A model generated the notes under the pieces. It worked only from the letters and a program-made list of their open reading frames with translations. It did no database searches and was not told the DNA's origin. A stretch of 64,000 bases of DNA from Polyodon spathula (lineage: Eukaryota > Chordata > Actinopteri > Acipenseriformes > Polyodontidae): positions 45,063,726-45,127,725 of the forward strand of contig NC_054534.1 in NCBI RefSeq assembly GCF_017654505.1. Reading direction: 5' to 3'. A program made the position numbers and the translations under genes. This document shows positions 1-64,000 of the stretch, piece after piece (position 1 is the first letter of the stretch; every line of letters begins with the position of its first letter).

Positions 1-801
1 GGCCTCGCCTTTGATGTCCAGCTCTAACATGTAAGGCATTTGCCATTTAGGGTTTTTGTGTTAGAGGTACCAACATATAGTTAAACATCTTTACAAACGG
101 ATTGGTTAAGGAAAGATCATGATGTCATTGAGAGACTGCATTTAAACTGAAAATACTGAAATGTTCTTGGTGTTGCTCTGATCTGTGCTTGGAAAGAGGA
201 TAGCCGCAAACTGTTGTCATCACGTAACCTTTAAGATGTCTGGTTGTAACTTTGCAACTCAGAACTCTTCTCTTCAATAAACTATACTTATCTGGACTCG
301 AAAACAAGCCCGCGACTTCTCTTTCCATTCTTCTTTTATTTCTTATTCCAACAGAGAACAAAGAAGGCCTACTAATCAGTTACAGTATTTATCATTCTTA
401 TATGGCCCTTAATTTGAAGGTCACCTGTAAACTTCTGCCATCTCTCAGTTTTAAAACTCTGCTGAGGTTCACAACGTAACACAATGGAATGATCAGTAAT
501 ACGTGGTAATTGCAGGACAGGCTATTGCCACGAGTGAAAATGTTAACAATAAATAAAGCTGAAATGAAAGTGCTTTAATTTGCTTCGAAATAATTTCAAC
601 TAGCAAGCATTGGCAAAATCAGCTCCATTTTATATGGTACAGAACTTATTTATTTAGTTTTGTTTATGGACTTTGCGATAGCTGCACAGTTGCTACTGTC
701 TTAAGTAATAGTCGTTTACCTACAACGTTTCGACAATAATAATCACACACGTTACAGGCTTTCTAACAAGTCAGGCATAAACAGTTCTGGCTGTTACTTA
801 A

Positions 802-1475
802 TTAAACCCTTGTAAAATAAAAAAAAAGGAACGCAAAAATGCTTAACGTAGAAAAGAACAGTCCTGCCAGTAGCAGGCGCAGCATACACTGCCTCTGGAT
901 TTCTGATAGCGTCACATCAATTCCAGATTCTTGTAAATCCTCTGATGGTAATGTCAGGTCTAATTTTAATGTTTTCAAGCAAATTGGCTTCATCACTGAC
1001 ATTCTCATATCCACTTTGACATCTGACACATTTCCCTTGTCCAGCTCTTCTTTCCCTGTTCTGCATACCAGTCTGCCTGAGGTATGTCTACTGCGTGAAA
1101 CAAATCCGAAAGAATATCTAGGTGGATTTATCTTTTAAATCGTTGACAATTTGATTGTAATACCATCTGCAGCAAATTCACGTCTTGACCTCTAAGTCGC
1201 AAGTATTTCTGGGGAAAATCGGTAGTATTTCCTGCCCAACTCACATGATAACTTGGGTAACTCTGAAAAAGCATGGAAACATCACCTTTTTCATCAACTC
1301 GAGTATTCAGTTGAATGGAGAATTCAGACTCGAGTTGGCTGTCCATAGAAACAAGGTTACCTACACTGACAGAAAGCTTAGACTGTCTACTTTTAAAATT
1401 AATATACAACCAGGCATCAAAGTCGGCTAGATAGGGAAATTGAATAAGGGTAGCAACTAAAAATCCCCATTCCAC
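802..1475 (-). other. unrecognised coding-like block in ENTREP1 intron 2
   Basis: Two long open stretches lie on the minus strand, 1475 down to 1128 and about 1078 down to 802. The second begins after an AG and ends in a hydrophobic segment of about 20 residues followed by a stop. Neither stretch has a convincing ATG, and another minus-strand frame is also open between 1128 and 1000, so the frame is ambiguous. A phrase near 1020 (VDMRMSVMKP) loosely recalls DNA transposase C-termini, but the resemblance is weak. It could be a decayed transposon ORF or chance. I do not recognise it. Confidence 0.25.
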
Positions 1476-2034
1476 GCTGTAATCACTGACATAGCTTTAT
1501 GAGGCAGTGTTTTGAGATCAATATGGAATACACATGCAAAAAGAAAAACAAATTCCACATTATACGTCTTCTTCAATTGCTATACTATACTTAAATGTGT
1601 GTCTTTTACTCTAAATTAATATCTGAATTACATTTTTACCAGTTTCAAAATGCTTCCGATGATGATATTTTCAAAGTATGAATATTGTGATTATTATCTG
1701 TGTTTATCGGAGTATTTACACTTTTTAAAAATGGAGAAAGATTGTTTCACTGATTAGTATTCAATTGCATGAGGAATTCAAAATTGCTAGGTTTATGAGC
1801 AGCACATAGCTGAGCTCTCCATAGGAGCAGAGCTCTCAATAGCCAGTACTGCCAGACCTCTGGTTTGCCCACCCTAATCAAGTACATAAATGATAACTTT
1901 TAACAAAAAATAAATAAATGGCAAAATGCTTCTCTTTTTTTCATCAGGCACAAACTATAAGCTCTAATCTTCTTAATACTGAAGCACCATCAGTGGAAAG
2001 TCACTGGAAATTAATTACAATTAAAATCACTTAC

Positions 2035-2091
2035 CAGCAGTAACATGGGTCTCTTCCATGTTGTTAACCCAATGATTCCTGACAGGATCAC
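2035..2091 (-). CDS. ENTREP1: ENTREP1 exon 2 (first membrane-domain exon)
   Basis: This is a 57-nt internal exon of 19 codons in phase 0. On the minus strand it is preceded by a T-rich tract ending TTGCTTGCAG and followed by a GTAAGT donor. It encodes a hydrophobic stretch (starting VILSGIIGL, then TTWKRP, ending MLLL), a signature of the FAM189/ENTREP family, where it directly follows the CPFWAGSS that closes exon 1 at 13804. Both splice ends are phase 0, so the join is seamless. In the family this is part of a CD20-like four-helix membrane region. The next exon is not visible between 1 and 2034 and must lie outside the window. Confidence 0.9.
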
Positions 2092-2900
2092 CTGCAAGCA
2101 AAAAAAAAAAAAAAATCAGTAAAAACATTATACAGTGAGTCGTCGTTATTTTGAACTTACACATGGAAAAACTGTGAAATACTAAGGAGGGAACTGCAGA
2201 GAACTCTTCTATTCTTCTCCGTGCAGTGCCATACAGTGCATTGCATATGACAATAAATAACTAGAGAATTCACAGAAACAGAATATTACAAGAAAACATT
2301 TTTTCTTTGTCCAAAAAACACTTCTATTGCATTCCTGTTTTGTCACAGCAATCAAAACAGACCTACAGAACAACAAATCCACTGATTGAAATGTCTTGCT
2401 GTGTAACTTTAACATTGATGTTTCCCTATGTGCCATCTCCCCAATATAAACAGGTGTCTAGAGCATGATACTACATTACATCAACAAAGACTAGGAAAAT
2501 GGCTGAATAAACCTAAATTGACTTTGATTGGCCAACATAATCAGGTGATAATGTGTTTGTGACAGAGAACAGAGTTTGAATGTTATTTGATCCTCTATGT
2601 CAAAATGTACCTGCTGTATCCTAGGATACAGTGTAGGTCCGCTTATTACAATGCCGGAGTCAAAATAAAACAGCATTTTAATCAAAATATTGTATATTTC
2701 CTAGAAAATAGACTAGAAGACCAAATCGGGTATAAATCAGTAAAAAACCAAGGTTCAGAATAAACCGGAAAATGTGGAACACTATGTATACTTTATGGAT
2801 GTGTTGTGTTACTTCTGTATAACAGGATGACAGGACTCTTACCCTTTACTTCTCCCCTGATCATTTCTGAAAGATTTTCAACACTAAAAATAGACTGAAG

Positions 2901-3375
2901 GTAGGGGGTCCCGAGAAACACATCGGGAAAGGCACTCCGAGTGGAGTGCAAGATGTGCCCTATAGCCTGGAGGTCGCTGGTTCGAGTCCAGACTATTATT
3001 CTATTGCCGACCGTAGACGGGAGCTCCCATGGGGCAATGCATGATTAGCTGAGCACCGTCCGGGAGGGGGGGTTTAGATCAGCCGGAGTGTCCTCAGATC
3101 ACCACACACCAGCCACCTGTGTAGTCTGGCCAGGTGTCTACGGGCTTGCCTGTAAGCAGCACTGTCCTCCGACGCTGTAGCTCTGAGGTGGCTGCATGGT
3201 GAGTCTGCAGTGTGAAAAAAAAGAGGGCGACTGACGGCACACGCTTCGGAGGACAGAGTGTGTTTGTCTTTGACGCTCCCGAGTCAGTGCGGGGGTGGTA
3301 GCGGTGAACTGAGCCTAAAAATAATTGGATATGCCAAACTGGAAGAAAATAATAAAAATAATTGTCGATTACTAA
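2901..3375 (+). repeat. tRNA-derived SINE
   Basis: The head is tRNA-like with a clear box B (GGTTCGAGTCC, 2979-2989). It is followed by a GC-richer body of about 300 bp and an A-rich tail with AAAATAATAAAAATAATTG and a poly-A run (3384-3398). It stands out from its AT-rich surroundings. ORFs inside it are incidental. The family name is not assigned. Confidence 0.75.
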
Positions 3376-4630
3376 TGTTATTGAAAAAAAAAAAAAGATG
3401 GAAGATAAAATGATCAAGCTGCACTTTTTTGCTTTGCAGAGATAATTATATTCCATTTGAACTCCACAGTTAACATATCAAAAGTGTGGGGCAGGTGAAG
3501 GACACAAATATAAATATCTACTACAGTTGTCCCGCGTTATACCGACCCCCTTTATAACACCGCTCTCCCTGAACAAATGTCACCAATATAAAAACAGTGC
3601 TACTTGTACCCGTTATATCACCACCCCGCTGTCCACTAACCGCCACCTTCCCAAGCCAAGCAAACATAAATATAAGCACTGTAGCTTCTCTCATTGTAGC
3701 GCCAGCAAAATTTTCATGGCCAATTAAAACAACAAAGTTATGCAGTTAACCTTTGACTTGCTTTACTAATTTGTTGTTAACTGAACATTCATACCAATGT
3801 CATTAACACTCCCGCTCCCAAAGCAAAACAGAAAGTACAAAATGGCAAGTCGACCCTACATTTAATACCAGAGCAAAAGAAAAATCTGCACATATGCATC
3901 TGAAAATAAGAAAGCAAGTCAGCAAAACATTGCAAATGTTTTCTCATTAACCATACTGTTAATCGATGGGCAATTGGAGAAATTATAATGGATAAAAACA
4001 AATGCTTACCTTGATAGAAAGTGTTGATTTGTTTAACCTGAAAAAGGCTTGACGCAGTCTAAAATAAATGACTTTTATAACCACAGTAAATGTTAAAAAT
4101 AAGTACAGTAAGAGATTTGTCATTTACATGCAAGTTTTGCACAAATGAAGGCTCACTTAAACTAAAGCATCAGTTTTGCAGAAGTTTTTGTTTTAAAAAA
4201 AGTGTTTGTCTGTACATATTCAACATTTATTTATTTTTTTTAACTGCTTAAAAAATAATAGTGTTGAGCTTAAATTGCTTTGTGAAATAAATAGATGGCA
4301 TAGATGGGGGACAGTATTCAGAAGACTTACATTCGTGCCACAGTAAAAAAAAAAAAAAAAATGTACACTTTTTTGTTTTTATGGAATTGTTGTTTGGGTG
4401 ATTTAACACTAAATAAACCACCCTCACTTACTGATCATTTTTGCTCATGGCCCTTATCTGGTGGTATAAAGAGGGTTGACTGTATATATAACACTGCATC
4501 CAGCAAAGACATGACACAAATACAGAACAGGTCTGTTTTATACTTCCCCGTCACCAGAGATGTAAAGTATTTAACATTCAGCCTGCTAGCCCGTAGCAAT
4601 TCTCCTGAAACTTGAAAAGGATGTACATAA

Positions 4631-5196
4631 AGCCCCTTTTACACTGGCACTTCTACATGGGTCCGGACAGGATCCTGGCAACCCGGGTCATAATCCTGCG
4701 TAGTGGGAAACCGCATACCTGGGTCGTACCGGTAATCCGGGTCCCAGCAACCCACCTCAGGATGCGGGTTGACATGCTTTGACCCAGGTTGAGCGAGACA
4801 AAATGCATGACAGCCATTCGTGAGCCTACGCAATAACAAACAGCCACGCCTACGTGAAGGTTTCACTTTCGCAAGGAACTTTTCTGTATATTCTGTTTAG
4901 CCATACTTGTGTTGATTGAGACACAGCATGAGCCAGACTGCAGCAGAGATGTAGAAACATTTGCTCTAATCAACATTTGGGCCGACGGTTCAATCCAGAG
5001 AAGCTTGGACGGAAGCGTCAGTAACAAGCTGCTTCCGGGGCATCGATACGTAACGTGTATTAGTTACTTGCTTCTGTCACCCAGGTCAACCTGCTTTATC
5101 AAAACAACCTGCTTTATCAAGTACCTGACCCACATGGCACCGCGTCCTGATCCAGGTAGGTTGACCCGGGTAGAGCATGCCAGCATGAAAGGGGCC
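4631..5196. mobile_element. non-autonomous DNA transposon (MITE), ~566 bp
   Basis: The ends are imperfect terminal inverted repeats: AGCCCCTTTTACACTGGCA on the left, and GGCCCCTTTCATGCTGGCA as reverse complement on the right. Both interior ends also carry GGGTC/CCCGGGT-rich sequence. No transposase is visible. The end sequence and AT-rich flanks suit a Harbinger-like or related superfamily, but an exact target duplication is not clear. Confidence 0.7.
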
Positions 5197-5689
5197 TTAT
5201 ACTACACAGATTGGTTAGGCCTACATGCAGTCATTGTGAATAAGGTGTTATGTAAATATTGTATCATACAAAAATTCACCTAGGTTTCACAGCTAGAATG
5301 AGATAGTTTCTTGCCAATGTAACAAGAAGAGTTTATACAGTAGGCAGAAAAGCATGAGCAACCCAGAGAAATTATTTGGAGTGTTAATATAAAACCAAAC
5401 ATTTATAAAAAAAATAAATAAATAAAAAAAGAAAAACATAAAAATGCAGATACAGGCAGAGGAAAAGTAGCCAACTTGTAATCATTGCTCCGCAACAGGG
5501 ACACAGAATATTGGGTTCACCAGTACAAAGACCCTAGCTACTGGAATTTCCCAGAACTTCATTATTACTAAAGTCTGGTGAGAAAAGTCTGAGAAATATG
5601 TAAAATAATCCCAATTTATAAAACATTTTGGAAAAATAACAACTTGTGATTGGTTACACAGCATCACAGGATCATGCGTATATGTAGCA

Positions 5690-5785
5690 CATACGCACGG
5701 CTCGCATACTAATGAGCTGCTTCACACTGTATAAATGAGTACACACTACATTATAAAGATTCCATGACAAACTGACAAATTTTAT
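5690..5785 (+). repeat. dispersed repeat A, copy 1
   Basis: The segment around ACGCACGGCTCGCATACTAA recurs in inverted orientation at 12575-12660. Matching blocks include CATACTAATGAGC, TGTATAAAT and CATGACAAACTG. It is non-coding. Confidence 0.6.
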
Positions 5786-6610
5786 TTATCTGTTATAAAC
5801 ATCTGCCACAAAATCAGTGACATTACATCCATGTTCTTTAATATGTTTCGAGACGAGACTCCAGAGAACTGGTACAGCACCAATTCCACAGTGAAACAGT
5901 TCGTCCACCTAAGCTTTTAAGAAAATTTAGAAAGTACAGCAACTGTCAAAAGTAGACACAAAAGAATACATGAGACACAGCTCAATAAAACAAAGATTAA
6001 AAAAGTTACAACATGGGTTGTTAATGTATTTAATGTAATGTAACCCAATATAATGTAAAGTTCAACTGGCGCCCAGTATAATTCAGTCTCCAGTTTTCTA
6101 ACAAGAAAAGTTTTTTAAATAAGATACAATCAAATTAATTCAAATAATTGAAAAACCTTTTGAAATGGATTACAGGCTCGCTTTATTTTTTTTCTCCTGT
6201 AACTTGAGACTGTGATTCTGTTTTATTGATAATGTAAAAAAAAAAAAAAAAAAAAACAGCGAGTGAAGTTAAATTGATTTAATTAAATCATAATTAAGAG
6301 GTAACTATTATTTGCAAAACAGGTTATAACATTTTAGTTAATAAGATTTTAAATCCGGGCAATGCAATGAACTTGCTTTTTTGTGTTTGGTTTGAAGTAA
6401 AAATAAGGAGTTGCCTTTTTTCTCTTTTTCTGCATTATCAATGAAACAGAATCATAGTCTCATTCAAGCTATGGGAAAAAAAACCCAGAAGTGATCTTGG
6501 TTCACAAACGCTTTTCCAAGAGTTTATTAAGAAACGGAGTCGGCTCATAACTTTAAAGTGACACCACGTGACCAAAAATAAAAACCGAAAATGAAGAGCC
6601 CATGCCATAC

Positions 6611-6904
6611 AAAACTTGCTTGAGTCGTTACATCACCTTCTTCACTGAACACCGAAAGGAGCATCTGCTGACTGCTGAGACGGGCTCTTAAAGAGGCCAG
6701 CTTGTTTCTCCTCAAGTCTGATCCAGGAGGATATTCAAATGAAAATGTGATTTCTTTCATGATGACATTTAAGGTGCAAGCGATTTGTTGCAGATGAGAT
6801 ACAGAGGTTTATCACTCTTTTTAGTGAAAGCAAACTCTTCCTCCCATTCTGGCTTAAGCCTCATGCGTTCGTTTATTACTCATGGATGGTTTACTCAATG
6901 CCAT
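6611..6904 (-). pseudogene. hAT-type transposase N-terminal zinc-finger fossil
   Basis: Reading the minus strand from the ATG at 6904 through frame changes gives an F-A-F-T then L-Y-L-I-C-N-K-S-L block, a K-C-H-H-E-R-N-H block, and LRRNKLASLRARLSSQQ followed by TTQASF. In that order these match the start of the GTF2IRD2/ZBED/FAM200-like group of hAT-derived proteins: a CxxC..H zinc finger, then a helical segment ending before the RNase H-like transposase domain. At least two frameshifts and a stop break it, and homology ends abruptly at 6611. It is a dead 5' fragment. Confidence 0.6.
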
Positions 6905-7529
6905 GGTCTCAGCGAAAAGAACAAGCACTTAATTCAAAATTCTGAAATTCACTTTCAGCTGCACATCCGACTTTCATTCAAGGTGATGGAAATACGCATC
7001 GAAATACGATGTCGAAGGTCCTTAATGCCCTTGCAGAGAACATGCAGGCTCAAAGAAACTGAAGAGAAGGGGGAAGAATACAGAATAATAAACACGAATA
7101 CAGAGAACAAAAATAACAAACTATTTTATAAAGTTATTATTTTTATTTTTATTTTTACTTTTTGTTTTCATTTAATTTTTGTTTATTATTCTTTCTTCAG
7201 TTTATTCGAGTAGCAAATTGTGCATCAACCAGCATTTTCACTGTGAGCAGCACTTGGAACTGTGTGGAAGCCGCGGATTGGCCACCTCTGGCCTAGACCA
7301 TCCACATCAATCATGTGCTCCGCCTTCTACTTTTGAGATGCCACATTTTTTATGCAGATCTTCACAAAATGTGAAGTTTATTTTTAACTAATTCTTAAAT
7401 ACAAATTAAAGGTTATGTCCTTTGGGTCTATATAACACTGTGGATGTATACACAATAAACATTTTTTGGTTTAATTTACAAATATGTTAATATCTGTTTT
7501 AATTATTTTTCGTACCCTCAAATGATAAT

Positions 7530-7800
7530 TAACTTTAAAATAGCCATTTCATAAGCGGTATAAACCACCTTGGGCCGTGTGGTTTCCATGAAATATACAC
7601 ACGTCTGGGTGGTTAAACGCCCTTGGCTTTGCCTCGGGCCTAATCACCACCCAGGTGTGCGTATATTTCATGGTAACCACATGACCCATTGTGATTTATA
7701 GATGGGGCTCCTGATTATCGACTTTAACCGATAAAGCACCTCTGACACAAAAAAAGAAAATCGGTGTATAGCCAATAAACACTGGAAATGGGTACTCAAT
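7530..7800 (+). repeat. dispersed repeat B, copy 1, with ~37-bp palindrome
   Basis: At 7567-7693 two arms of about 37 bp (CCATGAAATATACACACGTC... and its complement) fold around a short spacer. They are followed by GGGGCTCCTGATTATCGACT, which resembles a hAT end. A second copy lies inverted at 11745-12035 with the same block order but only one palindrome arm. Confidence 0.65.
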
Positions 7801-9339
7801 TCATGTTAATTTCATCCCTTACCAATTAAAAAAAAAATGTACTTATGTATCATTAATTCATTCTGCACACTTTAAACCCACCCCCAATTACTGAGTGGCA
7901 GCACATTCCTACACTTCTACTGGAGACTCCGCTTGCGAGACTTAAAACAAGATTACAATTAGAAACAGAGACTTGTTAGCGGGATTTAAAGCTATATGTT
8001 AACCTTTAGGTGTAATTCGGTGGATGCTGTAGAGGGCGCTCCCTTGCAGAGCTTCCAGGTTTTATAGCTGTATTCAGCTTCTCTAGCCTCCCTGGCAGCA
8101 TTCAGCCGGGGCGGGATTAGCCACACAAACTACTTCCAGGTGGGGTGGGGGTCAGTTTACTTGTCAATCTCTTTCTTTGTTATTTATACACTCAGCACTG
8201 CTTAATCTTTCCTGCTCCATCCAGTCTCCAGCCTGGCTACAGCGCCATTCAAAGCGCAGCTTCATTACTCAAATTGGTCTGCATTTTCATCGGAAAGACT
8301 GGCTCCAACGACACTGCTGTATTACAACTATGTTCCACCGGGCCTCACACACCATGGTTACCACGGCTACGCTTCATCGAGTTCTACTGCGAGTGGTAAG
8401 TTGCCATTGGCGACCAGGCAGATTTGACACGCACTCTGAGCCTGTGCCTCAGTACTGCAATCTTCTGGCTCCTTATGATGCGCTTTTACAACGTGAGAGC
8501 GAGTTCAACTCGCCGAATTGTGACATCTAAATATTGCTGGCTCCTCTTGTAGACCTATGTTAACTTATGTGTATACATCATTAACTGTTCTAAAGCAAAT
8601 GTTTTATACAAAAAAAAAAACGCCACCTTAACTCTCAAATACCAATTTCCACTGCATTCAGCAGCTCTCTGCTCTCTACTGACAGCATTCCATCGTTTAC
8701 TCCCTCAGATCTCTGCCCATTCAGCAGATCTCGCCTCTACTGTTAATATCTCCTCACTACAGCAAATCTCGACTCCCTCTTCAGATCTGCTCACTATTGC
8801 AGCAGGGGAAAGTTGCTTTAGTTTACTGTTTAAATCTACAGCTGCCCTCTTCCAGAGCTTCCAGCTTTCCTTTAGCAATTTAGTCATAAGTCCGCTAATC
8901 CTCTCATATACTACAAGCATTAGTACATGTTGCGAGACGTGGTACGAGACTGGAAATCTGTCTTGATTTTGCGTTAAAATTCCACTATTAGGAGAATGAC
9001 TCGAGTTGTGAAACCCAAATCTCTGAATGTGAGTTCACCTTTTCCATTCCAAGCAGACACGATGGTAGCAAACTGCTGATCGATCCCGTATTCGCTAACT
9101 CATAGGATGGTCAGCGTCTTATCTCTCTGCCTTTGTTTCCAGAATCAGGTGCAAAAAAACACCGACCTTCCTCAGCAGTCGATTTCATATATTCGTTCAG
9201 CTCCAGCTGCCACCTCAGCCCTCACCAAACTGCACTATACCTACCTACAGCACTCTCCAACCTTCTGCATTCTGCTCACCAATACATGGCTACAGCCTTA
9301 ACCCAGCGACCAAACCATCATACACCACCGGATGGAAAC

Positions 9340-9680
9340 ATTTACAACTTTCTGCACTCAAAAACCAACTACATCCCATTCCGATTTAATGAGCATCAGA
9401 TTCTAGCCTCCATCGCCCATGCAAGGGATTCTCCTCTCTTAGCCCCCCTACCATTAAAGCCTACATCTCCAGAATTCAGTATTTCTGCCGCCTCAACTCC
9501 GTCCCTTCCCCAACAGTTCTTTCCATCCCATCAGTTTGCGTGACACTCGGAGAGATCCATCAATAGATATCCTTCACTCTTTAATCTTTACCCTCAGAAA
9601 AGGCTGCTCCTGTCCATTCAATGAGCTGACCTTGGAAGTTATATGTCTAACGCTGATTTCTTCCTTCCAGGGCTCAAGCT
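9340..9680 (+). pseudogene. tyrosine recombinase fragment, extra upstream copy
   Basis: Joining frames gives a core-binding-type segment (PPTIKAYISRIQYFCRLNS, then VLSIPSV) followed by DTRRDPSIDILHSLIFTL. These align by eye with the recombinase of the same element at 10412-10850 (for example SSDILFLLISTL and PFEDIITEALC). It lies before the RNase H segment, where a tyrosine recombinase is not expected, so it probably comes from a second, diverged copy joined at about 9680. It contains stops and frameshifts. Confidence 0.5.
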
Positions 9681-10330
9681 CCATTTCAAAATGTAACCTC
9701 TCTCTTTTGGGCCATTTCAATTATGCAATTCGCATCATCCCACAAGGTCACACTTTCATCTCCCATCTGCTCGCTCTTTCTACCACTATGAAGTCTCTCG
9801 ATGCCTCCATCATCATCCCAGACGAAGCAAGGAAAGACATTGATATGTGGTCCATCCTCCTTAACCACTGGAATGGACTTTCTCTGTTTTACGATGATGC
9901 CATATCAGCTCCGGACATGCTCCTGTTTACAGATGCCTCGCACACAGGGTTTGGAGGATTCTTTGGATCACAATGGTTTAAGTCCCTGGCCCCAGGAAAT
10001 TCATTCCCTGTCTTCTCAGTTGAAATCTTCCCCCCTTTTAGAACTTTATCCTATTGTAGTCCGCTCCCTGCTCTGGAGCCACCTATGGCCCAGAAAATCA
10101 ATCGCATTCTTCAGTGATAACTCCTCTACAGTTCATATAGTGAACAAAGGGCGCTCATCATCCCCCTCAATAATGCAGCTTCTCCGCTGCCTGGTCTGGA
10201 TCTCAGTGACCAATAACTTCATTATTCAGGCCCGCCACATCCCCGGTTCCTTTAATAATGCCGCTGACACTTTATCTTGCCTGCAGGTTCCAAGGTTTCA
10301 CAGCCTAGTTCCAGGAGCAGATCCCAACCC
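9680..10330 (+). pseudogene. DIRS/Ngaro-type reverse transcriptase C-terminus and RNase H
   Basis: The stretch carries LLGHFNYAIRIIPQGHTFIS, typical of the region after the RT palm in DIRS and Ngaro elements, and then an RNase H domain (LLFTDASHTGFGGF; FFSDNSSTVHIVNKG; HIPGSFNNAADTLS). A frameshift near 10030 moves the reading from one plus frame to another. The RT palm with its catalytic aspartates is absent, so the element cannot be functional. Recombinase sequence follows at 10412. Confidence 0.75.
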
Positions 10331-10399
10331 GCAGCTGTTGCCTCCATTCAGCCAGCTAATATTCATCTAAACTCCTCTCTCTCTGGTCTCCTCCAGTCT

Positions 10400-11363
10400 G
10401 CCCGCTGATTTATGGAGAGCGCTCTAGCCCCATCTACACGCTCAGCTTACTTTACTGCCTGGTCCTCCTTCACCTCCTTCTGTGCCCAGAATCGGATCTC
10501 TCACTCCACCTTTAATCTTCAAACCTGCTGGCCTTTAACGCATATCTCAGGCTGTCTCGCAACCTTGCTCCTTCCTCCATCAGAAACTACCTATCAGGCA
10601 TTCAGTATCAATTTCATCTTCAGTCCATGCCATCTCCCCATCTCCTTTCCATACCTGAGGTTCACCTGACGATCTGAGGCATGGAGAAGAGCCTCTCTCC
10701 TTCCTCCACTTCTAGACAGCCCATTTCTTCGGATATTCTTTTTCTCCTCATCTCCACTCTTCGCCATAGTTGCTTCACTCCTTTCGAAGACATCATTACG
10801 GAAGCACTATGCAAAGCTGCATCTTTTTGGATTCCTTCGCTGCTCCGGGTTCTCTGTGCCAACATCCGCAAGTTTCCCAGCCTTAGGATTGCGCTGCTCT
10901 GACCTCACCCAAATTCCTAGGGGACATTACATTCTCTTTATCAGATCTTCCAAAACAGATCAGCTTCGTAAGGGTCAGTATGTTCAGGTCTCAAAAAATT
11001 GACTCTTCTCTTCTCTGCGCTAACCATATTCCTCGCCTCCAGGATTTCCTGTCTTCCTACATATCGTCTTTTTATTGACTCCTCAAGAACAATCATTACG
11101 AGACATTGGTTTTTCTCTCATCTCAACTCCCTTCTGACCAGACTGGGCTATCCTCAAGTCTCTACTCCTCTCACTCTTTCCGGATCGGAGCAGCCACATC
11201 CGCAGCACGAGAAGGAGTCAATCAGCACCTGATAAAAAACATGGGGTGCTGGTCCTCTTCAGCAGTTCTCTATTTTCGTCTCTCCAACACGGACCCGAGA
11301 CACTTTATCCTAACTCTCCACGCCGCCCAGCTGCCAGCCACGCTGCCTGAGGATGCTGAGTAG
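10400..11363 (+). pseudogene. tyrosine recombinase of a DIRS/Ngaro-type retrotransposon
   Basis: The N-terminal core-binding domain starts APSTRSAYFTAWSSFTSFCA. The catalytic part ends SHSFRIGAATSAAREGV, then IKNMGCWSSSAV, which gives the family's conserved H-x-x-R and the region leading to the catalytic tyrosine (LYFRLS here, so the tyrosine context looks altered). Elements of this type integrate with a tyrosine recombinase instead of a DDE integrase. Several frameshifts split the gene across plus-strand frames. It lies inside ENTREP1 intron 1, antisense to that gene. Confidence 0.75.
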
Positions 11364-11744
11364 TGACGGATCTATCCCTTTGTCTTTTATGTCTCTCATC
11401 GAGAGTGTCTTTTATGTTTGTCTTCTCATTCTCCTTTTTCGACCAGCAGCTAAGAGACGCCGCCTAGCTAACGACCTGGACTGAGAGCTTTGTCTTTATT
11501 TGTTCTGTGTCTCATTCTCAATAGCCACTCAGCGCTGCGTATGCGGCCAGAACCGGTGAGACGTGAGAGTTTAGAGTGTTTTACATTGTACGTCTTGTCC
11601 AGCTATTTTCTTCTCAAGCTGTCCAGCTTTATGTCTCTAATTCCTTGTTACACAAGCACCCCCGTTCCTTAAATCAAACCCCTTTTATACTATTCTACTC
11701 AAGCCCTTGTAAGTGACCAGTGAAATTACAGTTAAATAGTGAGC

Positions 11745-12035
11745 ATTTAACAAAACTGCAAATCGTGGCGAAATGAAAAAAAAACTAGCCACACAAAAAC
11801 CCCAGAAGAATGTCCTCTGACCATAAGGATTTCATTGAGGAAGACAGCAAAGGAAAGAACGTACAACTGAAGTGTGCAAATACTGTCAAAAACAAAAATC
11901 AGAAGCCCTAGGTATAATCCACAAAGGGGCCGTGCAGTTCCCATGAAATATATGCACGCCTGGGTGGTGTGTATATAAACCCGAAGAGATTTATACCGCA
12001 TATAAAATGGCTATTTCAAAGTTAATTGTTGTTTG
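11745..12035 (-). repeat. dispersed repeat B, copy 2, with BED-finger-like remnant
   Basis: It is the inverted counterpart of 7530-7800. The 11786-11900 part also matches 60480-60600 almost base for base (ACCCCAGAAGAATGT and GAAGACAGCAAAGGAAAG). On the plus strand it reads SDHKDFIEEDSKGKNVQLKC, resembling the start of a BED zinc finger of hAT transposons. It ends at AGAAGCCCTA, a hAT-like terminus. Confidence 0.55.
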
Positions 12036-12085
12036 GGGGAAGAAAAATAATGAAAACACTTTTTAAATAAAAAAATACATTTTTC

Positions 12086-12240
<155 letters not shown>

Positions 12241-12574
12241 TAGGGTTTAATTGTAAAGTAAACATAAGTTATTAATCAAAATATAATAAGACCTCAGTAT
12301 AATTTTGTACAACATCAGACAACATCATGTTGAAGTAAATCAAAAGAAGACAAATTAAATCGACAAGCGGTAAATTAGAATACAGAGACCGATAACTATT
12401 GATAGACATCGTGAAAAACAAACAAAGTTTTTTTTTTTTTTCTGGTGGATCACTGTCTAACCTAGGAAACCCAGTTCTCTGGACTTTCATCCCCAAATAC
12501 ATGTATGTTAAAGAAAATGGGTGGAATGTTTTTGTGGCACTGGTTTTATAACAAATAAATAAAATGGCAGTTTG

Positions 12575-12660
12575 TCATGGAATTTTGTGAAGGAATTTAG
12601 AATATGTAGTGCATATTGATTTATACAATGAGAAGCGGCTCATTAGTATGCAAGCCGTGC
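12575..12660 (-). repeat. dispersed repeat A, copy 2
   Basis: Inverted match to 5690-5785 (GTGCGTAC...TTAGTATGC on this strand). Confidence 0.6.
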
Positions 12661-12679
12661 GTACACTATATATATATAA

Positions 12680-12682
<3 letters not shown>

Positions 12683-12727
<45 letters not shown>
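12683..12727. repeat. (GT)n microsatellite
   Basis: Uninterrupted GT dinucleotides, followed by GAGAGTGAGTGAGTGCGCGC. Confidence 0.95.
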
Positions 12728-12729
<2 letters not shown>

Positions 12730-13752
12730 AGTGAGTGAGTGCGCGCGCACACATGATGTTTAACCAATCAGAGGTTATGATTACAAGCCGTTTTATAATA
12801 GCTTAATAGCTTATGGATTTTGTTCATTGAATAGATACGGTACCTATGGGAAACAATTTATTTTCACATAATTCTGAAGGTTAACGAAAACGTCTCAGAT
12901 GGCGTTGTATTTATGAATAACGAATACTATAATTTGGGTAGGGTTTTATATTATTTTATGTACATGTTATTGTTTATCGTATTGTTAAATACAATGGAGA
13001 AATAATACAAGATGTCATTTTAGGCTATGAGAAGAATTGGCTAAAATAATGTAGTTTTCTCTGAAGTAATTTAATTGCATTTCAGGTTAGTATCTCGTGA
13101 GAACCGCTTGTCTTTCTACGCTGCTGCCAAAAAAAAAAAATATTCTTGAAAGCTTCTGCTAATCGTGGCTGCCGAGGCATTTTCAGAGTGGATGTTTGAT
13201 GCGTTTTATAAGTAGAACGAAAGCATGGTTTATATCAACACAGTCATACACCACTTATCACACGATTATGACTGGTGTGGATTACAAAGATAATATATTT
13301 ATATTGTAGCCCGTGATGAAAGTAAAACTAAATCAATTGACTAGCCACATATGTGTGCTCTGTTACCACAATCCTCTTGCAAGGATTAAGCACTAACTCG
13401 TGCTCACGAGATAATAAATCACGTTCCCTATGTGCAGTATACAGCTCTAGAAGCAATACGAAGTTAGGCCTTTGTTAAGAAGTTTAGCAAAACCTGTTCA
13501 CGGCTCTTTGTTGACAGGTTCGATCCACAAGGTATTTTTATTCTAAACACAAATGATCGTATTTTAACTGTTAGTCTGTTTTGTTTCCTGGTGTTTCAAA
13601 AAAATATACACACCAATTCTCAATTATAGGATGACGTTTTTTAGATCTTCCATTCAGAGAACGGTCTTTCTAGTCATCTACATATACTATAATTTCACGT
13701 TTTCTGTTCGAATCTTTCTCATGTACAATGACACTTAACATACTCTGTATTA

Positions 13753-16943
<3,191 letters not shown>

Positions 16944-17110
16944 GTGTGCTGTAGTAGCAAGCAAGTCTTTAACAGACTTGCTGTTGTCAGAAAGAAATAC
17001 ATTTTTAGAATGACAGGTGAAAGTTTTTATGATCTGTTAAACAGACTGGGGCCATTGCTTCAGCGGAAAAATACACATGCGATGCCAGTGACTGACATCT
17101 GCAAAAAGAC
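16944..17110 (+). pseudogene. PIF/Harbinger transposase fragment
   Basis: The reading FRMTGESFYDLLNRLGPLLQ followed by RKNTHAMPVTD resembles the segment near the N-terminus of Harbinger (HARBI1-like) transposases, where FRMS.ESFD..L..L.P..QR is typical. It is about 50 residues long with no catalytic domain downstream: a truncated remnant. Confidence 0.5.
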
Positions 17111-18377
17111 TTGCAGTCATACCAGAGGCGCCTGAACCGGTGGGGCCAGAGGGCCATGGCCCACTTTTTAACAAAAGAAACACATGCGCTGTGGGAAAAC
17201 ATGATCTCATATTCTCAGAATATGTTTGGATCAACTCCGCCTTCACTTCCGTCACGCTGTTCCAATGCAATGCAAGTTAAGTACAGCACATGAAGTGCAG
17301 AAATAAAATGCAGTCCGATGTTTAGAACTAAAGTGATTGCTTTTTTGTTGTTGTTTTCGTTGTATTACGTTAAACATTATAACGTGGCTACATTTTGTAT
17401 TCTGGTTATTTATTCTACAGTTGTACTCTGCGGGATATTTAAGTAGCATTTTAATATATTTCTGAGAACTGTCCGACTAACCGATACCATCCCCCCCTCC
17501 ACACACACACACTTCTACAAATGTTCTGCCGCCGTTGAGTCACAACGCACATAGCAACTGGCAACTCTCAGCAGCATGGCCACAAGCTTTTGACTCAACT
17601 CTTTACTTAAGAGTTTTCTTTTTCTTCACAAATCTATCACACAGTTTTCTCCATCAGGCTTTACATTCTCTCCAGTCCTTTTCAACGCCAAGATTAGATA
17701 ATAAAAAAAGTAGCATCTTTACAAACTCCATCACCTTATACTCAAATGTCTTTGCTTTTGGATTTGATGACTTTAATGCAATGGAAAAGTTAATAAATGA
17801 ATGGGATTTGGTAGGACTTCTATTATTTATCATTTCATAAACGGTTTGCCGTCAATTTGGCTAAAATGTTTAATTTGGTCTCCCCACACTCCACATTGAC
17901 AGTCTCCATGGTGGCAACCATGTTGTTTTGGTGAATCTCCCTAGTTTTGGAGCCCGGTGAGTCTGGGGGCTCATCGTTGAGTTTAACAACAGTTTGTTGA
18001 TCATCACCTGTTGAATTTAACAACAGTTCGGTGACCATAGAGTGTCTCACCGGGTGAGCAAACGGTGAACAAAACAGCGTGTCCATAATTATTCCCCCTC
18101 CCCCCGCCTCATGTGAGGACTTATGTCCTTCCCATGTGATAGCACAGCAGCCCCAGCCAACAGGGTAAAGCTGCAGACTGCAAGCTCATCCAACAGAGTG
18201 TCTCTGCAGACCAGAGGCTCCAGTTGTGTAGCTCCAGCCCTGTAGTCGTGTGTGCAGCTCCTAATGATCAAAAAGGCACCTCATTCATCCTTAACACCCT
18301 GTTACTGATCATTTCATATACAAGGAAGTAAAACAAATTATTCCATGGATAGTTTTACACACACATTTTTTTCATAC

Positions 18378-18853
18378 TGTAGTGTTTCACAGGAAGCAGA
18401 AAACAGAGACGCTGGTTCCTTTTTCAAATCCTTTCTCTTTATTTATTTCTCTGGATGCTCTCCCAGACCAGAGACCACAGCTCTGTCAGCAATACAGGAT
18501 TCATACACAGGAACACAACAACCATGGCAACCAGCACAACAACAACCCCCTGAACGGCGCTGCAGCACCTTCTTATAGACTTAGCCTGCACCCTAAATTG
18601 CAAATAAATTACCAGGCTTTGGACACATCCCAGCCGCACACCAGGACCAATGGGCACAGACAGATGAACAACAACCAATGAGAACAGACCAGGGCAGACA
18701 AACAAACAGCGGGTCATGTGGTACAGGAATACACACACAAAGGTAAGCAAGCAATGGCAGAATACAGCAGAGATGGAATAACACACACAGCATGCAACCA
18801 CAAAAAGACAGCAGGGAATATGGTAGAAAAACACAAATGCACGGATCGCTACA
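18378..18853 (-). mobile_element. solo LTR with 4-bp target-site duplication
   Basis: A 476-bp segment begins TGTAGCGATCC on the minus strand and ends CACTACA, the TG...CA of an LTR. The flanking tetranucleotide ATAC occurs on both sides (18374-18377 and 18854-18857). No internal retroelement sequence adjoins, so it is a solo LTR left by recombination. Confidence 0.75.
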
Positions 18854-19272
18854 ATACTATATTATATCTAATTTTCCAAGGAGTGTCATTTTCATCGGAA
18901 TTCCAAAGATAACGCTAAATACTATTTTAAGTTACAGCAATTTAGTACAAAGTATGGTCTTTGATGTGAACTCACTAAACCTGCAGTACAGGGACAGAAC
19001 GAGAACCAGGTAACTTTTGGTCTTTATACATTTGGTTAACTGAGTAAATTATCTTTAATTTACATTTTCTTTTTTCTTTCATTTTTTTGGTGGAGACAGG
19101 GGCTTTTTTTAATACAGATGACATTAGCACATGATCTTGGTCTGGGAAGGTCTGATTATGTGGTTGTATACACAGCACCGTATGTATTTATCTATGTTTT
19201 AAAATCAGCATAATATGAACATGTCCCAGTAACTTAAAAAATTATAAAATGAAGAACCTGTAGGTGGTATAC

Positions 19273-19743
19273 TGTAGCAAAGTGGTTTGCTGTGTGCAGG
19301 TGTAGAGGTGATGCAGTGCTCCAACAATAACACACAGACAGAGTTCACAGTGCAAACAGTTTTTCTTTTTTCCGGTATTGCACCATTCAATAATAGCGCT
19401 GGCAACTACACAGCAATGTATCTTATCTCTGTACTCATTTTACAGGTCCATCCGTAACCATAACAAAGGAACAGATTGCTTGGCCACATCCCCTGAAATA
19501 CCCTTAGTCACGCCTCTTCAGTGGCAAGTCCAATCATGTATCTTCCAATCCGTGACTGACACATCGCATTAAAGGTAGTGACTTCTGGTGTTGTGGCTCT
19601 GCCCCCTTTCTGGGTGGCCGACTTCCAACTGACCCTGGAATGAACTGTCAAACCATCCAGTCCGGGGCACACTGTTCCTGTTATACCGTGCCCTCACAGG
19701 TAGGGAGGGAGATTGTTGACTTGGATTCATTCGCTCTGTCACA
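19273..19743 (-). mobile_element. solo LTR with perfect 5-bp target-site duplication
   Basis: A 471-bp segment on the minus strand starts TGTGACAGAGCG and ends CACTTTGCTACA. It is flanked on both sides by TATAC (19268-19272 and 19744-19748). Five-base duplications with TG...CA ends fit a Ty3/gypsy, BEL or ERV-type solo LTR. Confidence 0.85.
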
Positions 19744-19748
19744 TATAC

Positions 19749-21225
19749 ACACAAAGATCTCCAAGCACCAGAGGTGTGTATTCTTTGCAGATATTTTTAT
19801 ATTTTCAACTCCTGAAGGCTTATTATGATAAATTATTTCCATAACGAAATTAATTCATTAGTAGAAAAAAAAAGATTAAATGAGATCACTCAGCCAATGA
19901 GGATTGAAGTAGTAGATACCAGGTATATGTGGGTGCAGAAAATATTATAAAATGTATTGATCCTTTGAAGAATAGGATCCTGAGGACTCTTCTATCAATG
20001 CATAGGACCAGGGGCTCCCAAAAAGTAGATATTGCAATGTATTCTTTTGAGTCAGGGCAAGCTACTTTATTGTTTAACAGTATTTGAGTTTGTTGATAAG
20101 GCTTGGAAGGTCAAGTTGTTCACCAGAAATCTGTAGCAGTTTAAAACATTATATTAACACACTTATGAAACAATGTAATTAAAAGTGGAAAATATTATTG
20201 AACATTTATGTACATTTCAAAATTAAAAAAAGCAACACTATTGTCGAAAATGAAAAAAAGCAGACATTAAGTGTCCCTATGAAATAGTGTCCTAAGTTCA
20301 CCCTGATTGGTGGAATGTTCAGTGTGTGAGCTTCTGTTTGGCATTTAGGCACTCTTGTTTTCTGTTTTCACCAAAGCACTTTCTTTGGACCATTTCAGTC
20401 AGAACCTCCTCCTTCAAAGCTTCGGTGATTGCACCAGAGGTCCAGTAGTCCAAAGATGGTCGCACTGGAATGTCCTCAAACCACTCCTAATAGCAAATGT
20501 TTGGTTTTGCCGGCATTCATCCAATTCACACACGACCTGATGATTCATGCCCCAAGTTTTATTCTTTGTACATGAAGTGGCACACATGGACCATAAATAA
20601 ATTTGCCAACAGCAAACATGCCATTCAAGACACTGGCTGGGGAGATTTGACATAGCTGTTATGTCATTCAGATTTGTGCCCATGTGTTTTTTCTGGATGT
20701 GTTGTTGCAGGTTTTGCTGTTTAAAAGGATTTTGTAATGTGGGCACAGCACATTTACACATTTTCCCTGATGTAAAAGTGTGGCCTTAAAAGGAACAGAG
20801 GTGACCTCTTGTGCAAGACAGGGTGCCTGTAATTGCAATGAAGGTGTGCTGTGGGTTTAACAAAAGCAGTTCTGACATTGTACAGATAAAAACATTTCAA
20901 TGTAGTGTACTGCCCATTAAGATAGACATCCAAGTGTTGCCTTGTGCTATATTGGTCCCTTGGCTCAATGGCCACCCAGTTTGCACACAGGCCCACCCAA
21001 ATCTGTGCCTATGTGAATGCCAAGTTTAACTACATTTATAAAAAAATAAATAAATGGCAACTGTGCGCCCCGAAAGCAGGTGTTTAAGTTTAGCGCTGTC
21101 ACAGCACCATTAAGCAAATTCATGTCAATAAGACTTTGACTTAAATTCTTTCTTGGAAGATACAGGAGCTTGCAACATTTTTGTTTAAAAATATTAGTTT
21201 ATTTTGTTCAGTTTTGGGTGAAAAT
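19749..21225. other. no firmly recognised feature
   Basis: A minus-strand reading at 20996-20414 is open in two overlapping frames and contains a C..H..H-like stretch (LQQHIQKKHMG). It may belong to a transposon-associated zinc-finger ORF, but I cannot place it. The rest is AT-rich non-coding sequence. Confidence 0.3.
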
Positions 21226-21485
21226 ACAAGGAGGCTTGTGGTCTAGAGGTTAAAGAAACAGGCTTGTAACAACAAGGTCCCTGGTTCACATCCCAGCTCA
21301 GTCCCTGACTTATTGTGTGACCCTGAATGAGGGCCTTGTACTCCATCTTTTGGGTAAGACATTCTTGTAAGTGACTCTGCAGCTGATGCATAGTTCATTC
21401 ACCCTAATCTCATATCTTGTAAATCGCTTTGTGATGGTGGTCCACTATGAAAGGTGCTATATAAAAATAAAGATTATTATTATTA
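21226..21485 (+). repeat. tRNA-derived SINE with ATT-repeat tail
   Basis: The head has an A-box-like TGTGGTCTAGAGG and a box B GGTTCACATCC (21283-21293). The body ends GGTGCTATATAAAAATAAAG, then ATTATTATTATTA. This is the layout of a tRNA SINE with a LINE-like 3' tail. Family not assigned. Confidence 0.75.
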
Positions 21486-21644
21486 AGGCAAACCTTTATA
21501 AAGGAAATAATATTTAACACAAAATATTGAAAATTGTGTATTCAAAAACTTTTAATAAAATCTACAATTTAAAAAGAACATGCCATTATGGTAAAAAAAA
21601 AAAAAAAGAGAGAGATCATATTTTATTTGAAGAGCAAATTGCAG

Positions 21645-21975
21645 GGTTGTTTAAATAATGTAGCTGGAATTTCTATTTTTATTGTTAACATCCTGACTAG
21701 TGTCTGTTTCAAAGGTTTTTTTCAAGATGGCTGCTGGAGTGCACACCTGTACTGATTAGGGGTGTGTCCTCTGATCACTGCAGCAAGAGGGATTTAAATA
21801 AATAAATAAATAAATACTACAAGGATTATTGCCAAACAAGTAATATCGACCCAGTTTTCTTATGGAACACAGAAGCCAAACACTTGCAGTTCGTTTTGTT
21901 CCTGTAGTGATCAGAGGACCCACCCCTGATCTAGGTGCACTACAGCAGCCATCTTAAAAAAATACCTTTTATCTA
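21645..21975. mobile_element. fold-back MITE, copy 1
   Basis: Arms containing AAGATGGCTGCTGGAGTGCAC and its near complement (GGTGCACTACAGCAGCCATCTT) face each other around a centre with (AAAT)n. Blocks such as TTTAAATAATGTA, GTTAACATCCTGAC and GTCTGTTTCAAAG recur at 58950-59450, defining a family. Confidence 0.65.
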
Positions 21976-22079
21976 CTACTTTACCTTTAATTATAGAGAT
22001 GCTACTTGATTTAGTGGGCTTGAATTGAATTCGTGCCCATTCAATATTATTGGTTAATTTGCCCAATTACTGATTAGTG

Positions 22080-22725
22080 CAGGCTGTTGTTGTAGTCATT
22101 GTTGTCATGTTATTCATGTATGCTCGAATTGGTGGTAGTCACATTCCAGAAGCCAAGCGCTCTCCTCCCACTACCCATTTTGATGCCCTAATAATTACTT
22201 CCATTGCCATGGTAAAAGCCAGTGGAGAAATGGTACATCTTGCCATTATTCCAGCTTCTAGGCATTGTCATGTAGTGCTGAGTTGAAAAACTAAATTGCA
22301 AATCTCCAAAGTAGGCTTTCACTAAATTTGTTATTGTCATCGGTACGCTGAAAAAATCAAATGCTGCCCAAAGAAGTTCGTGTGGCACTGAACCATATGC
22401 ATTAGCCAAATCCAGGAATGTCACATGGAGCTCCTTCCTCTCCTTTTTAGCTCATTGAATTTGTTGATATGTTCTAAGCATCCCAGGAAACCTGGAATGC
22501 CCCCTTTGTGTCAATGAAGCGGTTCTTTAATAGGTAGGTTGACAATCTCTGAGCAATAATGCTGAAGAAAATCTTGCCTTCTACATTTAATAGGGAAATA
22601 GGGCGAAACTGACTGATGCTTGTAAATCTTTTTCTTTTGGTATAAAGACTCCACTTGCTTGGCGCCATGCTTTTGGTACAACCTGTTTTTCCCATGCCAC
22701 TCAATTTCCACAGGATTCATAGAAC
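22080..22725 (-). pseudogene. LINE reverse transcriptase fragment
   Basis: On the minus strand, SISQFRPISLLNVEGKIFFS followed by RLSTYLLKN, then FLDLANAYGSVPHELLWAAF, are RT palm motifs of a non-LTR retrotransposon. The YxDD motif is not seen and frames change, so it is dead. It may continue the LINE at 22880-23343 or be a second LINE of another clade; its motifs differ from typical L1/Tx1 RTs. Confidence 0.65.
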
Positions 22726-22879
22726 TCCAGAAGCACTCTTGTTCACTCTGTATGGAACACCATTAGGCCCTGAATAATATGAAGCAGGTTTCGAAAGTTA
22801 TCAGATGCCAGTCGAATTTTCATAAATCCAGTCTAGTCATGGTGAATCAATTTAGTCATATAGGCTTCAAGTCACAGTG

Positions 22880-23343
22880 AAAGCACCTTAGCATACAACT
22901 ATGCGTCACAATGCATTAAAGAAAGGGGATGGTAACTTGCGCCATCACTGGGATCGTTATCTTTTTTAATAGTAGGGAGACAATAGCAGTATTAACATCT
23001 CTAGAAAAAAAAAAGTCTTTCTCGACTGCAGGATGCATCATATCAAGCAAAATAGCATAACTGATACCAAAAAGTCAGAAATGCCATCAAAACCTGGGGA
23101 TTTACTATCTTGAAGAACATCTTTAAACTCAGCTAAAGATATTGGAGTCCCGAGGTGATCTAATTCATCGGCCAAAAGGTGCGGCAATTGCAGCTTTTGA
23201 AGAAACTGCATGCGTTTGTCTTTGTCATGAGTAATATCAGAACTGTAAAGTTTGGAATAAAAAGAGCGAAATGCCGAATTTATTTGTACAGGGTCTGAAA
23301 GTATATTTCCCTTCGGAGATTTAACAGATATAATGTTTGCGAA
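22880..23343 (-). pseudogene. Tx1/L1-like LINE, RT N-terminal part (3' of DIRS insertion)
   Basis: It reads ANIISVKSPKGNILSDPVQI, NSAFRSFYSKLYSSD, then KSPGFDGISDFL, the linker and first RT motifs of an APE-type LINE. It resumes the coding sequence that stops at 30846: VNEH ends one side and the codons for F/A-N-I-I open the other, with TTC shared at the junction. Later parts are degraded. Confidence 0.7.
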
Positions 23344-23496
23344 CGTTAGGTTATTACCATAACCCTGATTCCCTGAAAAGAAAGACAATCATTACCGAAA
23401 GGGAAGAGCCCTCTCTGACCATCAATCACTGAGCATATATAAAAAAGTTGTCCTATCAGGGCCCTGCTGTGAGGAGGAAGTCTCTCTCAACTCCTG

Positions 23497-24486
23497 TTGA
23501 AGAGGGTCGTCCTCAGAGTAGTATATCACCATTTGGCAGATGTAATGGCTATTAAAAACACCACTTTCAAGGAAACAGGGCACAGCTCTGCTGACGCCAT
23601 GGGCTCCAATGGGGGACCCGTAAGAACCTGCACTACCAGTTCCAGATCCCACTTAGGCACCATGCTTTTCATGGGAGAACGAAGCCTCCGACCTCTTCAA
23701 AAAATTACAGTGCCAGGAAGTGTGCCCCAGGGGACAGAGTCAATTTTATCATGGCACACTGATATTGCTGCCAGGTATACCTTCAGAGTGGACGTGGATT
23801 TTCCCGCATCACAGGTGTTGTAAGAAGGTTAGTATTGTCTCAATAGGGCAGATCGCAGGATCATGACCTTCAGCAATGCACCAGTCTTGGAAAACTTTCC
23901 ATTTATATGAATACTGGGCTCTAGTGCTAGGCACCCTAGCAGACTGTAAGTCCTTGCGTAGTGGAAGCTGCCACAGTTGATCCAACAACATGTTGGCAAG
24001 GAGAGCAAACCAGGTGCACCTCGGCCATCTGGGTGCAACCAGCAAAATCTGTGCTCTCTCCACCCTGATCCTCTCTAGTGTCAGGCGTAATAGTGATAGC
24101 GGAGGAAACGCATACAAGAGCCCCTGTAGCCAGGGATGAGCAAGCACGTCTACTCCCAGGGGACCCCCATCTCTCTCCTTAGAGAACCATAGGGGGCAAT
24201 AAGTGGTCTTGGCTGTGGCGAAGAGGTCCACTTGTGCAGCACGAAACTTCTCCCAAATCTGTTGCAACACCTGAGGGTGCAGTCTCCATTCCGAGCTGTC
24301 TGGAGCCCCTCTGGACAGGAAATCTGCTGCCTTGTTGTCCACACCGGGGAGGTGAACCATCTTGAGGGAACACAAGTGTCTGTGTGCTGCGTGGTGAAGG
24401 CCTGGCGAGTGCAGGCCGCCTTGGTGGTTTATGAAGGCTACCACTGTAGTGTTCTCCATCTGGACAAGCACATATTTGTGCGCTAG
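23497..24486 (-). pseudogene. DIRS RNase H end and truncated tyrosine recombinase
   Basis: The 24471-23809 reading carries ENTTVVAFINHQGG and LPGVDNKAADFLSRGAP, the last part of the RNase H domain, then PSTRAQYSYKWKVFQDWC, which opens the recombinase core-binding domain. In other frames a further 80 residues of recombinase follow to about 23520 (STLKVYLAAISVCHDKI, then MKSMVPKWDLE). The C-terminal half with the R, HxxR and tyrosine residues is missing; sequence passes straight into the terminal repeat. This copy cannot catalyse integration. Confidence 0.8.
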
Positions 24487-24904
24487 CTACTGGTGAAAAT
24501 GAGAGAGCATCAGGACTACTGCTTGCAGCTCTTGGGCATATGCGCTTGCTGCCAATGTCCCTTCCATTGACCTCTTATTCCCCTCCCATTCCAGACCTCT
24601 CCCCAGCCCAGGCTGGAGGCGTGCTGAGGGGAAATCTGATGCGCAAATTTCCGGGATGGAGCCACCATTCCAGTGTCTTCAGGCACTGTCTGGACACTCG
24701 CACCAGCTGGTATCGATCTCGGACTGGGTGCAACTTAAGAGTATTTACCTAGGCTTGAAACTGGCACATTCTCAGCAGCCCTAAGGGAAGGATTCTTGAG
24801 GCGGCTGCCATCAGCTCCAACAACTTTTGGAATATTCTAACTTGTAGAAGAGCATTCTTTCTGAATTGGGAGAGCGTGACTTCCAACGAGCATGCTCACA
24901 GAGT

Positions 24905-25426
24905 TCAGTTTGATCCCCAGGAACACTGTGGACTAAGGCGTATGAAGTTGCTCTTATATTGATGTATGGAGAGCCTTAACTTCTTCACATGATCCAAGAC
25001 TTGTCTGGTGTGCCCCTCAGGGCATGCTTTGGAATGCACACAAACTAGCCAATCATCCAGGAAGCTGAAGATCCGAATACCCCACAGCCTGAGTGGAGCC
25101 AGTGCTGCATCCATGCACTTGGAAAATGTGCGGGGCGCCAGCAAGAGGAACATGTTGAGGACCCTGAGATCCAGAATAGGTCAGAAACCACCGTCTCTCT
25201 TGGGCACCAGGAAGTACCTGGAGTAGAAGGCACTGAGGACATTGCTTGGGTTTACCAAGCACAGAGCGTTCTTCTGTTGAAGATTGGCGATCTCCCGTTG
25301 AAGGAGAATCACGCACACTGGTTCGACGGTGGTAAGGAGCACAGCCTTGAAAGGTGGCGGGTTTGCAGAGCATAATTGTGTCTCATAGTCGATAGCACCC
25401 AGGAGTTCTGGGTGCAGCCTTGCCAT
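24905..25426 (-). pseudogene. DIRS reverse transcriptase domain
   Basis: Overlapping minus-strand frames give FYSRYFLVPKRDGGF (RT motif 1) from about 25190, and farther on CMDAALAPLRLWGIRIFSFL, DDWL, the palm motif with FLDD as the catalytic pair. Between them the reading shifts frame at least twice. The RT makes cDNA of the element; here it is broken. Confidence 0.8.
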
Positions 25427-25475
25427 GGGTCATGTCAGTCCGGTTGTGAGGGGGGAAGGTGGCAGCTGGATGCCC

Positions 25476-25820
25476 TCAGGGGTGGTCTCCCTTGGGCTTG
25501 GAAGGGGTCACATCTTTTTTAGGCCCCAGCCTCGGTCTCCAGCCTGAGAACCAGTTCCCTCTGGCCGACGGTGGTCCCTTACCGCCGTCTCTTCCTCTGC
25601 CTGCTTGCTTCTTCTGGGGTGAAGGGCAGCGTTTAGGCCCAGTTGCTTCTGCAGGCTGTGAAGGCCACCTTAGGCTTTGGCAGTATGCAGGTAGGCGAGA
25701 GAATTTCGAAGCAACCTCCATGGCCTTGTGGAACCTCTCAAGGTTCACATCAATGGTCACTCCAAAGGTCTGCCACGGTGTAATAGGGGCATCTAATAGC
25801 ACCACCTTCTCTGTCTCCAT
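25476..25820 (-). pseudogene. DIRS region between Gag and RT
   Basis: An open 114-codon stretch reads WQTFGVTIDVNLERFHKAME, then a basic, glycine/proline-rich tail (CPSPQKKQAGRGRDGGKG). It lies in the expected position of the Gag C-terminus and leads into the RT at 25426. Assigned by position and composition only. Confidence 0.5.
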
Positions 25821-26025
25821 GACCTTGGCCTAGGTTAGCCAGACCTGTGACTGGTACAACACCAGTATGGCCATTTGTGACGGAAAGATGAGTTCTGGTG
25901 ATAAATCTTCCTCCCAACCTGTGAGGGCGCTAAAGAACGGGAGGAGAAGCATCTGGAAGGGCTGGCCTGACAGTTCGTTTCCGGGTCAGGGAAGTGGGTC
26001 AGCCTGGATGGAAGCGCGACTCTGT

Positions 26026-26610
26026 TGTAAGACCGTATTGATTTGAGAGATAAACGAGAGGCAGCTGCAAGTAATAAGGCAGCTGCAACCGTTTATCTCG
26101 ATATCATGCGGGATTACATATAGGGGCCAGGGTAACGCTGGTCTTTTCCTTCGTTTGGGTAAATGTTCGGAGAGAGAAGGAGCGAGAGAGGAGCTCTCGT
26201 TGTTGCAGAGAATTACGTGTTGTGTATTGTTGTGTTTGTTTTGTAATTGTCTGCGTTTTGCACCACCAGACAGTTAACTCACCTATCCGGAGCTGTCGAC
26301 CAGGGTCAGCACAATCCGGATCACCACTGCACGGAACCGTCACGAAATACAGTGTCTTCACCCACCACAAGCACGTCTGCACTCACCCAGGACTGGTGAC
26401 CGTGTGTTCGTTTTGTTCGGGACTGTGTCTGTGTTATTGCTATCCCCGTGCTTTACACATTGTTGTGTATAGCCGGGGATTTATTATTTAACGGTCACCA
26501 GACCTGGATTATAAATAAAAGCACCTTTTCACTGGAAACTGTTGTCTGCCTGTCACTCCTGCATCGCATCACCGTTATACCTGTTCCCCTCCACTAGCCA
26601 CTTTGCCACA
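26026..26610 (+). mobile_element. LTR-like insertion inside the DIRS element
   Basis: It starts TGTAAGACCG and ends CTTTGCCACA. A polyadenylation signal lies in TATAAATAAAAGCACC (about 26511-26526), about 90 bp before the end. It interrupts DIRS sequence. I found no matching target duplication, so the exact ends are uncertain. Confidence 0.55.
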
Positions 26611-26814
26611 CCATTGCATTGGCCGTCCGGACTGATAACGGTGCTGACGCATTTGCCTTCTTGAGCATAGCGTCAGTAGTCCTGCAGGGCTTGGAAGGGC
26701 AAGTGGGGTCCTTGTCCCCTCTGGTGAAGGTGGAACCTTGCATCAGTACCATGACCGTGTCCCAGATGGTGGGAAACGTGCCTAGGCCAGCTTCTTGAGC
26801 TCCTGCGGTGTATA

Positions 26815-27588
26815 TCAGGGATTCTGCCGTTCTGGCATTTGAGGGAGCAGACGTCGGGTTACCCTAAGAAGTGCGAACCAGCTCCAGGAAGTCCTGGCAC
26901 AAGGGTAGGGCTTGCTGAGGGTGCCCCTTCTGTTTAAGGAAGCGGTTCCCCTTCCTCTCCTGTTCTGCGGGCCAAGGAACGTCTGTGGCAGCAGCTGCAT
27001 GCTGCATCAAGGCCCAGAACTCCTCCCTCTGCGAAATGTGCAGGAGAGGCAGTATGGAGTTCACCACTGTGGCCTGCCTAACTGAAGTGTCGGGATCAGA
27101 CACATACGTCCTCGATGCTGTGAAAGACCGCTCGCCTGGGCTTGGGGGTCTCAATGGGGCCGGGGATGGAGAGCGAGAATGAGGAAGCTGGGGCTGCCCG
27201 GTGGTATAAGGCAGTCTAACCTGTGACTTCAAGAAGTTCTGCAGCATGGTCTGCTGAGCCCTCACCATCTCCACTAGCTCCTGGAAGCGCTGCTCAGCCA
27301 AGCTTTGATGCCTCTGTGGCGATCCAGACGGAGAGCGCCTGCGCTTCCATGGGGAAGGATAGCGGTACCTCCTGGGTGACCGTTGTCGCCTGGGGAACGT
27401 CCCCTTGAGTGGTGTCTCCTAGGCGGCGACCACCTTGCCTCCATAGATGGATGCCTACGCCTCTGCACCGCTGGTGGAGTGGGTGAAGGTGATCCAGGGG
27501 TATTAGGGAGATCCCTGATCACAGTGGCAGATGGGGTTCCCTGGGGTGAGAGACTCTGCTGGCAGGGAGAGCAGTCCAACTCGCCCAC
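26815..27588 (-). pseudogene. DIRS Gag-like region
   Basis: Open minus-strand frames include MAEQRFQELVEMVRAQQTML, serine/proline-rich low complexity, then LPLLHISQREEFWALMQHAA with a helical character. Farther 5' (27588-27274) it is rich in P, R and S. Position before the RT supports Gag. No zinc knuckle was seen. Confidence 0.55.
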
Positions 27589-28554
27589 CAGCGCCCTGGC
27601 CGCATGGTCTGGCCCTAGTCATCTGGCGCAGGACAGATGCCTGTCCTGCTTGGGGAGCTTTGCCGCACACTGGTCACACTGGTGGAAATCAGCGGAGGAC
27701 CCAGTGGAGCGCACTGACATGGTGCAGGATGCGCTGGTGCTGAGTGGTCGGGCTGGCAATCAATGGCGAGTGTATCGGCTTTGGCGCCAAGAAAGGGCAG
27801 TCTGTGCCAAGCAGTCGGTGCCAAATCAATCAGTGCTGGGATAGGTGCCAAGGGAGACCGCGGTTGGTGCCAAGTCTATCAGTGCTGAGACTAATGGTGT
27901 CAACTCTGTTGGTGCTGAGTCTGGCGGTGCCGAGGTCGGTGCTGAGTAGGGATGAGTCTTGCAGCCTTAGCAAAGTGTGTGAGGAAGATCTTTTTGTGAA
28001 CTGATACTTTATTTTGGTAAAGGTTTTGAAGGAAACTGTCAATGACTCAGAATATACCTTTCAATTGTTGCGTTGTGTTACCCAGAGCTTGCTGCGCTGG
28101 CTGCTCTTGGCTGCTGTCTTTCTGGGGACACACGCAGCTAGAGAAACGCCTTCTCCAAACCTTGCAGCTCAGCACACATTTTCTACGTGCTGTATTTGTC
28201 TGGATTATCAACAGTCAGTTTAATGTAATAGATAAATATTAGCTATTGTAAAATTACACATCACTTATCATGGATTTAGTACATTATTTATTTATTTATT
28301 TATTTATTTAATATAGCGTGGACAAGGCTGTTCATGGCTTCATTGCATAATGATAAAATGTCATTCGCCTCTGCTAACAAGGTGGCAGCAGTAGTTTTAG
28401 TGGTTATTTGCATTATGATTAGCAGGTCACTCGTGATCTTTGCATCGTCCCTTTGGTTCACAGCCACAGCCAGCCTCCCTCAGTAACATTTCAAAGCTGC
28501 GCTGGGCTGTGCAGAATCTGCACAGATTTCTGTTGGTGGAGTTGAGTGACATCT

Positions 28555-29171
28555 TGTCACAAAGATGACTGCAGTGCGTGATGTCAGACCAGAACCAGGA
28601 ACCAACAAATAAACAATAGAGAGGTGGAGTTTGGTGAAGCTGAGGGATTGGTGTCACTCAGCATTTAATAATTGAAAAGACAGAAAATAAAAGGTTGTAA
28701 AGACAAACAAAACACAGAACAAGGCTCTTTCGCCAAAATAAATAGACAAGCAAAACAGACTACACAGACAAACACGGTGAGCTGATATTTTAACTATTAC
28801 TATGATTATTTCCTCCTCCATCTCCAATCCCATTCTCCATTCACTGAACACACAACCCTGAGTGAGTGAAAACATGCTGCTTTTATGCAGCTGTACCGAA
28901 ACTCGATTGCTAATCAATCATTCAATTGGAGTCGCGGTACAAATACGTGAATTAATAAAGAGCAATTCCCCATGCTCGCATATGATTACATTTTACCTGC
29001 ACGTGAAGTGCTATGCAATCCTCTTGCCTAAATACAAATATACATTTTAAACAAACTCGTGTTCCACAGACCTATTTATAGCCCGTGTACCAATGACTGT
29101 ACACCAACATTAACACACAATACGCAACATATAACAGTAAAATACAAACAGGGGCGGACAACATTGCCACA
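28555..29171 (-). mobile_element. 3' LTR of a retrotransposon
   Basis: On the minus strand it begins TGTGGCAATG and ends TTTGTGACA (617 bp), with a TATAAATAGG box. Immediately upstream on that strand is a polypurine tract (AAGGGGAGGGGGGAGGG), which marks this as the 3' LTR. A related LTR lies at 50002-50614. The internal region upstream is nearly all missing. Confidence 0.8.
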
Positions 29172-29509
29172 TACCCTCCCCCCTCCCCTTATTCATAGCA
29201 CACATGGCCTCAATGGCGACCTCCCCCCTTAAAATCCCAAAAGTCTTGCTCAAAGTCCCGGGCCAAGAACGGGGACTTTAAGGGGTTCATGGGCGGCAAT
29301 GTTGCCAGCAGCCAGGCTGCTACTGGCCATGCTGTCAGCTGACATGCTGACAGTGGGGCCAGTCTCTTCTCCCGCTGTACCACTGGCAGCGGAAATGCTG
29401 CCAATGGCAAGGCTCCCAGACTGACTTCTTCAGCCGGGGCAATTCCAGCCACGGAAAAGCTGCTGAGGGAAGTGGTCTCCTGACCAATTAAGCAATTAGG
29501 AAATAACAC
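29172..29509 (-). other. 3' end of retrotransposon internal region with polypurine tract
   Basis: A 99-codon open frame with alanine/leucine-rich sequence ends SPFLARDFEQDFWDFKGGG, followed by the polypurine tract that abuts the LTR at 29171. It is probably the 3' end of the element's last ORF or untranslated region. At 29490-29552 the sequence switches to a piece of the long-inverted-repeat family seen at 51440 and 52680. Confidence 0.45.
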
Positions 29510-30845
29510 TTACTACCCAGGAACAAAAAAATTTTTTTTGTTACACAGTGATTGGAAGCTTACTTCTGCAATGTCATAACTAACGTGTAGCTTTAAATCC
29601 AATAACACCTTTTAGTATTAAAATCCTTTTTTTTTTTTTGACTCATCTCTGCTCTATAATAATATCACATGTTTGTGTTTTAAGCAAAAGACGATCATTT
29701 CCCAATTCTGTTTGCCATCAGCTAAACAAAGTATTTATTTATATATTTGTTTGTTTGTTTATTTATTTAATTTTATACATTAAAATGTTTTAACAAACTA
29801 CAGCATCACATCATTTTGAGCAAATAATAGATCTTAATACCTTTGTAGGATAACATTAAGAGCGTACAACTTTTTTTTTATTTTATTCAGATTGTCTTTA
29901 TAAAAAAGAAATGTACCAAGGCATTTGGCATATAAAAATACTAAATACCAAATGTTTAAATCATTCCATGAAAGAAAGTTTGTTTTGTTGGTTTTATTTT
30001 TGTGAATTACGGTAATTTAAGTGATTTACATTAGTCTTTCTTCATTTGAGCATTTATTTGATAACTTGATGTACTGTATACCATGATGTTAAGGTTACCA
30101 TGGTATTTTTTTTAAAGGCTATCATACTGTGCAAATTTCATACCATCCCATCTCTAGTGCCGAGTCTATTGCCGTTACTCTGACCGCTGCATAGTTAAAT
30201 CGGCGTCGGCGTTTGAGCCGGCGTTGAGTAAATACGAGGTCGGGGTCAGTGCCGAGGAGAGCACAGTCAGTGTCGTGCTGATGTAGCCAAGTGAATCAGC
30301 ATCAGCGTTGATGGAAAGTGCAGCCATGCTAGAAAAGCGCGAGGCTTGAGACGGGCACGTAGGCCTGAACTGCGTAATTCGACGTAGAGGACGATGCAGC
30401 GATTCTGCAGGGTCACTCTACAGCACCACAATAGCTCAACCAATGGTAATTCGACACTACACGAGCTAATAAAGAGAGTAATGGCCGCTTGCCAATCTCA
30501 AGAGGGGTCGAGACCAACTTTACTCAGTGAAAACTGACACGAGACTAAGGCAAGAGCAATCTCAAAAACACTCAAGTGTAGCTTACTGTGTGAAAGTGAA
30601 TTTGTAGGCTCAAAGAACCAACAAATCAGCCAATTTCCAGAGCAAAGACGCACAAGGCAATCTGTGATCTGTCTAAGTGGACTGAGAGAGAAAATGAGAT
30701 ATGCTACTGTGAGGACGACCCATTTCAACGGGGGGGGGATTTCCTCCTCAAAGCAGGGCCCTGATAGAGCAGCTTTTTTTATATATGCTCAGTGATTGAC
30801 GGTCAGCGTGGGCTCTTCGGTAATGGTTGTCATTCCACTTAAAGG

Positions 30846-31930
30846 GAAATGCTCGTTAACCCGGAGACTCAAGGCTAGAAGATGACTAGGTCTCGAGGCG
30901 TTGAAATAATAGTACTGCCTAGCTCTATGAATAAAGAATTCAGCCCACTGCTTGAGTAAAAGATTAAGATCTTTTCTAATTAAATCACATTCCAATGCAG
31001 TGTTAGCAGATAAATTAGAATGTATTTTTACTAGAAATGCCAGCTTGATTTCTAAATCCCTAATTTTACTATCTCGCAACTGAAGGTTAGAAGCAAATGA
31101 CCTAGAACTACTCTTGATAAATCCTTGAACTGCATCGTGCAACACATGCAGATCATCAACCGAATTTCTATAAAAATAAAAAAATTGAGATAGTTGGCTT
31201 TCAAATTCAGACCTAAAAGAGCGTTAAAGCGCCATCTAGCGGCCTGAGTGAGAATGCCACTGGAGAGTGGCTGTACAGACAAGTGCGCCGTGATCTGAAA
31301 GAGGAACCGGCAGCAAATCTATATTGTGAACTTCTTTAAAAAGGTCTCTCTCTCTCTCTAAGAAAATAAAATCAATCATTGAATGTGACACCTGTCTTCG
31401 GGAAAAGAAGAAAAATCTTTGACTGAGGGATTCATTAAATGCCATAAATCTACAACGGCTATATCAGACGTCAATCTCTGTAGTGCAGAGGATGCTACAC
31501 GCTGATCTCTCCCCTATTCTGCTAATTCAGTCTTGTTCAAAGCATGTTCCCATACAGCGTTGAAATCACCACCAATAATCAATCGGAACTCTGACAGATC
31601 AAGCATTAGTTTTGTCAGTAAATTAAAAAAAAACCTTTATCAAAAGAAGTTGGTGCAGAAACGAATTTTTTTGCCCGAAACAACTGTCTTTACATATGTT
31701 ATTCTACCCTCATGTCACTTCCCGTATCCGGAAAACGGAAGGTTGTGCCACCCAACAATCAGAGCCCCCTAATTTTATTTTTTTTATTTGAGGATGAAGA
31801 AGCTATAACATAATAGCTATTTGTGAGGGAATGTCTTTCTGCATGAGATGTGTTTCTTGAAACATGGCAATATCAATACCCCCCCGCCCCCAAACAAATC
31901 TATTATACGTGACCCTGATGGTTTCGGGCA
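30846..31930 (-). pseudogene. Tx1/L1-like LINE, endonuclease and linker (5' of DIRS insertion)
   Basis: Minus-strand pieces in three frames give DIAMFQETHL, LIIGGDFNAVWEHALNKTE, SMIDFIFLE and LPVPLSDHGALV. These are motifs I, III and the last catalytic motifs (Q-E-T, G-D-F-N, S-D-H) of the apurinic-type endonuclease. A linker follows with ASRPSHLLALSLRVNEHF. There it is cut by the DIRS element and resumes at 23343. Frameshifts and a stop near 31520 show that it is dead. Confidence 0.8.
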
Positions 31931-32227
31931 GAAAAAGCACTAAAAGGCAACCCTGTTAATATCAGAAAACAAGTCTGTATTTTACTTACTTTCAGCAAGC
32001 TCAAAAAAGCTCCACAACTGGTTTTAAAATGAATAACGTCATGAAAAAAAACTGTATACATTACCTTTTAAAATAAATTAAGTTTTTTTGTCATTCATCC
32101 TGAGCCTCAGGTCTCTTCATTGCTGTTTAACAACAAATTGGTACAGTAAGCTCGCTGTACAGCCATGTGCGTGTATTGGCTGGAACATTCAGTATGACGT
32201 GCATTATATTATTATTCATAACCCAGC

Positions 32228-32345
32228 GTTTAGAAGAGACCCGGTGTCTATTGATCATATTTCCTAGAAGCCCAGGTGCTTATTACAGACCCCGTGAGTA
32301 TTGGAGACCGGCGATTATTTGAATTTTTACGATACCTGCAGTAAT
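32228..32345. repeat. possible Tigger/pogo-type DNA transposon end
   Basis: Repeated GACCCGGTGTCTATT / GACCGGCGATTATT phrases resemble the terminal parts of pogo-like elements in fish. No transposase was found next to it. Confidence 0.25.
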
Positions 32346-32739
32346 CATTTCCCAATAAAATATAACCGCGATTCCTCAAGATTAATATATGTCCCCGATA
32401 ACAACACAACAATTCCAGCACCAATCCAAACACAAGGGGCCAACAGGCCGATCAGGAACTACACAAATCCGAGGTGCTGGGAGAAGGGTTTTCTTCCATC
32501 ATGTTCCATCGTTTTGGGAGAGGAAGAAGGACGCTGGGCCTGTACCGAACCAGAAGACCCCAGCGAATCCAAGAACTCCTCAGTGTCTGCTACTGTTTTA
32601 AACAGATGTTCTTCAGAGTTGAGGATAAGTTTAAGGGTGGCCAGGTTATTTTAGCTCAGTTAATTGTAAATCACGTGCTGACCAATAAACCACTCAGTTT
32701 TATGGTTTGCTGACTCAAACCACAAAGCAGACTGTTGGC

Positions 32740-33250
32740 AAGCTACTCCAAGGCACACACTGTGTCATTTGTAAATGGTGTCATGAATGTAAACATATTT
32801 GGCTTTGTAGGCCCAAACCATGAAACAGCCATTAAAATGTGCTGCTTCCACTCCTCTGGCTTTAACTCAGTAATTTGACATTGTATAGGCCACATCCGGT
32901 ACTTGGAGCTCTGGAAAACCGGAACCCCATTGCAATTCCATATCAAAGTCAAATCATCTTTGCTTAAAACCCCATTGCCTAACAGCTGCCTATACTGTTC
33001 CCCACACTGTATATCAGAAATGGTATCACATTATGTTCCTCAAGAAGCTGTTTAATCTGGTAAGCTAAAGGCATTACAAGAAAATAACAACCGCTATTTA
33101 GATTTAAGTTGGCATCAAATGCAGTGCTACATGAATCGCACTGTAAAAGGTGAACTCTCTTTGGTCCCCAAATATTTAGTTCAACAGCTACAATAGAAGT
33201 GTACCTGACATTCTGAAGAATGTCCTTAAGCTTTCTGGAAAGGTATTTAG
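32740..33250 (-). pseudogene. EnSpm/CACTA-like (Tnp2-type) transposase fragment
   Basis: Minus-strand frames joined across one shift near 33000 read GCYFLVMPLAYQIKQLLEEH, then LTLIWNCNGVPVFQSSKYRM, WPIQCQITELKPEEWKQHI, and SWFGPTKPNMFTFMTPF. The pairing of W-N-x-D/N-G-x-P-V-F-x-S-S-K with WPIQ and WFG.TKPNM is a hallmark I associate with animal EnSpm/CACTA Tnp2-like proteins. The first acidic residue of the usual NTDG reads NCNG. Truncated at both ends. Confidence 0.55.
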
Positions 33251-34138
33251 TAGTTGGTGCTAGATTGGGGAAGTGCTAATTGAAAAGTAGAAGGTCAAGT
33301 GCCAAGCCAGTCAGGTTATGTCGTAAAGAGTATGACATAAGTAGTAGTAAGCGCTGTGCTTTTATAAGTGGTGCTCTGGGATTCAGAGGTTCATCAAAAG
33401 ATTGTTCAGTCTGTTCATCATTCCCAGAAAATTGGGATTAATTTCATACTAAATTAGACATTTACAGTTGCTTATAATGGTTTTGAATTATTCACTTCAC
33501 ATTTTCTATTAAATATTTATTGAATAATAATTTAAAATAGTAGCACTTAATGTTACAGATTGTTTTTTTCGGGTTTTGCTACCCTTCAAAATTCGATTTT
33601 GCAAGAAAAAATAAGTCAGAAATTAAATTTCTATAAATATCAGTGTATCAGGCACATATGCACCTATGCAACTTCAAAATAAGGTTAACATGCAATTACA
33701 GCACTGCATGTTTATGTATTTGACAAGGACTTTTGATATTAGAGGACAGCTACAGCATTACATGTCAAGGGAATAGTATCGGAAGTGAAAAAATATAGTC
33801 AGGATTCCAGTTGTATTCGGGATAGTGGGAAATTTGAATAGCTTTTCCATGCCCTGTAAACAGGTTATTCTGAATGAATCAGTCCGTATTCTGGATACCA
33901 ATATTCCGAAAACGTGATGCCGAATACCCACTTAGTATTAGGATACTATCGGAATACTAGCCCTTCTAGACACACGAGTCGTTTTATAATCTATAATATA
34001 TAAGACGATGGCTTGTGTCCCAACAAAGCCTTTGCAAAAACTGCGCACAAATATAATAGTACTTGTATGACCCCAAACTGGTTGTCGACTATGCAATATC
34101 TTCCTATTTTTTTTTTAGTAGATCAGCAGTCAAATATA
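33251..34138. other. no recognised feature
   Basis: AT-rich DNA without recognisable coding sequence; possibly more of the decayed transposon at its left edge. Confidence 0.5.
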
Positions 34139-34139
34139 T

Positions 34140-34858
34140 GTATTTTATTTATTTATTTATTTTTTATCCTTGTAGTCACATTGAGATTAAAACCTCTTTT
34201 ACGAGTGAGACCTAGCCAAACAGGTAGCAACACGTCAATCGGACAAGAACAAGTACATAATAAAATACAATTAAGACACACAAGTCACATTTAAAACAAT
34301 AATCAAAATACACAAAAGTATTCAACTATTTAAAACAATTACAACTGTCAGTCACGAAATAATGCAGTTTACTCTTAAATTGCAATAAAGATATCTGGGT
34401 CTGCAGCTTTAGTTTGGGCTGGAGCTCATTCCAGGACCATGGGGCATAATAAGCAAAGGATCCTTTACCAGCCTCAGTACGCACATTTGGGATTTTAAAA
34501 TGCAAAAAAGAATGAGATCTGAAGCTATGGTTACTATGGGAAGCTATAAGGTATTCATTTAAATAAGTATACTCATATAATTTACATTGAATAGCCTTAT
34601 ATACCAGAATATACCAGTGCTTCAACCTGCGTAAAGCCAAAGAAGTCCAGCCTACCAAATCGTATAATATACAATGATGAGTATTGAATCTTGTATTTGT
34701 ATTGTACCTCAATGCTACATGATATAGCAAGTCCAGTTTACCTAAAGTTGATGGTGATGCAAACCTATATACTGCATCATCATAGTCAATTTGTGGCAAA
34801 AACAAACAAGCAATAAGCCTCTTTTTTTTTTGTTTCCATAACATATGAAATGCATGTA
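34140..34858 (-). pseudogene. LINE 3' end, RT C-terminal domain (copy 1)
   Basis: It encodes LIACLFLPQIDYDDAVYRFA, THHCILYDLVGWTSLALRRL and YYAPWSWNELQPKLKL, the thumb/C-terminal domain of a fish LINE. The L2/Rex/CR1 group is most likely. A 3' end with TTTATTTATTTATTT lies at about 34140. Copies 2 and 3 are at 42180-42827 and 42833-43130. Only the C-terminal third is present, the usual 5' truncation. Confidence 0.7.
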
Positions 34859-34861
34859 GCA

Positions 34862-35905
34862 AAGGAGAAGCAATACTAATGGGGGATTTCAACTTCCCCC
34901 AAATAAAATGGGAAAACCCAGTGGGGAGCACGACAGATGAAATTTAAATGGTGGAAATGACAAATGACTGCTTCCTAACACAATTTGTCAAGGCAACGAC
35001 TAGAGGGGAGGCATGCCTTGATTTAGTCTTTTCAAATAACGAAGACAGAATAACTAAAACAGAGGTCAGAGAATCACTAGCAAACTCAGACCACAACATG
35101 GTCTCATTTGAAGTGCTTTTTAAAACCCCAAAAGTAATGACTAAAGCTAAGGTTTACAATTTGAGAAAAGCAAACTATGAAGGTATGAAACAGAGACTAA
35201 CAGAAGTAGACTGGAGTAAAATAGAGAAAACATCCACAGAAAAAGGAAGGTTGTTCTTCAAAAATGTAGTACTAGAGGAGCAAAACAATTACATCACTAA
35301 AGTAGACAAATCTAAATGTAAAACTAAATTGCCAAAATGGATTAATAGAGCCATTTAAAAAATATTCAGTGAAAAAAGGCACTTTACAGAGCGTGAAAAA
35401 GAGACCAAAAAGAAAGTACACAGAAAGAGTACACGGAACTGCAAATGCAAGTCAAAAAGGAAGTTAGAAAGGCCAAGAGAGAAATAGAAATGAGCATTTC
35501 TAAGGGGGCTAAAATCAATTCCAAAATGTTTTTCCAATATTACAACAGCAAGAGAGCATTCAAAGAGGAGATTAAATGTCTAAGAGATACAAATGGCAAA
35601 ATCGTAAATGAAGAAAAAAAAATAGCAAATATATTAAATGATTACTTTTCACAAGTTTTTACAAAGGAGGATACTGACAACATGCCCCACATGTCATCCA
35701 GTTCCTATCCAGTTTTAAATAACTTTAGCATAACCGAGGCAGAAGTATTAAAGGGACTAGGAGCTCTTAAAATAAACAAATCCCCTAGGCCGGATGAGAT
35801 CCTCCCAATAGTATTCAAAGAAATGAAAGAAGTTATTTACAAACCACTAACCAAGATCATGCAGCAGTTGACACAGGGGTGGTACCGACAGACTGGAAAA
35901 TTGCA
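34862..35905 (+). pseudogene. CR1-type LINE, endonuclease to first RT motifs
   Basis: Plus-strand frames read LMGDFNFPQIKWENP, CLDLVFSNNEDRI, NSDHNMVSFE (endonuclease motifs), then a lysine-rich linker. NDYFSQVFTKE, ALKINKSPRPDEILPIVFKE and WYRQTGKLQT (a decayed VPTDWKIA-type motif) follow. Stops after 34944 and at about 35357 split it. The RT palm is lost where the large inverted-repeat structure begins near 35908. Confidence 0.75.
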
Positions 35906-35968
35906 AACGAAGAACACATATAACTGTATATGTAAACACACTACCGCTGTCCACCATATCAATACAGT

Positions 35969-36655
35969 TGTAACAGGGAGAGATCTGTGCTGACTCTGCT
36001 GGCGCGTCCACAGGGCTGCAGGAAGAGGGCGGCAGTCGTCCAACAACCGCCTGTGAGTCATGGCAGTGACACGGGGAGGTGGGAGAGTGGGTGTGTGGAC
36101 TTTTCCCCACTCTGAATGGCTGAGAGGCGTGTCTTGGGAGATTGTTAGCCCTATAAATTAACGCTCTGTTGTTTCCTCAGGTCTGCCTTGTTAAACGCGC
36201 CGAGAGTGCGGAAGCACTGGTCAACGACCGAGAACCAGTGGGAGAGAAAGAAACGGAGGTTCAGAGCGAGACATTGAGGGCGGGGAACCCTTGGGCAGAC
36301 CCCTGATTAGTATATCAGAGCAGGCTAGTGAGCCGGCGGTGTAGGACGGTGATCCGGGTCGCACGGGCAGCGGCAACTGGGATATCGCTGCAAAGTGCAG
36401 CTCCTTTTCTTTGTAGTTTTTGTTACTGTTTTATTTTCTCTGTTTCTTTGTGCCTTGTTTTGAATTACTGTTTCGAAGCACCTGCAAGGGCGTCGGTATT
36501 GTGTACCATCGTTTGGTATGCCCGTGGTTCCCACAGCGCCATCTGCGGGATTAAAGAAAAAATAGCACCCTGAAATAAAACTGGGCACCTGTGTGGTGTT
36601 GCCAAATTCACCTATCTGTCTCCTGTGTTAGTGAATTACCCACCACCCTTCCACA
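35969..36655 (+). repeat. 5' LTR of the Gmr1-like element
   Basis: 687 bp, TGTAACAGGG...CTTCCACA. It contains a CCTATAAATTAAC TATA-type box near 36150 and AATAAAACTGGGC near 36574 as polyadenylation signal. Compared with the 3' LTR it has a few substitutions, a 10-nt stretch (CGTGTCTTGG) missing there, and lacks that LTR's hairpin insert. Confidence 0.92.
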
Positions 36656-36657
36656 CG

Positions 36658-36677
36658 TGGTGTCAGAAGTGGGATTC
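36658..36677 (+). promoter_or_regulatory. primer-binding site, complementary to tRNA-Leu(CAA)
   Basis: TGGTGTCAGAAGTGGGATTC lies 2 nt after the 5' LTR. As far as I remember the tRNA, it matches all 20 nt of the 3' end of vertebrate tRNA-Leu(CAA) including CCA, so that tRNA is the likely primer for minus-strand synthesis. Confidence 0.8.
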
Positions 36678-36724
36678 ACTGGCACTGCCCCAAGCAGTGC
36701 ATTTACAGAAGGAGTAGACTGGCA

Positions 36725-37375
36725 ATGGATGCTACCCAGTTTGCCATGATGATGGACCTCCTGCGACAGACGCTCACTGCGGCAGTGCAGGGGATAGCTA
36801 GACCCACAGCTCCAGACCACTCCCTACAGAGACCCACCAAAATGACTGCCGAGGATCGACCTGACGCCTACTTGGATGTGTTCGAGGCCATGGCGATCTC
36901 GGCCGGGTGGCTCCAAGCCCAGTGGGCTAGTTGTTTGTTGCCCCAGCTCACCGGGGAGGCTCAAGCAGCTGCGAGGACGCTGTCCCCGGAGCACATGCTG
37001 GATTACCCCCTGCTGAAGGCAGCCATCCTGAGTCATGTGGGAGCCACCCCGGAGGGCTACCAGAAGAAATTCCGGGAGGAGCAGTTTGCGGCGTGGGAGC
37101 ACCCCCGAGCTATTGCCCACCGGCTAAAAGATTACGCTATGGGCTGGCTGAACCCGGATGCGGTCACCAAAGCCAGGTTGGTGGAACTGGTCGTGGTGGA
37201 ACGGTTTCTGGAGTGCCTGGCCCCAGGACCTCGGCTATGGGTCCAGCGACAGGCACCAGATACTCTGGATCGGGCGGTAGAACTGGCGGAACAGTACCAG
37301 GCGGCGGAGCCAACTCCTGCGAGACTGTCTGGGAGGAGCGCGGCCACCGGATCGACCCCTCAACTGGCCCCGTAG
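36725..37375 (+). pseudogene. gag: Gag (capsid) of the Gmr1-like element, SCAN-like C-terminus
   Basis: A 216-residue ORF starts at the first ATG after the primer site. Residues 113-191 (KKFREEQFAAWEHP, LVELVVVERFLECL, then DRAVELAEQYQ) resemble the SCAN domain of mammalian zinc-finger proteins, which is known to derive from a Gmr1-like Gag capsid C-terminal domain. Capsid would package element RNA. The ORF ends at TAG 37373, yet the same frame runs on through a basic glycine-rich stretch into the zinc knuckle, normally part of Gag; the stop is therefore probably a mutation, or less likely a read-through site. Confidence 0.85.
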
Positions 37376-39556
37376 AGGGCGAGGGGACTCGGGGGAAGGG
37401 GTAGTTCAGGATTTGGTAAGGGGGTGTCGGTGGGAGCTCCCGGCCCGGGAACTGGGGCAGGGTGGGGATACCCACGGGCTACTGCAGTGTCGGACCGGGG
37501 TCTCGCGCAGCCGCCTTATCGGCGAGCCCCTTTTATGGCTTCAGTGTTTCCCCCTTTTGCCAAAACTTCGGGGAGAGAAACCAGCCCACCGAGGTGTTGG
37601 ACATGCAGGGAGGTGGGCCACCTCGCCCGGGACTGCCCCGTGATGGAGTGTGACCTCAGCCGACCAGGTAGGCACGTTCAATTACCTCAGTCACTTCAGC
37701 ACACAGGTTTTGTTATTCCCGTGACAGTGGATGGTACAAAAACCCAGGCTCTCCTGGATTCAGGGTGTGGTCAGTCTCTAGTACAAGAGAGCCTAATCTC
37801 ACCGGGGCATAAACGTATATTGGGACAGGTGCATATTAAATGTATTCATGGGGATGCCCGCTCCTATCCCAAGATCAATGTGTGTATGACTATTGGCCAG
37901 CAGGTGACGGAGGTGCAGGTAGGATTATGTCCTCGATTGCCGGTACCAGTAGTTCTGGGATGGGACTGTGAGCAGTTTAAAGATTGGTTGACTGCCCTGA
38001 CAGCCCCGTCCTCTTTATTGGCGAAGAAAGAGGAAGTAATTGGAGAGATCTTTCCCTTTCGCGATCCAGAATGGTTTTGCCATAAATTTAAACCCCGTAA
38101 AACTAAACGGGAGTGCTGGATCGCTAAGAATGAGGGCTGGCAATGGAGGGAGTCAGAGAAGTTTCAGGTGGGAGCGGTTGGTGAAGAGTCCGGGGGGGAG
38201 GTCGCGGAGCCAGCGCAGGGGTCTGGCTCGGCTGCCTCTGCTCGGGACCGACCTGACCCCGAGTTGGAAGCCATGGGAGCTGATTTCTTAGCTCGCTCCC
38301 GTGACTTCCGACTCGAGCAAGGGCGTGACGACGTGCTGGGCAGGCTCTTTGACCAAGCGGCGGTGGTTAATGGTCGGGTAGTCGAGCCCAGACGTGCCGC
38401 CACATACCCCCACTTTGAAATTGATCGATACCTGCTGTACCATGTTGATAAATTACCCCAGACCGGTGAAGGGTGTCATCAGTTGTTCATTCCTCAGCCC
38501 TTTAAGGAGGATTTGTTGCAGCTGGCTCACGCTATTCCCCTGTCTGGTCATTTGGGAAGGGATAAAACTAAAGCAAGGCTTGTGTCACGGTTCTTCTGGC
38601 TGGGGCTGGATGGCGATGTCAAACGGTTTTGTGAGCGGTGTGGGGAATGTCAAAAGGCCAGCCCTAGAGCCATTCCACGAGCCCCACTGGTGCCTTTGCC
38701 CCTAGTGGAAGCTCCGTTTGAGCGTATTGGGATGGACATAGTTGGGCCATTAGAGAGGAGAGCGGCAGGATACACCCACCTACTTGTCATTCTGGATTAC
38801 GCCATGCGTTATCCAGAGGCTATTCCCCTCCGATCTATGTCCGCTAAGTCCGTTGCCAACGAGCTTGTAAAGGTTTTTTCCCGGGTGGGGATTCCCAAGG
38901 AGATACTAACCGATCAAGGCACCAATTTTATGTCCCGGCTAATCCGCGGAACATGTAAGCTTTTGGGAATTAAGACCATTAGGACCTTGGTGTTTCATCC
39001 TCAGACCGATGGTCTGGTGGAACGCTTTAATAAGAGCATGTTGCGCAGGTTTATTCGTAGTGATGTGCGTTACAGGGACCAGCTGATTCCTCCTCTTCTC
39101 TTTGCGATCAGAGAGGTTCCCCGGGCTTCCATGGGGTTTTCACCATTCAAGCTGTTGTATGGGCGGAGACCCCGGGGCGTGCTCGATCTGGTCAGAGAGA
39201 TGTGGGAGGAGCAGCAGGACAATTCGACCAATACCGTCCGGTATGTGTTGGACCTGCGCAAGAGTCTTGAGTCAGTTGGGAAATGGGCACATGACAATTT
39301 GCAGCAGGCACAGCACAGACAGGAGACACAATATAACCAAGGAGCCCGGTTGCGCACATTTCAGCCGAGGGATAAGGTACTTCTATTATTATCCAGTTCT
39401 GAGTCGAAACTCTTGGCTAAGTGGCAAAGACCCTTTGAGGTTACACGCCAGGTTGGGAAGGTGGACTATGAGATCTGCCAGCCGGAGCGACAGACAGATA
39501 AACATATTTATCATATCAACCTCTTAAAGCTTTGGTTACAACAGAGGCGTTGTTAG
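37376..39556 (+). pseudogene. pol: Pol part 1: zinc knuckle, protease, integrase
   Basis: Residues are numbered from the TTG/GTG-type start at 37424. A CCHC knuckle lies at C58, C61, H66, C71; an aspartic protease with D-S-G at 112-114; the integrase zinc site at H369, H376, C406, C409; and the integrase catalytic triad D438, D497, E533 with 35 residues between the last two, as in the D,D-35-E rule. A C-terminal domain (RDKVLLLLSS, HINLLKLW) follows. It ends at TAG 39554, but the frame continues into reverse transcriptase without a shift. No frameshift is seen in the 2.1 kb. Confidence 0.92.
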
Positions 39557-41021
39557 TGGTGCATGCAGATGACGTCATGGACCTGGGACCTGATCTTTCT
39601 GTGTTGGCAAGGATCAATACAGATTGCTGAGAATCTGACACCAACGCAGAAATGTAAGGCTCACGGTCTGGTGGCAGAGTTTCCTGACGTTTTCTCTTCC
39701 GTCCTGGGGCAAACTCGAGTAGCCCATCATCACATTGATATTGAGCCGGGGTTGCCAGTTCGCCAAAGGCCGTACTGTTTACCTGAGCGTAAAAGACAGG
39801 TAATAAAAGCGGAAATTGACGAAATGCTGAGACTGGGGGTAATAGAGGAGTCCCAAAGTGACTGGAACAGTCCGATTGTTTTAGTCGATAAGCCAGACGG
39901 GTCAACTCGATTTTGCATTGATTTCAGACAAATCAATGAGAAATCGAAATTTGACGCTTATCCGATGCCCCGAGTAGATGAGTTGCTGGAGCGTCTAGGC
40001 ACGGCTCATTTTATGACGACACTGGATTTAACAAAGGGGTACTGGCAGATACCCCTGACTCCGGAATCTAGAGAGAAGATGACGTTTTCGACTCCCTTCG
40101 GGTTGTACCAATTTAGGACCATGCCCTTTGGGTTGCACGGAACACCCGCCACTTTCCAACGGATGATGGAACGCATCTTGCGGTCGCATCAGCAGTACGC
40201 TGCTGCTTACTTAGATGACGTGGTTATCCACAGTGAGGATTGGCCGAGTCATCTGTGTAAGGTGGCGGCGGTGCTGCAATCCTTGCGGGAGGCGGGGCTC
40301 ACTGCCAACCCAAAGAAGTGTGCCATTGGGAAGAGTGAGTCAGAGTATTTGGGGTATCGAGTAGGGGGCGGCCAGATCAGACCGCTGATTGCTAAGGTGA
40401 AAGCCTTGGCTGACTGGCCGGTTCCTACAACCAAAACCTAGGTGAACTCTTTCTTGGGACTAGTGGGTTATTATAGAAAGTTCATCCAGAGCTTCGCTAC
40501 GCTCACTGCTCCCTTGACAGACCTCACCCGGAAGGCTGCCCCAAATATGGTTCAGTGGACGGAGTCATGACAGAGGGCCTTTCTCGCCTTGAAGCGGAGG
40601 CTGTGTACTGAGCCAGTACTATGCAGCTCGGATTTTGGTAAGAGGTTCACCCTGCAGACAGATGCATCAGAGAGAGGTCTTGGGGCAGTGTTGTCGCAGA
40701 AGGTTCGGGGAAGCGAGCACCCGGTCCTGTATATCAGCAGGAAGCTCCTTCCCCGCGAGAAAAATTATAGCACCATCGAGAAGGAGTGTCTCGCGGTAAA
40801 ATGGGCAGTCGAGTCACTCCGGTACTACCTCCTGGGGTGACACTTCACCCTGGTTACAGATCGTGCCCCCTTAGCATGGCTTCACCGGATGAAAGATAGC
40901 AACGCCAGAATCACACGGTGGTACTTGGCCTTGCAGCCCTATGCCTTCAGGGTAGTCCACTGAGCAGGAAAGTTGCATCAAAGCGCAGACTTTTTCTCTC
41001 AGGAAGGCATGGGGGTGTAAG
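39557..41021 (+). pseudogene. pol: Pol part 2: reverse transcriptase and RNase H
   Basis: Reverse transcriptase motifs in order, numbered from 39563: FCIDFRQIN at 117-125, LDLTKGYWQI at 154-163 (catalytic D155), MPFGLHGTPATFQRMM at 187-202, and YLDD at 216-219. RNase H follows (LQTDASERGLGAVLSQ; IEKECLAVKWAVESLRYYL). In-frame stops at 40439 (TAG), 40568, 40838 and 40961 (TGA) break it, with the same frame readable through all of them to TAA at 41019. The order after integrase is the Gmr1 arrangement. Confidence 0.92.
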
Positions 41022-41050
41022 ATTTTCGAATGAACCGGCGGTGTCCTTCT

Positions 41051-41060
41051 GAGGGGAAGG
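41051..41060 (+). promoter_or_regulatory. polypurine tract
   Basis: GAGGGGAAGG lies 3 nt before the 3' LTR, the usual site of plus-strand priming. Confidence 0.8.
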
Positions 41061-41063
41061 ATA

Positions 41064-41773
41064 TGTAACAGGGAGAGATCTGTGCTGACTCTGCTGGCGC
41101 GTCCACAAGGCTGCAGGAAGAGAGTGGCAGTCGTCCAACAACCGCCTGTGAGTCATGGCAGTGACACGGGGAGGTGGGAGAGTGGGTGTGTGGACTTTCC
41201 CCCTCTCTGAATGGCTGAGAGGGAGATTGTTAGCCCTATAAATTAACGCTCTGTTGTTTCCTCAGGTCTGCCCTGTTAAACGCGCCGAGAGTGCGGAAGC
41301 ACTGGTCAACGACCGAGAACCAGTGGGAGAGAAAGAAACGGAGGTTCAGAGCGAGACATTGAGGGCGGGGAACCCTTGGGCAGACCCCTGATTAGTATAT
41401 CAGAGCAGGCTAGTGAGCCGGCGGTGTAGGACGGTGATCTGGGTCGCACGGGCAGCGGCAACTGGGATATCGCTGCAAAGTGCAGCTCCTTTTCTTTGTA
41501 GTTTTTGTTACTGTTTTATTTTCTCTGTTTCTTTGTGCCTTGTTTTGAATTACTGTTTCGAAGCACCTGCAAGGGCGCCGGTATTGTGTACCATCGTTTG
41601 GTATGCCCGTGGTTCTGTTTACCATCGTTGGTAAATCAGACCACGGTCCCACAGCGCCATCTGCGGGATTAAAGAAAAAATAGCACCCTGAAATAAAACT
41701 GGGCACCTGTGTGGTGTTGCCAAATTCACCTATCTGTCTCCTGTGTCAGTGAATTACCCACCACCCTTCCACA
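41064..41773 (+). repeat. 3' LTR of the Gmr1-like element
   Basis: 710 bp, same ends as the 5' LTR. It carries about 33 extra nt near 41615-41648 forming a hairpin with its flank (CCGTGGTTCTGTTTACCA and TGGTAAATCAGACCACGG), and lacks 10 nt near 41219. A handful of transitions separate the two LTRs. Confidence 0.92.
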
Positions 41774-41819
41774 CAGTGATAAAACACATAACTGATCCGC
41801 CCATCCAGTGTGTGCAGAT

Positions 41820-41840
41820 GGGGGGGGGGGGGGGGGGGGG
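41820..41840. repeat. poly-G tract
   Basis: 21 consecutive G in the left palindrome arm. The right arm has only a short GGGGG (CCCCC) equivalent near 43518, so this run expanded after the arms formed. Confidence 0.95.
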
Positions 41841-42179
41841 ATTCTGTACTATTGTACCCAAGTCCAGGGTGGATTGTTACTCTGACACTATTTGAGCCAG
41901 CGACGTGTAGTTATTGGAACTAGCGCATCGCAATTATTGCGCAGATATTGATATATTCAGCCGAATTAGGGCTTTCGCTCAATTCAAATTTGATTGCGTT
42001 ATGTGCATATTGAATGTCCACCTAGAATACATTTGCATCACATATTTCTAATTTCCGATGCATTACCATATGCTAATAGGACCATACTAAAAGGAACACA
42101 AGGAAGGCAGTGTGCTGGACAGAGGTGAGTGCATGTTTCCACACTCGTCTGTTGGACATGGGAATACGCTATAAATGTC

Positions 42180-42827
42180 ACTGTGATATGAACATGTTAT
42201 ATATTTTATGGAAACAAAAAAAGAAGCTTATTGCTTGTATGTTTTTGCCGCAACTTGACTGTGGTGATGCCGTATATAGGTTTACATCACCATCAACTTT
42301 AGGTAAACTGGACTCGCTATATCATGCAGCATTGAGGTACAATACAAATCCAAGATTTAATACTCATCATTGTATATTATACGATTTGGTAGGCTGGACT
42401 TCTTTGGTCTTTACGCAGGTTGAAGCACTGGTATATTCTGGTATATAAGGCTATTCAATGTAAATTATAGGAATATACTTCTTTAAATGAATACCTTATA
42501 GCTTCTCATAGTAACCATAGCCTCAGATCTCATTCTATTTTGCATTTTAAAATCCCAAATGTGCGTACTGAGGCTGGTAAAGGATCCTTTGCTTATTATG
42601 CCCCATGGACCTGGAATGAGCTCCAGCCCAAACTAAAGCTGCAGACCCAGATATCTTTATTGCAATTTAAGAGTAAACTGCATGATTTTGTGACAAAGTT
42701 TTTGTTGTGTACTTGTTCTTGTTGTCCAATTGACTTGTTGCTACCTGCTTGGCTAGGTCTCACTCATAAAAGAGGTTTTAATCTCAATGTTACTACAAGG
42801 ATAATACATTTTTATATATATATATGA
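42180..42827 (+). pseudogene. LINE 3' end (copy 2)
   Basis: Same C-terminal RT domain as 34140-34858, here on the plus strand (LIACMFLPQLDCGDAVYRFT; YAPWTWNELQPKLKL), with a frameshift near 42415 and a (TA)n tail. Its 5' half is in the palindrome arm, its 3' half in the loop. Confidence 0.75.
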
Positions 42828-42832
42828 AGCTA

Positions 42833-43130
42833 TAGTTACTATGGGAAGCTAATAGGTATTCATTTAAATAAGTATATTCATATAATTTACATTGAATAGC
42901 CTTATATACCAGAATATACCAGTGCTTCAACCTACGTAAAGCCAAAGAAGTCCAGCCTACCAAATCGCATAATATACAATGAGTATTGAATCTTGTATTT
43001 GTATTGTACCTCAATGCTGCATGATATAGCGAGTCCAGTTTACCTAAAGCTGATGGTGATGCAAACCTATATACTGCATCACTGTAGTGAATTTGCGGCA
43101 CAAACATACAAGCAATAAGCCTCTTTTTTT
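42833..43130 (-). pseudogene. LINE 3' end (copy 3, 5' half only)
   Basis: Inverted copy of the first half of copy 2 (FVPQIHYSDAVYRFASPSAL; THCILCDLVGWTSLALRRL). It ends at the loop boundary of the palindrome. Confidence 0.75.
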
Positions 43131-43605
43131 TCCCATAACATATATAACATGTTCATATCATAATGATGTTTATAACGTATTCCCATGCCCAACAGACGAG
43201 TGTGGAAACATGCACACACCTCTGTCCAGCACACTGCCTTCCTTGTGTTCCTTTAATGTGGTCTATTAACATATGGTAATGCATCAGTAATTAGAAACAT
43301 GAGATGCAAATTTATTCTAGGTGGACATTCAGTATGCACATAGCACAATCAAATTTGAATTGGGCGAAAGCCCTAATTTGTCTGAATGTACCAATATCTG
43401 CGCAATAACTGCGCACCACTAGTTCTAATAACTACACATAGCTGGCTCAAATAGTGTCCGAATAACAATCCACTCTGGAGTTGGGTACAATAGTACAAAC
43501 ATACAATAGTACAGAACCCCCGGATGGGCGGATCAGTTATGTGTTTTATCACTGTATTGATATGATGATTTACATATACAGTTATATGTGTTCTTCGCTG
43601 CTCCA

Positions 43606-44283
43606 CAGGCATATCCGCATCCAATAAGTGTCATCAAAGTATAGAAATGAAGATTGAGAGAAGGATGAAGAGGGGAAGGGGGTCCTGCCTGTCTTTGCTG
43701 TGTGTTGTCACACATCTTTAAATTAATTGTATAAATCCGTCATACACCCATCTTGTGGCCTGTTGCTTTATTAATCTATTCCATAGATTGCTGTGTATTA
43801 CGGGGTGAGCAGCTGCACTTCGGAGAGCCAATCACCATCAGGGCACTCTTGCTGTGAAAGGCGTGTTTACGTTTTCCTAAAGCCAGACCGGTGATACGAT
43901 CAACCAATCAAAGACCTGTATTTTCTCTGCAGCAGTCCATTCACAAGTTAGCTGAGGCGGGACAAACAGTTTTGTTAACTGTAATTTCTGGCTGTATGCA
44001 GCTGTCCAGTCTGCTGAATGTTGATGTTGCTAATTGTACAGAGACTGTTCATTTATTGAGAGATCATAGTAGGCTACAATTAACATTTTAGGGGCATATT
44101 TAGAATGAATTATTATTCTTGAAGAAAAAAAAATGTCATAACGAAAAAAATCCATCCAGCGACACTCAAAACCTTACAAACTGGGCTTAATCATGATTTT
44201 CAAATGGGTGAGTAGAATGAATACCATAACGCATTTCTGTGTATTGTGTATATAAAAATGCTTGATTGATGTTTACTTTGCAG
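43606..44283. other. no recognised feature
   Basis: Mixed-composition DNA after the palindrome. No coding homology or repeat boundary recognised. Confidence 0.4.
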
Positions 44284-44448
44284 GTGAATGAACTCGTTAC
44301 ATTTACAAATCAGAGAGTGTGCTACCACAGTAGGCTTTGTCATGGCATGACTTATAAAAAACTGTCAACTGTTTTTGTAATTTGTAACATAAAATCAGTT
44401 CTTAGGAAGGGAGGATCTGGTGCTTTAATTGAGGAGACGGAAATTAAG
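44284..44448 (+). other. possible exon or transposon ORF remnant
   Basis: A 165-nt stretch after TTTACTTTGCAG and before AAG|GCAAGT (a GC-type donor) is open for 55 codons (VCYHSRLCHGMTYKKLS within it). Exon-like pieces with GTAAGT/GTATGT donors also occur at 46182-46215 and 46310-46410, with AATAAA at 46489. They may be remnants of an intron-bearing transposase, perhaps related to the CACTA-like piece at 32740. Function unknown. Confidence 0.25.
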
Positions 44449-44828
44449 GCAAGTATTACATTTTAAAAATGGAATGTAGTATTATACATAATTTTTTTAT
44501 TAGGCACAATTCGATAGCTTTAACAATCACAATCATTTTACCTCACAAAAATGGAATGCATAATGGCATTCAATAAATGTCCTTAATAAAAATGTTAAAA
44601 CATACATACTTAAAACAAAAAAAAAGTACAATATATAATAACATGTTAACTTTATTTATTGCAAATATGCACTGCTGAAAAAAAAAACAACAAAAAAAAA
44701 ACCATCCACTTCTTGAATCCTGGCAATGTGCCAAAATTGAAACAGCAATGAAACTGAGGATGTCAGTTTCTGATTAAAAAGAGGCATGTGCATTTTATTG
44801 TTGTTGTTGATGTTGGAGGTGCAAACAT

Positions 44829-44831
<3 letters not shown>

Positions 44832-44900
<69 letters not shown>

Positions 44901-44906
44901 ATATAT

Positions 44907-44938
<32 letters not shown>
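44832..44938. repeat. (TA)n(CA)n microsatellite
   Basis: Compound dinucleotide array; the IYIYIY ORFs across it are artefacts. Confidence 0.95.
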
Positions 44939-44941
<3 letters not shown>

Positions 44942-45013
44942 TACATACACACAGACAATTGCTCTCTATGATAATATCAAGTGTCTTGAAGATGGAAATG
45001 AATTCTCAGAATA

Positions 45014-45640
45014 TACCAAGCATCAAAAGAAATTTAACAGTATTATAACACATTTATTTATTTAAAAAAAGGTATATAAATGGATAGGGACTAAAAGTTT
45101 TTGGTTTCTTTGTTAATCACTCGATCATTCATCCTTGACCATGACATGCTTGAGTAATTATGACTGAAGCATATGTTTTTAATCACCTAATTAGTGAGAC
45201 AGTTGATTGGACACTGGATATGGAGTTTCAGATGTTGAACTGCAAGCTTGAATAAAAGCAATAAAGAAAAATCACAAAAAAAACAATGTGCCAGATCTAT
45301 CAGGAGAGCAGCGCCTTCATACAGTCAGCATGTTGGAGGCTGGACTAGGGCTGCATACTGTGGCTTGCCGTCTTGGGTGCTCACAGCCAGCAATTTCAAA
45401 CCTGGCGAGACGGTATAACCAGACACACTCTGTCAATGACAGGCCATGAACTTGGAGATCAAGAATCACAACAACTGCCCAAGATCTACAGATCATTTTG
45501 CAGCATCTTCGTGATGTCAGTTGTTAATAAGCACAATAAAAAGTCAGAGCACCTACTCTAAAACAGAGTTTGTCATTTTTCGATCACATCTACTGAATTG
45601 AATCCAAATATAAGTGATAAGTTTCTTTTGATGCTCAGTA
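45014..45640 (+). mobile_element. Tc1/mariner deletion derivative
   Basis: The ends share AGCATCAAAAGAAA in inverted orientation, and TA dinucleotides flank both. From 45294 the plus strand reads DLSGEQRLHTVSMLEAGLG, then LGCSQPAISNLARRYNQTHS and VNDRP, the paired helix-turn-helix DNA-binding domain of a Tc1-type transposase, with a TGA just after it. The DDE catalytic domain is absent, so the copy is non-autonomous. Confidence 0.8.
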
Positions 45641-48279
45641 TAGTTTGTTACTCCTAGATGTGTTGGCTCCTGAAGTAAACATCTAAATATGTCCCAATAT
45701 TATTATATATAACAGATTGATGGAAAATATATTAGAATAAAGCTATAGAAATATCATGAATAGTACATGACTATCCATTGTACATATAATTTTGCTAAAT
45801 GTAGCATTTTGAATACTGCTAGGATTATAAATCTCTAATTAAATTTATAAATCCAGGTTTTTATTAAAATAAAGTGAAAACTAACAATGTAATTCTTCAA
45901 TTAAAAAAAAAAAGTTTTATTGTTAATGATCTGTGAAAACTATCCGCATGATAAACTGGAATTGTTTACATATAATATACCTAATTTACTAAATATGGAT
46001 TTTTATTTTTTAGATCATAATCAATTTTAGAAATCCATGAAGGATTCTGCAGATTTCAGTCAGAAGTGGCATTAACATCGGCAGGTCCAATATAAAAGAT
46101 CTTAAATATTCTGTGATTGAAATAAAAAAAGTTAGATTGATTTAATATCATTAGTTGGTGCAGTACCATTCTAACCCCTAGCCTGCAATTTCATGGGCCT
46201 TCTGCACAACTGAAGGTAAGTATGTGGTTTAATACAGCAGCATGCATACTTGGCATGACAGCTAGGCCTGGAGTAAAGGAAAATGACATCACTGCCTCAT
46301 CCATTACAGCAATGTCCATGTCATCCACAATAATTTATCTCAGACCATACTGCACTCCAAAAGGTGGTGAAAAGCAGCTGCTAAACTACAAGGCTGAAAG
46401 TGCTTCACCGGTATGTGGTAAAACTATATTGTATTTCTGTATATAGTTGAGTTTTAGGGTTTATGTCAATTTAATTGTATTTAAGTTAATAAAGTAAATT
46501 GTGTTGAACTGTGTTGTCTTTATTGGGAGGTGACAGGGATCTCACAGTACATTACAAGTGACATGCTACAATTAACATGTACTGTAAGAAAGTTATAAAA
46601 ACATAGAATAGTAAACATTAAAAGGAAATGAAATAAACTATGCAACAGAAATACTAACCATTAATTTTATATTTTCCAGTAATTGTTAGGTTTGTGTTTT
46701 GTGATTTTTTTAAATCACAGATTTTATGTAAATAACTTTTGTACAAATATTCATACGTGTGAGAGGTTTGTATATTGATTTAAGAACAAGTTATATAGAA
46801 TACCCAAGGCTTGATCGGTTCTTTGACACTTAAGACTAACAGTTTACGAACCATTCAATAATAATAATAGATGTGTGTCTGTGGTTAATATATCTCTGAC
46901 AACTAGGCCTATATCGCCATGAAACACTACAGGAAATACGGTACAGCATTATTTATATAAGGCTATCATAATACATATATGATAAACCCATTAAAGCCAA
47001 TCTTTCACATCTCTATTAAATATTATTTTTAGCTTTCGTGATGGAAATACAACCCTTTATAGCCAGCAAGTTAGGTTGAAAAAAAAAAAAAAAAAAAAAG
47101 GGTCACATTTACCCATTTCTGACAGTAGTCGACAACTGAAAAACCAGCTCCATACCCATTATTAAAATAGCCCCAAGTGGGAACCACTGCGCAGTACAGA
47201 CAATGAATGGCAATTGCTGCAGTGCTCCCGAACTCATTGTTATTAAATATAAACACTTACATTAATGCTACTACTGTAGATTACTGAGGAGACAATGCAA
47301 CAATTAGCCAAAATGAATGATAAAATTGTGAAATCCTAATATAGCCTAATAGCTTCATGTGAGTGGTCCCAGGGACCACTGCCCAGTACACAGACAATGA
47401 ATAGTAACTACTGCAGTGGTCCTGAGCCCATTATTAATCAGGGTTCAACATTAACACCCGCCAAAAGCGGGTTAAATTTGGTCACAGAGGCGCGTATGTT
47501 TTTGTAGGCTAACACTTTGAATACCAGTGGCTCCCCAGACAACAAAATAGTTCTGGCCCAAAAGCAGCTGGAGAGCTAGCACAGACACGTAAAATAGATC
47601 TGGGCCGGTGTTAATTAGCACAATGGGCCAATACCAGCCCAGGTCAACTGGCCCAAATCCAGCATCCAGTGCTGGCCCATATATATTAGTACCTCCAAAT
47701 CTGGCCCAGGTCCATTCCAATTTTATTCCCTAACCATGACAGTGTTTCTTAGAATTATAAATTCAGCAGGCATGTAGGTAAACAGTGTTCCTTACAGTAA
47801 ATTTAATAATTGCATGCAAGAGGTGTAAGTGTGTGCACTACTTCAATAAAACAAACTTTTAAAAAACAAAAACATTTTATTAAAATTAATTTGACAGTAT
47901 TTACAAATTTGTTGTATTGCTCCTCTCAGTCACTCGACTGTGTACACTCCAGATCAGTCCTGGGACTTGTTGGCCCTTGCCTTACGACCACCACCTGTCA
48001 GAATAAGGTTAATACACTGAATCCAGTGTTTTGCCACTTCATCCGAGGCATTTTGGCTAGTGAGATATTTCCATACCGCTACTGTGAAAAAAAAAAAAAA
48101 AGGGTAAAATCATAAAAATAAACTTGAGCATCTCAACTTAACATTTCTGCAGTGTAACCAACTATCATTAGGATTTTTGATTTTAGTCACACATTTATAA
48201 TACGATCACAAATATATAATACTACTAAAACTAAAAGATAGGTATGCAAGTTCAGCCTAAATGGCTTTCTGCTTGTGCT
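45641..48279. other. AT-rich DNA with a small local duplication
   Basis: A segment at 47172-47245 (CACTGCGCAGTAC, GACAATGAAT) is partly repeated at 47375-47440, with the two units about 200 bp apart. Otherwise I see no gene apart from the exon-like bits noted at 46.2-46.4 kb. Confidence 0.4.
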
Positions 48280-48700
48280 GTGAGAGGTGGTGCAAGAGTG
48301 AGGAGGTGGTATGAGAAAGAGCAGGTGGTGAGAGTGAGGAGGTGCTGTGAGAGAGGAGGTGGAGTGAGAGCTGATATGAGAAAGCAGGTGCTGCAAGAAG
48401 TGGTGTGAGAGAGATAGCAGGTGGTGTGAGAGTGAGGAAGTGCTGTGAGAGATGATATGAGAAAAAGCAGGTGGTGTGAGAGCGTGAGGTGATGTGTGAA
48501 AGAGCAGGTGGTCTGACAGTGAGGTGGTAGTGTGAGAGCATAGAGAGAATAAGGAGGTGCTGTGAGAGATGATGTGAGAAAGCAGGTGGTGTGAGAGCGT
48601 GAGGAGGTGGTATGAGAAAGAGCAGGTGGTGTGAGAGGTGAGGAGGTGGTGTGAGAGGAGAGTAAAGAGGTGCTGAGAGATAGGTGGTGTGAGAGAGAGA
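48280..48700. repeat. purine-rich minisatellite
   Basis: Irregular tandem repeats built from GAGGTGGTGTGAGAG, GAGGAGGTGCTGTGAGAG and ATGAGAAAGCAGGTGGT modules. One strand is nearly all A, G and T with few C, which can form triplex or unusual structures. The histidine/serine/threonine-rich ORFs across it follow from the repeat. Confidence 0.85.
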
Positions 48701-48833
48701 CATGGGATAATCACGGTCTTCATAGCCATCGTGGCAAACGAGCGCTTGCCATTATCCCCCTTCCACTTAATTTGTTTGGCAACACTGTCAGAAAACATGA
48801 GCCAAAAGATTCCATGCAACATGCATTATTTCA

Positions 48834-48858
48834 CCCCCCCCCCCCCCCCCCCCCCCCC
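48834..48858. repeat. poly-C tract
   Basis: 25 consecutive C. Confidence 0.95.
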
Positions 48859-50001
48859 AAATCACTGCCAAAATACAAATATGAAAATTATAATTTTTTT
48901 TTTCAACCAAACTAAAAATATTTTCTTGGTTTTGTGTAACTTATTAAAAACTCCAAAGTTTGCTAAGGGCAACAGTGATGCCAAATGGTTCAACTGACAG
49001 CACTGTCATAGAAGAGGAGCTAGTATATGTATGATTCTGGCAGAAAGGGCTGGTGACTGTGCAGTTTGTGCACATGCAGTCTGTGGATAGGCCCAACACA
49101 TCTCGGAAGCTATATCTTCACTCATGAGGCAGATTGTTTCAGACCCTGTTGAGAATGTTGCTTGGTTTCACATTTTCTTTTGTCGTCATCCCCCCGGAAC
49201 AATGTCGGCCGGTAAAATGTCTGTGTGGCCGGTGGATTTTGCATAACCTAATAGAATAGGATGCAGACAATTAAAAAACAAACAACTGAATGAACGTAAC
49301 TGATTTTATTTAACATCATGCAATCTAAAAGACTACAAAATGGCATCTCAAACGTCTACTAGAAAGAACAATAGTACAGTATTTCATGTTAGATTTCAAA
49401 ATGTCACATTTTTCAATTTTTGGAAACTACAAAGCGATGTGATTTCAATATGTGAACGTAACATTATTTATTCTACAGGGCCATATTGTGTAATGATCCC
49501 CATATAATCTACTAAATAAAAACACTGGTTTGTTTTTCAGTGTTGTTTTTTTGTCATCCTTATGCAGGTGTATGAAATGAGCAATCTGAGTTTAGCAAAG
49601 ACACATATAATACCTTGCATACTACTAAAGTGTTAGAAAAAAATATTTTACATCGGGTTATTTAATAAAAATAGTACTGAACTATAATAATAATAATAAT
49701 GTCAGAAAGGCTGCTTATCAGGTGCGATATATAAAATGCTGACTTACCTGTCCTTGTATGAAATATGGAAGGGATCAAACACTTGGTGGTGCTTGGACAC
49801 CTCCATAGATAAGTTTCATTCATGATTTTTCCAGGCAAGCATGTGTTGTCAGGACTTGGCCTTGATTGGTTAGTCTACCGATGGCAGCCAGAAAAAAAAT
49901 TGTCTGGACTCGATTTGAGCGGTACTGTTCAGCGGCACCACAGGGTTAGTGGTATTGTCCCGCGCTGAACTGTTCAACACCATATGAAAGTAACAACAGC
50001 G

Positions 50002-50614
50002 TGTCACAAATATGGCTGTAGTGGGTGACGTTAGACCAGAACCAGGAACCAACACAGAATAAACAGAGAGGTGGAGTTTGGTGAAGCTGAGCGATTGTTT
50101 TCTGCACAGCATTTAGTAATTGAACAGACAGAAAATAAAAGGTTGTAAAGACATACAAAACACAGGACACGACACTGGCAGCCAAAAGAAAGAGACAAAC
50201 AAAACGAACTATACAGACAAACACGGTGAGCTTCTATTATAATTACTATTACTTCTGTCTCCAATCTCGTTCTCCACACACAAACACACAACCTCAAGTG
50301 AGTGAAAACATGTTGCTTTTATGCAGCTGTACCGAGACTCGATTGCTAATCAATCATTCAATTGAAGTCTCTGTACAACTGCACATGAATTAATAAAGTG
50401 CAATTCCCCATGCTCACATATTATTACAATTTACCTGCTTAAGAAGTGCTGTGCAATCCTTGTGCCTAAATACAAATATACATTTTAAACACTCTTGCGC
50501 ATAACCCATATTATATCCAGTGTACCAATGACTATACACCAACATTACACACAACACGCAACATACAACACAGAAATACACACAGGGGCGGGGCAACATG
50601 CCTCCCGTGCTACA
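50002..50614 (-). mobile_element. LTR related to 28555-29171
   Basis: On the minus strand it begins TGTAGCACGG and ends TTTGTGACA (613 bp). It aligns by eye along its length with the LTR at 28555-29171 (GTACAGCTGCATAAAAGCA, GATTGATTAGCAATCGAGT). It abuts the long-inverted-repeat element at about 50616. No target duplication found. Confidence 0.75.
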
Positions 50615-50777
50615 TTACACCTGTCTGTCCCGGTGTGGTACGCTGATTTTGGTACTTATTCATCACATTATATTCATTTTTAGCAATTCTATATAATGTT
50701 TTTGACATGGGAAATTCTGTTTCTGAAATGTAAACTAATTTATGAGGTATCACTGCCCAGAAAGACCCTGTTAACAT

Positions 50778-50938
50778 TGTAGCGATCCCGATTCCCGCAG
50801 GCAGGCGCCTCACACAGGACGAGGCAATCCACACACAGGCGGAGGGTCGTTTGCAAGGAGTATATATCGGGTTTATGTTTTTCTACGCGATTACATCACC
50901 TACTAGCCCTGCTGCTGCCTTCCCCCGTGCAGGCTACA
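50778..50938 (+). mobile_element. 161-bp TG...CA insertion in the left inverted-repeat arm
   Basis: It begins TGTAGCGATCCCG and ends GCAGGCTACA. It is absent from the complementary right arm, where GATAATATTTAATAAG is continuous. Flanks ACAT and ATAT may be a 4-bp duplication with one change. The start resembles that of the solo LTR at 18853 (TGTAGCGATCC). Confidence 0.5.
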
Positions 50939-51743
50939 ATATTTAATAAGGAACTGATAGAAGTCAGACAAGGTAAAACATAACACAAATAATGGGGAGT
51001 GTGTCTTTTTTTTAAACTTATTTTACTCTTCTGTTTAGTTAAAGCTCTCTTTATCCCTCGGTGTGAACTGCAAATAAATCTTTGGCTGCGTTCGTGTTAC
51101 TCCTAGAAAGTCTGCGTTGAAGTCTGGAGTCATACGTTTTTTGTACAGACTGTCCAGTGAGGTAGGTGTTAAACTGTATTAAACACTGGGGTCCCCTAAT
51201 ATTCTACATGGGTGAGGGTACAGAATTCCTTAACTATTGAAACCATAGCATACACCTTATTCACACAACGGCCATGTTTTGTTGAAAATTGTCATGGCCA
51301 CCTCAACTAGTATCACTATGAGGATGAAATCTTTAATATGTGTACCTCAAATAAAAGTTGAAGAAATTGATGATCTACACTGAGGGACAAATTTAACCTT
51401 TTACCAAACAGAATAGTAAAATAAATTACACCGTGTAACAATTTTTTCTTTTTTTTTGGTTCTTGGGTAGTAAGTGTTATTTCCTAATTACTTATGCCTC
51501 AAAAGTATAGAAAATGGCTATTATTCCCCACAAACTTTGCTTTTGTGACCAGGACAGTGATATTTTGAAATTTACCTATTTTCCAGAACATTCCAGATAG
51601 ATTCAGTGCTGAGTAAACTTGGAGTAACTTCTAGAACTTTCTAGTAATATAAATAGTAGTATAAATACAGGGGCCTTAAGCCCACCAGTTCAGTTTAGTT
51701 CCAGCTGCCTAAGTGGATACATATCTGCATTTTTCTGAGATGG

Positions 51744-52496
51744 CATCAAGAGGCTGCAATGGTGGCATTCCTGATGGGTCTCCAAGGCGGTTTTACCAAG
51801 TTTCCCTGCTATCTTTGCCTTTGGGACAGCAGGGACACCAAGGCGCACTACCACAGGCGGGAATGGGCACAGCGGACCGAGTTCTCTGTGGGGAGGAACA
51901 ACGTCAAGTGGGAGCCACTGGTGGACCCCCGGAAGGTGCTGATGCCACCACTGCACATCAAATTGGGCCTTATGAAACAATCTGTCAGAGCTCTAGATAA
52001 GGAGTCGGCAGCCTTCAAGTACCTTCAAGACTTCTTCCCTAAGCTGTCGGAGGCAAAGGTCAAAGCCGGTGTCTTCGTCGGACCACAGATAAAGATGATC
52101 CTGGAGTGCAATGAATTCCCCAAGAAGCTCACTAGTAAGGAGAAAGTAGCTTGGAACAGCTTTGTCGCAGTGGTTCGGGGCTTCCTGGGCACTCACAAGG
52201 CTGAAAACTATGTGGAGCTGGTTGAGACTCTGGTGAAGAACTATGGCACAATAGGCTGTAGGATGTCCCTCAAAGTCCATATCCTTGATGCTCATCTTGA
52301 TAAATTCAAGGAGAACATGGGAGCGTACTCGGAGGAGCAAGGCGAGCGCTTCCACCAGGATATACTGGCCTTTGAACGCCGCTACCAAGGACAGTATAAC
52401 GAGAACATGATGGGAGACTACATTTGGGGGCTGATTCGTGAAAGTGATTTACAGTATAATCGTAAATCTTTTGTAGTCATTTTTGTATTACTTTAG
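51744..52496 (+). CDS. conserved protein of unknown function, transposon-associated
   Basis: The reading frame is open from upstream of the ATG at 51759 to TAG at 52494 (245 codons from that ATG). It carries FPCYLCLWDSR (a CxxC that may bind zinc with a following H), LVDPRKVLMPPLHIKLGLMK, MSLKVHILDAHLDKFKENMG and AYSEEQGERFHQDILAFERR. From memory, similar uncharacterised proteins occur in many invertebrates and some fish, usually with more N-terminal sequence, so this may be the C-terminal half. No DDE triad is evident. The frame has no internal stop and the GC content is higher than its surroundings, which suggests recent selection or recent arrival. Confidence 0.65.
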   Translation, partial: HQEAAMVAFLMGLQGGFTKFPCYLCLWDSRDTKAHYHRREWAQRTEFSVGRNNVKWEPLVDPRKVLMPPLHIKLGLMKQSVRALDKESAAFKYLQDFFPKLSEAKVKAGVFVGPQIKMILECNEFPKKLTSKEKVAWNSFVAVVRGFLGTHKAENYVELVETLVKNYGTIGCRMSLKVHILDAHLDKFKENMGAYSEEQGERFHQDILAFERRYQGQYNENMMGDYIWGLIRESDLQYNRKSFVVIFVLL

Positions 52497-52841
52497 TATA
52501 AATACGTGTTAATTTGGATTCATATTTTGTTTTTTTCTGACTTTATGTGAACGAAAAGACACAAATTCGCCCGTTTTCTCATTGGAAATAGGTACATTTC
52601 AAAATATCACTGTCCTGGTCACAAAAGCAAAGTCTGTGGGGAATAATAGCCATTTTCTATACTTTTGAGGCATAAGCAATTATGAAATAACACTTACTAC
52701 CCAGGAACAAAAATTGTGTTACATAATGTTATTATTTGTGTTGTTTTACGTGGTCTGTCTTCTATTAATTGCTTATTAAATATTATCAAAGTCTTTCTGG
52801 GCAGTGATACCTCATTAATTAGTTTACATTTCAGACACAGA

Positions 52842-52882
<41 letters not shown>

Positions 52883-53118
52883 TGCTAAAAAATAAATATA
52901 ATGTGACGCTTTCGTGCCAAACTAAGTAAAACAATGTCTGAGTACATCACGGTTTTACTGGGAGAAAATAGTGTGGCGTGTATACACAGATATATTTGAC
53001 ATTCCAATTCAGCTGTCTTTCGAAAACAAAAGCGAAAAATCGCATTTGCGCAGGCGTGAAATCACAAGGGATACCAAATTCCATGGGGTACCAAAATCAG
53101 CGTCACACCGGGTGTAAC

Positions 53119-55000
53119 CCTACCTCCAATCCATAGGTGACCCAAGCTTTTTATGATTAGGAGGCAAATCTTCCTCGGGTCTGTTTTTTATTCCCATGCA
53201 CCTAACACAATTCATGAGTTAATATTGACAATAAAGCCCTGCTTAAATAGCGACGAGATCTTCACAAAATGCAGCTTAATTGGAGCCAAAGCATGACAAA
53301 ATCACTAAAAATATCTGCAACAGTTTTTTTTTTTTTTTGGTATGTTGTCAGTGCTATAGTATAGACCATGGTGCTTGGCAGTAATTGAAAAATGTTGCGA
53401 GCGCATTTTTGTTTGCAATGTAATGCCTGTGGTGTGAACTATACTAGTATGTTTGGACTTGCTTTTGTGTTCCAACTGTATTTACTGTGAAATACTGTAA
53501 ATGCGCCGGTCAGTTTAGAAAGTTTACCGGACTTGATTTTTGTAAGCTTTACTGTAACCCATTTCTACTTAAGTGTATATAAAATTGCCATTAAAAAGAA
53601 AGCTAGTTATTTCACGTTTCTGCTATTTCATATAAGTATTATGAAATAAAAAAATAAAACAGCTGAGAGAAGCTTGACATGATGCTTCTTGATGAAGTGA
53701 ACATGACTAACATGACTCGTGTTTATTTCAGTTAATGACAGGCGCAGTCGGTATTTTAAGTGAATCTGAGTAATATAATTAATTTAACCAATAGAACCGA
53801 AAGAAGAGGCCAGAAAACTGCTCTTCATTTCCGACACCTCCTACATAAACAATGAGCACGGTTAGTTTTATCTACCTTTTAAAACACATTTTAAACCTAT
53901 AAAAGTACTGGAGTTTAATGCACGTTTGTGTATTTGTGTAAATTTAATTTAAAATATATTCGCGAAAGTTAAAAAAAAAAAAAAAAAAGGTTTTGTAATT
54001 CAAAAGATCTAGTAGCCGCAGATTTTACTGAAGACCGTGCTGTTTGTTCGGTAACTTGTTCACATGGGTTCATAAAGTTTATTCAAAGTAATCAGTCTGC
54101 ATCCAGTTGCTTGACTTCTACAGCGTGTTATTCAAACCGGAGACTAGTTGCTATTCCTGGTGCGATTACTGTATTGCTGCTGATAGACAACATGCGGATG
54201 GCGTGACTTGAACGGAGATTTTCTTTCATCAGCAGATGAAGGTAAAAGACACGTGTTTAAAATGGTTACTGTGGTCACGTGTTTTTCAAGTTAAAGACAA
54301 TCTTCTAGCCATTTTGTAATACAGATAAATCTCTTACATGCCTTAAAGAGACTCAGAGGCGGGAGTACTTCGAGCAGTCCAAGTGACAAACCTGAAAACC
54401 ACTTGCCTTTGGCTTCCAATTTCACTATCAAATAATGGGATTTAAAGATCAAGTTCCAATAACACCCTTCCAAAGGCTTTACCGTGACCTATTACAAATA
54501 ACGAATAACAAATGTACAAACAGTTACATCATGTGGGGTACTTGACCACTGTTCTAATTATCTTCTAATTCCTTCAAGCAACTTGGGGTTTGAAATCTGC
54601 ATTGCACAAAAGTCTGTTCACCAAAAAATGCTTCAACTTACAAACCCTTTGTGAATAAGTCTTTTATGGAGTTTAAAATAACGAGGGCACTGCCCTCAGA
54701 TTGTGACTCATCCTCCATAAGACGGCCGTTTCCCAACCTGCTGAAACACACTGCAGCGATCTCTGTTAAAAAATAAGTGTTAAAAAAATTGGCAATGCAC
54801 TTTCATTGTACAGTGAAAAACATTTACTAGAACCGAGGTAATCAAATTAACCACATATAATAATATCTGCCATTTGTCTTTAAACTTTAGATACATACAT
54901 GTGATTTCAACACAGTAGCTGAATATTTGTCACCAAGTTCTGTATTATTATTAATTGTCCATTCTTTGCATTAAAACGAAGACGTGAAACCTTTTCTCAG
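53119..55000. other. DCAF10 upstream region, no gene recognised
   Basis: AT-rich with a poly-A run near 53970. I looked for EXOSC3, the head-to-head neighbour of DCAF10 in mammals, and saw no matching exon here. Confidence 0.4.
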
Positions 55001-55246
55001 ATCTGTGTTTCCAGCCCGGAGGATTTTGTTAGCTGCTTAAAGGGAAACGGAAGTAGTTGCTTGTAGCTCTTTGGTTTGTTGTGTCCTGGACAGGCGGCGC
55101 AGATTATCTGGTTCTAAATGCGTTCACCAGGCTTAGTGACTGATTGGGCTTGATAGGGGGAGAGCTGAGGAAGGCTGGGGAAACGGTGGCAGTGACCCTT
55201 ATACCCCACCTCATTTTGGAAGCAAATTGAACCCGAGGTAACCAAA
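55001..55246 (+). promoter_or_regulatory. DCAF10 putative promoter and 5' UTR
   Basis: Sequence becomes less AT-rich. An ETS-type site (ACGGAAGT, 55047-55054) is present and no TATA box is seen, as usual for a housekeeping promoter. The start codon context is ACCAAAATGA, with A at -3. Confidence 0.4.
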
Positions 55247-55653
55247 ATGAGCTCTGATCGCCGAAAGGAGCGCAAAGATGATGCGGAGTCCCGGTTGGAC
55301 GGGCCCAGCGATGGTTCTGCAGGGGATCCCGACGTTGATCATTACCAGGCGGGGGGATCGAGTCCGTGCACCACATCAGATCAGCCGCAGCAACTTCCCA
55401 CTTGCGGGTCTGACGAAAGCAGCATCGGTTCAGGGCTAATCAACTCCACAGCCAAGCAGCCGCTCAGCAGCGGGAATAACGTATTCTGGTGGCTGAGAGA
55501 GAGGTGTTTAGGCAGAGGAGTTGTTGTTGACCCGTTCCGGGAAAACTTCAGGATAATGACCAGCTTATATAGCTCAATGAACCCGGCTGATTCGGTTAAT
55601 CTGAGTACCAGAACCCATGGAGCTGTGTTTAACTTGGAGTACTCACCAGATGG
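55247..55653 (+). CDS. DCAF10: DCAF10 exon 1, CUL4-DDB1 substrate receptor
   Basis: This first coding exon (135 codons plus two bases) starts at ATG 55247 and ends at a GTAAGG donor within the codon for Gly136. Residues 1-80 are polar, low-complexity and poorly conserved. From about residue 83 it matches vertebrate DCAF10: FWWLRERCLGRG, VDPFRENFRIMTSLYSSMNP, ADSVNLSTRTHGAVFNLEYS. DCAF10 (WDR32) is a WD40 protein that binds DDB1 and delivers substrates to the CUL4-RBX1 ubiquitin ligase. The N-terminal tail is shorter than in mammals. Exon 2 begins at 58577 in matching phase. Confidence 0.95.
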
Positions 55654-56040
55654 GTAAGGACAATTTATCGTTTCAAAGATGCTTTTCTTTGCAAGCAAGC
55701 TGTGTCACTTGCAGACTGGTAGATAAGCTAATTGGTCACGAACAGGTGCCAATGCACACATTCATCAACAGTGCAAATACAGCCAGAATAAAGCAACAAT
55801 CTGTTCAAGGTTAGATGTTTTAAAGTCATTGTAGCTAACAACATAATTCCATGAATCACACCTGTTTAGTTATTGCATTATCTACATAGCTCTCACATCT
55901 ACGTAGCTCTCAAATATGCAGTTTTGAAAGAAACGGGTCATAGCATACATGATGTCTGGTATTAATGTGGGTTAAATAAAGCCATAATTTTCCGTGGCTT
56001 ATTCCTTGAATATCTGTTCCACATTTATTATTAGTTTGCT

Positions 56041-56110
56041 TTATTAATTTATTTAGCAGACGCCTTTATTCAAGGCGACTTACAGGTGTTACAGGGCAGT
56101 AAATGGTTAA
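56041..56110 (-). repeat. fish SINE/LINE 3'-tail fragment
   Basis: ATTTAGCAGACGCCTTTATTC followed by AAGGCGACTTACAGG is the reverse complement of the conserved tail seen in many fish SINEs. Confidence 0.6.
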
Positions 56111-56215
56111 ATGCAAGCTTACAGGGTCTTCTGGGTCAAAGTATTTTAAGAACTTATACCCTGTTGACTCATGTATTGAAACGTTACTGGTGACATTAGT
56201 TTAGGGTTAGAATAT

Positions 56216-56238
56216 CCGATCCGATCCGATCCGATACC
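56216..56238. repeat. (CCGAT)n short tandem repeat
   Basis: Four CCGAT units in a row, then CCGATACC. The GATACCG/CGGTATC motif recurs over the next 200 bp. Confidence 0.8.
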
Positions 56239-57489
56239 ACGTTCTGCCCTAACTCACTTTCAACACCAGTACAAGACCGATACCGTTGCGACGTACCTGT
56301 CCACGTTTGAGCTGGTTGATTTTGATACGCTTACACCAGACATTCTGTATACACGGCGCCCTACCGGTATAACCGTATCGGTACTAAATCCAGCCGAGCA
56401 CGTGTCGTGCCGGTACAGTTGCGATGACTCGGAACAGATCAAGTGTGGACAGGTGGATCGGAATGAAAAACAAAAATTACTTGCCAAATCCAGTTGTTGG
56501 GTGCAACTTTAGAGCAAGTTGGTTGCTACCATATTCGACTGCTTAAAATACAACAACTTGCTGAGACACTAAAGTTAATGTTTGTACTCGCGTGCTTGTT
56601 GCCTCATTCTGCTGCATGGTTATGGAATGTTCTGAGCATGTTTAATATTTGAGATATTTTGCAAGTGTTATGACTGCACCCTTTAATGCTGTACAGTTGT
56701 AATTTGGGAAATGGCATGCAGTGCTGGCATACTCTGTTAGTGAAGTACTCATCTGTAACAGTCAGCTTTGGTTTACTGGAGTTCACCAGTATAACATTAT
56801 GGCAGTATGGTAACTGTCAAATATACCACAGTTATCTTCATACCATATTGATACCATAATGATATATAATGTCAGTTTTTTGTAATCTGTTTTTAATTGG
56901 CTGTTTAAAGAAATACACTGTGGTCAAGTCATTTAACAAAAAAAAATAGCTTTAAAGTTTTAAAACACATCTTAATGTTAAATTGCTGTAGTTAAGTTTC
57001 TGCTACAAAACTTGTTGAGAAAGTAAAGTTTCCATCAATTTGAAAAACAAAATGTTACAGCAGAATGTCTGTATTTAATTATACCACTAATGAACTGGTT
57101 TGGCTTTGAAATCTCGATTTGCAAATGAAAAAGGTGCTATACATTGTACAGCAAGTAAAATTACAAAGGCAGGGGGTTGTTTTAATAAATTTGCATGCAC
57201 CTAACATACATAATGTAATATTGAATGTGTAAATAAATTTAAAAAAAATACGTTATTGCATTTACAGCAAGTTATTTTAACAAGAGGGAAGTTTGCTAGC
57301 CAGTGTGCTGTTAACAGCAACACAACTGCATGCTTATTTTATTACAGTATCTGAGCTAAATCGGGTGGGCAGCTCCTCTGTTCAGTGTTTCGTCGACGAG
57401 CCAACCTCGGGAAAGCTCAATAGTGAGGCTGGTGTCCCAGCACCACTCACTTCTGACCAACACCCCACCCAATTCAGCCCATTTTTCTT

Positions 57490-58125
57490 ACCTTAGTCAT
57501 CCATTCCTTTCCATTTATGTTAACTTCCGCCATCACCTCTTTCCTCCTCAGCCAGAGCCAGTTGCTACATCTTTGCCTGCTTGCATAGAACCTTAACTGT
57601 ACACCTCAACTGCTGTCCACTGAATCCAGTATTTCTGAGAAGGGTCATGGAGTGTACAAATCCCCGACAATCTAGCTCTACTGAATAAACCCAGACTCTC
57701 CACCCCCGCTGTTACACCTCAGTGGCTAACTCAGCATACCGGAACTTCTTCCTCTTGTATGCCTCATCCACGGAATCCTCCCACGTCACTGTTACCTCCA
57801 CCAGAAGAACAAGACTGACCACAGGACAATGTCAGGTTGAAAGGGTAGTTGTAGCAATCAGGTGTGGAAATAAGGTGCTGGCCAACATGCGCCTGCATTC
57901 TCCATTCTTTAGCAGCCTCCATTTATCCCAGGCAATCAACTATTGCTGATATTGGCAGTGAGCTGTTGATCTTATATGACAAGCATTGCAGCACCTGGTC
58001 ATGGCGCCAAGTCAGGCGACCCTAGCTAAAAGCCACCTTACATCCTGTAAGAATGTGCTTCAGGGTAGCTAGTGATGAACACAAAGGACATGCTGGATTA
58101 TCTCCTACCCAGGCATCATGGTGCA
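57490..58125 (-). pseudogene. LINE with restriction-like endonuclease (R2-type), C-terminal fossil
   Basis: From 58122 the minus strand reads HHDAWVGDNPACPLCSSLAT then LKHILTGCK, a C-x2-C-x8-H-x4-C zinc knuckle. TWRHDQVLQCL follows. In another frame VTVTWEDSVDEAYKRKKFRY and GWRVWVYSVELDCRGFV match the PD-(D/E)xK-like endonuclease of R2/NeSL-class LINEs (typically E-L-T-V-P-W-E-D). Two stops and at least one frameshift are present. The reverse transcriptase is missing. It lies antisense in DCAF10 intron 1. Confidence 0.7.
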
Positions 58126-58576
58126 TTCATAAATATTGATACATGGTTTTAGGCAGCATTTTTTGTGTTACAGGCGCCAAAAGCGCCTTACCCAAAATTG
58201 TCATTTAGTAAAATAACTGAAATCCTATGATCAATTTGCATTGACAGATTGACACATTACCTTTCTGTATGGCTGCTGATGTTAACCAATCATAGCTTTA
58301 CATAGAGTTTTTATTGCCCTGGCAATACATGATGCTTGATAGCTGCTTTTTTGGCTAATGGTGTGTTTATGCTCATTCCAGCAAGCCTCTTTCGTGGCTA
58401 CTGGTGTATAAGGGGCACGCATGCCAAGCCGAGGCTTGTGGTGTTTATAGTCACCTTTTAAATTGGTTGGGATTATTTAGCCTATTTATTTATTTTACAC
58501 GTCAGGCTCTCAAATTGCCCACTATTTTTTTTAACAATCACCCAGTTTCATTTGTATTCTTGATTTTGTTTCCTAG

Positions 58577-58690
58577 GTCTGTGCTGGCTGTCGCCTGTGA
58601 GCAAACTGAAGTCCTCTTGTTTGACCCAATATCCTCAAGGCACATCAAGACTCTGGTTGAGGCTCATGAGGACTGCGTTAATAATATCAG
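58577..58690 (+). CDS. DCAF10: DCAF10 exon 2, start of the WD40 propeller
   Basis: A 114-nt internal exon follows TTTTGTTTCCTAG and precedes a GTCAGT donor. It completes Gly136 and encodes SVLAVACEQTEVLLFDPISS, RHIKTLVEAHEDCVNNIR, which matches DCAF10 almost residue for residue; the final Arg codon is split (AG|). These are strands of the first WD repeat, including the typical HEDCVNNIRF transition. Intron 1 is 2.9 kb. Exon 3, expected to encode the FLDNRLFATCSDD region, is not found before 64000, so intron 2 exceeds 5.3 kb. Confidence 0.96.
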
Positions 58691-58949
58691 GTCAGTGAGT
58701 TTTTACTGCTGTCTTTAATACAGACCTAGAGTTGCTTAAGTTCCAAGTGTAGCTGTGGGTTTGCTAACCTAGTTGTCATATTTGACAGCAAGGATTTTAT
58801 TTGGACTAATAAGTGTACAAGCTATGATCAGTATCCTTTCATTAATAATTGTAAATGTTGAGGCAATATTGTGTAACAAAAATGGCCATGTGTGTATTCT
58901 CTGGAAATGTCTGCATTTAATTTCTCAGATTTCCTTAAGAAGAATACAG

Positions 58950-59450
58950 TAAAACCTCTCAAAGAGTGAGTAGCGGGGTTCTGAAGAATACAGCTTTAAC
59001 ATCCCCACGTGTTGCTACAGCTATTTAAATAATGTACCTGTAATTTTCTTTTCATTGTTCACATCCTGACAGCTATTTACACTTTTAACTGTAAAGTCTG
59101 TTTCAAAGCTCTTTCCAAAATGTCTGCTCTAGTGCACTGATAGTGTAAAGATTATTGCCCACATTGTCAAACAGGTAGCACAGCAATAACGATCCATGAT
59201 GTGGTTGTTAATCGCTCTCCCTGTAGTGATTTAGAGGACAGACCTCAAACCCCCAGTGCACTATAGCGGATATTTTGTTAACAGCTTTGAAACCAGACTT
59301 TTAAAGTTTATAAGAGTAAAAAGTTCTCAGTAGGTTGGCAATAAAAAGAAAAATTACAGGTACATTATTTAAACAGTTGTAGCAACACATGGGGACGTGT
59401 AACGCTATATTTTTCGGGACCCCGTTACTCACTCTTTAAGAGCTGCAACA
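58950..59450. mobile_element. fold-back MITE, copy 2
   Basis: Arms of about 100 bp or more (AAAGAGTGAGTAGCGGGGTT, CCCCACGTGTTGCTAC, TTTAAATAATGTACCTGTAA) are repeated in reverse complement at the right end. Interior blocks match the copy at 21645-21975. It is in DCAF10 intron 2. Confidence 0.75.
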
Positions 59451-59539
59451 GCGTTTCTTTAACTCCACACTACAGGCCTTTGTAAAGGTCTAGGTATGTT
59501 TTTTTCTTTTCACCATTTGTGTTTTAATTTAGAGAATAA

Positions 59540-61335
59540 TTCATAGTAGGAACATAACAACAGAAGATAAAGATAAGAACATAAAGAGAATATAAGAAAT
59601 TCTAGAATGAGAAAAGGCTATTCAATCCGTGGCTAAACAGGCGGCTAGCTAAATGTCTGCTTATGTTCACAGAGAGGGTTATACAGTATTGTTCATGACA
59701 GCATCCAGTCTATTCTTGAAGGATCCAAAGTCTCTGCTTCAACAACTCTGTCCTGCAGCATGTTCCAATGGTTCAGCACCCTTTCCGTGAAAAAGCTCCT
59801 TCTCTCCTCCGTTCTGATTATGACCACCTTCAGCTTCCACCTGTGGCCCCTGGTTTTGTTCTCTGTGCCCTGTGAAAAATAATTCTCAGCAGTTACTTTG
59901 ATAAACCCCATGACAATTTGAAATACATATGTTAAGTCACCTCTGGCTCTCCTCCTTTCTAGGCTATGGGGACCAGAACTGGACACAATATTCTAGGTGT
60001 GGTTGTGCCAGTGCATTGTATAATTAATATAACTTCTCCTTGATTTGAATTCAGCTGTCTTGGCTATATAACCTAACATGCATTTTTTTATAGCGTCTCC
60101 GTCTAGTTGGCTTAAGAGATTCATCCAGTACTACCCCCAGCCCTTTTCATACTTAGGTTCCTCTATTTTGTTGCTGTTCATGCTGTACTTGCCTCTAATG
60201 TTTTATCGCCCTATGTGCAAGACTGCATTTATTCACATAAAATTTCAACTGCCATGAGTCAGCCCAAGCTTGAGTCTTATGTACATCTCTTTGTATTATT
60301 AAAGCTGCTGATTGGGAGTTGGTGACCACTCCCAGTTTTGTATCATCTGCAAATTTGCATAGTTTACTGATTTATGTCTTGGTCCAAGTCATTTATATAG
60401 ATTACGAATAGGGCTTCTGATTTTTGGTTTTAACCGATAAAAAACCCCCAGTACAAAAAATAAAATAAAATGAAATTGGTGGCTTGCCAATAAACACATC
60501 TGGACACAAAAACCCCAGAAGAATGTGCCGTGACCATAGGGATTTCGTTGTGGAAGACAGCAAAGGAAAGAAGGTACCACTTAAGTGTGCAAGTACTGTC
60601 GAGTTACTACTATACCTATTTTGACAGAAAAAAAGCACTCAAGCATTTTGGAAAGTAACCAAAAACACTAATTTCATACAGTATATCAAAAAACGAAAGC
60701 CCGCAAAGGAAACGATTTACATAAAACTCAAATATCAAAAAATAAGCACTGAAAAATATCTCGCTGCTTCCTAACTTGTAACCAGTTATGAATCCATGCT
60801 GCTACTTTACCATTTTATTCCTACTGATTTAATCTTTTTAGATGTATTCTTTTGTGCGGTACTTTGTCAAATGCTTTTGGAAAATCTAAGTAGATGTCAT
60901 GTGCACTTTCCTTGTCCACTCTAGTAGTAGTCGCCTCCTGAAAGAAATCTAGTAAATTAGTTAAACAAGCCCTACCCTTCTGAAAGCTATGTTTGCTTTC
61001 ACCTATAATGTTACTATATAAATATTTCTCCATTTTGGTCCTTTATCATATGCAAAATCATGGAAACTATAATAATGTTAAAGTCTCTAGTTCCCAGGTC
61101 AAATTTATTTCCCTTTTTAAATACAGGAACAACATTGCCAATTTTCCAGTCCGGTGGGATGGCTCCATTATTTATACATTTATTGAACATATAACATATC
61201 GGTTTAAAAATCTGTTCTCCTAGTTTCCCTAAGGACTCCTGGACAGATCCCATCAGACCCTGAGGATTTGTTTATTTTAAGTTCTGCTAGCTCCCTTAGA
61301 ACTTAATTCTCTTCTATAACAAACTCTGGTGATGA
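59540..61335 (-). mobile_element. CR1-type LINE, RT fragment and long 3' UTR
   Basis: On the minus strand NKSSGSDGICPGVL precedes KPICYMFNKCINNGAIPPDW, KIGNVVPVFKKGNKFDLGTR, SQ/KHSFQKGRACLTNLLDFF-type sequence and YLDFPKAFDKVPHKR, the first RT motifs of a CR1-like LINE. A 3' region of about 1 kb follows (60400 to 59540), beginning after an insert at 60405-60770. The RT catalytic YxDD is missing. It is antisense in DCAF10 intron 2. Confidence 0.75.
60405..60770 (+). mobile_element. hAT-type fragment with BED-finger-like reading, inside the CR1 LINE
   Basis: It begins AGGGCTTCTGATTTTTGGTT, like the end of the repeats at 7700 and 11900. At 60490-60600 it reads RDHRDFVVEDSKGKKVPLKC, matching the related reading at 11786-11900. 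LINE sequence resumes at about 60771. Confidence 0.55.
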
Positions 61336-62479
61336 TGTTTCTGTACATTAGAAGTATATACGTAAATGATTAGGATAAGATAGTCTTGTACATTAACTGT
61401 CATTGTTTGTAAATAGGCTCTAATACTTTGCTATTGTGGATTGTGAAGCTGTACACTAGACTATCTGAGCACCAAATCTGGTGATGAACCTTAACCTCTG
61501 GTAGAGATATATTTTTTTGGTGTTTTAGAGATAGACTAGGTCCTAATCTAGGGTGGGTATAAGGAGGTTGTAATACAAATGACAATAACTGGGCTTTTAC
61601 TCACTGAATTAACACAAAAGTGGTATCAATGTATTCAGTAAGATCTGTGTTTTTGTTAGTCGTTCTGTGCTGTTTATGGACCTTCTGAGTTTCGGTAACC
61701 ATCAGATGTGACATAATCCTGTAAATGTAACATGCTATGTCTTCAATTCAGATTGCAAAATCTAACCTGATTATTGCTGTTCAGTTTTTTTTACTAGATA
61801 GGGAAAATACCTTTAACCTTCCAGCTGCCTATCACTCAGCTGTGGGAATGAGCAGTGGTATAGTACAGAATTCTATAAAACTTGGAAGCAAAAATTTACA
61901 TTTCTCTAAGTTCTGAAGAGAAACTGAAGAAACTGCCGTCAGCACATACAACTGGGACAGCTGTACGCTTTGAAAGAGTTGGTGGGTTTGTTTGATATTG
62001 ATATGCTTATTAATCATTAAGACGTTAATTTTAAGAAAGTAACTATATCCCACACTAGATGAGTTTAATAAATAAATAAAACAATTTATCATATCTCCTA
62101 AGGTTTTTTTAATTTTTAAAAATATTTTGTGAATTGCTATTTGTATGGTTGCTTAGGAGGTTTTCAGTCTGTCGGTATGTTCTTTTATATATATTTTTTT
62201 TCAAATTCAGATTAATGCCTAATCTCCATCTACTATTACTGTAATATCTGTAAAATAAGCCAATACTAAACAAAAACATACAAGTTACATTTCCATTTTA
62301 CTTGTACAGTATCTTGGACATTAATAATATATTAATAAAACAAAACAAATAAGTTGGAAAGTGTCACACACAAACAAGAAATCTTGCAGGATGCTAATTT
62401 AAGCGTGACTAAAAGCAGTTTAAATGTTTCTTTTTGATTTTGATGCATGTGACAGTAAACACATTTTTTTATATGTAGG
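61336..62479. other. DCAF10 intron 2, no recognised feature
   Basis: AT-rich intronic DNA. TTTTTTATATGTAG at its end would serve as a splice acceptor for the ORF that follows. Confidence 0.5.
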
Positions 62480-63842
62480 AGAATGGAGAACCAAGTGCAA
62501 AGAAGAAGAGCACAACAAACTGGGAAAGGTGCATCAGGTGCCAAAAACAGTCAAAAGAATCCTTGAGCAATGCAACTAAGGAAGCAATTGAAAGATGTTT
62601 AGTGGAGGCAGAAAAAAGGCGAGAGCAACCATTGTTTAGTTTGCAGCAAGACTATTTGTCCAGTAGGGCTGTTTTCTGGCACAATAATATGACACAATGT
62701 TGGGGCAAAATAGCCATTACAGGGAATGACCTGGTTGCTGCTGGAGCAAAATACCACAAGCAATGTCATGCTCACTATATAAATGAACACTACATTAAGG
62801 CACAGCAGAGAAAAATGGAAACTATGTAACAGCAGATTCCCTTCACAATGTTGTGTTCATAGCATTACTAGAAGAGATCAAGACTCAAGTCCTTGACATG
62901 GGGAAAGTAGTGGAAATCTTTCTGGGAAACGTACTCCAAAATGATATGTATCCAGTACATAAGCTAAAAGCAAGACTGTTGAAGCATTTTGAAGAAAGGA
63001 TTGCTTGTAAGGGAAGAGGGTCAAAGCCAGAGCTAGTGTACTTCAAGGATCGAGTGGATGTTGACATCATACACAGAATCAGAGATCCAAGATATACGTG
63101 ACCTAGCAGATGAACAAGTACCAACTACAGAGTAAAACTACACCATGTAGGCTCTTTTTGCAGCAGCTGCAATCCATAGCTCTGATTTAAAAGAAGTAAA
63201 GGGTCTTCTAATGAATCTGATCGACGCCGCTGATACTACTTTGGAAAAAGCAGTGAGTTTGCTTCCAAAAAGTGTCTATACATTTTTGAAGTTCGTTATT
63301 CAAGGAGGAATGAGTGATGACTTCGCAGTAGACTGTTTTTATTGGCTGTTTCACAGTCTTCGGCAGATTTTATATGTGGGTCAGGATATGATCCACATGG
63401 TATCACAGGGTTCAAAGAAAACCCCAAAGCATTTTGGTTTGTCTTTGGCAATACACTTCAAAACAAGGAGCAGTTCATGTGTGACTGCTCAACAAATTGG
63501 GACATGGGAGCAGCTACAGCACAGTAGAGAGAGTAGACCTAGCACTTGCCAACTTCAACCTGGAGAAATACACAAACAACGGTGTAATAATACCATCTTG
63601 CATAAATCCCAGGGGCATTTACTCAAGTTGCAGCTGAAAACATCGATCTCTGTGAGGAGACACTGGATGGCAAAATACCACCCTTTCAACAGCAGTTGTT
63701 TTATATCAAGCCAAATGCAGCATTCACTAATAATAGAAGCTCACTATAACATAGCCAACCAATGGATGTTGCCAAGCTCTACATCAAACCTCTCTATGCA
63801 TCAGGAAAGAAAGACAGATACAAAAGAATACACAGGTAAAAT
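62480..63842 (+). pseudogene. multi-ORF element of an unnamed zinc-finger family
   Basis: Three plus-strand stretches make one protein in pieces. 62480-62828 holds CIRCQK and later KYHKQCHAHY, a possible C2-HC zinc site. 62830-63100 holds MYPVHKLKARLLKHFEERI and GSKPELVYFKD. 63140-63842 holds LLPKSVYTFLKFVIQGG, HSLRQILYVGQDMIHMVSQG and KTPKHFGLSLAIH, then, in another frame, VERVDLALANFNLEKYTNNG and AAENIDLCEETLDGK. From memory, such proteins are common but uncharacterised in cnidarian, amphioxus and fish genomes and behave like mobile DNA. At least four breaks are present. It may continue beyond 64000. Confidence 0.6.
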
Positions 63843-64000
63843 TTAAAGATTGGTTTGGTCATCGCCTCAGGAAAGAGCCTTAGATAGATTTTTCATGGAT
63901 GCTGTTAAGACGAGGGTTTCACACTGATCCAGTTGAGAGAGAGAAGCAAGTGATACCAAGTTGGTCCGCATTCCACTCTGCTATCACAACACGCTGACCA

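What the first reader, a model, noticed from the sequence alone, without database searches (positions are those of the whole stretch)
35969..41773. Nearly complete Gmr1-like gypsy element with integrase before reverse transcriptase
Domain order is Gag, CCHC, protease, integrase (D438, D497, E533), reverse transcriptase (YLDD), RNase H. Ordinary Ty3/gypsy elements place integrase last. This copia-like order in a gypsy-type element is known only for the Gmr1 group in deuterostomes. Both LTRs, a tRNA-Leu primer site, a polypurine tract and target duplication are intact, giving a good reference copy.
Basis: partly seen in the sequence, partly recalled or inferred. Interest (0 to 1): 0.8.

Follow-up and report, generated by a model that had tools for sequence, protein, structure and literature searches.

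The report
Decayed Gmr1-type jumping gene in sturgeon
This stretch is an old, inactivated copy of a known kind of retrotransposon (Gmr1) whose integrase gene sits before rather than after its reverse transcriptase; the odd order is real, but the kind is already described.

Summary
Window 35969-41773 is one LTR retrotransposon: LTRs of 687 and 710 nt (668 of 677 aligned bases identical), 4-bp target duplication, primer-site candidate, polypurine tract, and the order Gag(SCAN)-CCHC-protease-integrase-RT-RNase H. RT and integrase are Ty3/gypsy type. Of 262 listed database proteins, 126 match both integrase and RT, and in 126 of 126 integrase comes first within one protein, which speaks against two joined insertions. 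In trees of each domain the integrase-first rows lie on one side of a branch against six RT-first controls (98/95, 99/98). This fits the published Gmr1 clade.

Two corrections. The copy is not intact: six in-frame stops break Gag-Pol. And Gmr1 is not deuterostome-only: crustacean and annelid members are in print (PMC3587641, PMC8220671; passages read). I also found an uninterrupted integrase-first element with a related capsid on a contig filed under a bacterial symbiont, probably host-animal DNA (L001).

Gag carries a SCAN-type capsid domain; all 22 Gag hits are from sturgeons. New member of a known kind; low interest.

The parts
35965..35968 (.). target-site duplication CAGT, 5' copy
   Evidence: Same four bases at 41774-41777.
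35969..36655 (+). 5' LTR, 687 nt; TATAAA at 36152, AATAAA at 36574
   Evidence: 668 of 677 aligned bases identical to the 3' LTR; K2P 0.0135; motifs.
36658..36675 (+). primer binding site candidate, read as tRNA-Leu
   Evidence: Two bases after the LTR; tRNA-Leu identity is recalled, not tested.
36725..37372 (+). Gag open stretch (ATG at 36725), ends at in-frame TAG 37373
   Evidence: 22 of 22 proteins found name Acipenser, 17 of 22 carry PF02023 (SCAN), best 83% identity over 88%; stop.
37049..37306 (+). SCAN-type capsid domain in Gag
   Evidence: PF02023 E=7.5e-18, 64.6 bits against a cut-off of 27; five solved SCAN chains, best E=2.3e-9.
37592..37639 (+). CCHC zinc knuckle (nucleocapsid)
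   Evidence: PF00098 E=2.1e-5, above cut-off; motif at 37595.
37715..37969 (+). aspartic protease, active site LLDSG at 37751
   Evidence: PF00077 E=0.007, below its cut-off; motif.
38489..39529 (+). integrase: H2C2 finger, DD35E core (D at 38735, D at 38912, E at 39020), p58-type C-terminus
   Evidence: PF17921 E=3.3e-16, PF00665 E=9.3e-11, PF22938 E=3.6e-7; triad spacing.
39725..40432 (+). reverse transcriptase, YLDD at 40208
   Evidence: PF00078 E=6.1e-31; Ty3 RT 4ol8 E=5.2e-54 over residues 57-292 of the ORF.
40571..41017 (+). RNase H, broken by in-frame TGA at 40838 and 40961; last stop TAA at 41018
   Evidence: PF17919 E=4.3e-31 on 40571-40837; stops; the part after 40838 was not searched by profile.
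41051..41061 (+). polypurine tract
   Evidence: GAGGGGAAGGA two bases before the 3' LTR.
41064..41773 (+). 3' LTR, 710 nt
   Evidence: differs from the 5' LTR by 9 substitutions and two gaps of 10 and 33 nt.
41774..41777 (.). target-site duplication CAGT, 3' copy

Best explanation
It is a single, decayed insertion of a Gmr1-clade Ty3/gypsy LTR retrotransposon in a sturgeon-like genome. When intact, such an element is copied the ordinary way: the LTR promoter makes a full-length RNA, one Gag-Pol frame is translated, the SCAN-type capsid and zinc knuckle package the RNA, the protease cuts the polyprotein, RT primed from a tRNA makes double-stranded DNA, and the integrase inserts it with a short target duplication. 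Integrase-before-RT changes the order of the polyprotein pieces, not the steps. Shown here: the anatomy, the family relation of each domain, the order within single proteins of relatives, the broken frame of this copy. Inferred: the life cycle, the host, the tRNA, the age.
For: Paired LTRs, TSD, PBS candidate and PPT around one frame. Gypsy-type RT, RNase H and integrase profiles; Ty3 is the best solved relative of both RT and integrase (foamy virus integrase is almost level, 7e-20 against 2.7e-20). 126 of 262 listed proteins match both integrase and RT and 126 of 126 have integrase first; 124 of 262 match both the last 100 residues of the integrase ORF and the first 120 of the RT ORF, 124 of 124 in that order, 118 of them 11-37 residues apart. 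Trees: 44 integrase-first rows on one side of a branch against 6 RT-first rows, RT 98/95, IN 99/98, in 98% and 100% of 200 bootstrap trees. Gag hits name Acipenser in 22 of 22.
Against: No Gmr1 type sequence (Gadus) was on hand, so membership rests on order, domains and published descriptions. The 42 integrase-first database rows in the trees came from searches with this element, so their grouping is partly built in; only L001 came another way. The six RT-first rows and L001 have long branches, the tool warns that their places are unsure, and I did not run its one-clade test. The window's own place differs between trees and is not strongly supported in either: beside a 12-row group with mostly teleost names in RT (90/87), beside Acipenser P0124/P0158 and the lizard P0211 in IN (89/79).
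Confidence: 0.96

Rival explanations
1. A chimera of two insertions: a truncated element giving Gag to integrase and another giving RT to RNase H, brought together by chance or assembly.
For: An in-frame stop lies between the two halves at 39554, and the two trees place the window beside different neighbours.
Against: In 126 of 126 proteins with both matches the order is the same; all parts here share one frame inside one LTR pair; integrase and RT distances agree, r 0.90 on the 44 integrase-first rows.
Confidence: 0.01
2. A true Ty1/copia element, with the copia order by descent.
For: Domain order only.
Against: RT and integrase match gypsy-type profiles and Ty3; no RVT_2 or gag_pre-integrase hit at E up to 1 (that these two are the copia profiles is recalled).
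Confidence: 0.005
3. A host gene or domesticated copy kept for its SCAN-type Gag.
For: A strong SCAN match; two A. ruthenus records are named as SCAN or zinc finger genes (P0249, P0257).
Against: The copy still has both LTRs and a decayed pol in one frame, and Gag runs into a stop at 37373. No test of selection was made.
Confidence: 0.02

Closest known systems
Gmr1 clade of Ty3/gypsy (Metaviridae)
   Same: Gypsy-type RT and integrase with integrase upstream of RT (order stated in passages of PMC6238403, PMC8220671, PMC3587641); joint Gag-Pol as in the table of PMC11117352 (Gmr1-4, consensus 6058-6465 bp, Gag-Pol 1506-1634 aa).
   Different: This copy is 5.8 kb with six stops; its LTRs (687/710 nt) are longer than the 337-518 bp in that table. 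It is its own family: best integrase 62% and best RT 66% among the 42 long rows; among all listed RT hits one unnamed record reaches 95% over 70% of the query and the next 72% over 68%.
SCAN domain of vertebrate zinc finger proteins
   Same: Gag matches PF02023 at 64.6 bits and solved SCAN domains. PMC3424704 says SCAN is derived from a Gmr1-like Gag; PMC4592553 reports the homology and the hypothesis (passages).
   Different: Here it is part of a Gag with zinc knuckle and Pol downstream, not of a transcription factor.
Yeast Ty3
   Same: Best solved relative of RT (E=5.2e-54) and integrase (E=2.7e-20).
   Different: RT before integrase: PDB chain 7q5b matches RT at 585-820 and integrase at 1089-1444.
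Ty1/copia elements
   Same: Integrase before RT (PMC6238403 passage).
   Different: RT and integrase profiles differ.

Membership tests
Gmr1 clade | Integrase upstream of RT in a single Gag-Pol frame | tested here: met
   stops interrupt the frame in this copy, but in 126 of 126 relatives with both matches they lie in one protein in that order.
Gmr1 clade | RT and integrase of Ty3/gypsy type | tested here: met
   PF00078, PF17919, PF17921, PF00665, PF22938; Ty3 best in PDB for both.
Gmr1 clade | RT and integrase trees group it with other integrase-first elements, apart from RT-first gypsy | tested here: met
   98/95 and 99/98 with 44 integrase-first and 6 RT-first rows; 42 of the rows came from searches with this element.
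Gmr1 clade | Groups with the type element of Gadus morhua | not tested
   Type sequence not on hand.
Gmr1 clade | SCAN-like capsid | tested here: met
LTR retrotransposon | Two LTRs, TSD, PBS, PPT | tested here: met
   the tRNA identity of the PBS is recalled.
Ty1/copia | Copia-type RT (RVT_2) | tested here: not met
   No such hit at E up to 1.
Retroviridae | env between pol and the 3' LTR | tested here: not met
   43 bases lie between the last stop (41018-41020) and the 3' LTR at 41064.

The most novel reading that the evidence does not exclude
The integrase-first order and the SCAN-type capsid are one inherited package older than the split of protostomes and deuterostomes. L001, filed under a chemosynthetic symbiont genome but probably DNA of its invertebrate host, carries an uninterrupted 1476-residue integrase-first frame. 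Its Gag aligns over 148 residues with the sturgeon-type Gag profile (hhalign probability 95%, E=2.7e-8), with a weak SCAN match (E=3.2e-4, below cut-off), while the Gags of three RT-first controls give only zinc-knuckle columns. Against: no solved SCAN chain is matched by the L001 Gag at E up to 1, and the host of L001 is not proved. SCAN would then be a remnant of a capsid type that long predates vertebrates. (Odds lowered from 0.55 to 0.5 when, left out before, was added.)
Probability: 0.5. Interest if true: 0.35.

Novelty: new member of a known kind. Interest (0 to 1): 0.17.

Why it matters
The element itself is ordinary for its clade. It adds a sturgeon-type family whose Gag carries a clear SCAN-type capsid, and the comparison with RT-first elements recovered by one scan shows that the odd gene order goes with one branch in both the RT and the integrase tree. 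It also warns that two Acipenser ruthenus records named as SCAN or zinc finger genes look like Gag pieces of this family.

Tried and rejected
Two insertions joined: rejected on 126 of 126 relatives and distance agreement. Copia: rejected on profiles. A conserved programmed stop between Gag and Pol, or between integrase and RT: rejected, since 19 of 262 proteins match both sides of the first stop and 124 of 262 both sides of the second. My first test of the second stop (0 found) used a slice in the wrong frame; one search is the redone one. Scans of viral contigs with the integrase ORF, the RT ORF and an RT alignment gave no relatives. Further copies in the window: none at E 1e-5 (DNA) or 1e-3 (protein). 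Copies in the host genome could not be searched (genome search did not complete).

The six stops are more than the LTR divergence predicts: about 1.1-1.3 expected, P 0.0009-0.002; with divergence raised by two standard errors 1.8-2.1 expected, P 0.01-0.02. CpG decay, insertion of an already broken copy carried by others, or editing could each explain it; not resolved.

Full report
What is there. Window 35969-41773 is one LTR retrotransposon on the + strand. Its LTRs are 687 nt (35969-36655) and 710 nt (41064-41773); of 677 aligned bases 668 are identical, with 8 transitions, 1 transversion and two gaps of 10 and 33 nt, K2P 0.0135 with a standard error of about 0.004. At 1e-9 changes per site and year (recalled, and unsure for sturgeons) that is some 7 million years. 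CAGT flanks both ends. An 18-nt site that I read from memory as complementary to the 3' end of tRNA-Leu lies at 36658-36675, and a polypurine tract at 41051-41061. The 2-kb bins of the element have GC 0.51-0.57; the other bins have 0.31-0.47, except 24-28 kb at 0.54-0.55.

Coding. One frame runs from the ATG at 36725 to TAA at 41018, with six in-frame stops on the way: 37373, 39554, 40439 (TAG), 40568, 40838, 40961 (TGA). The domains found all lie in this one frame, so I see no frameshift. The other two frames of the same stretch hold 60 and 80 stops. Pfam on the separate pieces gives, in order, SCAN (E=7.5e-18), zf-CCHC (2.1e-5), RVP (0.007, below cut-off), Integrase_H2C2 (3.3e-16), rve (9.3e-11), Integrase_p58_C (3.6e-7), RVT_1 (6.1e-31), RT_RNaseH_2 (4.3e-31). 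The integrase triad is D454, D513, E549 of the ORF at 37376 with 35 residues between the last two; the protease motif is LLDSG.

Is the order real? Three protein searches listed 262 proteins: 120 of 1026 RT hits, 120 of 1769 integrase hits (only the 7974 candidates sharing most words were scored), 22 of 22 Gag hits. I placed the window's Gag, protease, integrase, RT and RNase H on all 262. Both integrase and RT are found in 126, and integrase comes first in 126 of 126. Where a host is named in these lists it is a turtle, teleost, sturgeon, bichir, gar, coelacanth, frog or lizard, apart from one Aeromonas assembly record (P0068), which I take as contamination; many records are unnamed. Relatives also run across both main stops: 19 of 262 match both sides of the Gag stop, 124 of 262 both sides of the integrase-RT stop. 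So I read these stops as decay of this copy and the joint as inherited.

A control set. A scan of prokaryote genome contigs with an RT alignment returned seven loci. I take them as eukaryote DNA in bacterial assemblies (inference). Six of the seven (L002-L007) have RT, RNase H, then integrase; one (L001) has Gag, protease, integrase, RT, RNase H in a 1476-residue frame (tblastn; Pfam for L001-L006). Trees of RT and of integrase were made from 50 rows: the window, 42 of the 126 proteins (those with at least 320 integrase and 225 RT residues aligned), L001, L002-L006 and Ty3; L007 was left out as fragmented. In both, the 44 integrase-first rows are one side of a branch: RT 98/95, integrase 99/98, in 98% and 100% of 200 bootstrap trees. 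L001 and the unnamed P0204 split off first among them, with the other 42 rows together at 98/95 in the integrase tree. L001 is on average 45% (IN) and 43% (RT) identical to integrase-first rows, 29% and 35% to RT-first rows. Integrase and RT distances agree with r 0.95 (50 rows) and 0.90 (44 rows), none of 2000 permutations as high. Limits: 42 rows came from searches with this element; the RT-first rows and L001 have long branches; the root is set by the controls; no copia and no Gmr1 type sequence was included; the one-clade test was not run.

Gypsy or copia. No RVT_2 hit at E up to 1. Ty3 is the best solved relative of RT (5.2e-54) and of integrase (2.7e-20, with foamy virus integrase close behind at 7e-20).

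Host. All 22 Gag hits name Acipenser sinensis (20) or A. ruthenus (2), best 83% identity, and one unnamed ENA record matches RT at 95% over 70% of the query. I infer a sturgeon or paddlefish. The host genome could not be searched: the genome search did not complete in five tries.

SCAN. The Gag match (37049-37306) reaches five PDB SCAN sequences: PEG3, zinc finger proteins 24, 42 and 174, and ZSCAN10. PMC3424704 says that SCAN derives from a Gmr1-like Gag; PMC4592553 reports the homology and calls the exaptation a hypothesis (passages). L001 Gag aligns with the sturgeon Gag profile over 148 residues (probability 95%, E=2.7e-8) and has a sub-threshold SCAN match, with a sub-threshold Retrotrans_gag match in the same region. 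It matches no solved SCAN chain at E up to 1, only nucleocapsid knuckles and unrelated chains. The Gags tried of three of the six RT-first loci (L003, L004, L006) give zinc-knuckle columns alone at E 0.02-0.07 and no SCAN match at E up to 1; L002, L005 and L007 were not tried.

What is known (passages read, not whole papers). PMC6238403, PMC8220671 and PMC3587641 describe Gmr1 as gypsy elements with integrase upstream of RT. PMC3587641 reports four Gmr1-like crustacean elements as the first in protostomes, from RT/RH pieces and a separate integrase piece, so the order itself is not shown there. PMC8220671 places one annelid family, LGF3, in Gmr1; the passages do not say what order LGF3 has. 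PMC8556966 lists Gmr1 among clades of several phyla but did not find it in its own annelid set. PMC4131045 counts about 200 copies in a frog, PMC11117352 four Gmr families in Tetraodontiformes. The 2002 paper of Goodwin and Poulter and the 2011 paper of Emerson and Thomas are recalled; the latter was not held. Searches for Gmr1 with mollusc or bivalve (10 of 7,626 shown), SCAN domain with Gmr1 and invertebrate (4 papers), sturgeon with Gmr1 (2 papers) and SCAN domain with gypsy and sturgeon (none) showed no listing that describes an integrase-first element with SCAN-type Gag in an invertebrate, or a Gmr1 family in sturgeon; one paper listed (PMC7231272) I did not open, so this is no proof of absence.

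Verdict. The element is a decayed member of a known clade that is not restricted to deuterostomes, and it is not an intact reference.

Noticed in passing
L001:845-5272 (JAQRGB010000044.1): An uninterrupted integrase-first gypsy element, with a polypurine-like tract near the contig end, in an assembly filed as a Candidatus Thiodubiliella symbiont; probably DNA of the animal host (inference; that the genus lives in deep-sea mussels is recalled).
   Followed up: partly
P0249, P0257: Acipenser ruthenus records named SCAN domain-containing protein 1-like and Zinc finger protein 197 look like Gag pieces of this family.
   Followed up: no
36725-41018: Six in-frame stops and no frameshift seen, more stops than the LTR divergence predicts; cause unresolved.
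   Followed up: partly
41614-41646: 33-nt stretch present only in the 3' LTR; by eye it has inverted-repeat character and resembles the stretch just upstream.
   Followed up: no
34326-34943, 42080-43152: A repeated LINE-like coding fragment (by eye) on both sides of the element, partly as an inverted pair with arms of 125 and 41 nt; no Pfam hit at E up to 0.01 for the two pieces tried.
   Followed up: partly
34948-35990: LINE-like debris (weak endonuclease match, E=0.011, below cut-off) into whose end the element seems to be inserted.
   Followed up: no
9458-10370 and 23809-27418: Open stretches that read by eye like DIRS or Ngaro retroelement fragments; no Pfam hit at E up to 0.01 for the three pieces tried.
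   Followed up: partly
55196-55657: Open stretch that reads by eye like the first exon of a DCAF10-type host gene; no Pfam hit at E up to 0.01.
   Followed up: no
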